Source: Ustilaginoidea virens (lineage: Eukaryota > Ascomycota > Sordariomycetes > Hypocreales > Clavicipitaceae). From it: a DNA stretch of 64,000 bases. Position numbers and translations under genes: made by a program. The stretch's first letter is position 1. Each line of letters opens with the position of its first letter. This document shows, in pieces, positions 1 to 64,000 of the stretch. The notes below the pieces were generated by a model that searched no databases, had not been told where the DNA came from, and saw only the letters and a program-made list of their open reading frames with translations. The stretch covers positions 1,674,001-1,738,000 of the forward strand of contig NC_057321.1 in assembly GCF_000687475.1 (NCBI RefSeq). Reading direction: 5' to 3'.

Positions 1-2400
1 TACCGTAGGCCCTTCCTTATTAGGTAGTAAATGCACCCAACGGAAGTATGATTTCCGGTCAACTAAGATAAGGCAAATAGGGCGTTTATTATATAGTAAA
101 GGGTTAATTTAGAAGATATCGCCCTCTATAATATCCAAATAATGCATAGGGTCTAGTATAGCCCCTAATGTAAAACGCCGAACTGACTTTGCCTTTTTAC
201 AGGCGATACAGTTGAAATTAGAATCCTTTACCTTACTAAGATTAGGTAACCCTATAGTTAATACACAGGTTTTCTTTAAAAGTTGGATTCCGATGTGCCC
301 AAGCCGGATATGCCAAAGTCCGGCTAATAATAGCAGCTTTTGATATTCTATATCAGCTGCTAGGGCTGGGTCGAGGGTGACCGGGGCCCTCTGTGGTGGT
401 TAGGCTATATTAGGAATAGCAGCCTCTGTTAGTACCACCAAAAAACCAGGACTAGCTGGTCGGTCAGCTGGTAAATTAGCTAGTAGGTTAGCTTGCGAAT
501 TAGCTGGTAGAAATAGAAGGTCCGAGTTAGCTGGTAGGATAGGTAAATCCTCTAGTAGGGGATATTCCTTATATTCTTCTAAGTTAGCTAAGGCAGGTAA
601 TTCGACCGAGATACTATATAAAGCCGGTTGATTTTAGCTAGAATAGTATAAAAACGGCGAATCTACCCCTTTCTATTATAAAAAGAAGCCATACTTCTTA
701 AAATTAAGAAGCCCAATACACTTATTATTACTATTAACTAGGCTTTAGCCCTAAATACTGCCACGATTTAGATAGTATTTAACGCCGCTAAAGATATTAA
801 TATTAAAAGCTGGTATAAAGAGGGCGTTGGTTAGCTCTAAGGTGCCCTACTAAGGTGGGTTAGTGGCCTATAGTACGGTAAAACGCGCTATGCCCCACCC
901 ACTAGGCTTAATTAGGCCACCACCTGTGCTAATGACTAGTCTGTTTCCGGTATAGTATTAGAAGTAGGTGAAGTGCTTTTTATCGTTGATAATATGCACC
1001 GTAGAACCAGTATTATAGAGTAAGGAATCTATTAGCGTTTTCCCACCGGATTATACACTATAGCTGGTAGCTAGAAATTGTATATATTCGCGGTCCTAGA
1101 AGGAAGAATAGGCTATCTGACTAGGTATAAGACTTAGAGTATTATAATTCCCTAATATAAAGGAATTAATAGTCTTTTCGTCGGTTTTTTGTAGGGTATC
1201 TACTTTATTAGCTGAATCTTTCTTTTCTTTCTTCTTCTTATTTTCCGGCTTGCCTTATATAGCTAAAGAAGACCCTTATTATTAGGTAGAAGAAGACCCC
1301 TGTTTCTTTTTATTAGCATTAGTAGTAGTGTTTTTACCACCCTTGCTAGTATTATTATTAGCTGGCTTGCTACTGTTATTATTAGTAGCGGCACCCTTGA
1401 CCTTTATAAGGTAGGTAGTAGCCCTTACTACTAATGATCCTTTAATGCGTTATTCTTCCAGTAAATCAACTATATAAAATTGCAGGTTAATATTTAATGT
1501 ATTTCCCTAAGTATAGGCGATTCTTATTATTATATAGTGCCATTCTGCCTACTGAAAAAAGACCCCTTCTATAGTATATAAATACTGGCTGATTTGGTCG
1601 AAAGGTTGTATATAGGAGCCTAAAATTTGCAGCCTGGATAGGTAGCTATTAAAGGAGGCGTTAAAAGATTCTAAGGTACCCTTATAGCCTGTAAAATTTA
1701 GTTGATAGAAGGCAGGGTATAAATAGGTCCGCTATACATCTAATGAGTGAGAATACTGTTTGGTGAGTAACGTAAAGGCTAACTCTAGGTTAGTATACTA
1801 GTTGATAGCGGCAGCTAGTCCTTCTGTGCAACTATTCTTAATAAGTAATAGTAAAAGTACTTGCTCTAAATTATTAAACTTACTAGTAATAAAAGGTTCT
1901 TCAATAAATTTGGCGATATTAAGTGCTTTAAGTTGAATCATAAAGGCCTATTTCTATTAGTTGAAGTTAGATGCCCCCTTTAGCTTTTGGGATTCCTAGA
2001 ATCTATTGGCTATTTTAGCTAGTTCCTTGATAGTTATAGCGCTAACTTGGCTGCTAATGCTGGATGGAACCGGCAGGGGTTGCTGCTGGGCTTTGGGTAG
2101 TAATGGTGGGTTATTTCCTTTACCTATAGGGGTTTAGAAGGTATCTACATCCATTATATCCTGGGATGGTGGGCTAGCAGCAGGCTTAATTAGTCTATCT
2201 ACTAAGGTGCCCACCTTATCAGCCAAAAAATCGATTTTAAAGTTCATTCGATTAAATTTATAACTAAATTCTTTTCTCATTTCCTGTTAGTCTTCCCTAA
2301 GCTGGGCAATTTCCTAGTTATTATCAGATTTTTCTACCTCTGCCGTATCAGGGACTTAGTAGCCTGGGTTATTAGCGGTAGGAACGTTCTGACTAGCCAT
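1..2400 (-). pseudogene. copia-A gag-pol remnant (gag, protease, N-terminal integrase), copy A0
   Basis: The start ATG is at 2400-2398 and the protein begins MASQNVP as in the other family-A copies. In-frame TAG (codon starting 1950) and TAA (1278) replace glutamine codons. The protease motif near 1010-1030 reads YNTGSTVHI where sister copies read YDTGSTVHI, so the catalytic aspartate is lost. The frame continues into the integrase zinc-binding region and core, cut by the window edge. No CCHC zinc knuckle is visible in Gag; its C-terminal part is rich in Lys, Ser, Asn and Gln. Clearly non-functional. Confidence 0.85.
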
Positions 2401-2676
2401 TATAGGAAGAGAAAAGATGCCGGAAAGTCTTAAAAATGCAAAGAAAATCAAGACTGAAAATCTAGATAAAAAAAATCTAGAAGAAAGCTGCGTTAAAGAA
2501 TAACCTTAGAAAATCCTATTGCAAAAAAGGATGTATTGCAGCTTGGTGTGGTAGCTGGGTTCCTAAATTTGGGATGATCAGTCCCTTATTAGTAGATTTC
2601 TGGAAGGTTAGCTGCTAAATGCGTTAAAATCCTAAGTTAGCGTAAAAAAGTCTTAAGCTGGAAGCCTTAAGACACC
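2401..2676 (-). other. copia-A 5' leader, copy A0
   Basis: Untranslated leader between the primer-binding site and the gag ATG. It is alignable by eye with the leaders at 9277-9563, 22580-22853, 60678-60966 and 61968-62256. No gene or structured RNA was recognised in it. Confidence 0.6.
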
Positions 2677-2688
2677 GGGCTTATAACC
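2677..2688 (-). other. Primer-binding site, half-tRNA iMet type (A0)
   Basis: The plus strand reads GGGCTTATAACC directly beside the LTR end; less-mutated copies read GGGCTCATAACC. That matches the anticodon arm of eukaryotic initiator tRNA-Met (CAT anticodon). The element-strand site is therefore complementary to an internal part of the tRNA, as in Drosophila copia, and not to its 3' end. One C-to-T change is present here. Confidence 0.7.
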
Positions 2689-3404
2689 TATTGCAAAATA
2701 GTGACTCAGAATACTATTAGAAAGTATACTAAATACCGACAGTAGCGTACAAGGCATTGCAGAATAAAACAAGCTGGTTAAAGATTAAAAACGCATATAC
2801 GGGGTTGACCAGAGCAAAGATATCAGGGAAATCTGATTCTAATTGTTGGTGATTATTCTAGCTAGAAAGAGGGAATTTTAGGCATATTTCTACCATCTTA
2901 AAAAAGTGGTTGAAAATAATGAAAAACCGCAAAAATAGCGAAAAACCCGACGAAAAGTCAGTCTGCCCAACCGTGCCCAATATCCTACCCAATGCCTACC
3001 CAACCAAGCCCAGTGGCTTATAGCGGTGTGCCGGATGCCCTATAACAGCCTGCCGTACGGGCCGGAAGCCCTATATCGGTCTGCCGTAAATGACTGGTGT
3101 AGCGGGTGACTGTATGTAGAAGGCCGAAAGTGCTGGTATTAGCAAGGTTTGCCCATTTGGTAATCCCGTAGAAATGCGCCGCCTGTTGTGGGCCCTGTGG
3201 CCCGCTGTGACCGGCCGCTGTGGCCGGCTGTGGGGCGCTGTGCCGGTGCCGTGACCGGCGCTGTGGCCCACTGTAATCGGCGTTGTGGGGCGCTGTGCCT
3301 CACCATAGCGCCTGGTATAGCCACCGCGATATCTCAACGTAGAGACATCGTACGGTAGCGAGACCAGTACCAAAATACAGCTAAAAAAGGCGCTGATTTT
3401 AACA
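2689..3404 (-). repeat. LTR-A (A1), shared by two tandem internal regions
   Basis: 716 bp. In element orientation it begins TGTTAAAATCAGCG and ends ATTTTGCAATA, RIP variants of TGTTGAAATC...TTTTGCAACA. On its left is a primer-binding site and on its right a polypurine tract, so it is the 5' LTR of A0 and the 3' LTR of the next unit at once. Its U5 end is more mutated than in the other copies. Open frames of 61 and 116 codons across its GC-rich part are judged non-coding. Confidence 0.93.
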
Positions 3405-3412
3405 CCCCCTCT
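3405..3412 (-). other. Polypurine tract (int1)
   Basis: The plus strand reads CCCCCTCT next to the 3' LTR start, so the element strand has AGAGGGGG immediately before TGTT. This is the plus-strand DNA primer site. The same tract occurs in all A copies and in copia-B. Confidence 0.75.
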
Positions 3413-3486
3413 GATTAGCAATATGGCTAATCCTAGCGTTAGAATAAAAGAAAGAAGTCCTATAAAAAATAAGAAAAAAAGTTGAG

Positions 3487-6400
3487 CTATAGGGATTGCA
3501 ACCCTAATAGCTGCCGAAATATGGGGAATTTCGGGCTTGGGAGTGGTTTGGTAAGTCTATCCGCAGGCATATCTATCGTGGGTAAATAAGATATTTTTAC
3601 TAGGCCACCGTGGGCCTTCTTATATATATACCGGAATTTAAGCAATGTATGCTTAGTACGGGCATACTGATTTAGGTCATTTGCGTTAGAAATAGACCCT
3701 TGGTTATCGTAGTATAGTGGTATCGGGCGTTGAATATCGACTTAGATTTCTTTAAATAAATTAGATATCCACTCTACTTCGCGAATCGCTTTAAGTATTA
3801 TATCAGACTCGGCTTTAAGCGTTAACAAAACCACAGTCGAAGACCGTTTTGACCTCCAGCTAATAGGCCCACCATTTAAGGTAGTAAGATAACCACTAGT
3901 AGACTTAGAAGTAAGGCGATAACCAGCAAAATCGCTATCAGAAAATGCAGCTAATACTACGGTAGCTTTAGCGGCTCGGTAACAAATGGCTGTATTTGCC
4001 GTACCAGCTAAGTAGCGAAAAGCGCCCTTAGCAGCATTAAGCTGTATAGTGGAAGCCTGTTGCATATATCGTGATAGGTATTGCGTTGGAAAGGCAAGGT
4101 TAGGTCTTGACATTATTATCAACCATATCGATGTCCCTACTAGCTGCTAAAATAAGTGTTAATTACTAGCATCTAGCGGCATATCGTTATTAGCCTCAGC
4201 AAGTATACCAGGCTGTAGCGGGATTAGATGCGGTTGTGCGTCCTTAAGGTTGAATTTCTTAAGGACTTCCGCAATAAATTGCGATTGGTGTAGCTATAAC
4301 AGGCCCTTTTCTTTATCCCTAATAATCTGCACTCCTAGAAAGAAGGAAGCAGATCCTTGGTCTTCTATAGTATAAACCTTATGGAACTTAGTCTTAAGCT
4401 GGTTAATATAGCTTAGATCCGGACCGATAATCAAGCAGTCATCCATATAGGTCACAATAAAGGTATGCGTCCCTTTATTATAGAAGACGGCAGTATTAGA
4501 AAGTAACGGCTTAAAACCCTCTTGCATTAGTAGGTCTTTTAACCGTAACTGCTACTCGCAAGGGCCTTGTTTTAGCCTATATAAGGCTTTCTTCAATAGT
4601 ATGACCTGTGATGCAGAGGGGTCATATCTAACCTTAGTAAGCAAGGCTAGAAGTCGTTGATGCTATAGGTTAGACCATAAGGCTGGATTAGGTAAGAGTA
4701 GGCTTTCTGCAAATTCTAGAAAACTAGCTGGAATCTCTATATAAATCGTCTCTAGTAGTTCACTATTTAGAAAGGCACCAATAAAGTCGATCTGCTCTAT
4801 TTCCCAGTTGTTTGCAGCAGTAAGAGCAAAGATAATCCTCTATATTGGTAGGATCGAAGTAGAGGCATAGGTCTCCGTAAAGTCTTGCCTAGATACCTGC
4901 ATAAAGCCTTTGACAACTAATCGTGCCTTATATTTAACCGAGTTATTATTCGCATCTTTCTTTATACGAAAAACAGGCCGGTTGCGCAATATCTTCCTAC
5001 TAGTAGGAACACTAGCCTTTGGTATAAATTAGAAGATATTTAAGTCGATTAATTGCTTGAATTCCGAAAATAAGGCTTTTACCCAGCTATCCTTATGTGG
5101 GCTGTATAAGACTTCCTTCCAGCTATTAGGCACACCTTCTAGGGCCCGTTTTGCAGCCTTAATCTTTATTGCACAGCAAATATTGTAAAAAGTATAGGAA
5201 GGGGGGAAATCCTGTGTGGAAGCCTCTAGGGGGCTGCCTAGGTATCCGAAAATCTGGTCGTTTTTCGGCTGGGTGGGTGGGAACCCGAAAATGCCGTTAT
5301 TTTCCGGCTGGGTGGGTGGAAAAATGCCGTTGTTTTCCGGTTATATAGGTGGGAAAAAGCCCCATTGGTTAGTCTGTGGGTCAGACTGTTGGTCAGACTG
5401 TTGGTTAGTCTGTGGGTCAGACTGTTGGTTAGTCTGTAGGTCAAGTGACCTATAGTATCCGTAGCTTAGGATACCTTGCACGTCTTGTATCCGTGGCTGC
5501 ATTCTTCCTCTAATTTTACCTCTAGTAGCCCTAACCTAGTATGGCTGAATAGGCACCTTTTCTGATACTCGAAATATTTTCTCCTACGGTCTCTCATTTG
5601 AGGCGATATCTGGACTCTCGAATTTTAGATATTCTAGTGTAGGCAGCGTTTTACTATGGCGAAATGCTGCATTTACTAGGAAGCCGGGCGAAAAGGCAGA
5701 ATCTATTGTATCGGAAAGTCGCAAAAAATCAGTGTGTGTGGGGCTTTGAGATTCGGACTATTAAAAATTTGCTATATAGGGCGAGTTAGAATTTTCATAT
5801 GTGCGGGGTATGCCCACTTTTATAATAGATTCGGAAAATCTCGGTGGTTGAGATTCCTAGTGACGAGAGCTTTCTATATTTCCTAGCATTTACAGCCTTT
5901 TTGTATAGGAAAAAGGTGTATTTTCCTTAGCCGGTAAAAACGGACCGTCTTGCCTAAGCTGAAAAGCTAAATTAGGCTGAAGCGATTTAGAATCGAAAGA
6001 CGGCGAATTACTAGGAAATATTGCAGAGTGCTATAGCGGGCCAATTAGTAGGCCCACTAGTTGTAGTAGATCCGTATGCTGTATTAGGCCCATTGGTTGT
6101 GGTGGGCCCGTGGGCTGTGTTGGATCCGTGGCCTGTGGTAGGCCTATGCCTTCGACTAGGCCTATACCGTCGGTCTTAGACGAAATAGGCATATCTAGGC
6201 GAGGCGACTTCCAGATAGGCTCTTCTAGAGCAATTTGGTCGATATTTACCCCCTCTAAATTAGAAGGCGGTTAGAAATCAAAAGTGCCCTCTAGGCCACT
6301 TAAAATAGGGCCTATACCTTCATTTTGGTAGGTGAAAGTAATAAAAGAGGTCTTGGTAACGACCTAGCGATATGGGATATAGATAAGGTAGGTGCCGTTA

Positions 6401-9276
6401 CCTAGCGTAGCTAGTAACCTACCTGACTCGGTCCGGGGGGCCAGCTTATAGCTAATAACCCGTTTTTCTGGAGGGATTAGCACCTCTATAGCCGCACCAA
6501 TAGCCCTAAAGCTAGTAAGGTTGGGTAGGTGGTAGTGCGTAATTTCTAGAAAGTCTTTCTTTAATTCCTCGAAAGGTGACGAGGAATGGTTTATAACTAC
6601 TATTAGATTTACTAAGGTAGTAATACTAAGAATTACTATAGACTAAAGGTAAGAAGGTAACCGAGACTAAAGCATAATAGCTCTAAGTCGGTCAATAATG
6701 ACCCATATAAAGCATTCTGCTAACCCATTTTGCTTATAAATATAAGGGGAAGAGGTTAAAAAATCTATGCCCTTAAGAGCTAGCCAGGCTGTAATAACGT
6801 TATTGATTTCCTTGCTACCATCATAGTAGAATTTAACAGCTGATTTGCCGTAGCGATTCCTAAGACCTTGGAAGAACCCCTACAATACTAGGAATACTAT
6901 GGGTCCTTCTTTATTGGGTAGTAAATATACCTAACGGAAGCGTGATTTCCGGTCAACTAAGATAAGGCAAATAGGGCATTTATTATATAGTAGAGGGTTG
7001 ATTTAGAAGATATCGCCCTCTATAATATCCAAATAGTGCATCGGGTCTAGTATAGCCTTTAATGTAAAACGCCGAACTGACTTTACCCTTTTATAGGCGA
7101 TGCAGTTGAAATTAGAATCCTTTACCTTACTAAGATCAGGTAACCCTGTGGTTGATGCATAGGTTTTCTTTAAAAGTTGAATTCCGATATGCCTAAGCCG
7201 GATATGCTAAAGTCCGGCTAATAATAGCAGCTTTTGATATTCTGTATCAGCAGCTGGTATTGGGGCAGGGTTGAGGGCGACCGGGGCCCTCTGTGGTGGT
7301 TGGGCTGTATTGGGAATAGCAGCCTCTATTGGTACCACCAAAAAACCAGGACTAACTGGTGGGTCAGCTAGTAGGATTTCTTGCGAATTAGCTGGTGGAA
7401 GTGGAAGGTCCGAGTCAGCTAGTGGGGTAGGTAAATCCTCTGGCAGGGGATATTCCTCGTATTCTTCTGGGTTGGCTGGGGCAGGTATTTCGACCGAGAT
7501 ATTATGTATAGCCAGGTGATTTTAGCTGGTATAGTGTAAAAACGGCGAATCTACCCCTTTTTATTGTAAAAAGAAGCTATACTTCTTAAAATTAAGAAGC
7601 CTAATGCACTTGTTGTTGCTATTAATTAGGCTTTGGCCCTAAATACTGCCATGATTCAGATAGTGTTTAATGCTGCTAAAGATATTAATATTAAAAGCTG
7701 GTATAAAGAGGGCGTTGGTTAGCTCTAAGGTGCCCTACTGAGGTGGGTTGGTGCCCTATAGCACGGTAAAACGCGCTATGCCCCACCTACTGGGCTTAAT
7801 TGGGCCACCACCTGTGCTAATGACTAGTCTATTTCCGGTATAGTGTTGGAAGTAGGTAAAGTGCTTTTTATTGTTGATGATATGCACCGTAGAACTAATA
7901 TCGTAGAGCAAAGAATCTATTGGCGTTTTCCCACCGGATTATGCATTATAGCTGGTAGTTAGAAATTGCACATATTCGCGGTCCTAAAAGGAAGAATAGG
8001 CTGTCTCACTAGGTGTAAGACTTAGAGTGTTATAATTCCCTAGTATGAAGGAATCAATAGTCTTTTCCTTTTCGTCGGTCTTTTATAGGGTATCTACTTT
8101 ATTAGCTGAATCTTTCTTTTCTTTCTTCTTCTTATTTTCCGGCTTGCCTTATATGGCTGAAGAAGACCCTTATTATTAGGTAGAAGAAGACCCCTGTTTC
8201 TTTTTGTTGGCATTAGTGGTAGTATTTTTACCACCTTTGCTAGTGTTGTTACTAGCTGGCTTGCTACTATTGTTGTTAGTAGCGGCACCTTTGACCTTTA
8301 CGAGGTGGGTGGTAGCCCTTACTACTAATGACCCTTTAATGCGTTATTCTTTTAGTAAATTAACCATATAAAATTGCAGGTTAATATTTGATGTATTTCC
8401 CTGAGTATAGGCGATTCTCATTATTGTGCGGTGCCGTTCTGCCTACTAAAAAAAGACCCCTTCTATAGTATGTAAATATTAGCTGATTTAGTCGAAAGGT
8501 TGTATATAGGAGCCTAAAATTTATAGCCTAGATAGGTAGCTATTAAAGGAGGCGTTGAAAGATTCTAAGGTACCCTTGTAGCCTGTAAAATTTAGTTGAT
8601 GGAAGGCAGGGTATAGGTGGGTCCGCTATACGTCTGATGAGTGAGAATACTGTTTGGTGAGTAATGTAAAGGCTGACTCTGGGTTAGTGCACCAGTTGAT
8701 AGCGGCAGCTGGTCCTTCTGTGTAACTATTCTTGATAAGTAATAGTAAAAGTGCTTGCTCTGAGTCGTTAAATTTGCTGGCAATAGAAGGATCTTCGATA
8801 AATTTGGCGATGTTAAGTGCCCTAAGTTGAATCATAAGGGCCTATTTCCATTAGTCGAAGTTAGATGCCCCCCTTAGCTTTTGGGATTCCTGGAATCCAT
8901 TAGCTGTTTTGGCTAGTTCCTTAATAGCTATAGCGCTGATTTGGCTGCTAATGCTAGATGGAACCGGCAGGGGTTGCTGGGCTTTAGGTAGTAATAGTGG
9001 GTTATTTCCTTTACCCATAGGGGTTTAGAAGGTATCCACATCCATTATATCCTGGGATGGTGGGCTAGTAGCAGGCTTGATTAGTCTGTTTACTAAGGTG
9101 CCCACCTTATCAGCCAAAAAATCGATTTTTGAGTTCATTCGATTAAATTTATGACTGAATTCTTTTCTTATTTCCTGTTGGTCTTCCCTGAGCTGGGCAA
9201 TTTCCTGGTTATTATCAGATTCTTCTATCTCTGCTGTATAGCTTGGGTTATCGGTAGGAACGTTCTGACTGGCCAT
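3487..9276 (-). pseudogene. copia-A Gag-Pol polyprotein, RIP-inactivated (int1)
   Basis: The frame runs from ATG at 9276 to TAG at 3487-3489, 5790 bp or 1930 codons with no net frameshift, broken by many TAA/TAG codons. Order: Gag; protease (motif degraded to YDISSTVHI near 7890); integrase, whose second catalytic Asp is intact as GAT at 6822-6820 (YYDGSKEIN); a long Pro/Gln-rich linker; RT with TYMDDCLI near 4440; RNase H. Third integrase acidic motif GLxERSI lies near 6700. Stops shared with all other A copies lie at codons starting 8844 and 8172. The linker carries an extra minisatellite at about 5365-5448. Confidence 0.9.
5365..5448 (-). repeat. In-frame minisatellite in the integrase-RT linker (int1)
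   Basis: Short repeats on the plus strand (units like GGTTAGTCTGTGGGTCAGACT) encode, in the gag-pol frame, iterations of QTNQQSDP. The other A copies (A3 near 18720-18760, A4, A5) have a short sequence without the expansion. Next to it are two or three copies of a PPTQPENNGIF motif shared by all A copies. Confidence 0.75.
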
Positions 9277-9563
9277 TGTAGGAAGAGAAAAGGTGCCGGA
9301 AAGTCTTAAAAATGCGAAGAAAATCAAGACTGAAAATCTAGATAAAACTAGAAGAAAGCTGCGTTAAGGAATAGCCTTAGAAAATCCTATTGTAAGGATA
9401 TGTTGCAGCTTGGTGTGGTAGCTTGGTTCCTAAATCTGGGATGATCAGTCCCTTACTGCAGATTAGTAATATCGTTAGTTAGATTTCTGGAAGGTTAGCT
9501 GCCAAATGCGTTAAAATCCTAAGTTAGCGTAAAAAAGTCTTAAGCTGGAAGCCTTGAGATACC
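9277..9563 (-). other. copia-A 5' leader (int1)
   Basis: Leader between PBS and gag ATG. An upstream in-frame ATG at 9327 would add 17 residues; I prefer the ATG at 9276, because the MASQN start is what the other copies conserve. Nothing else recognised. Confidence 0.55.
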
Positions 9564-9575
9564 GGGCTCATAACC
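9564..9575 (-). other. Primer-binding site, half-tRNA iMet type (int1)
   Basis: The plus strand reads GGGCTCATAACC, unmutated, identical to the anticodon arm of initiator tRNA-Met and abutting the LTR end TGTTGCAAAATGG. Confidence 0.75.
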
Positions 9576-10292
9576 TGTTGCAAAATGGTGATTCAGAACA
9601 CTGTTGGAAATGTACTGGATACCGATAGTGGCATACAAGGCGTTGCAGAATAAAACAAAGAGCTGGTTAAAGATTTAAAGCGCATAAGAGGTTTGACCAG
9701 AGCAAAGATGTCAGGGAAATCTGATTCTAATTGTTGGTGACTATTCTAGCTAGAAAGAGGGAATTTTGGGCATATTTCTACCATCTTGAAAAAGTGGTTG
9801 AAAATAATGAAAAACCGCAAAAATAGCGAAAAACCCGACGAAAAGTCGGTCTGCCCAACCGTGCCCAATATCCTACCCAATGCCTACCCAACCAAGCCCA
9901 GTGGCTTATAGCGGTGTGCCGGATGCCCTATAACAGCCTGCCGTACGGGCCGGAAGCCCTATATTGGTCTGCCGTAAATGACCGGTGTAGCGGGTGACTG
10001 TATGTAGAAGGCCGAAAGTGCTGGTATTAGCAAGGTTTGCCCATTTGGTAATCCCGTAGAAATGCGCCGCCTGTTGTGGGCCCTGTGGCCCGCTGTGACC
10101 GGCCGCTGTGGCCGGCTGTGGGGCGCTGTGCCGGTGCCGTGACCGGCGCTGTGGCCCACTGTAATCGGCGTTGTGGGGCGCTGTGCCCCACCATAGCGCC
10201 TGGTATAGCCACCGCGATATCTCAACGTAGAGACATCGTACGGTAGCGAGACCAGTACCAAAATACAGCTAAAAAAGGCGCTGATTTCAACA
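9576..10292 (-). repeat. LTR-A (A2), 5' LTR of int1
   Basis: 717 bp, canonical ends (element strand TGTTGAAATC...TTTTGCAACA). Its outer edge abuts ATAAGCACTTC, a sequence found uninterrupted in the integrase part of the other copia-B copy near 37227. The array therefore sits inside a copia-B; the expected TSD is ATAAG (10293-10297), its partner before the window. Confidence 0.93.
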
Positions 10293-10297
10293 ATAAG

Positions 10298-12955
10298 CAC
10301 TTCAATAGCTGCTCCAATGGCCCTAAGGTTAATAAGATCAGGGTAGTGCTCCGGCGTAATATGGTTATAATCCTTTAATAGCTCCTGATAGGGGCTAGAA
10401 GGTCTATTAGTAACAGCTATTATATTTACTAGCATAATAACGCTAGTAATTATAGCAGACCAGAGGTTAGATGGAAGCCTTGACTAGGCTATAGTAGCAC
10501 GTAGCCTATTAGCTATAACCCTAATGGACCGCTTAGCTAGGCCGTTTTGTTCGTGAATATAAGGGCAAGAGGTATTAAAAGCTATACCCTGTTCGACAAG
10601 CCAATCACTAAGCATTTTATTGATTTCATTTCCACCATTATAGTGGAATTCAACAGGCGTTTTACCATATCTGACCTGTAGGCTCTATATAAAGCTCTAT
10701 AATGCTTTAAAAACAACAGTGCCTTCCCTATTAGGCAGTAAGTAAAGCCAACGGAATCGGGATTTTCTATCCACTAATATAAAGGCAATAGGTCGTTTAT
10801 TGTATAGTGTGGGTGATATAGCAAAAGTATCACCTTCTATAATATCTAGGCATTTAGCTGGATTAGGTATCGCATCTTTAGAAGGTCTTCTAACCTTCTT
10901 AGCCTGTATATAGGCTAGGCAGCGAAAATCAGCATCTTTAACCTTATTAAGGTTAGGCAGACTAGGGGTATTAGCATAGGTCTTTTTAAGTAGCTGAATA
11001 CCTATATGCCCTAGCCGTATATGCCAAATGCCGGCTAATTGTAATAGCTTCTGATATTCTGTATTAGCAGCTATAGGGGCAGAAGTAGGGCTAGTAGCCA
11101 CTATGGGATTTTTGCTAGTCGTAATAGCGGGATTTTCGCTAGTCGTAATAGCGGGAGAGTTAGTAGTAGGGCTAGTAGCCTCTATAGGTTCCTTACTAAT
11201 TGCAGTAGTAGGAACGGGGGTAATGGTGGTATCTAGAGGATTACTATAATCAGCAGGGTTAGTAGGGCTAGGGACCTCTACTGTTATACTATTAGTAATA
11301 GTATAATAGCTATAAAGTTGATGTAGTAGTGGTGTGTCTATTCCTTTCTGTGGAAGGAAAAAGCCGTATTTTTCGAAGTTAAAAATGCCGATACATTTAC
11401 GGCTTACTAACTAAAGCTGATTTTTAATTAGTACCCCTTTAGCGGCATAGTGCTTTACACCGCTAATGATGTTAATATCTAAGGCAGGAATATATAGTGC
11501 ATTCTTGAGCTCTATAATACCCCATTTGGTAGGATTAACGCCCTATAGTATAGTAAATCGTGCTGTGCCCCAACCAGTAGGGAAAATAGGGCTACCACTA
11601 GTAGTAATTACCGGCTTATTATCCTTCTCAAAATGGTGAAAAGTGGTGAAATGCTTCTTATCATTAACAATATGATAAGTGGAGCCTATATTATAAAGGA
11701 GGGCATCCTTAGGGGTCCTACCGCCTGATTTAGTACTATAGCTTATATTAGTGGATATAGAGGAAGAAGAATAAGATATATTAATATCCTGAGTATTATA
11801 GTTGCCTATAATAAAGGCCTTAATATCTTGCTGTTTGCTGCAGTCTTATTTCTTCTTCTGTTGCTGCTTCTTTTTCCTATTATTAGTAGAATTATTCTTA
11901 CTATTATTAGTAGTAGAAGCGGCATTAGTAGACCCTTTATTCTTAGAGTCCTTAGAAGCCTTAAGCTGCTTAGGGTTATTATTAGTAGCTACCTTATTAG
12001 ACCCTTTAGAACGTTGTTCTTCTAGTAGGTCAACCATAAAATACTAGAGGTTAAATTTGCTGCTATTAATAACACCTTGGGCGCTATAAGCCCTAATTAT
12101 AGAGCGTTGGCGTTCAGTCTAGCGGGTAAATACCCCCTCTATAGCCTAAAGATACTGGTTAATTTGGTCAAAAGAGTCGATCTTAGAACCTAGGATTCTG
12201 AGGCGAGATATATAGCTGTTAAATTCGCTGTTAAAAGCCTCTAAAGTGCCTTTATAACCGGTAAATATAAGGGTGTGAAATGTAGGGTATAAGTGTGCCT
12301 GCTATACTTCTAGTGAATGGCAGTACTGGGCCACCAGTAAAAGGTAGGCTTCCTTTAGGTCGTTATACCAGTCTATAGCCTCTGCAGCTTCTTTACTATA
12401 GCTATTCTTTAGCATTAGTAGTAGAAGTGCCTGCTTAGACTCATTAAAGTGCCTTGCTATAGAAGGGTCGTTGACAAAATTAGCTATTTTAAAGGCCCTG
12501 AGTTGTATTGTAAGGGCCTGCTTCCACTGGTCGAAATTATAGGGGCTTTTTAGCTTTTGGGACTCCTTAAAGCGGTTGGCAGTCTTAGCTAATTCCTTAA
12601 TAGCCCTATCACTAATTTAGTTGGTGATAGTTGTTGGTGGCGTTGTATAAATAGGCTCTTTACCCTTATATTTTATAGGAGTAGAAGGTTGGTCGATTTC
12701 TATAACGTCAGCTTCACTATTATTATCTTTAGTGGTAGTCTTAGTGGAAGGTCTAGCTTTAGTGGCTTTAGTAGGCTTCTTATTAGTAGCCTGGGTAGCC
12801 TGGGTGTCGTTATTTTGCCTACTAACTAGGCCCTGTATAAGGTCAGTTAGTATATTCATCTGGGATTTTATATCGTCTATATCTAGCTGTAGCTGTGCAT
12901 TAGTATCAACTTTAGTATTGGATTTAGGGACCTTATAGGATCCTAACTCTGCTAT
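10298..12955 (-). pseudogene. copia-B gag-pol remnant (gag, protease, integrase), copy B1
   Basis: Collinear and in frame with the longer copia-B frame elsewhere in the window. The start codon is ATA (12955-12953) where the other copy has ATG; an upstream reading frame is open to about 13054, giving a possible alternative start. Integrase keeps the zinc-binding region (CLA.IQAKK, one Cys lost to Tyr) and the DRKSRFRWLYLL segment with the first Asp. The second catalytic Asp is AAT (Asn) at 10639-10637. Several Gln-to-stop changes. Integrase is cut near its third acidic residue by the copia-A insertion. Confidence 0.85.
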
Positions 12956-13691
12956 AGTGGGCAAAAAGGGTTTAAAAATCCGTTGAAAAATGGTGCCGAT
13001 AGTTGTAAAAATAGAGGAATAACTAGCTAAATAGCTAGCAAAATAGTTGAACAACTGGTAAAATAGCCGAGTAACTAGCTAGACAGCTAGTAAATATAGT
13101 GGCTAGTAGCCTACTATAAAAGGTAACCGCAGAATATAGCGGCAGGTCTCAATATAAAAGCACAGATGCCGTAGGCGTTGTGCAAGTCCAGGAATATAGC
13201 GTTAGTGTTCAAGGTGCTTATATGGTGCCGTAATATAAAGGTGCCGTAAGTGCCGTAGGTGCTGTAGGTGCCGTAATATAAAAGGTGCCGTAAGTGCCGT
13301 ACCAAAGGTGCTATAAGTGGGAGAGTATAACAGATGCCGTACAGTGCAGTAGGTATCGTGCACTAGGGAAAAAGGTGTTATACAGTGGTATAATATAAAG
13401 GATATTACACTATAAAGTCCGTAGGTGCCGTAGGTTACGCCTAAAATAACGTAAGGTTACGCTAAAAGTGCCGTAAGGTTACGCCGTAAGTTGCCGTTAG
13501 GTACGCCGTTGATTGCCGCAGGGTAATGCCGTAGGTAATAAAGGGTAAGCCAAAGGTGATAATAGGTAAGCTAAAGTTAATAAGGGTAAGCTGAAGATAC
13601 TAAAGGATAGCTATATTAGTAGTACTAATAAGCAAAAGAGACCAAGGGGTGAACACAAAAAGGTAGGGTAAAAATAAAGAAGTAAAAACCC
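12956..13691 (-). repeat. copia-B leader with tandem GTGCCGTAG units (B1)
   Basis: Leader of about 740 bp between PBS and gag. On the plus strand it holds runs of 9-bp units GTGCCGTAG/GTGCCGTAA (about 13228-13310) and related GTTACGCCGTAAG units (13430-13520), with ATATAAAAGGTGCC between. Short open frames here are repeat artefacts. The same array recurs at 47390-47760 with a different unit count. Confidence 0.65.
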
Positions 13692-13703
13692 GGGCTCATA
13701 ACC
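13692..13703 (-). other. Primer-binding site, half-tRNA iMet type (B1)
   Basis: Plus strand GGGCTCATAACC next to the LTR-B end TATTGCAATTCTC. Same primer class as copia-A, although the LTRs are unrelated. Confidence 0.7.
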
Positions 13704-14478
13704 TATTGCAATTCTCAAGGTCACTATAAAAGCAGAGCCTTACTAGCTAGCTAGATGGCACAAGACTGTCTGCGACCTATAAACTAATCTTAGTATAAAT
13801 ACTAGATTTTTCACTAAGTCCTAAGACTATACAAGTGCTATAAAGCAGGGCAAGTGTAAAGGCAAGGCAAATATAAGATAACTAGAAACGCAGGGAAGGT
13901 GGGAGTTAAGAGGCATATAGTGCATTAACAGACTCGATTGTGCTACCCTTCTATTATCTAGAAAGAAGGGGAAAAGCTATCCTATATATACACGAAGGAG
14001 GGGTGGGCCCAGGCATCCAAGGTAGCCAGTAAGAAAGCTCCCCGTAATACTCGCTTTGCCACGTATATAATACATCAGCAGCCCCACTATATCGGGCCTT
14101 TTCAACCACCCTAACCACCGCACTAGTAACTAGTCACCGCACTAGTAACTAGCCACCATGCTAGTGACTAACTACCACACTAGTAGACTAGCCACCACGC
14201 TAGTAGGCCACCACGCTAATTTAGCAATGCCACACCACGCTAGTAGGCCGCCACCACGCTAGTAGGCAACCACGCTAATTTAGCAATGCCACACCTTTTT
14301 CAACAAGGCCTACCTTACTTGATATACAGTAAATAATCCACTGAAAATCCTTAAGGTAAAAGGCAAAGGCCTAAGGTAATACTACTATAAGTCCAAGAGG
14401 CGGTATAAGGGCCAGAAGGTTAGTAGGCCAGTAGGGCATAAGGCCAGCAGCCTAGTAGGCTACTATAGGATTTTAACA
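13704..14478 (-). repeat. LTR-B (B1), 5' LTR
   Basis: 775 bp. Element strand starts TGTTAAAATCC and ends TTGCAATA. About 14105-14300 contains a tandem array of CCACCACGCTAGTAGG-like units interspersed with CTAATTTAGCAATGCCACACC, also present in the other LTR-B copies at 27000-27160 and 34430-34600. Confidence 0.9.
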
Positions 14479-14483
14479 AGCGT

Positions 14484-15780
14484 CTTATGCTGACCCCATT
14501 TAGAACCTAAATATATCCTTATCTGCCGCTAATAGTGCCCCTACTAGGGGGGAATTAGGTCCTACTCGTCCCTAGAAGCTATACCGCACTAATAGTGACT
14601 ATCTTTTAGAGGGGGACTCCTTAGATAAGGAGTATTAGTATGCGAAAGACGAAGAGTTCCTATGCGATAGATATACTAAATATATATAAGCGACTGGAGA
14701 GCTACCTATTTATAAGTATTATAGAAGAGTAAAGGGGTATAAAAGCTGCGCTAATTCCTACGCATCCTATATATAGCTTGATTAATATCTCGCGGGGAAC
14801 CCTATACTATAATGCATCCTATGCAACTAGATTAAAGCAGTAAAAGAGGGGAGGGCCATTATAGAGCCCGCCTATCCTAAAATAGATATATAGAAAGTGT
14901 ATACTGCTATTCTAACCCTTAAATTTCGGGCTTTAAATAATTAATAGCATTATGCTTTTACTGCCGAGTAGGTAGCCCCCTGCGCCCTATATTTGGCATT
15001 TAGGCTATAAGATGCCTCTAGTATGGTTTCTACTATATCTGCGGCATTAATGCCCTCCTGGCGTTAGGCTGGGTCCGTTATAGATCTCGCCTTTATGCTG
15101 AATATTATAAGGGAAACGTAAGTAGAAGCTTAGGAATATTATATTAAAATAGAGTAGTACTAGGTTAAAGCTTAATATCCCCGGCTGCTCCCGCCCCTAT
15201 CTTGTCCCGCCCTCCCTATATATTACATAGAGGGGGAATTATTATACGATTAGGGCGGCTAATACTATATAGAGGCTCTGCTGCTACTAGCATAAGGTTA
15301 TCTATTGCAACCCCTATAATAGTAGGCAGAACCTATTCTATAGCCCCCTGCGCCTTTACTATCTTTATTGTAGCTACCGCTATAGACGCTATATCGCCTG
15401 GCCCTATCTTGTTAAGGGGTTTTATTATCTTTTAGTGCGCCCCTACTATATTCGCCTTATAGTAGCCTGTAGACTCTATTATATTATAGATGTATAGGGA
15501 ATTATCCCTATCTAATATATAGTTTATATACGTATCCTGCCCTATAAAGACCCCTACTATTATTAGCCTATATATTATTATAGGGATAAGAGGAGGCTTA
15601 AGGAGATAGAGAGTAGCCCTAAGAGGGGGCATATTAGGGGTAAGCCTATATCGGCCCTGGTTTAGTTTATTGTATTTTTTTTTTTTAAAGTATTTTTATT
15701 ATTTTATATTTTGCTTATAGTAGTAAGCGTTTGGCGTTATTTATTAGTCTAATAGACCCTATTTTAGGACCTAGCTAAGC
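14484..15780. other. Unassigned decayed block between copia-B and G1
   Basis: AT-rich, TpA-rich sequence with no match to the other families here. On the plus strand at about 14640-15060 one frame reads through with scattered stops and includes ATGELPIYKYYRRVKGYKS and a Cys pair (CILC), so it may be an old RIP-destroyed gene of unknown function. A T12 run lies at 15675-15686. Open frames of 77 and 66 codons at 15202-15632 look random. The left border is the copia-B TSD; the right border with G1 is approximate. Confidence 0.4.
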
Positions 15781-16040
15781 CTATTATAAGTCTTAATATC
15801 CCCCTATTTAGCCTTAAATATTTCTCGTGCGGTAGTATCCTTAAAGTTTTCTAGGGGTTTTTATATTAATAAATTATACCCTTTTTATTTTATAAGTATA
15901 TTACGTTTCTATCTCTAGCATTATGCATTCTTTACTATAAGTATCTTTTTAACCTTATATTCCTTATATAGGTTTATAGAGTTTTAGGGGAGGATAAATA
16001 GGGGCTTAAGTTATATATCGATTATTACCTAATTAGGTAA
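15781..16040 (-). pseudogene. Chromovirus G1, C-terminal chromodomain remnant
   Basis: The minus strand reads, with RIP stops, EYKVKKIL, then ILIKxKGYNLLI and PLENFKDTTAREIF, the signature of a chromodomain at the C-terminus of chromovirus integrase (YLVKWKGY...WEPxENL). The aromatic Trp codons have become TAG. Such domains tether integration to modified histones. It is separated from the rest of G1 by the copia-A at 16041-23580, whose TSD GGTAA (16036-16040 and 23581-23585) joins the halves. No 3' LTR matching the 5' end could be found to its left. Confidence 0.7.
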
Positions 16041-16755
16041 TGTTGCAAAATGGTGATTCAGAACACTGTTGGAAATGTACTGGATACCGACAGTGGCGTA
16101 CAAGGCGTTGCAGAATAAAACAAAGAGCTGGTTAAAGATTTAAAGCGCACAAGATGTTGACCAGAGCAAAGATGTCAGGGAAATCTGATTCTAATTGTTG
16201 GTGACTATTCTAGCTAGAAAGAGGGAATTTTGGGCATATTTCTACCATCTTGAAAAAGTGGTTGAAAATAATGAAAAACCGCAAAAATAGCGAAAAACCC
16301 GACGAAAAGTCGGTCTGCCCAACCGTGCCCAATATCCTACCCAATGCCTACCCAACCAAGCCCAGTGGCTTATAGCGGTGTGCCGGATGCCCTATAACAG
16401 CCTGCCGTACGGGCCGGAAGCCCTATATCGGTCTGCCGTAAATGACCGGTGTAGCGGGTGACTGTATGTAGAAGGCCGAAAGTGCTGGTATTAGCAAGGT
16501 TTGCCCATTTGGTAATCCCGTAGAAATGCGCCGCCTATTGTGGGCCCTGTGGCCCGCTGTGACCGGCCGCTATGGCCGGCTGTGGGGCGCTGTGCCGGTG
16601 CCGTGACCGGCGCTATGGCCCACTGTAATCGGCGTTGTGGGGCGCTGTGCCCCACCATAGCGCCTGGTATAGCCACCGCGATATCTCAACGTAGAGACAT
16701 CGTACGGTAGCGAGACCAGTACCAAAATACAGCTAAAAAGGCGCTGATTTCAACA
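16041..16755 (-). repeat. LTR-A, 3' LTR of A3
   Basis: 715 bp with canonical ends. The GC-rich core (about 16545-16660) is built of CTGTGGCC/GCTGTGACCGG-like units, with a few CTGTGG changed to CTATGG. Confidence 0.95.
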
Positions 16756-16763
16756 CCCCCTCT
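16756..16763 (-). other. Polypurine tract (A3)
   Basis: Element strand AGAGGGGG directly before the 3' LTR start TGTTGAAATC. Confidence 0.75.
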
Positions 16764-16837
16764 GATTAGCAATATGGCTAATCCTAGCGTTAGAATAAAA
16801 GAAAGAAGTCCCGTAAAAAATAAGAAAAAAAGTTGAG

Positions 16838-19800
16838 CTATAGGGATTGCAACCCTAATAGCTACCGAAATATAGGGAATTTCGGGCTTAGGAGTGGTTT
16901 GGTAAGTCCATTCGCAGGCATATCTGTCGTGGGTAAATAAGATATTTTTACCAGGCCACCGTAGGCCTTCTCACGTATATACCGGAATTTAAGCAAGGTA
17001 TGCTTAGTGCGGGCATGCTGATTTGGGTCATTTGCGTTAGAAATAGACCCTTGGTTATCGCAATATAGTGGTATCGGGCGTTGAATATCGACCTGGATTT
17101 CTTTAAATAAATTAGATATCTATTCCACTTCGCGAAGCGCCTCAAGTATTGCATTAGACTCGGCTTCAAGCGTTAATAAAACCACAGTCGAAGATTGTTT
17201 TAACCTCTAGCTAATAGGCCCACCATTCAAGGTAGTAAGATAACCACTAGTAGATTTCGAAGTCAGCCGGCACCTAGCAAAATCGCTATCAGAGAATGCA
17301 GCTAATACTACGGTAGCTTTAGCGGCTCAGTAACGGTAATAAATAGCTGTATTTGCCGTACCAGCTAAGTAGCGAAAAGCGCCCTTAGCAGTATTAAGCT
17401 GTATAGTGGAAGCCTGTTGCATATATCGTGATAGGTATTGCGTTAGAAAGGCAAGGTCAGGTCTTGATATTATTATTAACTATATCGATATCCCTACCAG
17501 CTGCTGGAATAAGTGTTGATTACTAGCATCTAGCGGCGTATCTTCAGCCTCAGCAAGTATACCGGGCTGTAGCGGGATTAGATGCGGTCGTGCGTCCTTA
17601 AGGTTGAATTTCTTAAGGACTTCCGCAATAAATTGCGATTGGTGTAGCTATAATAGGCCCTTTTCTCTATCCCTAATAATCTGCACTCCAAGAAAGAAGG
17701 AGGCAGGTCCTCGGTCTTCTATAGCGTAAACCTTATGGAACTTAGTCTTAAGCTGGTCAATATAGCTAAGATCCGGACCAACAATCAAGCAGTCATCCAT
17801 ATAGGTCACAATAAAGGTATGCGTTCCTTTATTATAGAAGACGGCAGCATTAGAAAGTAACGGCTTAAAACCCTCTTGCACTAAAAGGTCTTTTAACCGT
17901 AACTGCCACTCGCGAGGGCCTTGTTTTAGCCTATACAAGGCTTTCTTCAACAGTATGACCTATGATGCAGAGGGGTCATATCCAACCTTAGTAAGTAAGG
18001 CTAGAAGTCGGCGACGCTGCTGGTCAGACCATAAGGCTGGGTTAGGTGAGAGTAGGCTTTCTGCAAATTCTAGAAAACCAGCTAGAATCTCTATATAAAT
18101 CGTCTCTAGTAGTTCACTATTTAGAAAGGCACCAATAAAGTCGATCTGCTCTATTTCCTAATTATTTGTAGTAGTAAGAGCAAGGATAATCCTCTATATT
18201 GGTGGGATCGAAGTAGAGGTATAGGTCTCTGTAAAGTCTTGCCTAGATACCTGTATAAAGCCTTTGATAACTAATCGTGCCTTATATTTAACCGGATTAT
18301 TATTCGCATCTTTCTTAACGCGAAAAATAGGCCGGTTACGCAATATTTTCCTATTAGTAGGAATACTAGTCTTAGGAATAAATTAGAAGATATTTAAATC
18401 GATTAATTGCTCGAATTCCGAAAATAAGGCCTTAACCCAGCTATCTTTGTGTGGGTTATATAAGACTTCCTTCCAGCTATTAGGCACACCTTCTAGGGCC
18501 CGTTTTGCAGCCTTAATCTTTACTGCATAGCAAATATCGTACATTTGCTGGTAAAAAGCATAGGAAGGGGGGAAATCCTGTGTAGGAGCCTTTAGGGGGC
18601 TGCCTAGGTATCCGAAAATCTGGTCGTTTTTCGGCTGGGTGGGTGGGAACCCGAAAATGCCGTTGTTTTCCGGCTGGGTGGGTGGAAAAATGCCGTTATT
18701 TTCCGGTTGTGTAGGTGAGAAAAAACCCTATTGGTCCGCTTGTGGGCCAGAAAGTGACCTATAGTATCCGTAATTTAGGATACTTTGCACGTCTTGTATC
18801 CGTGGTATTCTTCCTTGAATTCTACCCCTAGTAGCCCTAACCTGGTATAGCTGAATAGGCACCTTTTCTGATACTCGAAATATTTTCTCCTACGGTCTCT
18901 TATTTAAGGCGATATCTAGACTCTCGAATTTTAGATATTCTAATATAGGCAGCGTTTTACTATGGCGAAATGCTGTATTTACTAGGAAGCCGGGCGAAAA
19001 GGCAGAATCTATTGTGTCGGAAAGTCGCAGAAAATCAGTGTGTATGGGGCTTTGAGATTCGGACTATTGAAAATTTATTGTATGGGGCAGGTCAGAATTT
19101 TCACTTGTGTGGGTTATGCCCACTTTTATGACGGATTCGGAAAATCTCTATGGTTGGGATTCCTGGTGACGAGAGCTTTCTGTATTTCCTAGCATTTGCA
19201 GCCTTTTTGTATGGGAAAAAGGCGTATTTTCCTTAGCCGGTGAAAAAGGACCGTTTTGCTTAAGCTGAAAAGCTGAGTTAGGCTGAAGCGATTTGGAATC
19301 GAAAGACGGCGAATTGCTAGGAAATGTTATAGAGTGCTGCGGCGGGCCAATTAGTGGGAGGCCCACTGGTTGTGGTAGGCCCATTGGTTGTAGTGGGCCC
19401 GTGGGCTGTATTGGATCCGTGGCCTGTGGTAGGCCTGTGCCTTCGACTAGGCCCATACCGTCGGTCTTAGACGAAATAGGCATATTTAGGCGAGGCGACT
19501 TCCAAATAGGCTCTTCCAGAGCAATTTGGTCGATATTTACCCCCTCTGAATTAGAAGGCGGTTGGAAATCAAAAGTGCCCTCTAGGCCACTTAAAATAGG
19601 GCCTATTCCTTTATTTTAGTAGGTGAAAGTAATGAAAGAGGTCTTGGTGACGACCCGGCGATATGGAATATAGACGAGGTAGGTGCCGTTACCTAGCGTA
19701 GCTAGTAACCTACCTGACTCGGTCCGGGGGGCTAGCTTATAGCTAATGACCCGTTTTTCTAGAGGGATTAGCACCTCTATAGCCGCACTAATAGCCCTAA

Positions 19801-22579
19801 AGCTAGTAAGGTCGGGTAGGTGGTAGTGTGTAATTTCCGGAAAGTCCTTCTTTAATTCCTCGAAAGGTAATAAGGAACGGTTTAAGACTACTATTAGATT
19901 TACCAAGGTAGTAATACTAAGAATTACTGCAGACCAAAGGTAAGAAGGTAACCGAGACTAAAGTATAGTAGCTCTAAGTCGGTCAACGATAACCCGTATA
20001 GAGCGTTCTATTAACCCATTTTGCTTATGAATGTAAGGGGAAGAGGTTAAAAAATCTATGCCTTTGAGAGCTAGCTAGGCTGTGATGATATCGTTGATTT
20101 CCTTGCCACCATTATAGTGGAATTCAATAGTTAATTTGCCGTAGCGATTCCTAAGACCTTGGAAGAATCCCTATAATACTAGGAATACCGTGGGTCCCTC
20201 CTTGTTAGGTAGTAAATGTACCTAACGGAAGCGTGATTTCCGGTCAACTAAGATAAGGCAAATGGGGCGTTTGTTATATAGTAGAGGGTTAATTTGGAAG
20301 ATATCACCCTCTATAATATCCAAATAATGCATAGGGTCTGGTATAGCCCCTGATGTAAAACGCCGAACTGATTTTGCCCTTTTATAGGCGATGCAGTTAA
20401 AATCAGAATCCTTTACCTTACTGAGATCAGGTAACCCTATGGTTGATGCATAGGTTTTCTTTAAAAGTTGAATTCCGATGTGCCTAAGCCGGATATGCTA
20501 AAGTCTGGCTAATAATAGCAGCTTTTGATATTCTGTATTAGCAGTTGGTATTGGGGCAGGGTTGAGGGCGACCGGGGCCCTTTGTGGTGGTTGGGCTGTA
20601 TTAGGAATAGCAGCCTCTATTGGTACCACCGAAAAACTAGGACTAACTGGTGGGTCAGCTAATAGGATTTCTTGCGAATTAGCTAGTAGAAGTGGAAGGT
20701 CCGAGTTAGCTGGTAGGGTAGGTAAATCCTCTGGCAGGGGATATTCCTCGTATTCTTCTGGGTTAGCTGGGGCAGGTATTTCGACCGAGATATTGTGTAT
20801 AGCCAGGTGATTTTGGCTGGTATAGTGTAAAAACGGCGAATCTACCCCTTTTTGTTGTAAAAAGAAACTATACTTCTTAAAATTAAGAAGCCTAATGCAC
20901 TTGTTGTTGCTGTTAACTAGGCTTTAGCCCTGAATACTGCCACGATTCAGATAGTGTTTAACGCCGCTAAAGATATTAATGTCAAAAGCTGGTATGAAGA
21001 GGGCGTTGGTTAGCTCTAAGGTGCCCTACTGAGGTGGGTTGGTGCCCTATAGTACGGTAAAACGCGCTGTGCCCTACCCACTGGGCTTGATTGGGCCACC
21101 ACTTATGCTGATGACTGGTCTGTTTCCGGTATAGTGTTGGAAGTAGGTGAAATGCTTTTTATTATTGATAATATACACCGTAGAACTAGTATCGTAGAGT
21201 AAAGAATCTATTGGCGTTTTCCCACCGGATTATGCACTATAGCTGGTAGCTAGGAATTGTATATATTCGCGGTCTTGGAAGGAAGAATAGGCTGTCTCAT
21301 TAGGTGTAAGACTTAGAGTATTATAATTCCCTAGTACGAAGGAATTAATAGTCTTTTTTTTTTCGTCGGTCTTTTGTGGGGTATCTGCTTTATTAGCTGA
21401 ATCTTTTTTTTCTTTCTTCTTCTTATTTTCCGGCTTATCTTGTGTGGCTGAAGAAGACCCTTATTGGGTAGAAGACCCCTATTTCTTTTTGTTGGTATTG
21501 GTAGTGTTTTTACTACCCTTACTAGTGTTGTTACTAGCTGGCTTACTACTATTATTAGTGTTAGTAGCGGCACCTTTGACCTTTGCGAGGTGGGTGGTAG
21601 CCCTTGCTACTAATGACCCTTTAATGCGTTGTTCTTCTAGTAAATCAACCATATAAAATTGCAGGTTAATATTTGATGTATTTCCCTAAGTATAGGCGAT
21701 TCTCATTATTGTGCGGTGCCGTTCTGCCTACTGAAAAAAGACCCCTTCTATAGTATGTAAATACTGGCTGATTTGGTCGAAAGGTTATATATAGGAGCCT
21801 AAAATTTGCAGCCTAGATAGGTAGCTATTAAAGGAGGCGTTAAAAGATTCTAAGGTACCCTTGTAGCCTGTAAAATTTAGTTGATGGAAGGCAGGGTATA
21901 GGTGGGTCCGCTATATGTCTGATGAGTGAGAATACTATTTGGTGAGTAACGTAAAGGCTGACTCTGGGTTAGTGCATTAGTTGATAGCGGCAGCTAGTCC
22001 TTTTGTGCAACTATTCTTAATAAGTAATAGTAAAAGTGCTTGCTCTGAATCGTTGAATTTGCTAGCAATAGAAGGTTCTTCGATAAATTTAGCGATGTTA
22101 AGTGCCTTAAGTTGAATTATAAGGGCCTATTTCTATTGGTCGAAGTTAGATGCCCCCCTTAGCTTTTAGGATTCCTGGAATCCGTTGGCTGTCTTAGCTA
22201 GTTTTTTGATAGCTATAGCGCTGATTTGGCTGCTAATGCTGGGTGGAACCGGCAGGGGTTGCTGCTGGGCTTTAGGTAGTGATAGTAGGTTATTTCCTTT
22301 GCCTATAGGGGTTTGGAAGGTATCTATATCTATTATATCCTGGGATGGTGGGCTAGCAGCAGGCTTGATTAGTCTGTCTACTAAGGTGCCCACCTTATTA
22401 GCCAAAAAATCGATTTTAGAGTTCATTCGATTAAATTTATAATTGAATTCTTTTCTCATTTCCTATTGGTCTTCCCTAAGCTGGGCAATTTCCTAGTTAT
22501 TATTAGATTCTTCTACCTCTGCCGTATCAGGGACTTGGTAGCCTGGGTTATTGGCGGTAGGAACGTTCTAACTAGCCAT
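16838..22579 (-). pseudogene. copia-A Gag-Pol polyprotein, RIP-inactivated (A3)
   Basis: ATG at 22579 to TAG at 16838-16840: 5742 bp, 1914 codons, no net frameshift. Gag about codons 1-400 with no CCHC knuckle and a Lys/Ser/Asn-rich tail; protease YDTSSTVYI near codon 465 (sisters read DTGSTVHI); integrase about 690-890 with second Asp replaced by Asn at codon 823 (20113-20111); Pro/Gln-rich linker about 990-1350; RT about 1360-1660 with TYMDDCLIVGPD near 1593; RNase H from about 1750 with DSDFA, EAESNA and LYCDNQGS. Stops include the universal TAG (22129) and TAA (21463) plus Trp-to-stop changes. Confidence 0.93.
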
Positions 22580-22853
22580 TATAGGAAGAGAAAAGGTGCC
22601 GGAAAGTCTTAAAAATGCGAAGAAAATCAAGACTGAAAATCTAGATAAAAAAATCTAGAAGAAAGCTGCGTTAAGGAATAACCTTAGAAAATCCTGTTGC
22701 AAAAAGGATGTATTGCAGCTTGGTGTGGTAGCTGGGTTCCTAAATCTGGGGTGATCAGTCCCTTGTTAGTAGATTTCTGGAAGGTTAGCTGCCAAATGCG
22801 TTAAAATCCTAAGTTAGCGTAAAAAAGTCTTAAGCTGGAAGCCTTGAGACACC
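22580..22853 (-). other. copia-A 5' leader (A3)
   Basis: Leader between PBS and gag ATG, matching the other A leaders. No gene seen. Confidence 0.6.
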
Positions 22854-22865
22854 GGGCTTATAACC
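22854..22865 (-). other. Primer-binding site, half-tRNA iMet type (A3)
   Basis: Plus strand GGGCTTATAACC (one C-to-T from the initiator tRNA-Met anticodon arm), abutting the 5' LTR end. Confidence 0.7.
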
Positions 22866-23580
22866 TGTTGCAAAATGGTGATTCAGAACACTGTTGGAAA
22901 TGTACTGGATACCGATAGTGGCGTATAAGGCGTTGCAGAATAAAACAAAGAGCTGGTTAAAGATTTAAAGCGCACAAGAGGTTGACCAGAGCAAAGATGT
23001 CAGGGAAATCTGATTCTAATTGTTGGTGACTATTCTAGCTAGAAAGAGGGAATTTTGGGCATATTTCTACCATCTTGAAAAAGTGGTTGAAAATAATGAA
23101 AAACCGCAAAAATAGCGAAAAACCCGACGAAAAGTCGGTCTGCCCAACCGTGCCCAATATCCTACCCAATGCCTACCCAACCAAGCCCAGTGGCTTATAG
23201 CGGTGTGCCGGATGCCCTATAACAGCCTGCCGTACGGGCCGGAAGCCCTATATCGGTCTGCCGTAAATGACCGGTGTAGCGGGTGACTGTATGTAGAAGG
23301 CCGAAAGTGCTGGTATTAGCAAGGTTTGCCCATTTGGTAATCCCGTAGAAATGCGCCGCCTGTTGTGGGCCCTGTGGCCCGCTGTGACCGGCCGCTGTGG
23401 CCGGCTGTGGGGCGCTGTGCCGGTGCCGTGACCGGCGCTGTGGCCCACTGTAATCGGCGTTGTGGGGCGCTGTGCCCCACCATAGCGCCTGGTATAGCCA
23501 CCGCGATATCTCAACGTAGAGACATCGTACGGTAGCGAGACCAGTACCAAAATACAGCTAAAAAGGCGCTGATTTCAACA
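22866..23580 (-). repeat. LTR-A, 5' LTR of A3
   Basis: 715 bp, nearly identical to its partner. This copy would drive transcription. Candidate core signals are a CTATAAG box at 23194-23200 on the minus strand and a 5-bp hairpin (CCGAC, loop GAAAA, GTCGG on the plus strand) at 23124-23138. Confidence 0.95.
23194..23200 (-). promoter_or_regulatory. Candidate TATA element in LTR-A
   Basis: CTATAAG on the element strand in CCGCTATAAGCC, conserved in the LTR-A copies. Position inside the LTR fits a core promoter, but two nearby TATAGGGC motifs are also candidates and no transcription start is known. Confidence 0.25.
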
Positions 23581-23585
23581 GGTAA

Positions 23586-26500
23586 TAGATTAGAAGCGGC
23601 TTATTCGATTAGGTTAATATAAAAAACCAAATAAATGCCTTATAGGATATCGAGCTAGATATTAAGTAGTAATAGGATAGTAATAATAGTATATTTAGTA
23701 GAGACTTAATCGAGCTTTTTATATAGGCGGTTTATTTTAATATTCCGGAGGTTTAATTATACCTAATTACTAATTTAGAAGTGCTCGGCCGGGTATTATA
23801 AACGGTTAGTAGTATCTTACTATCGTTATTATGCGAAGGCGATAGCGGCCTAGGCTAATTCCTATCCCTTTTTAAGGTTATTAAAAAAGAGGGCTATATA
23901 CCCCTTCGGAGTAATTAAGCTTAGGGTTACCTCTAGAGGCAAGGTAATAATCGGAATATTAAACCTATTAAGCAGCTAGTTTAGGCTAAACCTGGTAATA
24001 GATAATGTCTGGTTATTTAATACGAGTTAATATACCGTGAGATAGTATAGCTAATTATATTAATTAAAGGAAACTATAATATGGAGGACCGCTTATACCT
24101 TTTAGTTTATTCGCTTTATACCGCTATTGGTTTAGGGGTAGTATACTATTAATAGAAGTTGCTTAGTCCTAACTGATTTATATAGTATAGATTAAAATTA
24201 GCCTACTTAATCCGAACCTTAATCGCTAATAATCTCCTTAGGGAAGCTATAAAAGCGCTATTAGTACTATTAGAAGCATTCTATATAGTCTTCTGCTTTT
24301 ATTAAGTGTATAGCCTTAAGCTAAATATACTTCGATAAGCGATCTATAATAACTATAAGGAATTATAGGTCGGAGGCATTATAGGTAGGAAGGTCGGTTA
24401 TAAAGTCGACCGATATCTACGACTAAAAGCGGTCTATAATTAATAGCAGTTATAATAACCCCTAGCGCAATTAGCGGCTCTTATACACCCTATAGTATCG
24501 GCAATTCCGAATATATCTTGCTACCTTAGACGATATATTATCGAAATAATAATCCTATTGTAATAATTAGAAGGTAGTATTTTTCCTTAGGTAGCCTGCA
24601 ATAGGCGAGTTATAGTAGTATTAGATTACTATAGTGGTTAAAGGCTTAAATAATAGAAGCTATACCTATGCCCGGTAAAGGAGTATGCTATATACATTTA
24701 GGGTATAGTTAGCAATTTATTCTTATATCGCTGCCTTTACTAGAAATTATTATTCCCTATTTGCGATTGCCGTCTATTAGGCCTAATATATACTATCTTT
24801 AGATATCGCTTAGTCTTAAATAGCTTAAAGGTAGGAGTTAGCGAAGATATATAGGCTATAAGGTAGGGTGGTCTATAGGGCTAAGGTCGGTATTATTTCG
24901 CTTTCTATCTTATCTATATTAAGTGCTAAAATAGATAGCGGTTTTAGGATTTAGCCGATTTATAGTTTTACTTTATCTGCCCTTTATTCTTATCGAGAAA
25001 GTATATTAGGGCATTAGGCTTATAACTTTAGCTTATACCGAAGATAGAAGTTAAAGAGCACTAGAATTTTAGCTTATTAGGCTTATCGCTTAAATATTTC
25101 TTATAATTAGGTAAAGTACTTTAGGTTCTTATAATCGATAAGGATAATAAAGGGGGAGGCTATTAAGCAGAGTTCTATTAACTACGCCTTAAGGCAAAAG
25201 ATAATAGTAAAGAGTTCTTTATTATATATAGTATAATTCTATTCTACGTCTAATAAGCAAGCGGAATAGTATATAATAGGGTAGAATATACTATCCTCCC
25301 CGATTTGTAATAGATAGCCGCTAAAGGCTATATTAGAACTATCTGCCTTAAGGACTATCTCCTTATTAGGGTCCTATTAGGCGAGAACTAGAGATAATAT
25401 AAAATACTGCTTAAGCGCTTAGAATACTACCTCTTTTTCGTCTAGCTATTAGAATAGGACCCCTTTCTTTATTAACCTAACTAAAGGGTCAATAAAGTAG
25501 GAAAAGTCTAGGATAAAATCGCGGTAGAAATTAGTAAAACCGAGGAAACTATAAATGCCTTTTAATTTTATAGGTACTTCCTAGTTTTAGATAGCTTTAA
25601 TCTTTTTAGGGTTTAAATAGATTTCCTTTCTAGCCGTTATAATATATCTTAGGTACTGGACCTCCTTTACTATAAAGTTATATTTATTAAGATCTAAATT
25701 TAAGCCGGCCTTTTATAGTCGTCGAAGGACTTCCTTAATACGCCCTATATAATCTGCTTTTAATCCCCTAGTATAAATTAAAATATTATTAAAGTAGGCA
25801 GTTGTAAAGTCTCCTAGTGTATTCCCTAAGGCCCTATTAATATATCTTTAAAAGGTTGCAGGGGCCCTAATTAGGCTAAATAGCGTAATAAGCTATTTAA
25901 ATAGTCCGAATCGTATGCAAAATACGGTTAAATATTTATCGCCCTCTGTAATATATATCTTATAGAATGCTATATATATATTAACCTTAGTAAACTATTT
26001 TGCCTAGGATAGGGATCGTAAGGTCTCTTTAATTAAAGGGAGGGGGTATCGGTTTTAGATTGTAACCTTATTAAGGGCCCGGTAGTTAATATAAAAATGC
26101 TACCTACTATTCCCCTTTCTAGCTAGCAGGATTAATACTACTGCCGATAAAAAGTTTACTTAGATTTATCTTTTATCTATTAAATTAGTTATTTGCCTCC
26201 GAACCTTAAGTAATTAGTCTTATAGTATATTATATAATAGGCCCTAAGGTAGGTCTAGCTAGCTCCTATCTATAGTCTTTTTAAGCCGGATATAGTAGTC
26301 TAATATACCCTAGTATAGAGGGAGACTAAAAGCCTTCTCTTTATTAAAGAGGTCGATAAATTCCTATAATTCTATCGGGAGTACCTATAGCTCCTACGAT
26401 TATAGGGCAGAGTCTTAATAAGGTGGCAATATAATGCGGAGGATATATATTATCTCCTATAAGCTTATTATAATAAAGGAAATCGATTAGTCTCTAGAGC

Positions 26501-26800
26501 ATTTTGCCTACTTTAGTATACTATAGAAGACTGAGCTAAGGATATTTACTATAATTAGATCTTATTGCCTTTTTATCGATTCCTTAACGATAAAGCTACC
26601 TACCGATCCAATCTTTAATTAGTGCCGCTTCGCCTATAGTATAATATTATAGTGCTCTATCTAAGGTATCCTAAGGATAATATTATAGGTAAAGCTTAGG
26701 ATAATATAAAGTATGACTATAGACGGCTATCTATCGATATCGATTGCTATATAGACAATATAGGTAATAGAGGAATATATTACTTTATATTCTCCTAAAC
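23586..26800 (-). pseudogene. Chromovirus G1 pol remnant: RT, RNase H, integrase
   Basis: Minus-strand Ty3/gypsy pol wrecked by RIP, nearly all TpA. RT catalytic box near 25783-25800 reads YFNNILIY, so both Asp of the YxDD motif are Asn. Upstream RT matches the better preserved G2 text YRALNKV and YPLPLIKE. RNase H lies about 25180-25450 and integrase about 24200-24620. Sequence corresponds in reverse to G2 33460-33996 plus 63000-64000. Function would have been reverse transcription and integration; the copy is dead. Confidence 0.8.
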
Positions 26801-26805
26801 GACTC

Positions 26806-27552
26806 TGTTAAAATCCTATAGTAGCCTACTAGGCTGCTGGCCTAATGCCCTACTGGCTTACTAACCTTCTGGCCCTTATACCGCCTCTTGGACTTATGGT
26901 AGTCTTACCTTAGGCCTTTGCCTTTTACCTGAAGGATTTTCAGTGGATTATTCACTGTATATCAAGTAAGGTAGGCCTTATTAAAAAAAAGGTGTGGCAT
27001 TGCTAAATTAGCGTGGTTGCCTACTAGCGTGGTGGCGGCCTACTAGCGTGGTGTGGCATTGCTAAATTAGCGTGGTGGCCTACTAGCGTGGTGGCTAGTC
27101 CACTAGTGTGGTGGTTAGTTACTAGTGCGGTGACTAATTACTAGTGCGGTGGTTAGGGTGGTTGGAAAGGTCGGATATAGCGGGGTTGCTGACGTATTAT
27201 AGCGAGCATTACGGGGAGCTTTCTTACTGGCTACCTTGGATGCCTGGGCCCACCCCTCCTTCGTGTATATATAGGATAGCTTTTCCCCTTCTTTCTAGAT
27301 AGTAGAAGGGTAGCACAATCGATTCTGTTAATGCACTATATGCCTCTTAACTTCCACCTTCCCTGCGTTTCTGGTTATCTTATATTTGCCTTGCCTTTAC
27401 ACTTGCCCTGCTTTATAGCACTTGTATAGTCTTAGGACTTGGTGAAAAATCTAGTATTTATACTAAGATTAGTTCACAGGTCGCAGACAGTCTTGTGCCA
27501 TCTAGCTAGCTAGTAAGGCTCTGCTTTTATAGTGACCTTGAGAATTGCAATA
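26806..27552 (+). repeat. Solo LTR-B with TSD GACTC
   Basis: 747 bp, plus orientation, starting TGTTAAAATCC and ending TTGCAATA, with exact TSDs GACTC at 26801-26805 and 27553-27557. No internal sequence, so it is a solo LTR left by LTR-LTR recombination. Removing it and one TSD restores collinearity with G2 near 32870. Carries the CTAGTAGG / GCTAAATTAGCG tandem array at about 26990-27160. Confidence 0.96.
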
Positions 27553-27557
27553 GACTC

Positions 27558-28305
27558 TAAATATCTACTACTATTCCGATTTCCCTATATTATAATAGGC
27601 AGATAGGTTAGAGGCCTAACCGTTATACTATCTTTTCGCTTATAGCACTATAGTAGTTATATCCCGAGTCGATTAAGGTATTAATAAAGGTATAGGATTT
27701 ATATAAGATCGGTACTAAAAAGGGATATCTATTTATTTATTCTGCGATCTCCTTTAATTTTTTCTATAATTAGGCTAGGATTTATATATACATCTAAAGC
27801 CTTTTAATAAGATTAGGTTTAAAGGCTATTCTTTTTCTTAATCTTTATTGCTACTTTCGACCTCTATAATTTATAAGTTAAATAAGGCTATTTTAGCTCT
27901 ATTAGGTCGGATTACTAGTAGTAGGTAATATATAAACGTCTAATAATTAGGAGAATTATACTAAAGATAAAGGCCTTTCTTCCTATAATCTTTATGCTAT
28001 TCTTTAGAGACCTATATCGCCTTAGGTATATACTAATTACCCTTTAAGTCTAGCTTATTAATACCCGATATTTATATATCGCCCTTAGAATCCTAGGCGT
28101 ATATCGATCGGGAATAGGTCGAATTTATATAGTAATTAATAGTTAAGCTAATCTTAATATTAATAGCAATTTATCGGTAACAATCTACCGCCGAATAGTA
28201 ATTATAATGGGAGACCCTAAGGCTAATAATCTTATTAGCCATACGAGCGTTAAGTACTAATTAGAGGTATTTAAGCTTAACTTCCTTAGGCTAATTAAGA
28301 CTACT
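27558..28305 (-). pseudogene. Chromovirus G1 protease and Gag C-terminal remnant
   Basis: Minus strand, collinear with G2 32230-32860. Near 27620-27720 it encodes the decayed aspartic-protease segment seen in G2 as NTLIDLRYNYYSAIS (family pattern TLIDSG). The remainder is the spacer between Gag and protease. TSD AGTAA of the adjacent solo LTR-A (28306-28310, 29015-29019) shows continuity with the gag part at 29020. Confidence 0.65.
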
Positions 28306-28310
28306 AGTAA

Positions 28311-29014
28311 TGTTGAAATCAGCGCCTTTTTAGCTGTATTTTGGTACTGGTCTTGCTACCGTACGATGTCTCTACGTTGAGATATCGCGGTGGCTATACC
28401 AGGCGCTATGGTGGGGCACAGCGCCCCACAACGCCGATTACAGTGGGCCACAGCGCCGGTCACGGCACCGGCACAGCGCCCCACAGCCGGCCACAGCGGC
28501 CGGTCACAGCGGGCCACAGGGCCCACAACAGGCGGCGCATTTCTACGGGATTACCAAATGGGCAAACCAGCACTTTCGGCCTTCTACATACAGTCACCCG
28601 CTATACCGGTTATTTACGGCAGACCGATATAGGGCTTCCGGCCCGTACGGCAGGCTGTTATAGGGCATCCGGCACACCGCTATAAGCCACTGGGCTTGGT
28701 TGGGTAGGCATTGGGTAGGATATTGGGCACGGTTGGGCAGACCGACTTTTCGTCGGGTTTTTCGCTATTTTTGCGGTTTTTCATTATTTTCAACCACTTT
28801 TTCAAGATGGTAGAAATATGCCCAAAATTCCCTCTTTCTAGCTAGAATAGTCACCAACAATTAGAATCAGATTTCCCTGACATCTTTGCTCTGGTCAACC
28901 TCTTGTGCGCTTTAAATCTTTAACCAGCTCTTTGTTTTATTTTGCAACGCCTTGTACGCCACTGTCGGTATCCAGTACATTTCCAATAGTGTTCTGAATC
29001 ACCATTTTGCAACA
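28311..29014 (+). repeat. Solo LTR-A with TSD AGTAA
   Basis: 704 bp, plus orientation, TGTTGAAATC...TTTTGCAACA, exact TSDs AGTAA at 28306-28310 and 29015-29019. It is the only plus-strand LTR-A in the window and belongs to the 704-bp subtype (like A5) that lacks about 11 bp beside GGGCAAACC. Inserted in G1 gag. Confidence 0.97.
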
Positions 29015-29019
29015 AGTAA

Positions 29020-29430
29020 GCATAAGTTTTTCTTTAAATTGTATAAAGAAGGCGGTAAAAGGTTCCTTAGGGCCCTAGCATAAAGAGTGCTTAAGCTTAG
29101 TAATAGTGCGATCTTATTAATATAGGTCCTTAAAGAGATATTAAAGGTATTCGAAGAACTTTATTATATTATAATTATAAGCCGTACTATTCTCGAAGAA
29201 GGCTGCGACCTATAATTAGACTATAAACGAAAGGTTCTAGAAGATAAATATCTATTAGGTTTTCTCGTCCTTAATAAAGTCCTTATCGACCTCGAGCTTA
29301 TATTGCATAAAGGTCTGCTAGGCTATAAATATAGCCTTTTTGCTATTAAAGGGGTCCCCTATTAGGATCGGCTTGCGTTTTAGCTAGGTATCCTAAGCTA
29401 TAGGAAAGGGGGCGTTTTATTATATGACCG
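29020..29430 (-). pseudogene. Chromovirus G1 gag remnant
   Basis: Minus-strand Gag, matching G2 31740-32140, where a readable stretch includes GPKEPFTAFFIQFKEKL and LKYLRSALNT, typical of Ty3/gypsy retrotransposon Gag. Scattered TAA/TAG throughout. Confidence 0.7.
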
Positions 29431-29964
29431 GGGCCGGTTGGGGGGCGGCCTAAGAGCTATTTAACTAGTTTGCAAGGAGGGTCTATAGTGAGGCGGCAAT
29501 AGTAGTAAGGTATTATGCGTTAGTCTGCATCTATGCCTCTATCTATTATAACCCTAATGCGAGCTGCTCCACTCGGGTATATATATTATATCGGGGGCGT
29601 CGTAATCTTAGGTTATCTATACCCGTTTCTCTAGGTATACTTATCTCGATATCTTATATAGCCTGCATTATCGGCTCTATAATATAAGGTTATAATAGTA
29701 AGGCTGAGAGAGTCTATTTAAATATAAAGGACTAGCCCTAGGGCTACTGCGAATAGGCATCGAATAAATATATTAAATAGACTAAGGAGGAAAGGAAGAG
29801 GACCCGAATAGGGGCCTTTAAGTAGTCTATTTATGCCCGTATATAGCACGGGCCGAGTCTTTAGCGAGCCCTCGTGACCCTGTGCTAATACTCCTTAGGC
29901 TAATCGCGGGCGCAGCCCGAGTCCTAGCCATATTGTGGCGCGGGCGTAGCCCGAGCCTGTGACA
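29431..29964 (-). repeat. G1 5' terminal region (LTR-G and leader)
   Basis: Matches G2 31167-31700 in inverted orientation. Homology stops exactly at TGTCAC (29964 here, 31167 in G2), and the outside sequences differ, so this is the element terminus. Just inside are two 16-bp GC-rich direct repeats GCGGGCGYAGCCCGAG, each with a GGGC/GCCC dyad. The inner LTR edge and PBS could not be fixed. Confidence 0.65.
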
Positions 29965-31166
29965 CTTACCCATTAAGAAGAGAAAGAGCTAGATTACTTT
30001 TTACTATTATGCAATTAATTAAAAAATCTCCGTTAATTACTCCTTAGTGGTCCCTATTAATAAAGTAGAACCCGTTTAAATACTCTAAATAGTCTTAGCA
30101 ACTACTTCAATCAACTATATTGTCTAATGCTTCTTAATCTTAATAGCTTTCGGTAGCGCCCTAAGATTCTATAATTGCCCTCTTTCGTCTGGCCGAATAG
30201 ATAGTAAGATAAAATAAGTAGATTGCCTATTAAAATAATAGCCTAATGACTCTATTTAACCGATAGGCTATTACCCCTATCCCCTCTAGCTTAGGTAGTA
30301 CCTCTAATACTAATATTGCTAATAACTCTTATAATACTCTTAAAGTAATTAATGTTAGATATTTCGATCTAGGCCTAGAGGACCCTAAGGGACTTAAGGT
30401 CATATCTAACTCGAAGGCAATAATTTATACCTATATTTTTGCCTTCACTTAACGTCTATAGATTTTAGCATAAGTCGACTCTAAACTCGCTATTAAGAGA
30501 GTTTAGATAGCTTATCTCTAAGGATATGCCCTCAACTAGCATACTAGACTTACTATAAAAGCTGATAGGCAGCTTTTTGATAATATTTTACTCAACGAGT
30601 TGTATTATATGCTTATTAAATGTTTTAAAGAACCTTAATAGAAGGTATTAGCTTGCATTAAAAAAGCTTATTACTCTTTCTGTAAGTGCGTAGTAAAAGA
30701 AGACCTTACCTCTTTTATATATAATTTTCTCTATGATACTCAAGCAGCTAGGCATAATACGCTCTCTTAGCTTTAGATAGTCTATTTAGGCTTTAAAGTA
30801 TCTATTTAGGCCTTATTAGACCCTCTAGATGCCTATATATCTATTGAAAAGTTCCTTATTTCCATCCGAAATAGGGAACCTATAATCCAATAATTAGCTA
30901 GAGAGCGTTTTATCTTTTAAACTGCAGTAGCTTAATATTTTTAATGACTTACCCTATACTCTGCCGGATAATAACCCCTTCGACCTATCTAACCTAAGTT
31001 TTTCCCATAGTAATATAACAATAGTCACTAAAAGCTATACCGCCAGCTATACGCACCTCAATAGTAATAGGCTCGTTAACCTTATTAGTCTCTACCTGCT
31101 TCCACAGCTAGACTATTAGCGCTAGGCAATCCTAACCAGCAGCCGAATTAACCTAATAGGCACTAG
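29965..31166 (+). pseudogene. Spacer between G1 and G2 with decayed gag-like frame
   Basis: From an ATG at 30246 a plus-strand frame runs about 300 codons to the G2 border with scattered stops, mostly at Gln-like positions. It contains RYFDLGLEDPKGLKV, a helical middle (DRQLFDNILLNELYYMLIK) and a Gln/Pro/Asn-rich end. Length and composition resemble a retrotransposon Gag truncated by insertion of G2, but I do not recognise a family. The first 280 bases (29965-30245) show nothing identifiable. Confidence 0.35.
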
Positions 31167-31640
31167 TGTCACGGGCTCGGGCTACGCCCGCGCTATAATA
31201 TGGCTAGGACTCGGGCTGCGCCCGCGACTAGCCTAAGGAGTATCGGCACGGGGTTACGAGGGCTCGCTAAAGACTCGGCCTATACTATATATAGGCATAA
31301 ATAGACTACTTAGAGGCCCTTATTCAGGTCCTCTTCCTTTCCTCTTTAGTCTATTTAATATATTTATTCGACGCCTATTCATAGTAGCCCTAGGGCTAAT
31401 CTTTTATATTTAAATAGACTCTCTTAGCCTTACTATTATAACCTTATATTATAGAGCCGATAATATAGGCTATATAAGATATCGAGATAAGTACACTTAG
31501 AGAAACGGGTATAAACAACCCGAGACTATAACGCCCCTAATGTAATATATATACCCGAGTAGAGCAGCTTATATTAGGGTTATAATAGATAGAGGCGCAG
31601 ATGCAGACTAATGCATAATACCTTACTGCCGTTGCCGCCT
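31167..31640 (+). repeat. G2 5' terminal region (LTR-G and leader, inner edge approximate)
   Basis: Begins TGTCACGGGCTCGG and carries the two repeats CTCGGGCTRCGCCCGCG seen in G1. The outer 5 bases ACTAG are the expected TSD; the partner is outside the window. Confidence 0.6.
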
Positions 31641-33996
31641 TACTGCAGACCCTTTTCGCGAATTAGTTAAATAGCTCTTAGGCCGCCCCCTAACCGGCCC
31701 CGGTTGTATAATAGAATGCCTCCCTCCCTATAGCTTAAGATACCTAGCTAAAACGTAAGCCGATCCTAATAAAGGACCCCTTTAATAGCAAAAAGGCTAT
31801 ATTTATAGCCTAGCGGACTTTTATACAATATAAGCTTAAGGTCGATAAGGACTTTATTAAAGACGAGAAGACCTAATAGATATTTATCTTTTAGAACCTT
31901 TCGTTTATAATCTAATTATAAATTACAGCTTTCTTTAAGAATAATATAGCTTACAATTATAATATAATAAAGTTCTTTGAATACCTCTAATATCTCTTTA
32001 AGGACTTATACTAATAGGATCGCGCTATTACTAAGCTTAAGCACTCTTTATATTAAGGCCCTAAGGAACCTTTTACCGCCTTCTTTATACAATTTAAGGA
32101 AAAACTTATACTTACTAGCGGTCTTAATTAGCCTAAAGAAGTTAAGCTTAAATACCTCCGATCGGCGCTTAATACTTATATAGCTAATAAGATTATTAGC
32201 CTTAGGGTCTCCTATTACGACTACTATTTAGCAGTAGATCGTTATCGATAAATTGCTATCGATATTAAGATTAGCTTAACTATTAATTACTATATGGATT
32301 CGATCTATTCCCGACTGATATATGCCTAGGATTCTAAAGGCGATATATAAATATCGGGTATTAATAAGCTAGACTTAAAAGGTAATTAGTATACGCCTAA
32401 AGCGATATAGGTCTCTAAAGAATATCATAAAGATTATAGGAAAAAAAGCCTTTATTTTTAATATAGCTCTCCTAATTATTAGATATTTATATACTACCTA
32501 CTGCCGGTAATCCGACCTAATAGAACTAAAGTAGCTTTGCTTAATTTATAAATTATAAAGGTTGAAAATAGTAATAAAGATTAGGAAAAAGAATAGCTTT
32601 TAAATTTAATTTTATTAGAGGGCTTTAGATACGCATATAGACCCTAGCTTAATTATAAAAGGAATTAAAAGAGATTATAGAACGAATAAATAGACACCCC
32701 TTTTTAGTATTAATCTTATATAAATCCTATACCTTTATTAATACCTTAATCGACTTAAGATATAACTATTATAGCGCTATAAGCAAAAAGATAGTATAAT
32801 AGTTAGGCCTCTAACCTATCTGCCTACTATAACGCAGGGAAATTAGAATAGTAGTAGATATTTAGAGCTATTTAGGAGAATATAAAGTAATACGTTCCTC
32901 TATTACCTATATCATCTATATAGCAATCGATATCGATAGATAGCTATCTATAGTTATACTTTATATTATCCTAGGCTTTACCTACAATATTATCCTTAGG
33001 ATGCCTTAGATAAAGCACTATAATATTATACTATAAGTAAAGCGGTGCTAATTAAAGATTAGATTGGCAGATAGTTTTATTATTAAGGAATTAATAAAAA
33101 AGCAATAGGGTCTAATTATAATAAATATCCTTAGCTCGGTCTTCTATAGTATATTAAAATAGGCAAAACGCTCTAGGGATTAATCGACTTCTTTTATTGC
33201 GATAAGCTTATAGGAGATAATATATATCCTCTATATTATATTACCACCTTATTAAAATTCTACCCTATAATTATAAGAGCTATAAGTGCTCTCGATAGAA
33301 TTATAAGAATTTATCGACCTTTTTAATAAGGAGAAGGCTTCTAGTCTCTCTTTATACTAAGGTATATTAGACCACTATATCTAGCTTAAAAAGACTATAG
33401 ATAGGAGCTAGCTAGACCTACTTTAAAGCCTATTATATAATATACTATAAGACTAATTATTTAAGGTTCGGAGATAAGTAATTAACTTAATAAATAAAGG
33501 ATAGATTTAAATAAGCTCCTTATCGGCAGTAGTATTAGTTTTATTAGCTAGAAAGGGGAATAATAGGTAGCATTTTTATATCGACTACCGGGCCCTTAAT
33601 AAGGTTATAGTCTAAGACTAATACCCCCTCCCCTTAATTAAAGAGACCTTACGATCTTTATCTTAGGCGAAATAGTTTACTAAGGTTGATATATATATAG
33701 CATTCTATAAGATATATATTGCAGAGGGCGATAAATATTTAACTATATTCTATATACAATTTAGACTATTTAAATGGCTTATTATGCTATTTGGCCTAAT
33801 TAGGGCCCCTACGACCTTTTAAAGATATATTAATAGGGCTTTAGGGAATACACTAAGAGACTTTATAATTACCTACCTCAATAATATTTTAATCTATATT
33901 AGGGGATTAAAAGCGGACTATATAGAGCGTATTAAGGAAGTCCTTTAATAACTATAAAAAGCCAGCTTAAATTTAAATCTTAATAAATACGACTTT
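31640..33996 (+). pseudogene. Chromovirus G2 gag-pol remnant (Gag, protease, RT)
   Basis: Gag about 31750-32250, aspartic protease near 32735-32800 (NTLIDLRYNYYSAIS), RT about 33440-33996. RT landmarks: FYIDYRALNKV, YPLPLIKETL, FTKVDIYIAFYKI-like strand, and TYLNNILIY at about 33862-33900 in which the YxDD aspartates are both Asn. Many TAA/TAG codons. The frame is cut after the RT palm, at LNLNLNKYDFIV, by the copia-A insertion. Confidence 0.8.
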
Positions 33997-34001
33997 ATAG
34001 T

Positions 34002-34025
34002 TATTGCAAAATGGTGATTCAGAAC
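34002..34025 (-). repeat. LTR-A terminal fragment (A4 3' LTR, left piece)
   Basis: 24 nt, TATTGCAAAATGGTGATTC then AGAAC, the outer end of the A4 3' LTR (TG mutated to TA). The last five bases are the TSD of the copia-B that interrupts it; the LTR resumes at 47983. Confidence 0.93.
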
Positions 34026-34785
34026 TATTGCAATTCTCAAGGTCACTATAAAGCAAAGCCTTACTAGCTAGCTAAATGGCACAAGACTGTCTGCGACCTG
34101 TGACTTAATCTTAGTATAAATACTAGATTCTTCACTAAGTCCTAAGACTATACAAGTGCTATAAAGCGAGGCAAGTGTAAAGGCAAGGCAAATATAAGAT
34201 AACCAGAATAACGCAGGGAAGGTGGAAGTTAAGAGGCATGTAGTGCATTAACAGGTTCGATTGTGCTACCCTTCTACTATCTAGAAAGAAGGGGGAAAGC
34301 TATCCTATATATACACGAAGGAGGGGTGGGCCCAGGCATCCAGGGAAGCCAGTAAGAAAGCTCCCCGTAATGCTCGCTATGCCACGTATATAATACGTCA
34401 GCAGCCCCACTATATCCAGCCTTTCTAACCACCCTAACCACCGCACTAGTAACTAGTCACCACGCTAATGACTAACCACCACACTAGTGGACTAGCCACC
34501 ACGCTAGTAGGCCACCACGCTAATTTAGCAATGCCATACCACGCTAGTAGGCCGCCACCACGCTAGTAGGCAACCACGCTAATTTAGCAATGCCACACCT
34601 TTTTTAATAAGGCCTACCTTACTTGATATATAGTAAATAATCTACTGAAAATCCTAAGGTAAAAGGCAAAGGCCTAAGGTTGGTAAGACTACCGTAAGTC
34701 CAAGAGGCGGTATAAGGGCCAGAAGGTTAGTAGGCCAGTAGGGCATAAGGCCAGCAGCCTAGTAGGCTACTATAGGATTTTAATA
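34026..34785 (-). repeat. LTR-B, 3' LTR of inner copia-B
   Basis: 760 bp. Element strand start TATTAAAATCC (TG mutated to TA), end TTGCAATA. Contains the CCACGCTAGTAGG tandem array at about 34435-34600. Confidence 0.93.
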
Positions 34786-34793
34786 CCCCCTCT
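34786..34793 (-). other. Polypurine tract (copia-B)
   Basis: AGAGGGGG on the element strand before the 3' LTR, within TAATCAGAGGGGG, the same context as copia-A although the LTRs are unrelated. Confidence 0.75.
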
Positions 34794-34906
34794 GATTAGC
34801 TACTGTAGTAGCAAGCTAATCGTATAAAGGATAGGGAAAGAAAATGCAGTAAAAAGTGCTAAGGAAAAACATAAGAAAAACCTTAGTAAAAGTAAGTTAG
34901 TATAAG

Positions 34907-37900
34907 TTAGTAGGCCTTAAGACCTAGTAACTCGCGGAACCTAGTAAATTTAGGGCCCGGCAGTGGCTTCGTAAGACCGTCAGCAGGCATACTATTAGTA
35001 GGTAAATAGGTAATTTTAACCAAGCCCAGCTGGGCTTGCTCCCTAATATACCGGAATTTTAATAGCGTATGCTTAGTGCGAGCGTGCTGATTAGGGTCGT
35101 TAGAATTTGAAATGGAGCCCTGGTTATCGCAGTATAGCGGTATAGGGCGTAAAATATCAATTTCTAGCTCCTTACAAAGGTTAGAAAGCCACTGTACCTC
35201 GCGGATAGTCTCAAGTAATGCATCAGATTCAGCTTCTAAAGTAGATAGCACTACTAAAGAGGCTCGCTTAGAACGCCAGCTAATAGGACCACTATTAATA
35301 GTAGTCAGGAAGCCTCCAGTAGATTTAGAGGTTTCTTTACAGCCAGCAAAGTCGCTATCAGAATAAGCGGCTATAATAGGCTATTGGTTGCTTTTAGTAG
35401 CACTAAAGCAAATAGCTAGGTTCTCAGTGCCTTTAAGGTAACTAAAGCTGCCTTTTGCAGCATTTAGATGCACATTAGTTGCTTTCGATATAAACCGAGA
35501 AAGGTATTGGATAGGAAATGCTAGGTCGGGCCTAGTCATCATCATAAGCCACATTATAGTGCCAGTAAGGCTCTGATAAAGGCTCTGATCAGTAGGGCTA
35601 AGATCTTTTCTACTAGATTCATTTAGAATCCCTGGTTGAAGTGGAATAAGCTGAGGTTTAGTATCCTGTAAGCCGAATTTAGCTAAGACCTCTGCTATAA
35701 ATTGGGCTTGGTGTAGCCACAATAGACCTTCTTTCCTATTTCGTATAATTTGTACGCCTAAGAAGAAGGAAGCCGGACCGCGGTCTTCTATAGTATAGAC
35801 CTTATAAAATTTTCTTTTTAGCTGGTTAATATAAGTTATATTTGGACCAACTAATAGGCAATCGTCAATATAGGTAACGATAAAGGTGCTGGTTTGCTTA
35901 TTATAAAAGACGGCAGTATTAGAGGCTAAAGGTAAAAAACCTTTACTGGAAATCAGGTCTTTTAGCCGGTGTTGCCATTCGCGGGGTGCTTGTTTTAGCC
36001 CGTATAGGGCCTTCTTTAGTAAAATAGCTTGCTTAATAGAGGGATTAAAGCCGGCTTCTTTAAGTAAAGTTAGTAGCCGTTGCCGTTGAATATCAGACCA
36101 AAGCTTGCTATCGCTATTAGTTAGTAGTAAGCTTTCTGTAAATTTAAGAAATCCATCAGGAATATCCATATAAATAGTCTTAGAAAGTTCGCTATTTAGG
36201 AAGGCACCTATAAAGTCAATTTGCTCTATTTCCTAGTTATTACTAGCAGCCAAAGCCAGTATAACCCTCCAGGTAGGTAGAATAGAGGTAGAAGCATAAG
36301 TATACTAAAAATCCTTTCCTTCGACTTGCATAAAGCCCTTAACAACTAATCTAGCCTTATATTTTATAGGCTGATTATTAGCATCCTTTTTAACCCGAAA
36401 AACAGGCCTATTACGTATAATTTTCCTATCAATAGGAACGCTAGACTTAGGAATAAATTGGAAGACTTTAGTATCCAATAGCTGCTCAAATTCCTTAAAT
36501 AATGCCTTTATCCAAAGGTCTTTTTCAGGGCTTCGTAGCACATCCTTCCAGCTATTAGGCGTACCATCGGGGGCCTTTTTAGCTAGCTTACGCTTAGCTG
36601 CATAGCAGGAATCCCATATCAGGTGGTGTAAGATATTACCTTCCTAAGGGAATAAGTCGGTAGGGCCAGTAGGGTCGGTAGGGCCAGCTAGGCCAGTAGG
36701 GCCAGTAAGGTCGGTAGGATTAGCAGGGCCAGCAGGGCCAGCAAGGTCGGTAGGATTAAGGCTAGTAAGGATATCTATAAGGTCATCCTTTGCAGTAGCC
36801 GGGGACTGTATTATAGGACGGTTATCCAAGATAGCATTAGTGTTAATAACGCTAGTATTAGTAGGGTCCGGCATGTTTTCCAGGTCATCCGGTATAGCAT
36901 TAGTATTAGTAATGCTAGTAAGGTTAGTAGAGTTAGTAGGGTCAGGAATGCTTTCTAGGTCATCCAGTAAAATAGCAGGTTCTCTGCTAAATACCCCCTC
37001 TAAACCTGTATTTTGCCCTCTATGAAAGTCTCCTTCTAGACCACTAGAAATAGGGCCTATACCTTCATTTTAGTAGATAAAGGTAATAAAAGTTGTTTTA
37101 GTAACAACCTTCTTCTTTAGAAGGTAGACTAGGTAAGTATTATTACCTAGAGTGGTAAGGAGCCTACCAGGCTCGGTACGGGGCGCTAATTTACGGCTTT
37201 TTACACGCTTTTCGTGTGGTATAAGCACTTCAATAGCTGCTCCAATAGCCCTAAGGTTAATAAGGTCAGGGTAGTGCTCCGGTGTTATCTGGTCGTAATC
37301 CTTTAGTAGCTCCTGATAGGGGCTAGAAGGTCTGTTAGTAACAGCTGTTATATTTACTAGCATAACAACGCCAGTAATTACAGCAGACCAGAGGTTAGAT
37401 GGTAGCCTTGACCAGGCCATAGTAGCACGTAGCCTATCAGCTATAACCCTAATAGACCGCTCAGCTAGGCCGTTTTATTCGTGAATATAAGGGCAAGATG
37501 TGTTAAAAGTTATGCCCTGTTCGACAAGCCAATCACTAAGCATTTTGTTGATTTCATTTCCACCATTATAGTGGAATTCAACAGGCGTTTTACCATATCT
37601 GACCTGTAGGCTCTGTATAAAGCTCTGTAATGCTTTAAATACAATAGTGCCTTCCCTATTAGGCAGTAAGTAAAGCCAGCGGAATCGGGATTTTCTGTCC
37701 ACTAATATAAGGGCAACAGGTCGTTTGTTATATGGCATAGGTGATATAGCAAAAGTATCACCTTCTATAATATCCAAGCATTTAGCTGGATTAGGTATCG
37801 CATCTTTAGAAGGTCTTCTAACCTTCTTAGCCTGTATACAGGCTAAACAGCGAAAATCAGCATCTTTAACCTTATTAAAGTTAGGCAGACCAGGGGTATT

Positions 37901-38559
37901 AGCACAGGTCTTTTTAAGCAGCTGAATACCTATATGCCCTAGCCGCACATGCCAAATGCCGGCTAATTGTAATAGCTTCTGATATTCTGTGTCAGCAGCT
38001 ATAGGGGCAGGAGTAGGGTTAGTAACCTCTACAGGGTCTTCGCTAGTCGTAATAGCGGAAGGTTGGGTAGTAGGGCTAGTAGCCTCTACAGGTTCCTTAC
38101 TAGTCGCAGTAGTAGGAACGGGGGTAATAGTGGTATCCTCAGGATTACTATAATCAGCAGGGTTAGTAGGGCTGGGGACCTCTACTACTATACTATTAGT
38201 ATAGTGGCTGCAAGGTTGATGCAGTAGTGGTGTGTCTATTCCTTTCTATGGAAGGAAAAAGCCGTATTTTTCGAAGTTAAAAATGCCGATGCATTTACGG
38301 CTTGCTGACCAAAGCTGATTTTTAATTAGTACCCCTTTAGCGGCATAGTGCTTTACACCGCTAATGATATTAATATCCAAGGCAGGAATATATAGTGCAT
38401 TCTTGAGCTCTATAATACCCCATTTGGTAGGATTAACGCCCTATAGCACAGTAAATCGTGCTGTGCCCCAACCAGTAGGGGAAATAGGGCCACCACCAGT
38501 AGTAATTACAGGCTTATCATTTTTCTCAAAATGGTGAAAAGTAGTGAAATGCTTCTTAT
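34907..38559 (-). pseudogene. copia-B pol (protease C-terminal part to RNase H), 3' segment
   Basis: Continues the gag-pol frame from 47094 after copia-C; with the TSD counted once the total is 4968 bp, 1656 codons, no frameshift. Integrase: GHIGIQ, CLACIQAKK zinc site, VDRKSRFRWLYLL with the first Asp, HYNGGNE where the second catalytic Asp is Asn (37567-37565), GLAERSI. Linker is Gly/Pro/Thr-rich (GPTDLTGPTGLAGP repeats). RT has KKALYGLKQAPREWQ and TYIDDCLLVGPN near 35870. RNase H: AAYSDSDFAGC, EAESDALLE, LYCDNQGS. About eight stops, nearly all Gln-to-TAA/TAG. Ends LLGLKAY-TAA. Confidence 0.92.
36640..36770 (-). repeat. Short repeats in copia-B integrase-RT linker
   Basis: Plus strand units GGGCCAGTAGG / AAGGTCGGTAGG repeat about ten times and encode GPTDLTGP-type repeats in the pol frame. 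This is the variable linker, equivalent in position to the copia-A linker. Confidence 0.65.
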
Positions 38560-38902
38560 TGTCGGAATCGCTGTCGCAAGGTGCCCAATTGGGCACCAAT
38601 TGGGCACATTGCGACGAATGTGCCGCGCACACCCGTTGCGCACGATGTGGCCACTTTTGCCCCTTTACCCCTGAGCCCGGTAGGGCACGCGGGCAGCCCG
38701 GCCCGACTGCGCCGATGCACGTGACAACGGCACACGCACAAAAAGGCCATATCGTGTAATTACCCTCTTTTGCTTCCTTTCTTTCCTTTTAGATATTCAG
38801 TCATTAGTAAAGTCAATAAATCCTTTACTTGGTGACCTCACGGTACTTAATACCACGCGCGCGACCCTACGTATAACTGGGTACCCCGAGTTTATATCAA
38901 CA
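38560..38902 (+). repeat. LTR-C, 5' LTR
   Basis: 343 bp, TGTCGGAATCG...TTTATATCAACA. Near the start is a perfect palindrome GGTGCCCAATTGGGCACC (38580-38597), enclosed by the inverted heptamers GTCGCAA (38573-38579) and TTGCGAC (38609-38615). A pyrimidine-rich run precedes AGATATTCAGTC. LTR-C also contains ACCACGCGCGCGACC near its end. Confidence 0.95.
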
Positions 38903-39242
38903 CTGATTAGTGGTGATAACCACCACTCATAGGATAATATCCCGCAAAGAACGGTACATCACAGATCAGCAAGATATTAATATCGAAGAGGCAGTTGAGC
39001 TTTCTTAGCTGTGCTAACTAGAGGGAGAACGATTTGTGACCTCTCCTTCCCCTCGTCTATTACGAGGAAGAAACTTATGCTGAATATCACGATCTTTAAA
39101 GATACCCTTAGCATCTAGGAAGAACGATTTATGACCTCTTCCTATTCTTTCTTTCTTTTACCACTACGGTAAAAGCCCTTTCAAACCTTGCACTCCTTGC
39201 AATACATCCCCCCCCCCCCCTTCAAACCCTCATCTCAACACT
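38903..39242 (+). other. copia-C leader with C13 run
   Basis: Untranslated leader of 340 bp. An inverted repeat AGTGGTGATAACCACCACT lies just inside the LTR. An uninterrupted run of 13 C at 39208-39220 lies about 22 bases before the gag ATG. Two AACGATTTATGACCTCT-like repeats occur at about 39028 and 39122. No PBS was recognised. Confidence 0.5.
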
Positions 39243-42200
39243 ATGGCCTTATCATTATCAACATCATAACAACCACGAGAGCTACCTGAGAGGATACAAC
39301 GGTTTGCCTCACTCTTTGACGATAATTAGACCAACGCTATAGAGCCCGTCGACCCTGATAATGCTACGAATATACAGCTACACAACCGTATCGCGTTCCT
39401 TATAGATACTTATGAGGAAAACACCCACCTAAATAATGATCTCTGGGAACAATTCCGCGAGGATTATAGCGAGTGGAATGAAGCCCTATTCCGCCGTATT
39501 AACGCTCAGGTTTTACGGCAATTCCGCTCAATATTACGGGAATGCGGCGTATATATTGGAGTATCGGGTTCCCTAACAACACCAACCCTACTTGAATGCC
39601 TTCAACAATAACAGAATCCACAATGGCCTCAAGAGGAAGTAACCCGGCAACTTGCTCGCAGCGTATTCCTATCCCGGCTCAACCCTACCAGGGAAGCCTT
39701 ACTACCTATCGGTAATACCGAGCAAGAGATGCAAAGGCTTCAAAATACGCCCTCACACACACGCACAAGGCCCCCATCATCATCATCATCACGAGCCCCC
39801 ATAACAGTTGTGCGAATACCCTCACCAAGGCTCGCGTTATGGCTCTCACAAGCCCCATCAACGCCAAGGGAATTCGCAACACTAATGGCACGATCACAGT
39901 CACAATAACCTATCGTCCCCCCCTCTATATCGAAGAAGCATTATGCCCCTGCGCCTGCCCCTATTGAAGAAGAAGAAGATAGGGGCCGGTCCCAACAACC
40001 AAAAGGGAAGACGCCTATTTACAATAGGCCGCTATTCGAAACAGGGGAAAGCTCCCGCCATCAACAACAACATGCAACGGCCGATGGTTATAGCCCACAA
40101 GACCGACCCGATGAAATATATCGCTCTAGGGATTATACCCCTAGCAGGGCTAGCCGAGGCGGCTATCTCAATGCCCCTCGAGGTCATAGTATGCCCAATA
40201 GAGGTCGAGTTATAGGCCCCGATGATGTGCTTCCTTCAACAGAGGACCCTGATGATGATACCCTCCAAGCCAATGCCGCCCCTGATACCAGATATCACGA
40301 ATCGCGGTATCGCGGCCCATAGGCCCCAACGCCTCATCCTCATCCGATAATACCAAAAATAGGCACGGCACCTAGCCCTTCCCGCTAATATCGGCCTACT
40401 CAGGCCAATGAACGGACGGTTTTGATAGGAGTACCGATAAACCCGGACCGACCCGGGTTATGGGATAACCCAGCCAGAGATCCCGCCAGCCTACCGCAAG
40501 GCTACCGACAAGCCGTTCCAGAATACCCTCCGGAACAATAACACCACCAAGAAGATTATACCCGAACCGGGTTTGATGATGTGTCGAAGAAGATATCTGA
40601 CCTCTTGCGCAGCTATCGCACAGAGGATAGATATAGCGGCAAAATGGATGACTTTATTGTACCAAAAGTTATCTCTTTTAAGAGCAAGTGCCGCCTACTA
40701 GGATTACCCGATAATGCATTAGCCAGAGCCTTCTAAATTATGCTTATCGGCGATGCTGAGACCTTTTACTTTGATAATATTGAACGCATTCGTGATACCC
40801 TCACTTTTGACGATATGGTCCGCAAAGTCAAGAGCCATTTCGAAAATGAGAGCACGGAGCAATTCTATTTGCACCGTTGGAATAGAATAACGCTCCAATC
40901 AACTATCGCAAAACATCCCAACAAATCAAAGCTAGAATGCCTTAATATCCTATTGGAAGAACTTTAACGCCTATATCGTGGTCTTTTTCCCCCCTTTATA
41001 GCTGATATAGAGCCTCACCGATAAGTCCTTAACGCTATAAGGGATACCCCTGAGTGTAGCCAGGCGCTGTATCGACATGCCCCTACATTCGAAGGCCTCG
41101 CCGCTGACCTATGGCGATCCCTTTCTATCTACGAGTCGGTCCATATAAATCAACAGCATTATTTCCTTTAATAGCAATAACATCACGATACTGACGATAT
41201 TGATGACAATATGGCGCTATTCACAGACCGTAGATATGGTCAATCCAACGATCGGCACTAACGCCCTTAACGCCGATTCGGCCTACAGCAGCAGTATTAA
41301 CGGCAACAATAAAATCGCGCCTTTCTAGCCAGGCCCCGTCAAAGACGTTGCTTTGTTTGTAATAAATCAGGATGTTGGTTATCCAACCATACTGACAAAG
41401 AGCAATAAGAATTAAAGGCACGATGGCTGAAGAACCGTTCTAACTGTACCGCCCCCGATGATAAGAAATTCCGTATTTTCCTATAGGAATACGAAGGGAC
41501 TGCCGACCAAGCCCTTGAAGATGCCGATTTTGATGATATCGTTGAAGATGTTGAAGTCATGATGGCAGGGGATGCACAATGGGATGCAGAGAATGCTGTC
41601 ATACCATAAATTATAGCCACTTAATACTTCCTAGCCCCTATGCAAATAGAACTATTACCTTCTTCATCTATCGAAACGTTATAAGCCCTGTAGGATAAAT
41701 TATGCCGATATGCCTTCCTATAGATTGACCCCTTCCGAATGCCCTCACCCGAACGTAATTCTGCCTTTCTAGAAGAAGAACGTTATGGTGACCATACCTT
41801 CCGCGGAATCCTACCGGATACTGGCGCCTCCGGCCTATTAACAGCAGGCCTAGGTCAAGCAAAGGCCCTGATGCGATTGATAAAGACCCTGACTATCGAG
41901 ATAACTGATAAGAAGCATACGGTGAATTTCGGAGCAGGCTTTGCCACATCTTCTGGTATACTTAATATCCCAACGATATTTAGCAACATCCCCTTCCACG
42001 TTCTTGACAGCGGCACCCCCTTCTTATATTCTATCACGGATATGGATAGGATAGGCGTGAAGCTTGACAATCTTGATAACCTACTCATTTAAGGGGATAT
42101 CAAGGTCCCGATTATCAGGAAATAGGGATATCTATGGTGGACTCTTAATGCCACGGATACTGCAGCCTTCCATCTATCGTCATAGGAGATCCGTTAACTA

Positions 42201-45131
42201 TATCGTCGATTCGGGCACCCTTCCATCAATAGGCTTACTAAATTGCTTCAACGGGCTGGTTATGATAATATTGACCGCAATATCATCGAAAGTATCACCT
42301 ATATGTGCCATTAATACCAGATGAACGCAAAGGCACCCAGCCGATTCAAATTCACATTAAAGGATGACCGCCAATTTAACTACGAGATAATCGTAGATAT
42401 CCTTTACATTAATAATCGGCCGGTATTACACATTATAGATGCCGCGATAAGCTTCTAGGCAGCCAGATTCCTTGATCCACAAAGACAGAAGGCCTGAGAC
42501 GTTTGGAATGCCTTTAAAGAATGCTGGATTGATACTTACCTTGGCCCACCGGATTGGATAGTCCACGATGCCGGTCTAAATTTCGCTTCTGCTGAATTCC
42601 GTCATAATGCCCGGCTTCTATCTATTAATGTGGATGAAATTCCTGTAGAAGCCCACCACAGCATTAGTAAAGTCGAGAGATACCACGCCCTATTACGCAG
42701 AGCCTATACCATCGTCAATGAAGAAGTAGGCGACCTATTAATAAGGGAACAGAAACTACAGCTAGCTATTAAAGCCGTCAACGATTCTGCTAGGCCTAAC
42801 GGCCTAGTACCCACATTACTAGTCTTTGGAGCGTATCCCCGACTTACGGATGACTCACCTCCTAGCTTACCAGTATCATAACGCGCCTTAACGTTACGAA
42901 AGGCCACTGATGAAGCTAGGAAATGCCTCGCTAAGCGACAAGTTTACGATGCCCTCACCTAACGGAACGGCCCGGACACGTGGCCTATCCACCGACTACC
43001 CCTACAGTCCGATGTACGGGTATGGAGAGAAAAGGGTGGATGGCACGGGCCGTACCGGCTAATCAGCCTCGAAGGTGAGACCTATATCGTGCAGATGCCA
43101 TATGGCCCCGTTAAGTTCCGGTCAACGGTCGTCAAACCCTACAACCACGACCCCGATATAGACGATCCCGAAGATATCGTCTATGCCGAAGGCCCGGCCC
43201 GCCCCGGCAGGTTAGAAGTCAGGATACCGGCTGCACCCGCACCTCCAGCCGCGATGATACCTGCAGCCGAGACATTATCGACGATACCTGCAGTCGCGAC
43301 ATATCCATCGCCAGCCACTGGCCCTAATCAAGTCGGGCCAGCATCACCATCACCACCGCCAGCACGTGTAATATCCGATATCATGATCAATGAGGACCAA
43401 AAAGAGGCTTTCGTCAATGCTATCGCTTCCAATACCGTCATCGATGCCTCTTTCCTGACTGCAAAAGAGCAAGCCGACCTGCAGCTTGCTAGTCAATTAC
43501 ACCGGGAAGGGAAGATAATAACCCTAGGAGCCCCCTTCGAACAGTCTGACCATATAGAGGTAGAAGCGTTACAGGCCCGCGATGTATTCCGATTTATTAC
43601 CTATGATATCGGTAAACATGGAGCCCAACGTCTATTTAACTCACGTATGGTACGAGAGATTAAGGGCAAAGGCACGGATACGCCATATAAGAAGTTACGA
43701 CTCGTCATACAAGGTCACAGTGATGATGAAAAGCAATTGATATTGACTCAGTCCCCTACAATCCAACGGGCTAGTCAAAGGTTACTTATATCATTGGCCC
43801 CATTACTACAACGTTCTCACAACCTATTCCTTTAGATACGTGATATCACGCAGGCTTATGTGCAATCTTCCACTACCCTTAATAGATCGATTATCGCCAA
43901 GCTACCTAAGCAGATAGCACATCAATACCCCGATAATACCATCATGGAAGTGGTCAAGCCGCTGTACGGAATAGCTGAGGCAGGCACCCACTGGTGGGCG
44001 ACATACTTCCGGCACCATCGCGAGAAGTTGGGCATGACCACTTCAACCTATGACCCCTGTTTGCTGATATCCGGCGATACCAACCGTACTGACGTTCCTG
44101 ACCATACTGGTGATACCAGCGATACCACATGCTTCGGTATTGTAGGTATGCAGACTGATGATACCCTCGGCCTGAGTGACGATGCCTTCTTCCAACGGGA
44201 AGAATTGGAGCTTACTAAGGCAGGCTTCAACGCCAAGCCTAAAACGAAGCTATCACCAACCGTACCCCTGATATTCAACGGATGCATACTGACGGCCACT
44301 TCCGACGGCATAATGACGTTATGCCAGAAAGGCCAAAGCAAGAAGATCGCGACCATCGACAAGAATGCGCCCACAGCACAGCATAATTATGTCGAACAAC
44401 GCGCTCGCGGCGCTTACGTGGCTACGGTCTGCCAGCCCGAAGCATCTTTTGACCTATCTGTCGCAGCACAACACCAGCAACCTAACCCTGACGATATCAC
44501 GAGGTTGAATAAGCGCCTTCAATGGCAGCGCGATAACCAGGATCGTGGCTTACGGTACATCAATTTGGCCCTTACCACAGCTAAGATCTTTGTATTTGTT
44601 GACGGATCCTTTGCCAACAACAAAGATTTAAGCTCCCAGATTGGTTACGTCATTATGCTAGGGAATGAGGCAGATACTGCGAATAACGCCTTCCAGTTGA
44701 CTGGTAATATCATAACTTACAGCTCTACAAAGAGCAAGCGGGTAACGCGTAGCGCACTCGCTTCGGAGCTGTACAGTATGGTACAAGGGGTCGATATTGC
44801 ATACGCGATAGGCACGACCCTCAACATGATTACCAGCAGGCTAGGATTGCCGAAGATCCCCACGGTTGTGTGTACGGATTCGTTTTCATTGTACGAATGC
44901 CTTGTCAAACTAGGCACTACCAAGGAAAAGAGGCTCATGATAGATATCATGGCCCTACGATAGTCATACGAGCGCCGGGAGATATATGAGATCCGCTAGA
45001 TTAACGGGAACGATAATCTCGCCGACGCAATGACTAAGGGAACGCCTAACAAAGCCCTTGAGACCTTCGTTGACCACAACAAGGCTGTAATACGTGTGGA
45101 AGGGTGGGTAAAGAGGCCGGTCAATGTCTGA
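39243..45131 (+). pseudogene. copia-C Gag-Pol polyprotein with scattered stops
   Basis: ATG 39243 to TGA 45129-45131: 5889 bp, 1963 codons, all readable segments in one frame. Gag with zinc knuckle CFVCNKSGCWLSNH near codon 700; protease LPDTGASG near 859; integrase with FGHPSINRL, then C-H-stop-Y where CHxC is expected, D (IIVDILY, about 1051), D (VHDAGLNF, 1106) and E (EAHHSI, 1135); RT with RDITQAYVQS and GMQTDDTLGL (about 1634); RNase H with FVDGSFANN, ASELYSM and CTDSFSLYE. About 38 stops, almost all TAA/TAG at Gln-like positions, while about twenty Trp codons remain TGG. C-terminal DAMTKGTPNKAL. Confidence 0.92.
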
Positions 45132-45431
45132 CTACGTTTGGGAGATGTTGGTGATATCATGGGTGGCAAGTGTGTAGACTTTCCTATGTTCAATATTGTA
45201 TGCATTTGTTGCTTTTACTGCGTTTACTGCTGCCCCTTTTTACCCCTTTGTTTCGGCTGCGATATTCAACATACCGGCTGTACGGTATGATCCTATACAA
45301 GCCGGCCGCGCGGCGCGACAGCGTTATCGGCGGCACAACCTGCCGAGACCGCGCCGCACTTTCTTTTCTATATGTGCGCCTTACATCCTGGCGATTCCGA
45401 TGTTTGCTTCTATAAAAAGAGAAGCTGCCAG
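45132..45431 (+). other. copia-C 3' untranslated region and polypurine tract
   Basis: Between the Gag-Pol stop and the 3' LTR. Ends with AAAAAGAGAAGCTGCCAG before the LTR, a plausible but impure polypurine tract. Small open frames here are not supported as genes. Confidence 0.5.
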
Positions 45432-45774
45432 TATCGGAATCGCTGTCGCAAGGTGCCCAATTGGGCACCAATTGGGCACATTGCGACGAATGTGCCGCGC
45501 ACACCCGTTGCGCACGATGTGGCCACTTTTGCCCCTTTACCCCTGAGCCCGGTAGGGCACGCGGGCAGCCCGGCCCGACTGCGCCGATGCACGTGACAAC
45601 GGCACACGCACAAAAAGGCCATATCGTGTAATTACCCTCTTTTGCTTCCTTTCTTTCCTTTTAGATATTCAGTCATTAGTAAAGTCAATAAATCCTTTAC
45701 TTGGTGACCTCACGGTACTTGATACCACGCGCGCGACCCTACGTATAACTGGGTACCCCGAGTTTATATCAACA
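45432..45774 (+). repeat. LTR-C, 3' LTR
   Basis: 343 bp, identical in length to the 5' copy. Starts TATCGG instead of TGTCGG, and has CTTGATACC where the 5' LTR has CTTAATACC. I saw no other differences by eye. Both are TG/TA transitions. Confidence 0.95.
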
Positions 45775-47094
45775 CTTATCATTAACAATATGACAAGTGG
45801 AGCCTGTATCGTAAAGGAGGGCATCCTTCGGGGTCCTACCGCCTGATTTAGCACTATAGCTTATAGCTAAGGGCTGGTTATCAGTGGATATAGTGGAAGA
45901 AGAATAAGATATATTAGTATCCTGGGTATTATAGTTGCCTATAATAAAGGCCTCAACATCTTGCTGTTTGCTGCTATTGTTAGAGTCTTGTTTCTTCTTC
46001 TGTTGCTGCTTCTTTTTCCTATTATTAGTAGAATTATTCTTGCTATTATTAGTAGAAGCGGCATTAGTAGACCCTTTCTTAGGGTCCTTGAAAGCCTTAA
46101 GCTGCTTAGGGTTATTAGCAGCTACCTTAGAAGACCCTTTAGAACGCTGTTCTTCTAGTAGGTCAACCATAAAATACTGGAGGTTAAATTTGCTGCTGTT
46201 AATAACACCTTGGGCGCTATAAGCCCTAATCATAGAGCGTTGGCGTTCCGTCCAGCGGGTAAATACCCCCTCTACAGCCCAAAGATACTGGTTAACTTGG
46301 TCGAAAGAGTCGATTTTAGAACCTAGAATTCTAAGGCGAGAAATATAGCTGTTAAATTCGCTGTTAAAAGCCTCTAAAGTGCCTTTATAACCGGTAAGTG
46401 TAAGGGTGTGAAAGGTAGGGTATAAGTGTGCCCGCTGTACTTCTGGTGAGTGGCAGTACTGGGCCACTAGCAAAAGGTAGGCTTCCTCTGGGTCGTTACA
46501 CCACTCTATAGCCTCTGCAGCTTCTTCACCACAGCTATTCTTTAGCATTAGTAGTAGAAGTGCCTGCTCAGACTCATCAAAGTGCCTTGCTATAGAAGGG
46601 TCGTTAACAAAATTAGCTATTTTAAAGGCCCTAAGTTGTATAGTAAGGGCCTGCTTCCACTGGTCGAAATTATAGGGGCTTTTTAGCTTCTGTGACTCCT
46701 TAAAGCGGTTGGCAGTCTTAGCTAATTCTTTAATAGCCCCATCACTAATTTGGTTGGTGATAGTTGTTGTTGGTGCTGTTGTGGTGTAAATAGGCTCTTT
46801 ACCCTTATATTTTATAGGGGTAGAAGGTTGGTCGATTTCCATAACGTCAGCTTCACTATCATCATCTTTAGTAGTAGTCTTAGTGGAAGGTCCAGCGTTA
46901 GTAGCTTTAGTAGGCTTCTTATTAGTAGCCTGGGTAGCCTGGGTGTCGTTATTTTGCCTAGTAACTAAGCCCTGTATAAGGTCAGTTAGTATATTCATCT
47001 GAGATTTCATATCGTCCATATCTAGCTGTAGCTGTGCATTAGTATCAACTTCAGTATCGGATTCAGGGACCTTATAGGATCCTGATTCTGCCAT
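45775..47094 (-). pseudogene. copia-B Gag and protease, 5' segment of split gag-pol (reading frame intact)
   Basis: ATG at 47094 (MAESGSYKVPES); open upstream to 47103 and beyond with no better ATG. About 440 codons without a stop. Gag has a DUF-like helical core (FDQWKQALTIQLRAFKIANF, then VNQYLWAVEGVFTRWTERQ), then a Lys/Gln/Asn-rich tail (NRKKKQQQKKKQDSNN) and no CCHC zinc knuckle. Protease motif LLYDTGSTCHIVND at about codon 431. The frame is cut after VNDK by copia-C and resumes at 38554. This Gag could still be translated; the whole polyprotein could not. Confidence 0.92.
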
Positions 47095-47876
47095 AGTGGG
47101 CAAGAAGGGTTTAAAAATCCGTTGAAAAATGGTGCCGATAGTTGTAATAACAGAGGAATAATTAGCAGAGGAATAACTAGCTAAATAGCTAGCAAAATAG
47201 TCGAGTAACTGGTAAAATAGCTAGTAAAAATAGTCGAATAACTAGTCGGATTGCCAGTATATATAGTGACTAGTAGCCTACTATAAAAAGTAACCGCAGA
47301 ATATAGCGGCAGGTCTCAATATAAAAAAGCACGGATGCCGTAGGCGTTGTGCAAGTCCGTATTATAGCGTTGGTATTCAAGGTGCTTATATGGTGCCGTA
47401 ATATAAAGGTGCCGTAAGTGCCGTAGGTGCCGTAGGTGCCGTAGGTGCTATAGGTGCCGTAATATAAAAGGTGCCGTAAATGCCGTACCAAAAGTGCTAT
47501 AAGTGGAAGAGTATAACAGGTGCCGTACAGTGCAGTAGGTGTCGTACACTAAGTGCAAAGGTGTTATACAGTGGTATAGTATGGTAGATATCACACTATA
47601 AAATCCGTAGGTGCCGTAGGTTACGCCGAAAATAACGTAAGGTTACGCTAAAAGTGCCGTAAGGTTACGCCGTAAGTTGCCGTTAGGTACGCCGTTGATT
47701 GCCGCAGGGTAATACCGTAGGTAATAAGGGTAAGCCAAAGGTAATAATAGGTAAGCCGAAGTTAATAAGGGTAAGCCGAAGATACCAAAGGATAGCTATA
47801 TTAGTAGTACTAATAAGCAAAAGAGACCAAGGGGTGAACACAAAAAGGTAGGGTAAAAACAAAGAAGTAAAAACCC
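47095..47876 (-). repeat. copia-B leader with tandem GTGCCGTAG units (inner copy)
   Basis: Leader of about 780 bp. GTGCCGTAG units run at about 47395-47465, with GGTTACGCCGTAAG and GGTAAGCC units at 47620-47790. The array at 47395-47465 has more units than the copy at 13228-13310. Function unknown; it may be a packaging or dimerisation region (inference). Confidence 0.65.
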
Positions 47877-47888
47877 GGGCTCATAACC
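47877..47888 (-). other. Primer-binding site, half-tRNA iMet type (inner copia-B)
   Basis: Plus strand GGGCTCATAACC, preceded by CCC, directly beside the palindromic LTR remnant. Confidence 0.75.
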
Positions 47889-47977
47889 TATTGCAATTCT
47901 CAAGGTCACTATAAAGCAAAGCCTATCTAGCTAGCTAGTAAGGCTCTGCTTTTATAGTGACCTTGAGAATTGCAATA
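47889..47977. repeat. Palindromic U5-U5 end replacing the copia-B 5' LTR
   Basis: 89 bp. The first about 36 bases are the U5 end of LTR-B in the expected orientation (TATTGCAATTCTCAAGGTC...), joined through CTATCTAGCTAGCTAGTAAGG to the same U5 end inverted (...GACCTTGAGAATTGCAATA). The outer end therefore is a U5 terminus where a U3 terminus is expected, yet it abuts the TSD AGAAC. The rest of the 5' LTR, including all of U3, is missing. Confidence 0.93.
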
Positions 47978-47982
47978 AGAAC

Positions 47983-48684
47983 ACTGTTGGAAATGTACTG
48001 GATACCGACAGTGGCGTACAAGGCGTTGCAAAATAAAACAAAGAGCTGGTTAAAGATTTAAAGCGCACAAGAGGTTGACCAGAGTAAAGATATCAGGGAA
48101 ATCTGATTCTAATTGTTGGTAGTTATTCTAGCTAGAAAGAGGGAATTTTGGGCATATTTCTACCATCTTGAAAAAGTGTTTGAAAATAATGAAAAACCGC
48201 AAAAATAGCGAAAAACCCGACGAAAAGTCGGTCTGCCCAACCGTGCCCAGTCTGTGCCCAATATCCTACCCAGTGCATACCCAACCAAGCCCAGTGGCTT
48301 ATAGCGGTGTGCCGGATGCCCTATAACAGCCTGCCGTACGGGCCGGAAGCCCTATATCGGTCTGCCGTAAATGACCGGTGTAGCGGGTGACTGTATATAG
48401 AAGGCCGAAAGTGCTGGTATTAGCAAGGTTTGCCCATTTGGTAATCCCGTAGAAATGCGCCGCCTGTTGTGGGCCCTGTGGCCCGCTGTGACCGGCCGCT
48501 ATGGCCGGCTGTGGGGCGCTATGCCGGTGCCGTGACCGGCGCTGTGGCCCACTGTAATCGGCATTATGGGGCGCTATGCCCCACTATAGCGCCTGGTATA
48601 GCCACCGCGATATCTCAACGTAGAGACATCGTACGGTAGCAAGACCAGTACCAAAATACAGCTAAAAAGGCGCTGATTTCAACA
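47983..48684 (-). repeat. LTR-A, right piece of A4 3' LTR
   Basis: Continues the 24-nt fragment at 34002-34025 after the copia-B insertion; 47978-47982 is the duplicated AGAAC. It shares the private CCCAGTCTGTGCCC insertion with the A4 5' LTR. Several CTGTGG units are mutated to CTATGG or GCTATG. Confidence 0.94.
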
Positions 48685-48692
48685 CCCCCTCT
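48685..48692 (-). other. Polypurine tract (A4)
   Basis: AGAGGGGG on the element strand before the 3' LTR of A4. Confidence 0.75.
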
Positions 48693-48774
48693 GATTAGCA
48701 ACATGGCTAATCCTAGCGTTAGAATAAAAGAAAGAAACCCTATAAAAAATCAGAAAAAAAAAAAGATGATAATG

Positions 48775-51700
48775 CTATAGGGATTGCAGCCCTAATAGCT
48801 GCCGAAATATAGGGAATTTCGGGCTTAGAAGTGGTTTGGTGAGTCTATCCGCAGGCATATCTATCGTGGGTAAATAAGATATTTTTACCAGGCTACCGTA
48901 GGCCTTCTCACGTATATACCGGAATTTAAGCAAGGTATGCTTAGTGCGGGCATATTAATTTGGGTCATTTGCATTAGAAATAGACCCTTGGTTATCGCAG
49001 TATAGTGGTATCGGGCGTTGAATATCGACCTGGATTTCTTTAAATAAATTAGATATCTATTCTACTTTGCGAAGCGCCTTAAGCATTGCATCAGACTCGG
49101 CTTCAAGCGTTAATAAAACCATAGTCGAGGACTATTTTGACCTCTAGCTAATAGGCCCACCATTTAAGGTAGTAAGATAACCACTAGTAGACTTCGAAGT
49201 AAGCTAGCACCTAGCAAAATCGCTATCAGAAAAAGCAGCTAATACTACGGTAGCTTTAGCGGCTCGGTAATAAATGGCTGTATTTGCCGTACCAGCTAAG
49301 TAGCGGAAAGTGCCCTTAGTAGCATTAAGCTGTATAGTAGAAGTCTATTGCATATATCGTGACAGGTATTGCGTTAGAAAGGCAAGGTCAGGTCTTAATA
49401 TCATTATTAACCACATCGATGTCCCTACCAGCTGCTAGAATAAGTGTTGATTACTAGCATCTAGTGGCGTATTATCAGCCTTAGCAAGTATACCGGGCTA
49501 TAGTGGGATTAGATGCGGTCGTGCATCCTTAAGGTTAAATTTCTTAAGGACTTCTGCAATAAATTGCGATTAGTGCAGCCATAATAGGCCCTTTTCTCTA
49601 TCCCTAATAATCTGCACTCTAAGAAAGAAGGAGGCAGGTCCTTAGTCTTCTATAGTATAAACCTTATAGAATTTAGCCTTAAGCTGGTCAATATAGCTAA
49701 AGTCCGGACCGACAATTAAGCAGTCATCCATATAGGTTACAATAAAGGTATGCGTTCCTTTATTATAGAAGATAGCAGCATCAGAAAGTAATAGCTTAAA
49801 ACCCTCTTGCACTAGAAGGTCTTTTAACCGTAACTGCCACTCGCGAGGGCCTTGTTTAAGCCCATATAGGGCTTTCTTCAACAGTATAACCTATAATGCA
49901 AAGGGGTTATATCCAACCTTAGTAAGCAAGGCTAGAAGTCGACGATGCTACTAGTTAGACCATAAGGCTGGGTTAGATAAGAGTAGGCTTTCTGCAAATT
50001 CTAGAAAACTAGCTGGAATCTCTATATAAATCGTCTCTAGTAGTTTACTATTTAGAAAGGCACTAATAAAGTCGATTTGCTCTATTTCCCAGTTATTTGC
50101 AGTAGTAAGAGTAAGGATAATCCTCTATGTTGGTGGGATCGAAATCGAGGCATAGGTCTCCGTAAAGTCTTGCCCAGATATCTGCATAAAGCCTTTAACA
50201 ACTAATCGTGCCTTATATTTAACCGGGTTATTATTCGCATCTTTCTTTATACGAAAAATAAGCCGGTTGCATAATATCTTCCTACTAGTAGGAATACTAG
50301 CCTTTGGTATAAATTGGAAGATATTTAAGTCGATTAATTGCTCGAATTCCGAAAATAAGGCCCTAACCCAGCTATCTTTTTGTGGGCTGTGTAAGACTTC
50401 CTTCCAGCTATTAGGCACACCTTCTAGGGCCCGTTTTGCAGCCTTAATCTTTGCTGTATAGCAAATATCGTATATTTGCTGGTAAAAAGCATAGGAAGGG
50501 GGGAAATCCTATGTGGGAGCCTCTAGGGGGCTGCCTAGGTATCCGAAAATCTGGTTGTTTTTCGGCTGGGTGGGTAGGAACCCGAAAATGCCGTTGTTTT
50601 CCGGCTGTGTAGGTGGGAGAAAGCCCTATTAGTCCGCTTGTGGGCCAGAAAGTGACCTATAGTATCTGTAATTTAGGATACCTTGCACGTCTTATATCCA
50701 TATGTGCGTTCTTTTTCTACCCCTAGTAGCCGTAATAGGCCTATTTTCTAGTACTCGAAATATTCTCTCCTACGATCTTTTATTTGATGCGATATCTAGA
50801 CTCTCGAATTTTAGATATTCTAGTATAGGTAGCGTTTTACTATAGCGAAATGCTGTATTTACTAGGAAGCCAGGCGAAAAGGCAGAATCTATTATGTCGG
50901 AAAGTCGCAGAAAATCAGTATGTATAGGGCTTTGAGATTCAGACCATTGAAAATTTATTGTGTAGGGCAAGTTAGAATTTTCACTTATGTGGGTCATGCC
51001 CACTTTTATAACGGATTCAGAAAATCTCTATGGTTGAGATTCCTAGTGATAAGAGCTTTCTGTATTTCTTAGTATTTACAGCCTTTTTATATAGGAAAAA
51101 GGTGCATTTTCCTTAGCCGGTGAAAGCGGACCGTCTTGCCTAAGCTGAAAAGCTGAGTTAGGCTAAAGCAATTTAGAATCGAAAAACGGCGAATTATTGG
51201 GAAATATTGCAGAGTGCTGTGGTAGGCCCACTAGTTGTGGTGGGCCCACTGGTTGTGGCAGGCCTATTAGTTGTGGTGGGCCCGTGGCCTGTAGTAGGCC
51301 TATGCCTTCGGCTACGCCTAAAATAGGCATATTTTGCCGAGGCGACTTCTAAATAAGCTCTTCTAGAGCAATTTAGTCGATGTTTACCCCCTCTAAATTA
51401 GAAGGCGGTTGGAAATCAAAAGTGCCCTTTAGGCCACTTAAAATAGGGCCTATACCTTTATTTTAGTAGGTAAAGGTAATGAAAGAGGTCTTAATAACGA
51501 CCCGGCGATGTGGGATATAGACGAGGTAGGTGCCGTTACCTAGCATAGCTAGTAACCTACCTGACTCGGTCCGGGGGGCTAGCTTGTAGCTGATGACCCG
51601 TTTTTCTGGAGGGATTAGCACCTCTACAGCCGCACCAATAGCCCTAAAGCTAGTAAGGTCGGGTAGGTGGTAGTATATAATTTCCGGAAAGTCCTTCTTT

Positions 51701-54143
51701 AATTCCTCGAAAGGTGACGAGGAACGGTTTAAGACTGCTATTAGATTTACCAAGGTAGTAATACTAAGAATTACTATAGACTAAAAGTAAGAAGGTAACC
51801 GAGACCAAAGCATAGTAGCTCTAAGTCGGTCAATAATGACCTGTATAGAGTATTCTGCTAACCCATTTTGCTTATAAATATAAGGGGAAGAGGTTAAAAA
51901 ATCTATACCCTTGAGAGCTAGCTAGGCTATAATAACGTCGTTGATTTCTTTACTACTATTATAGTGGAATTCAATAGCTGATTTGCTGTAGCGATTCCTA
52001 AGACTTTGGAAGAACCCCTATAATACTAGGAATACTGTGGGTCCCTCCTTATTAGGTAGTAAATATACCTAATAGAAGCGTAATTTCCGGTCAACTAAGA
52101 TGAGGCAAATGGGGCGTTTATTATATGGTAGAGGGTTAATTTGGAAGATATCACCCTCTATGATATCCAAATAATGCATAGGGTCTAGTATAGCCCCTGA
52201 TGTAAAACGCCGAACTGACTTTACCTTTTTACAGGCGATGCAGTTAAAATCAGAATCCTTTACCTTACTGAGATCAGGTAACCCTATGGTTGATACATAG
52301 GTTTTCTTTAAAAGTTGGATTCCAATATACCTAAGCCGGATATGCCAAAATCCGGCTAATAATAGCAGCTTTTAATATTCTATATCAGCAGCTGGTATTA
52401 TAACTAGGGCTAGGTTAAGGGCGACCGGGGCCCTCTGTGGTGGTTGGGCTATATTAGGAATAGTAGCCTCTATTAGTACCACCGAAAAACTAAGACTAGC
52501 TAGTAGGTTAGCTTACGAATTAGCTGGTGGAAGTGGAAGGTCTAAATCAGCTAGTGGGGTAGGTAAATCCTCTAGCAGGGGATATTCCTCGTATTCTTTT
52601 AGGTTAGCTAGGGCAGGTATTTCGACCGAGATATTATATATAGCCAGGTGATTTTAGCTGGTATAGTGTAAAAACGGCGAATCTACTCCTTTTTATTATA
52701 AAAAGAAGCTATACTTCTTAAAATTAAGAAGCCTAATACACTTATTATTACTATTAATTAGGCTTTAGCCCTAAATACTACCACGATTCAGATAGTGTTT
52801 AATGCCGCTAAAGATATTGATGTCAAAAGCTGGTATAAAGAGGGCGTTAGTTAGCTCTAAGGTGCCCTACTGAGGTGGGTTAGTGGCCTATAGTACGGTA
52901 AAACGCGCTATGCCCTACCCACTAGGCTTGATTAGGCCACCACCTATGCTAATGACTGGTCTATTTCCGGTATAGTATTAGAAGTAGGTGAAATACTTTT
53001 TATCGTTAATGATATACACCGTAAAACTAGTATTATAGAGTAAAGAATCTATTGGCATTTTCCCACCGGATTGTGCACTATAGCTAATAGCTAAAAATTG
53101 TATATATTCGCGGTCTTGGAAGGAAGAATAGGCTATCTCACTAGGTGTAAGACTTAGAGTGTTATAATTTCCTAATATAAAGGAATCAATAGTCTTTTCC
53201 TTTTCGTCGGTCTTTTATAGGGTATCTATTTTATTAGCTGAATCTTTCTTTTCTTTATTCTTCTTCTTATTTTCCGGCTTACTTTATATAGCTAAAGAAG
53301 ACCCTTATTGGGTAGAAGACCCCTATTTGTTCTTTTTATTGGCGTTAGTAGTAGTGTTTTTACTACCTTTGCTAATATTGTTACTAGCTGGCTTGCTACT
53401 ATTGCTGTTAGTAGCGGCACCCTTGACCTTTACGAGGTGGGTGGTAGCCCTTACTACTAATGACCCTTTAATGCGTTATTCTTCTAATAAATCAACTATA
53501 TAAAATTGCAGGTTAATATTTAATATATTTCCCTGAGTATAGGCGATTCTCATTATTGTGCGGTGCCGTTCTGCCCACTGAAAAAAGACCCCTTCTATAG
53601 TATATAAATATTGGCTGATTTGGTCGAAAGGTTGTATATAGGAGCCTAAAATTTGCAGCCTGGATAGGTAGCTATTAAAGGAGGCGTTAAAAGATTCTAA
53701 GGTACCCTTATAGCCTGTAAAATTTAGTTGATAGAAGGCAGGGTATAGGTAGGTCTGCTATACGTCTGATAAGTGAGAATACTGTTTGGTGAGTAATATA
53801 AAGGCTGACTCTAGGTCAGTACACTAGTTAATAGCGGTAGCTAGTCCTTCTGTGCAACTATTTTTAATAAGTAATAGTAAAAGTGCTTGCTCTGAATCAT
53901 TAAACTTACTAGCAATAGAAGGTTCTTCAATAAATTTAGCGATATTAAGTGCCTTAAGTTGAATCATAAGGGCCTATTTCTATTAGTTAAAGTTAGATGC
54001 CCCTCTTAGCTTTTAGGATTCCTAGAATCCGTTGGCTATTTTGGCTAGTTCCTTAATAGCTATAGCGCTGACTTGGCTGCTAATACTAGATGGAACCGGC
54101 AGGGGTTGCTGCTAGGCTTTAGGTAGTAATGGTGGGTTATTTC
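48775..54143 (-). pseudogene. copia-A Gag-Pol polyprotein, main segment (A4)
   Basis: Together with 61688-61967 this forms one frame of 5649 bp (1883 codons, no frameshift). Contains most of Gag, protease, integrase, linker, RT (TYMDDCLIVGPD near 49725) and RNase H. The second integrase Asp is Asn (51960-51958, HYNSSKEIND). Shared stops at 53976 (TAG) and 53307 (TAA). The linker is shorter than in int1 and lacks the minisatellite. Ends at TAG 48775-48777. Confidence 0.9.
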
Positions 54144-54847
54144 TGTTGCAAAATGGTGATTCAGAACACTGTTGGAAATGTACTGGATACCGACAGTGGC
54201 GTACAAGGCGTTGCAAAATAAAACAAAGAGCTGGTTAAAGATTTAAAGCGCACAAGAGGTTAACCAGAGCAAAGATATCAGGGAAATCTGATTCTAATTG
54301 TTGGTAACTATTCTAGCTAGAAAGAGGGAATTTTGGGCATATTTCTACCATCTTGAAAAAGTGGTTGAAAATAATGAAAAACCGCAAAAATAGTGAAAAC
54401 CCCGACGAAAAGTCGGTCTGCCCAACCGTGCCCAATATCCTACCCAATGCCTACCCAACCAAGCCCAGTGGCTTATAGCGGTGTGCCGGATGCCCTATAG
54501 CAGCCTGCCGTACGGGCCGGAAGCCCTATATCGGTCTGCCGTAAATGACCGGTGTAGCGGGTGACTGTATGTAGAAGGCCGAAAGTGCTGATTTACCCAT
54601 TTGGTAATCCCGTAGAAATGCGCCGCCTGTTGTGGGCCCTATGGCCCGCTGTGACCGGCCGCTGTGGCCGGCTGTGGGGCGCTGTGCCGGTGCCGTGACC
54701 GGCGCTGTGGCCCACTGTAATCGGCGTTATGGGGCGCTGTGCCCCACCATAGCGCCTGGTATAGCCACCGCGATATCTCAACGTAGAGACATCGTACGGT
54801 AGTAAGACCAGTACCAAAATACAGCTAAAAAGGCGCTGATTTCAACA
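54144..54847 (-). repeat. LTR-A, 3' LTR of A5
   Basis: 704 bp, canonical ends, abuts the TSD ATTTC. Confidence 0.95.
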
Positions 54848-54855
54848 CCCCCTCT
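54848..54855 (-). other. Polypurine tract (A5)
   Basis: AGAGGGGG on the element strand before the 3' LTR of A5. Confidence 0.75.
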
Positions 54856-54935
54856 GATTAGCAACATGGCTAATCCTAGCGTTAGAATAAAAGAAAGAAA
54901 CCCTATAAAAAATCAGAAAAAAAAAGATGATGATG

Positions 54936-57900
54936 CTATAGGGATTGCAGCCCTAATAGCTGCCGAAATATGGGGAATTTCGGGCTTGGAAGTGGTTTGG
55001 TGAGTCCATCCGCAGGCATATCTGTCGTGGGTAAATAAGATATTTTTACCAGGCCACCGTGGGCCTTCTCACGTATATACCGGAATTTAAGCAAGGTATG
55101 CTTAGTGCGGGCATGCTGATTTAGGTCATTTGCATTAGAAATAGACCCTTAGTTATCGCAGTATAGTGGTATCGGGCGTTGAATATCGACCTGGATTTCT
55201 TTAAATAAATTAGATATCCACTCTACTTCGCGAATTGCCTCAAGCATTGCATTAGACTCGGCTTTAAGCGTTGATAAAACTATAGTCGAAGACCGTTTTG
55301 ACCTCCAGCTAATAGGTCCACTATTCAAGGTAGTAAGATAACCACCAGTGGACTTCGAAGTCAGCCGGCACCCAGCAAAGTCGCTATCAGAAAATGCAGC
55401 TAATACTACGGTAGCTTTAGCGGCTCGGTAATGGTAATAAATGGCTGTATTTGCCGTACCAGCTAAATAGCGAAAAGCGCCCTTAGCAGCATTAAGCTGT
55501 ATAGTGGAAGCCTGTTGCATATATCGTGACAGGTATTGCGTTAGAAAGGCAAAGTCAGGTCTTAACATCATCATCAACCATATCGCTATTCCTACTAGCT
55601 GCTGGAATAAGTGTTGATTACTAGCATCCAGCGGCATATTACCAGCCTTAGACTCAGCAAGTATACCGGGCTATAGTGGGATTAGATGCGGTCGTGCGTC
55701 CTTAAGGTTGAATTTCTTAAGGACTTCCGCAATAAATTGCAATTAGTGCAGCCATAATAGGCCCTTTTCTCTATCCCTAATAATCTGCACTCTAAGAAAG
55801 AAGGAGGCAGGTCCTCAGTCTTCTATAGCGTAAACCTTATGTAACTTGGTCTTAAGCTAGTCAATATAGCTAAGATCCGGACCAATAATCAAGCAGTCAT
55901 CCATATAGGTTATAATAAAGGTATACGTTCCTTTATTATAGAAGACGGCAGCATTAGAAAGTAACGGCTTAAAACCCTCTTGCACTAGAAGGTCTTTTAA
56001 CTATAACTGCCACTCGCGAGGGCCTTATTTTAGCCCATATAAGGCTTTCTTCAACAGTATGACCTGTGATGCAGAGGGGTTATATCCAACCTTAGTAAGC
56101 AAGGCTAGAAGTCGACGATGTTGCTGGTCAGACTATAAGGCTGGGTTAAGTGAGAGTAGGCTTTCTGCAAATTCTAGAAAACCAGCTGGAATCTCTATAT
56201 AAATCGTCTCCAGTAGTTCACTATTTAGAAAGGCACTAATAAAGTCGATCTGCTCTATTTCCTAATTATTTGCAGCAGCAAGAGCAAGGATAATCCTCTA
56301 TATTGGTGGGATCGAAATAGAAGCATAGGTCTCCGTAAAGTCTTGCCTAGATACCTGCATAAAGCCTTTAACAACTAATTGTGCCTTATATTTAACCGGG
56401 TTATTATTCGTATCTTTCTTAATGTGAAAAACAGGCCGGTTACGCAATATTTTCCTACTAGTAGGAACACTAGTCTTAGGAATAAATTGGAAGATATTTA
56501 AATCGATTAATTGCTCGAATTCCGAAAATAAGGCTTTTACCTAGCTATCCTTATGTGGGCTGTATAAGACTTCCTTCCAGCTATTAGGCACACCTTCTGG
56601 GGCCCGTTTTGCAGCCTTAATCTTTACTGCACAGCAAATATCGTACATTTGCTGGTAAAAAGCATAGGAAGGGGGGAAATCCTGTGTGGGAGCCTCTAGG
56701 GGGCTGCCTAGGTATCCGAAAATCTGGTCGTTTTTCGGCTGGGTAGGTAGGAACCCGAAAATACTATTGTTTTCCGGCTAGGTAGGTGGAAAAATGCCGT
56801 TGTTTTCCAGTTGTGTGGGTAGGAAAAAACCCTATTGGTCCGCTTATAGGCCAGAAAGTGACCTATAGTATCCGTAATTTAGGATATCTTGTACGTCTTG
56901 TATCTGTGGTATTCTTCCTCGAATTCTACCCTTAGTAGCCCTAACCTGGTATGGCTGAATAGGCACCTTTTCTGATACTCGAAATATTTTCTCCTACGGT
57001 CTCTTATTTGAGGCGATATCTAGACTCTCGAATTTCAGATATTCTAATGTAGGCAGCGTTTTACTATGGCGAAATGCTATATTTACTAGGAAGCCGGGCG
57101 AAAAGGCGGAATCTATTGTATCGGAAAGTCGCAGAAAATCAGTGTGTGTGGGGCTTTGAGATTCGGACTATTGAAAATTTATTGTTTGGGGCAGGTTAGA
57201 ATTTTCACTTGTGTGGGTCATGCCTACTTTTGTGACGGATTCGGAAAATCTCTGTGGTTGAGATTCCTAGTGACGAGAGCTTTCTGCATTTCCTAGTATT
57301 TGCAGCCTTTTTGTATAGGAAAAAGGCGTAAATTCCTTAGCCGGTAAAAAAGGACCGTCTTGCCTAAGCTAAAAAGCTGAGTTAGGCTGAAGCGATTTAG
57401 AATCGAAAGACGGCGAATTGCTGGGAAATATTGCAGAGTACTATGGCAGGCTAATTGGTAGGAGGCCCACTGGTTGTAGTGGATCTGTATGCTGTATTAG
57501 GCCCATTAGTTGTGGTGGGCCCGTGGGCTGTATTGGATCCGTGGCCTGTGGTAGGCCTATGCCCTCGGCTACGCCTGGAATAGGCATATTTAGGCGAGGC
57601 GACTTCTAAATAGGCTCTTCTAAGGCAATTTAGTCGTTGTTTACCCCCTCTAAAATGGAAGATGGTAGGAAGTCGAATTTGCCCTCTAGGCCACTTGAAA
57701 TAGGGCCTATACCTTTATTTTGGTAGGTGAAAGTAATGAAAGAGGTCTTGGTGACGACCCGGCGATGTGGGATATAGACGAGGTAGGTGCCGTTACCTAG
57801 CGTAGCTAGTAACCTACCTGACTCGGTCCGGGGGGCTAGCTTATGGCTGATGACCCGTTTTTCTGGAGGGATTAGCACCTCTATAGCCGCACTAATAGCC

Positions 57901-60677
57901 CTGAAGCTAATAAGGTCGGGTAGGTAGTAGTGCGTAATTTCCGGAAAGTCCTTCTTTAATTCCTCGAAAGGTGATGAGGAACGGTTTAAGACTGCTGTTA
58001 GATTTACCAAGGTAGTAATACTAAGAATCACTATAGACTAAAGGTAAGAAGGTAACCGAGACCAAAGTATAGTAGCTCTAAGTCGGTCAATGATGACTTA
58101 TATAGAGCGTTCTGCTAACCCATTTTGCTTATAAATATAAGGGGAAGAGGTTAAAAAATCTATGCCCTTAAGAGCTAGCCAGGCTATGATAACGTCGTTA
58201 ATTTCCTTGCCACTATTATAGTGGAATTCAACAGCTGATTTGCCGTAGTAATTCCTAAGATTTTAGAAGAACCCCTATAATACTAGGAATACCGTGGGCC
58301 CTTCCTTATTGGGTAGTAAATGCACCCAACGGAAGTATGATTTCCAGTTAACTAAGATAAGGCAAATAGGGCGTTTATTGTATAGAAGAGGATTAATTTG
58401 GAAAATATCACCCTCTATAATATCCAAATAGTGCATAGGGTCTGGTATAGCCCCTAATATAAAACGCCGAACTGACTTTGCCCTTTTATAGGCGATACAA
58501 TTAAAATCAGAATCCTTTACCTTACTGAGATCAGGTAACCCTATGGTTGATGCATAGGTTTTCTTTAAAAGTTGGATTCCGATATGCCTAAGCCGGATAT
58601 ACCAAAGTCCGGCTAGTAATAGCAGCTTTTAATACTCGATATTAGCTACTGATACTAGGGCTGGGTTGAGGGCGACCGGGGCCCTCTATAGTGGTTAGGC
58701 TGTATTGGGAATAGTAGCCTCTTTTAGTACTACCGAAAAACCAGGACTAGCTGGTGGGTCAGCTTGCGAATTAGCTAGTGGAAGGTCTGAGTCAGCTAGT
58801 AGGGTAGGTAAATCCTCTAGTAGGGGATATTCCTCGTATTCTTCTAGGTTAGCTAGGGTAGGTAATTCGATTGAGATACTATATAAAGCCAGGTGATTTT
58901 GGCTGGAATGGTGTAAAAACGGCGAATCTACCCCTTTTTATTGTAAAAAGAAGCCATACTTCTTAAAATTAAGAAGCCTAATGCACTTATTATTGCTGTT
59001 AATTAGGCTTTAGCCTTAAATACTGCTACGATTCAGATAGTATTTAATGCCGCTAAAGATATTAATATTAAAAGCTGGTATAAAAAGGGCGTTAGTTAGC
59101 TCTAAGGTACCCTACTGAGGTGGGTTAGTGCCCTGTAGCACGGTAAAACGCGCTATGCCCCACCCACTGGGCTTGATTGGGCCACCACCTGTGCTGATGA
59201 CTGGTCTATTTCCGGTATAGTATTAGAAGTAGGTGAAGTGCTTTTTATCGTTAATAATATATACTGTAGAACCAGTATCGTAGAGTAAGGAATCTGTTAG
59301 CGTTTTCCCACCGGATTATGCACTATAGCTAGTAGCTAGAAATTGCATATATTCGCGGTCCTGGAAGGAAGAATAAGCTATCTAATTAGGTATAAGACTT
59401 AGAGTGTTATAATTCCCTAATATAAAGGAATTAATAGTCTTTTCGTCGGTCTTTTGTGGGGTATCTGCTTTATTAGCTGAATCTTTCTTTTCTTTATTCT
59501 TCTTCTTATTTTCCGGCTTGCCCTATATGGCTGAAGAAGACCCTTATTGTTGGGTAAAAGAAGACCCCTATTTCTTTTTGTTGGCGTTAGTGGTAGTGTT
59601 TTTACCACCCTTGCTAGTATTGTTACTAGCTAGCTTACTACTATTGTTAGTAGCGGCACCCTTGACCTTTACGAGGTAGGTGGTAGCCCTTACTACTAAT
59701 GACCCTTTAATGCGTTATTCTTCCAGTAAATCAACTATATAAAATTGCAGGTTAATATTTAATGTATTTCCCTGAGTATAGGCGATTCTCATCATTATGC
59801 GGTGCCGTTCTGCCTACTGAAAAAAGACCCCTTCTACAGTATATAAATACTAGCTGATTTGGTCGAAAGGTTATATATGGGAGCCTAAAATTTGCAGCCT
59901 GGATAGGTAGCTATTAAAGGAGGCATTGAAAGATTCCAAGGTACCCTTGTAGCCTATAAAATTTAGTTGATAGAAGGCAGGGTATAGATAGGTCCGCTAT
60001 ACGTCTGATGAGTGAGAATACTGTTTAGTGAGTAACGTAAAGGCTGACTCTAGGTTAGTGCACCAGTTGATAGCAGCAGCTAGTCCTTCTGTGCAACTAT
60101 TCTTAATAAGTAATAGTAAAAGTGCTTGCTCTAAATCGTTGAACTTATTAGCAATAGAAGGTTCTTCGATAAATTTGGCGATATTAAGTGCCCTAAGTTG
60201 AATTATAAGGGCCTATTTCCATTAGTCGAAGTTAGATGCCCCCTTTAGCTTTTGGGATTCCTGGAATCCGTTGGCTATTTTAGCTAGTTCCTTGATAGCT
60301 ATAGCGCTGACTTGGCTGCTAATACTAGATGGAACCGGCAGGGGTTGCTGCTAGGCTTTAGGTAGTGATGGTGGGTTATTTCCTTTACCAATAGGGGTTT
60401 GGAAGGTATCCACATCCATCATATCCTAGGATAGTGGGCTAGTAGCAGGCTTAATTAGTCTATCTACTAAGGTGCCTACCTTATTAGCCAAAAAATCGAT
60501 TTTAGAGTTCATTCGATTAAATTTATAACTGAATTCTTTTCTTATTTCCTATTGGTCTTCCCTAAGCTGGGCAATTTCCTAGTTATTATCAGATTCTTCT
60601 ACCTCTGCCGTATCAGGGACTTGGTAGCCTGGGTTATTGTGGCCTGGGTTATTAGTAGGAACGTTCTGACTGGCTAT
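54936..60677 (-). pseudogene. copia-A Gag-Pol polyprotein, RIP-inactivated (A5)
   Basis: 5742 bp, the same length as A3, no frameshift, TAG at 54936-54938. The start codon is ATA (60677-60675) where sisters have ATG, a TpG-to-TpA loss. Integrase second Asp is Asn at 58217-58215 (HYNSGKEIN). Stops at 60215 and 59546 are the two shared by every A copy. RT box is intact with D-D near 55900; RNase H is readable at 55149-55637 (DSDFAGC, KAESNAMLE, LYCDN). Order and domains as in A3. Confidence 0.92.
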
Positions 60678-60966
60678 TGTAGGAAGAGAAAAGGTGCCGG
60701 AATATCTTAAAAATGCAAAGAAAATCAAGACTGAAAATCTAGATAAAACTAGAAGAAAGCTGCGTTAAGGAATGACCTTAGAAAATCCTATTGCAAGGAT
60801 GTGTTGCAGCTTGGTGTGGTAGCTAGGTTCCTGAATCTGGGATGATCAGTCCCTTACTGCAGATTAGTAATATCGTTAGTTAGATTTCTGGGAGGTTAGC
60901 TGCCAAATGCGTTAAAATCCTAAGTTAGCGTAAAAAAAAGTCTTAAGCTGGAAGCCTTGAGACACC
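60678..60966 (-). other. copia-A 5' leader (A5)
   Basis: Leader between PBS and the mutated gag start; no gene seen. Confidence 0.55.
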
Positions 60967-60978
60967 GGGCTTATAACC
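60967..60978 (-). other. Primer-binding site, half-tRNA iMet type (A5)
   Basis: Plus strand GGGCTTATAACC next to the 5' LTR. Confidence 0.7.
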
Positions 60979-61682
60979 TGTTGCAAAATGGTGATTCAGA
61001 ACACTGTTGGAAATGTACTGGATACCGACAGTGGCGTACAAGGCGTTGCAAAATAAAACAAAGAGCTGGTTAAAGATTTAAAGCGCACAAGAGGTTGACC
61101 AGAGCAAAGATGTCAGGGAAATCTGATTCTAATTGTTGGTAACTATTCTAGCTAGAAAGAGGGAATTTTGGGCATATTTCTACTATCTTGAAAAAGTGGT
61201 TGAAAATAATGAAAAACCGCAAAAATAGTGAAAAACCCGACGAAAAGTCGGTCTGCCCAACCGTGCCCAATATCCTACCCAATGCCTACCCAACCAAGCC
61301 CAGTGGCTTATAGCGGTGTGCCGGATGCCCTATAGCAGCCTGCCGTACGGGCCGGAAGCCCTATATCGGTCTGCCGTAAATGACCGGTGTAGCGGGTGAC
61401 TGTATGTAGAAGGCCGAAAGTGCTGATTTGCCCATTTGGTAATCCCGTAGAAATGCGCCGCCTGTTGTGGGCCCTGTGGCCCGCTGTGACCGGCCGCTGT
61501 GGCCGGCTGTGGGGCGCTGTGCCGGTGCCGTGACCGGCGCTGTGGCCCACTGTAATCGGCGTTGTGGGGCGCTGTGCCCCACCATAGCGCCTGGTATAGC
61601 CACCGCGATATCTCAACATAGAGACATCGTACGGTAGCAAGACCAGTACCAAAATACAGCTAAAAAGGCGCTGATTTCAACA
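60979..61682 (-). repeat. LTR-A, 5' LTR of A5
   Basis: 704 bp, matches the 3' LTR closely; abuts the TSD ATTTC (61683-61687). Confidence 0.95.
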
Positions 61683-61687
61683 ATTTC

Positions 61688-61967
61688 CTTTACCCATAGG
61701 GGTTTGAAAGGTATCTACATCTATTATATCCTAAGATAGTAGGCTAGTAGCAGGCTTAATTAGTCTATCTACTAAGGTGCCCACCTTATCAGCCAAAAAA
61801 TCGATTTTAGAGTTCATTCGATTAAATTTATAACTAAATTCTTTTCTTATTTCCTGTTGGTCTTCCCTAAGCTAGGCAATTTCCTGGTTATTATCAGATT
61901 CTTCTACCTCTGCCGTATTAGGGACTTAGTAGCCTGGGTTATTGGCAGGAACGTTCTGACTGGCCAT
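61688..61967 (-). pseudogene. copia-A gag N-terminal segment of A4
   Basis: ATG 61967 (MASQNVP), about 93 codons of Gag, interrupted by A5 at the GGGTTATTTC site and resumed at 54143. Carries the conserved acidic and coiled region (EEIRKEFSYKFNRMNSKIDFLADKVGTL pattern in sisters). Confidence 0.9.
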
Positions 61968-62256
61968 TATAGGAGGAGAAAAGATATCGGAAAGTCTTAA
62001 AAATGCGAAGAAAATCAAGACTAAAAATCTAGATAAAACTAGAAGAAAGCTGCATTAAGGAATAACCTTAGAAAATCCTGTTGCAAAAAGGATGTGTTGC
62101 AGCTTAGTATGGTAGCTAGGTTCCTAAATCTGGGATGATCAGTCCCTTACTGCAGATAGTAATATCGTTAGTTAGATTCCTAGGAGGTTAGCTGCCAAAT
62201 GCGTTAAAATCCTAAGTTAGCGTAAAAAAGTCTTAAGCTGGAAGCCTTGAGACACC
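61968..62256 (-). other. copia-A 5' leader (A4)
   Basis: Leader between PBS and gag ATG of A4; no gene seen. Confidence 0.55.
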
Positions 62257-62268
62257 GGGCTTATAACC
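62257..62268 (-). other. Primer-binding site, half-tRNA iMet type (A4)
   Basis: Plus strand GGGCTTATAACC next to the 5' LTR of A4. Confidence 0.7.
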
Positions 62269-62994
62269 TATTGCAAAATGGTGATTCAGAACACTATTGG
62301 AAATATACTGGATACCGATAGTGGCGTACAAAGTATTGCAAAATAAAATAAAGAGCTAGTTAAAGATTTAAAGCGCATAAGAGGTTGACCAGAGCAAAGA
62401 TGTTAGGGAAATCTGATTCTAATTGTTGGTAGTTATTCTAGCTAGAAAGAGGGAATTTTGGGCATATTTCTACCATCTTGAAAAAGTGTTTGAAAATAAT
62501 GAAAAACCGCAAAAATAGCGAAAAACCCGACGAAAAGTCGGTCTGCCCAACCGTGCCCAGTCTGTGCCCAATATCCTACCTAGTGCATACCCAACCAAGC
62601 CCAGTGGCTTATAGCGGTGTGCCGGATGCCCTATAACAGCCTGCCGTACGGGCCGGAAGCCCTATATCGGTCTGCCGTAAATGACCGGTGTAGCGGGTGA
62701 CTGTATATAGAAGGCCGAAAGTGCTGGTATTAGCAAGGTTTGCCCATTTGGTAATCCCGTAGAAATGCGCCGCCTGTTGTGGGCCCTGTGGCCCGCTGTG
62801 ACCGGCCGCTGTGGCCGGCTGTGGGGCGCTGTGCCGGTGCCGTGACCGGCGCTGTGGCCCACTGTAATCGGCGTTGTGGGGCGCTGTGCCCCACCATAGC
62901 GCCTGGTATAGCCACCGCGATATCTCAACGTAGAGACATCGTACGGTAGCAAGACCAGTACCAAAATACAGCTAAAAAGGCGCTGATTTCAACA
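62269..62994 (-). repeat. LTR-A, 5' LTR of A4
   Basis: 726 bp, the longest LTR-A here because of the CCCAGTCTGTGCCC insertion. Its U5 end is mutated (TATTGCAAAATGG). Abuts TSD ATAGT at 62995-62999. Confidence 0.95.
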
Positions 62995-62999
62995 ATAGT

Positions 63000-64000
63000 A
63001 AAAGAGGTCTAATACCTAGGATATATTATAATAGCCGGAAAGGAAATCTATTTAGACCCCAAAAAGACTAAGGCTATTTAGAACTAAGAAGCACTTATGA
63101 AATTAAAAAGTATTTATAATTTCCTTAGTTTTACTAACTTCTACTGCGATTTTATTTTAGACTTCTCCTGCCTTATTAACCCTTTAGTTAGGTTAATAAA
63201 GAAAGGGGTCTTATTCTAATAGTTAGACGAAAAAGAGGTAGTATTCTAAGCGCTTAAGTAGTATTTTATATCGTCTTTAGTTTTTGCCTAATAGGACCCC
63301 AATAAAGAGATAGTCCTTAAGGTAGATAATTCTAATATAGCCTTCGGCAGCTATTTATTGTAAATCGGGGAGGATAGTATACTCTACCCTATCGCATACT
63401 ATTCTGCTTGCTTATTAGATATAGAATAGAATTATACTATATATAATAAGGAACTCTTTGCTATTATTTTTTGCCTTAAGGCATAGTTAGTAGAACTCTG
63501 CTTAATAGCTTCCCCTTTTACTATCCTTACCGACTATAAAAACCTAAAGTATTTCGCCCGATTATAAGAAATATCTAAGTAATAAGCCTAATAGGCTAAG
63601 ACTTTAGTACTTTTTAACTTCTATCTTCGGTATAGGCTAGGGTTATAAGCCTAATGCCTTAATATACTTTCTTAATAAGAATAAAAGGCAAATAGGGTAA
63701 AGCTATAAATCAGCTAGATCCTAAAACCGTTATCTATTTTAGCACTTGATATAAATAAAATAGAAGGCGAAATAATACTAACTTTGGCCCTATAGACTAC
63801 CCTACCTTACGGCCTATATATTTTCGCTAACTCCTACCTTTAAGCTATTTAGGATTAAGCGATATCTAAAGATAGTATATATTAGGCCTAATAGATAATA
63901 GTTGCGAATAAAGAATAACGATTTCTAATAGAGGCGGCAATATAAAAATAAATTACCGATTATACCCTAAATACATATAGCATACTCTTTTACTAGGTAT
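63000..64000 (+). pseudogene. Chromovirus G2 pol continued: RT connection, RNase H, start of integrase
   Basis: Resumes the RT thumb after the A4 insertion. Reads YLGYIIIAGKEIYLDPKKTK, then FLSFTNFYCDFILDFS and LVRLIKKGVLF, the Ty3/gypsy RT-RNase H connection. RNase H text includes IVLKVDNSNIAFGSYL and TDYKNLKYF. From about 63700 it enters the integrase N-terminal part and is cut by the window end. Corresponds to G1 24660-25680 in reverse. Many stops. Confidence 0.8.

Follow-up and report, generated by a model that had tools for sequence, protein, structure and literature searches.

How can an LTR retrotransposon that lacks a normal LTR at one end still be flanked by a correct target duplication (TSD)? 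This question is raised by copia-B, a minus-strand copia element at 34026-47977 of the window, that is, of the whole stretch of DNA analysed (64,000 nucleotides, C6:1674001-1738000), which belongs to a genome of 37.16 Mb in 8 contigs. On the 5' side of the element, the PBS (last base 47888) is separated from the TSD by just 89 bp (47889-47977). Unlike six other copies of the family, in which two direct LTRs are present, copia-B has one LTR and a U5-U5 end. The features of the element and of its target are listed below; V1 and V2 denote two U5 variants described further on.

34002..34025, plus strand: start of LTR-C, an older LTR of another family and the target of the insertion, which resumes at 47978.
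34021..34025, plus strand: left TSD AGAAC, present as a single AGAAC in the empty sites.
34026..34785, minus strand: complete copia-B 3' LTR (760 bp) with a V1-type U5 and its U5 tip at 34026.
34907..35380, minus strand: RNase-H-like part of pol, an open frame, putative by position, no Pfam match.
35381..36232, minus strand: copia-type reverse transcriptase (RVT_2; Pfam PF07727, E 1.5e-27).
37475..38245, minus strand: gag_pre-integrs (PF13976, E 1.6e-06, 28.2 bits against a cut-off of 28.4) and integrase core (PF00665, E 3.2e-06, 27.8 bits against a cut-off of 32.6), both under the Pfam curated cut-off.
38560..45774, no strand: nested LTR element inside copia-B with its own TSD CTTAT, not involved in the event.
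45769..47220, minus strand: gag-like stop-to-stop frame, putative by position, no Pfam match.
47875..47888, minus strand: PBS, a 14-nt match to the end of the 39-nt tRNA-Met 5' half.
47978..47982, plus strand: right TSD AGAAC, present as a single AGAAC in the empty sites.

In the pol region the integrase (37475-38245) lies upstream of the reverse transcriptase (35381-36232) on the minus strand. Genes for tRNA-Met, which we take to be of the initiator type, were found by ARAGORN at both loci scanned in the same genome (L057 and L058). The family is large, with 739 U5 tips and 432 PBS-U5 junctions in the genome (up to 3 mismatches allowed in each case), and the copia-B 3' LTR has at least 50 genome matches among those listed, 40 of 807 candidates having been scored. 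Read in the element sense, the family LTR is TGTTAAAATCC...GAATTGCAATA with the PBS directly after it, and its normal length is 748-802 bp, as deduced from six LTR pairs. All six normal pairs are flanked by a matching 5-bp TSD, and their target-facing tips are TATTGC at the U5 side in six of six, and TAACA (five pairs) or TAATA (one pair) at the U3 side. The LTR ends of this family are TGTTA...CAATA, for example at 34026, and not TG...CA; the TSDs of the six checked pairs are still clean. As for the nested element at 38560-45774, a 300-nt stretch of both its LTRs is approximately 100% identical (a rounded value, at least one base being different), so that this element appears to be recent.

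The 89-bp segment was compared letter for letter with the family U5 sequences, and it is composed of 36 nt (arm 1) and the reverse complement of 53 nt (arm 2), with no base left over.

47889..47924, minus strand: arm 1, the first 36 nt of a V1 U5, adjoining the PBS.
47925..47977, plus strand: arm 2, the inverted 53 nt of a V2 U5/R, ending exactly at the U5 tip.
47927..47938, no strand: the CTAGCTAGCTAG palindrome, the meeting point of the two arms in register.

Neither U3 nor any part of the LTR farther than 53 nt from the tip is present on the 5' side of copia-B. Each arm matches U5 exactly right out to the LTR tip, so that the inverted arrangement far exceeds what chance would produce. The initial annotation had described an 89-bp U5-U5 palindrome with a correct TSD, and this description was confirmed, given that 47889-47977 follows the PBS and is itself followed by the same AGAAC that is found at 34021-34025. 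Its statement that the 5' LTR is replaced by 36 nt of U5 and then by inverted U5 also stands, but the second part is not the "same" U5, as the arms are two variants.

The insertion lies 24 bp inside LTR-C, and its empty counterparts could be inspected on both flanks. For the right flank, 11 other LTR-C copies were fetched (L046-L056, out of 39 other scored matches), and every one carries a single AGAAC and lacks the insertion; they read GTTGCAAAATGGTGATTC followed directly by AGAACAC, with one substitution in L049. For the left flank, only one of the 11 other copies fetched, L034, reaches the site, again with a single AGAAC and no insertion, and the remaining ones (L035-L044) stop matching at 33995-34001, 24-30 bases short of the site. 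It should be mentioned that L034 (C5:4170086) carries the left flank and the same LTR-C junction at 89% identity without copia-B, and that it could stem either from a segmental duplication or from an older insertion that both places share. Because AGAAC flanks the element on both sides and the empty sites are uninterrupted, it appears that a U5 tip was linked to the target on either side of the element, in the manner of an integrase. This agrees with the earlier proposal that integrase used a U5 terminus at each end of the DNA, since a U5 tip with a matching AGAAC is found on each side and the target is uninterrupted in the empty sites. The earlier argument that an intact TSD opposes a flank deletion after insertion is likewise upheld, with AGAAC on both sides and a single AGAAC in the empty sites. 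With high confidence, copia-B can be regarded as a single aberrant copia insertion of a cDNA that would have carried a U5 terminus at each end (U5/U5 insertion).

Arm 1 has the U5 form CTATAAAGCAAAGCC (V1), as does copia-B's own 3' LTR, and arm 2 has the form CTATAAAAGCAGAGCC (V2). Two differences separate the arms, an inserted A and an A-to-G change, and in comparison with the element's own LTR arm 2 shows a third difference, G for A after the palindrome. All three sites are polymorphic in the family, the G at the third site being present in 40 of 40 V2 loci and in 32 of 40 V1 loci. Exact copies of the V2 core (35 nt) occur at 399 places in the genome, arm 2 included, and those of the V1 core (31 nt) at 109. 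Among 30 LTR loci selected for their likeness to the copia-B LTR, V2 is seen in 17 and V1 in 10, one more locus has V1 with a single additional change, and two are intermediate in form; because of these two intermediates, V1 and V2 cannot be seen as two sealed classes. The whole of arm 1 is found exactly in three of the 30 loci (copia-B's own LTR and the two LTRs of one pair), and the whole of arm 2 in seven. The own 3' LTR is V1 like arm 1, which agrees with the standard scheme of reverse transcription.

Positions 24, 31 and 79-80 from the U5 tip carry variants in several combinations (L059-L138, L004 and L010). The neighbouring states were recorded at 80 loci (L059-L138), namely 40 of the 109 V1 and 40 of the 399 V2 places, picked among the first 100 listed of each, the V1 loci coming from C1-C3 and the V2 loci all from C1. 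The haplotypes were V1+CT (26 loci), V1+AC (14) and V2+AC (40). The fourth haplotype, V2+CT, was found in none of the 40 V2 loci and is known from L004 and L010, which form one LTR pair. This distribution suggests that V1 and V2 lineages have exchanged sequence near R; a four-gamete argument lends weak support to such recombination, and recurrent mutation could also yield mixed haplotypes.

The two arms turn at the CTAGCTAGCTAG palindrome. The distances from tip to centre are 44 and 45 nt, the same as in a V1 and a V2 LTR, respectively, and the arms can thus be considered as joined in register, with pairing of both palindromes. Within the first 750 nt of each of five LTRs scanned, this is the sole palindrome of at least 10 nt. 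It is 10 nt long in copia-B's own LTR (TAGCTAGCTA, with one end mutated) and 12 nt long in the other four, and 27 of the 30 LTR loci have the 12-nt form. When DNA duplexes between the two U5 minus strands are predicted, the most favourable one is formed by this palindrome (-13.0 kcal/mol). We rejected the pairing energy as a proof of annealing, because 72 of 1000 shuffles of the 53-mer gave self-duplexes of equal stability. On the arm 1 side the palindrome is bordered by AT instead of the TA of V1, and AT are the bases that come after the palindrome in V2.

The 5' end of minus-strand DNA is set by the tRNA primer and corresponds to the U5 tip, and one full-length RNA carries one U5. As the arms are two different U5 variants, a second molecule is required, and because a single full-length RNA has a single U5, the V2 sequence must come from a second RNA. 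In the normal cycle only minus-strand DNA can template arm 2, since both its sense and its exact start fit. With moderate confidence, we infer that the second U5 end was obtained during reverse transcription. The event would have taken place late in this process, with minus-strand synthesis already beyond the PBS and proceeding through the V1 U5 of the 5' LTR. The 3' end of this strand, lying within the palindrome, would have annealed to the matching palindrome in the 3'-terminal part of a strong-stop DNA, the partner being minus-strand DNA made from a second, V2-type RNA, for which a co-packaged RNA would be the simplest source. Each paired 3' end would then have been extended on the other. 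Copying of the V2 strong-stop DNA up to its tRNA-defined end would create the exact second U5 terminus, because this DNA starts at its own tRNA primer, and integrase would insert the two U5 ends into the target by an ordinary concerted reaction.

The AT beside the palindrome could be explained if the V2 DNA ended in ...CTAGAT-3' and was extended from two mismatched bases. We conjecture that the RNA starts where the strong-stop DNA would end, at this AT, at a distance of 53 nt from the U5 tip; the putative start is located approximately 45 nt downstream of a TATTTATA motif, a distance that is only suggestive. Two points speak against this proposal: the model in register needs the extension of an end with two mismatched bases, and, for the reverse-transcription route as a whole, the palindrome of the element's own LTR is shortened to 10 nt and a single case is known. 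We also consider it possible, albeit doubtful, that CTAGCTAGCTAG is the RNA dimer site of the family, which would hold the 5' ends of co-packaged RNAs together and occasionally let their strong-stop DNAs cross-prime. If so, the insertion would be a fossil of heterozygous packaging, and it would reveal the precise 3' terminus of strong-stop DNA, equivalent to the RNA start, as well as the in vivo use of U5/U5 ends by a copia integrase.

The main competing explanation, which we regard as rather unlikely but as a serious rival, is that two finished cDNAs, one V1 and one V2, met in the nucleus, where integrase paired their U5 ends or host repair joined them inside U5. In the repair variant the joining would occur by short-homology annealing at the palindrome, so the U5/U5 integration would be unchanged and only the joining would not be the work of reverse transcriptase. 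Two molecules are needed, the palindrome offers approximately 12 nt of homology between the inverted U5s, and in so large a family several simultaneous cDNAs are plausible. However, a clean annealing would leave TA before the palindrome, where AT is observed, and both cDNAs would have had to lose much of their length, with end points that correspond in position close to the palindrome.

Fold-back self-priming of strong-stop DNA had been put forward in the initial annotation. It is known that HIV strong-stop DNA can self-prime in vitro, and in copia-B the palindrome does sit at the turn. Nevertheless, such priming predicts arms of the same sequence, whereas one arm is V1 and the other V2: two sites distinguish them and a third separates arm 2 from the own LTR, with arm 2 in the V2 state at all three. 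A self-copied arm would require three later changes, each of them landing on the V2 state, and a conversion of one arm to V2 would have to affect a single 53-nt arm and end there. An intramolecular fold-back of the element's own minus strand, followed by such a conversion, is therefore improbable.

A rearrangement after a normal insertion (by inversion, by conversion or through a second LTR inserted in inverse orientation) could be imagined in a region so dense in nested repeats, and we give it a marginally lower probability than the fold-back. An inverted tip placed exactly against a matching TSD would be unexpected under it, as 5 bp would match by chance roughly once in 1000 cases if all bases were equally frequent, and the empty sites show an uninterrupted target. 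An assembly or sequencing fold-back artefact is very improbable, as it would give identical arms running on into the PBS and gag, whereas these arms are two variants and the inverted repeat extends no further than the U5 tip, where the TSD follows. Autointegration, in which a U5 end would have attacked the cDNA before insertion, had also been suggested and is a known retroviral side reaction, with a role ascribed to it in palindromic HIV-1 circle junctions (PMC3766001), but it is the least credible of all, since the attacking tip is expected at the inner junction and here both tips are outside (at the PBS and at the TSD), with internal U5 joined to internal U5/R 36 and 53 nt inside the LTR.

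The genome was searched for further U5-U5 palindromes using exact cores. Only the copia-B site was obtained with 16-nt cores and loops of 10-40, and with 12-nt cores, CTAG inside and loops of 4-64; 12-nt cores with loops of 60-90 gave none, nor did a search for head-to-head U3-U3 tips with 13-nt cores and loops of 0-30. Sibling insertions with identical arms were also absent under the exact-core U5-U5 patterns. In a family with approximately 430 PBS-U5 junctions, these patterns gave one such case, and "one case" applies to exact cores, to loops of up to 90 and to these junction types. A pair of facing U5 tips 97 bp apart (C2:180073-180219) is probably not a second case; because a PBS lies between the U5 ends, it was taken as one element nested in another.

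As a natural record, copia-B points to an LTR-retrotransposon integrase that took two U5 ends and finished a normal integration. As the integrase accepted two U5 ends, a U3 end would not be strictly required, and as the arms are two variants, the insertion would record contact between cDNAs of two parent RNAs. The insertion also points to a specific palindrome and to a specific RNA start, both of them testable. An annotation procedure demanding two LTRs would overlook U5-U5 ends of this kind.

No report of a natural LTR element with U5-U5 ends was found in the open-access literature searched, and several known systems can be compared with copia-B. Ty1/copia elements can be primed by a half initiator tRNA-Met, as in Drosophila copia. 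Like these, copia-B has an RVT_2 pol, a PBS matching the tRNA-Met 5' half and a 5-bp TSD; it is unlike them in its family tips, TGTTA...CAATA, and in lacking U3 and most of the LTR on its 5' side. Retroviral integrases perform U5/U5 concerted integration on synthetic ends, and copia-B, with a U5 tip and a matching TSD on both sides, similarly appears to have used two ends of the same type in one concerted reaction, but it is a natural genomic record with a TSD and not a test-tube donor. With self-primed cDNA it shares the appearance of turn-back copying from a self-complementary cDNA end; self-primed fold-backs have identical arms, whereas those of copia-B are V1 and V2, come from two molecules and were integrated. 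The palindromic circle junctions of HIV-1, as we understand them, join LTR tips and not inner U5, and the LTR tip that autointegration would place at the inner junction is found at the outer ends in copia-B. Imperfect palindromic junctions of HIV-1 2-LTR circles have been ascribed to auto-integration, to which PMC3766001 itself finds them not directly related. For HIV-1, it has also been argued that the second strand transfer is at times intermolecular (PMC5651808). The fungal copia element GalEa is described in PMC5445492 as having a palindromic hairpin in place of a PBS; unlike GalEa, copia-B has both a palindrome and a PBS. Finally, self-complementary palindromes near the Ty1 RNA 5' end (PAL1 and PAL2) have been put forward as pairing sites for dimers (PMC5454406). 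Like PAL1/PAL2 and the retroviral DIS, the copia-B palindrome is self-complementary and close to the presumed RNA 5' end, but unlike the RNA dimers of those systems its trace is in DNA, as the junction of two cDNAs, and CUAGCUAGCUAG is only a putative RNA dimerization site.
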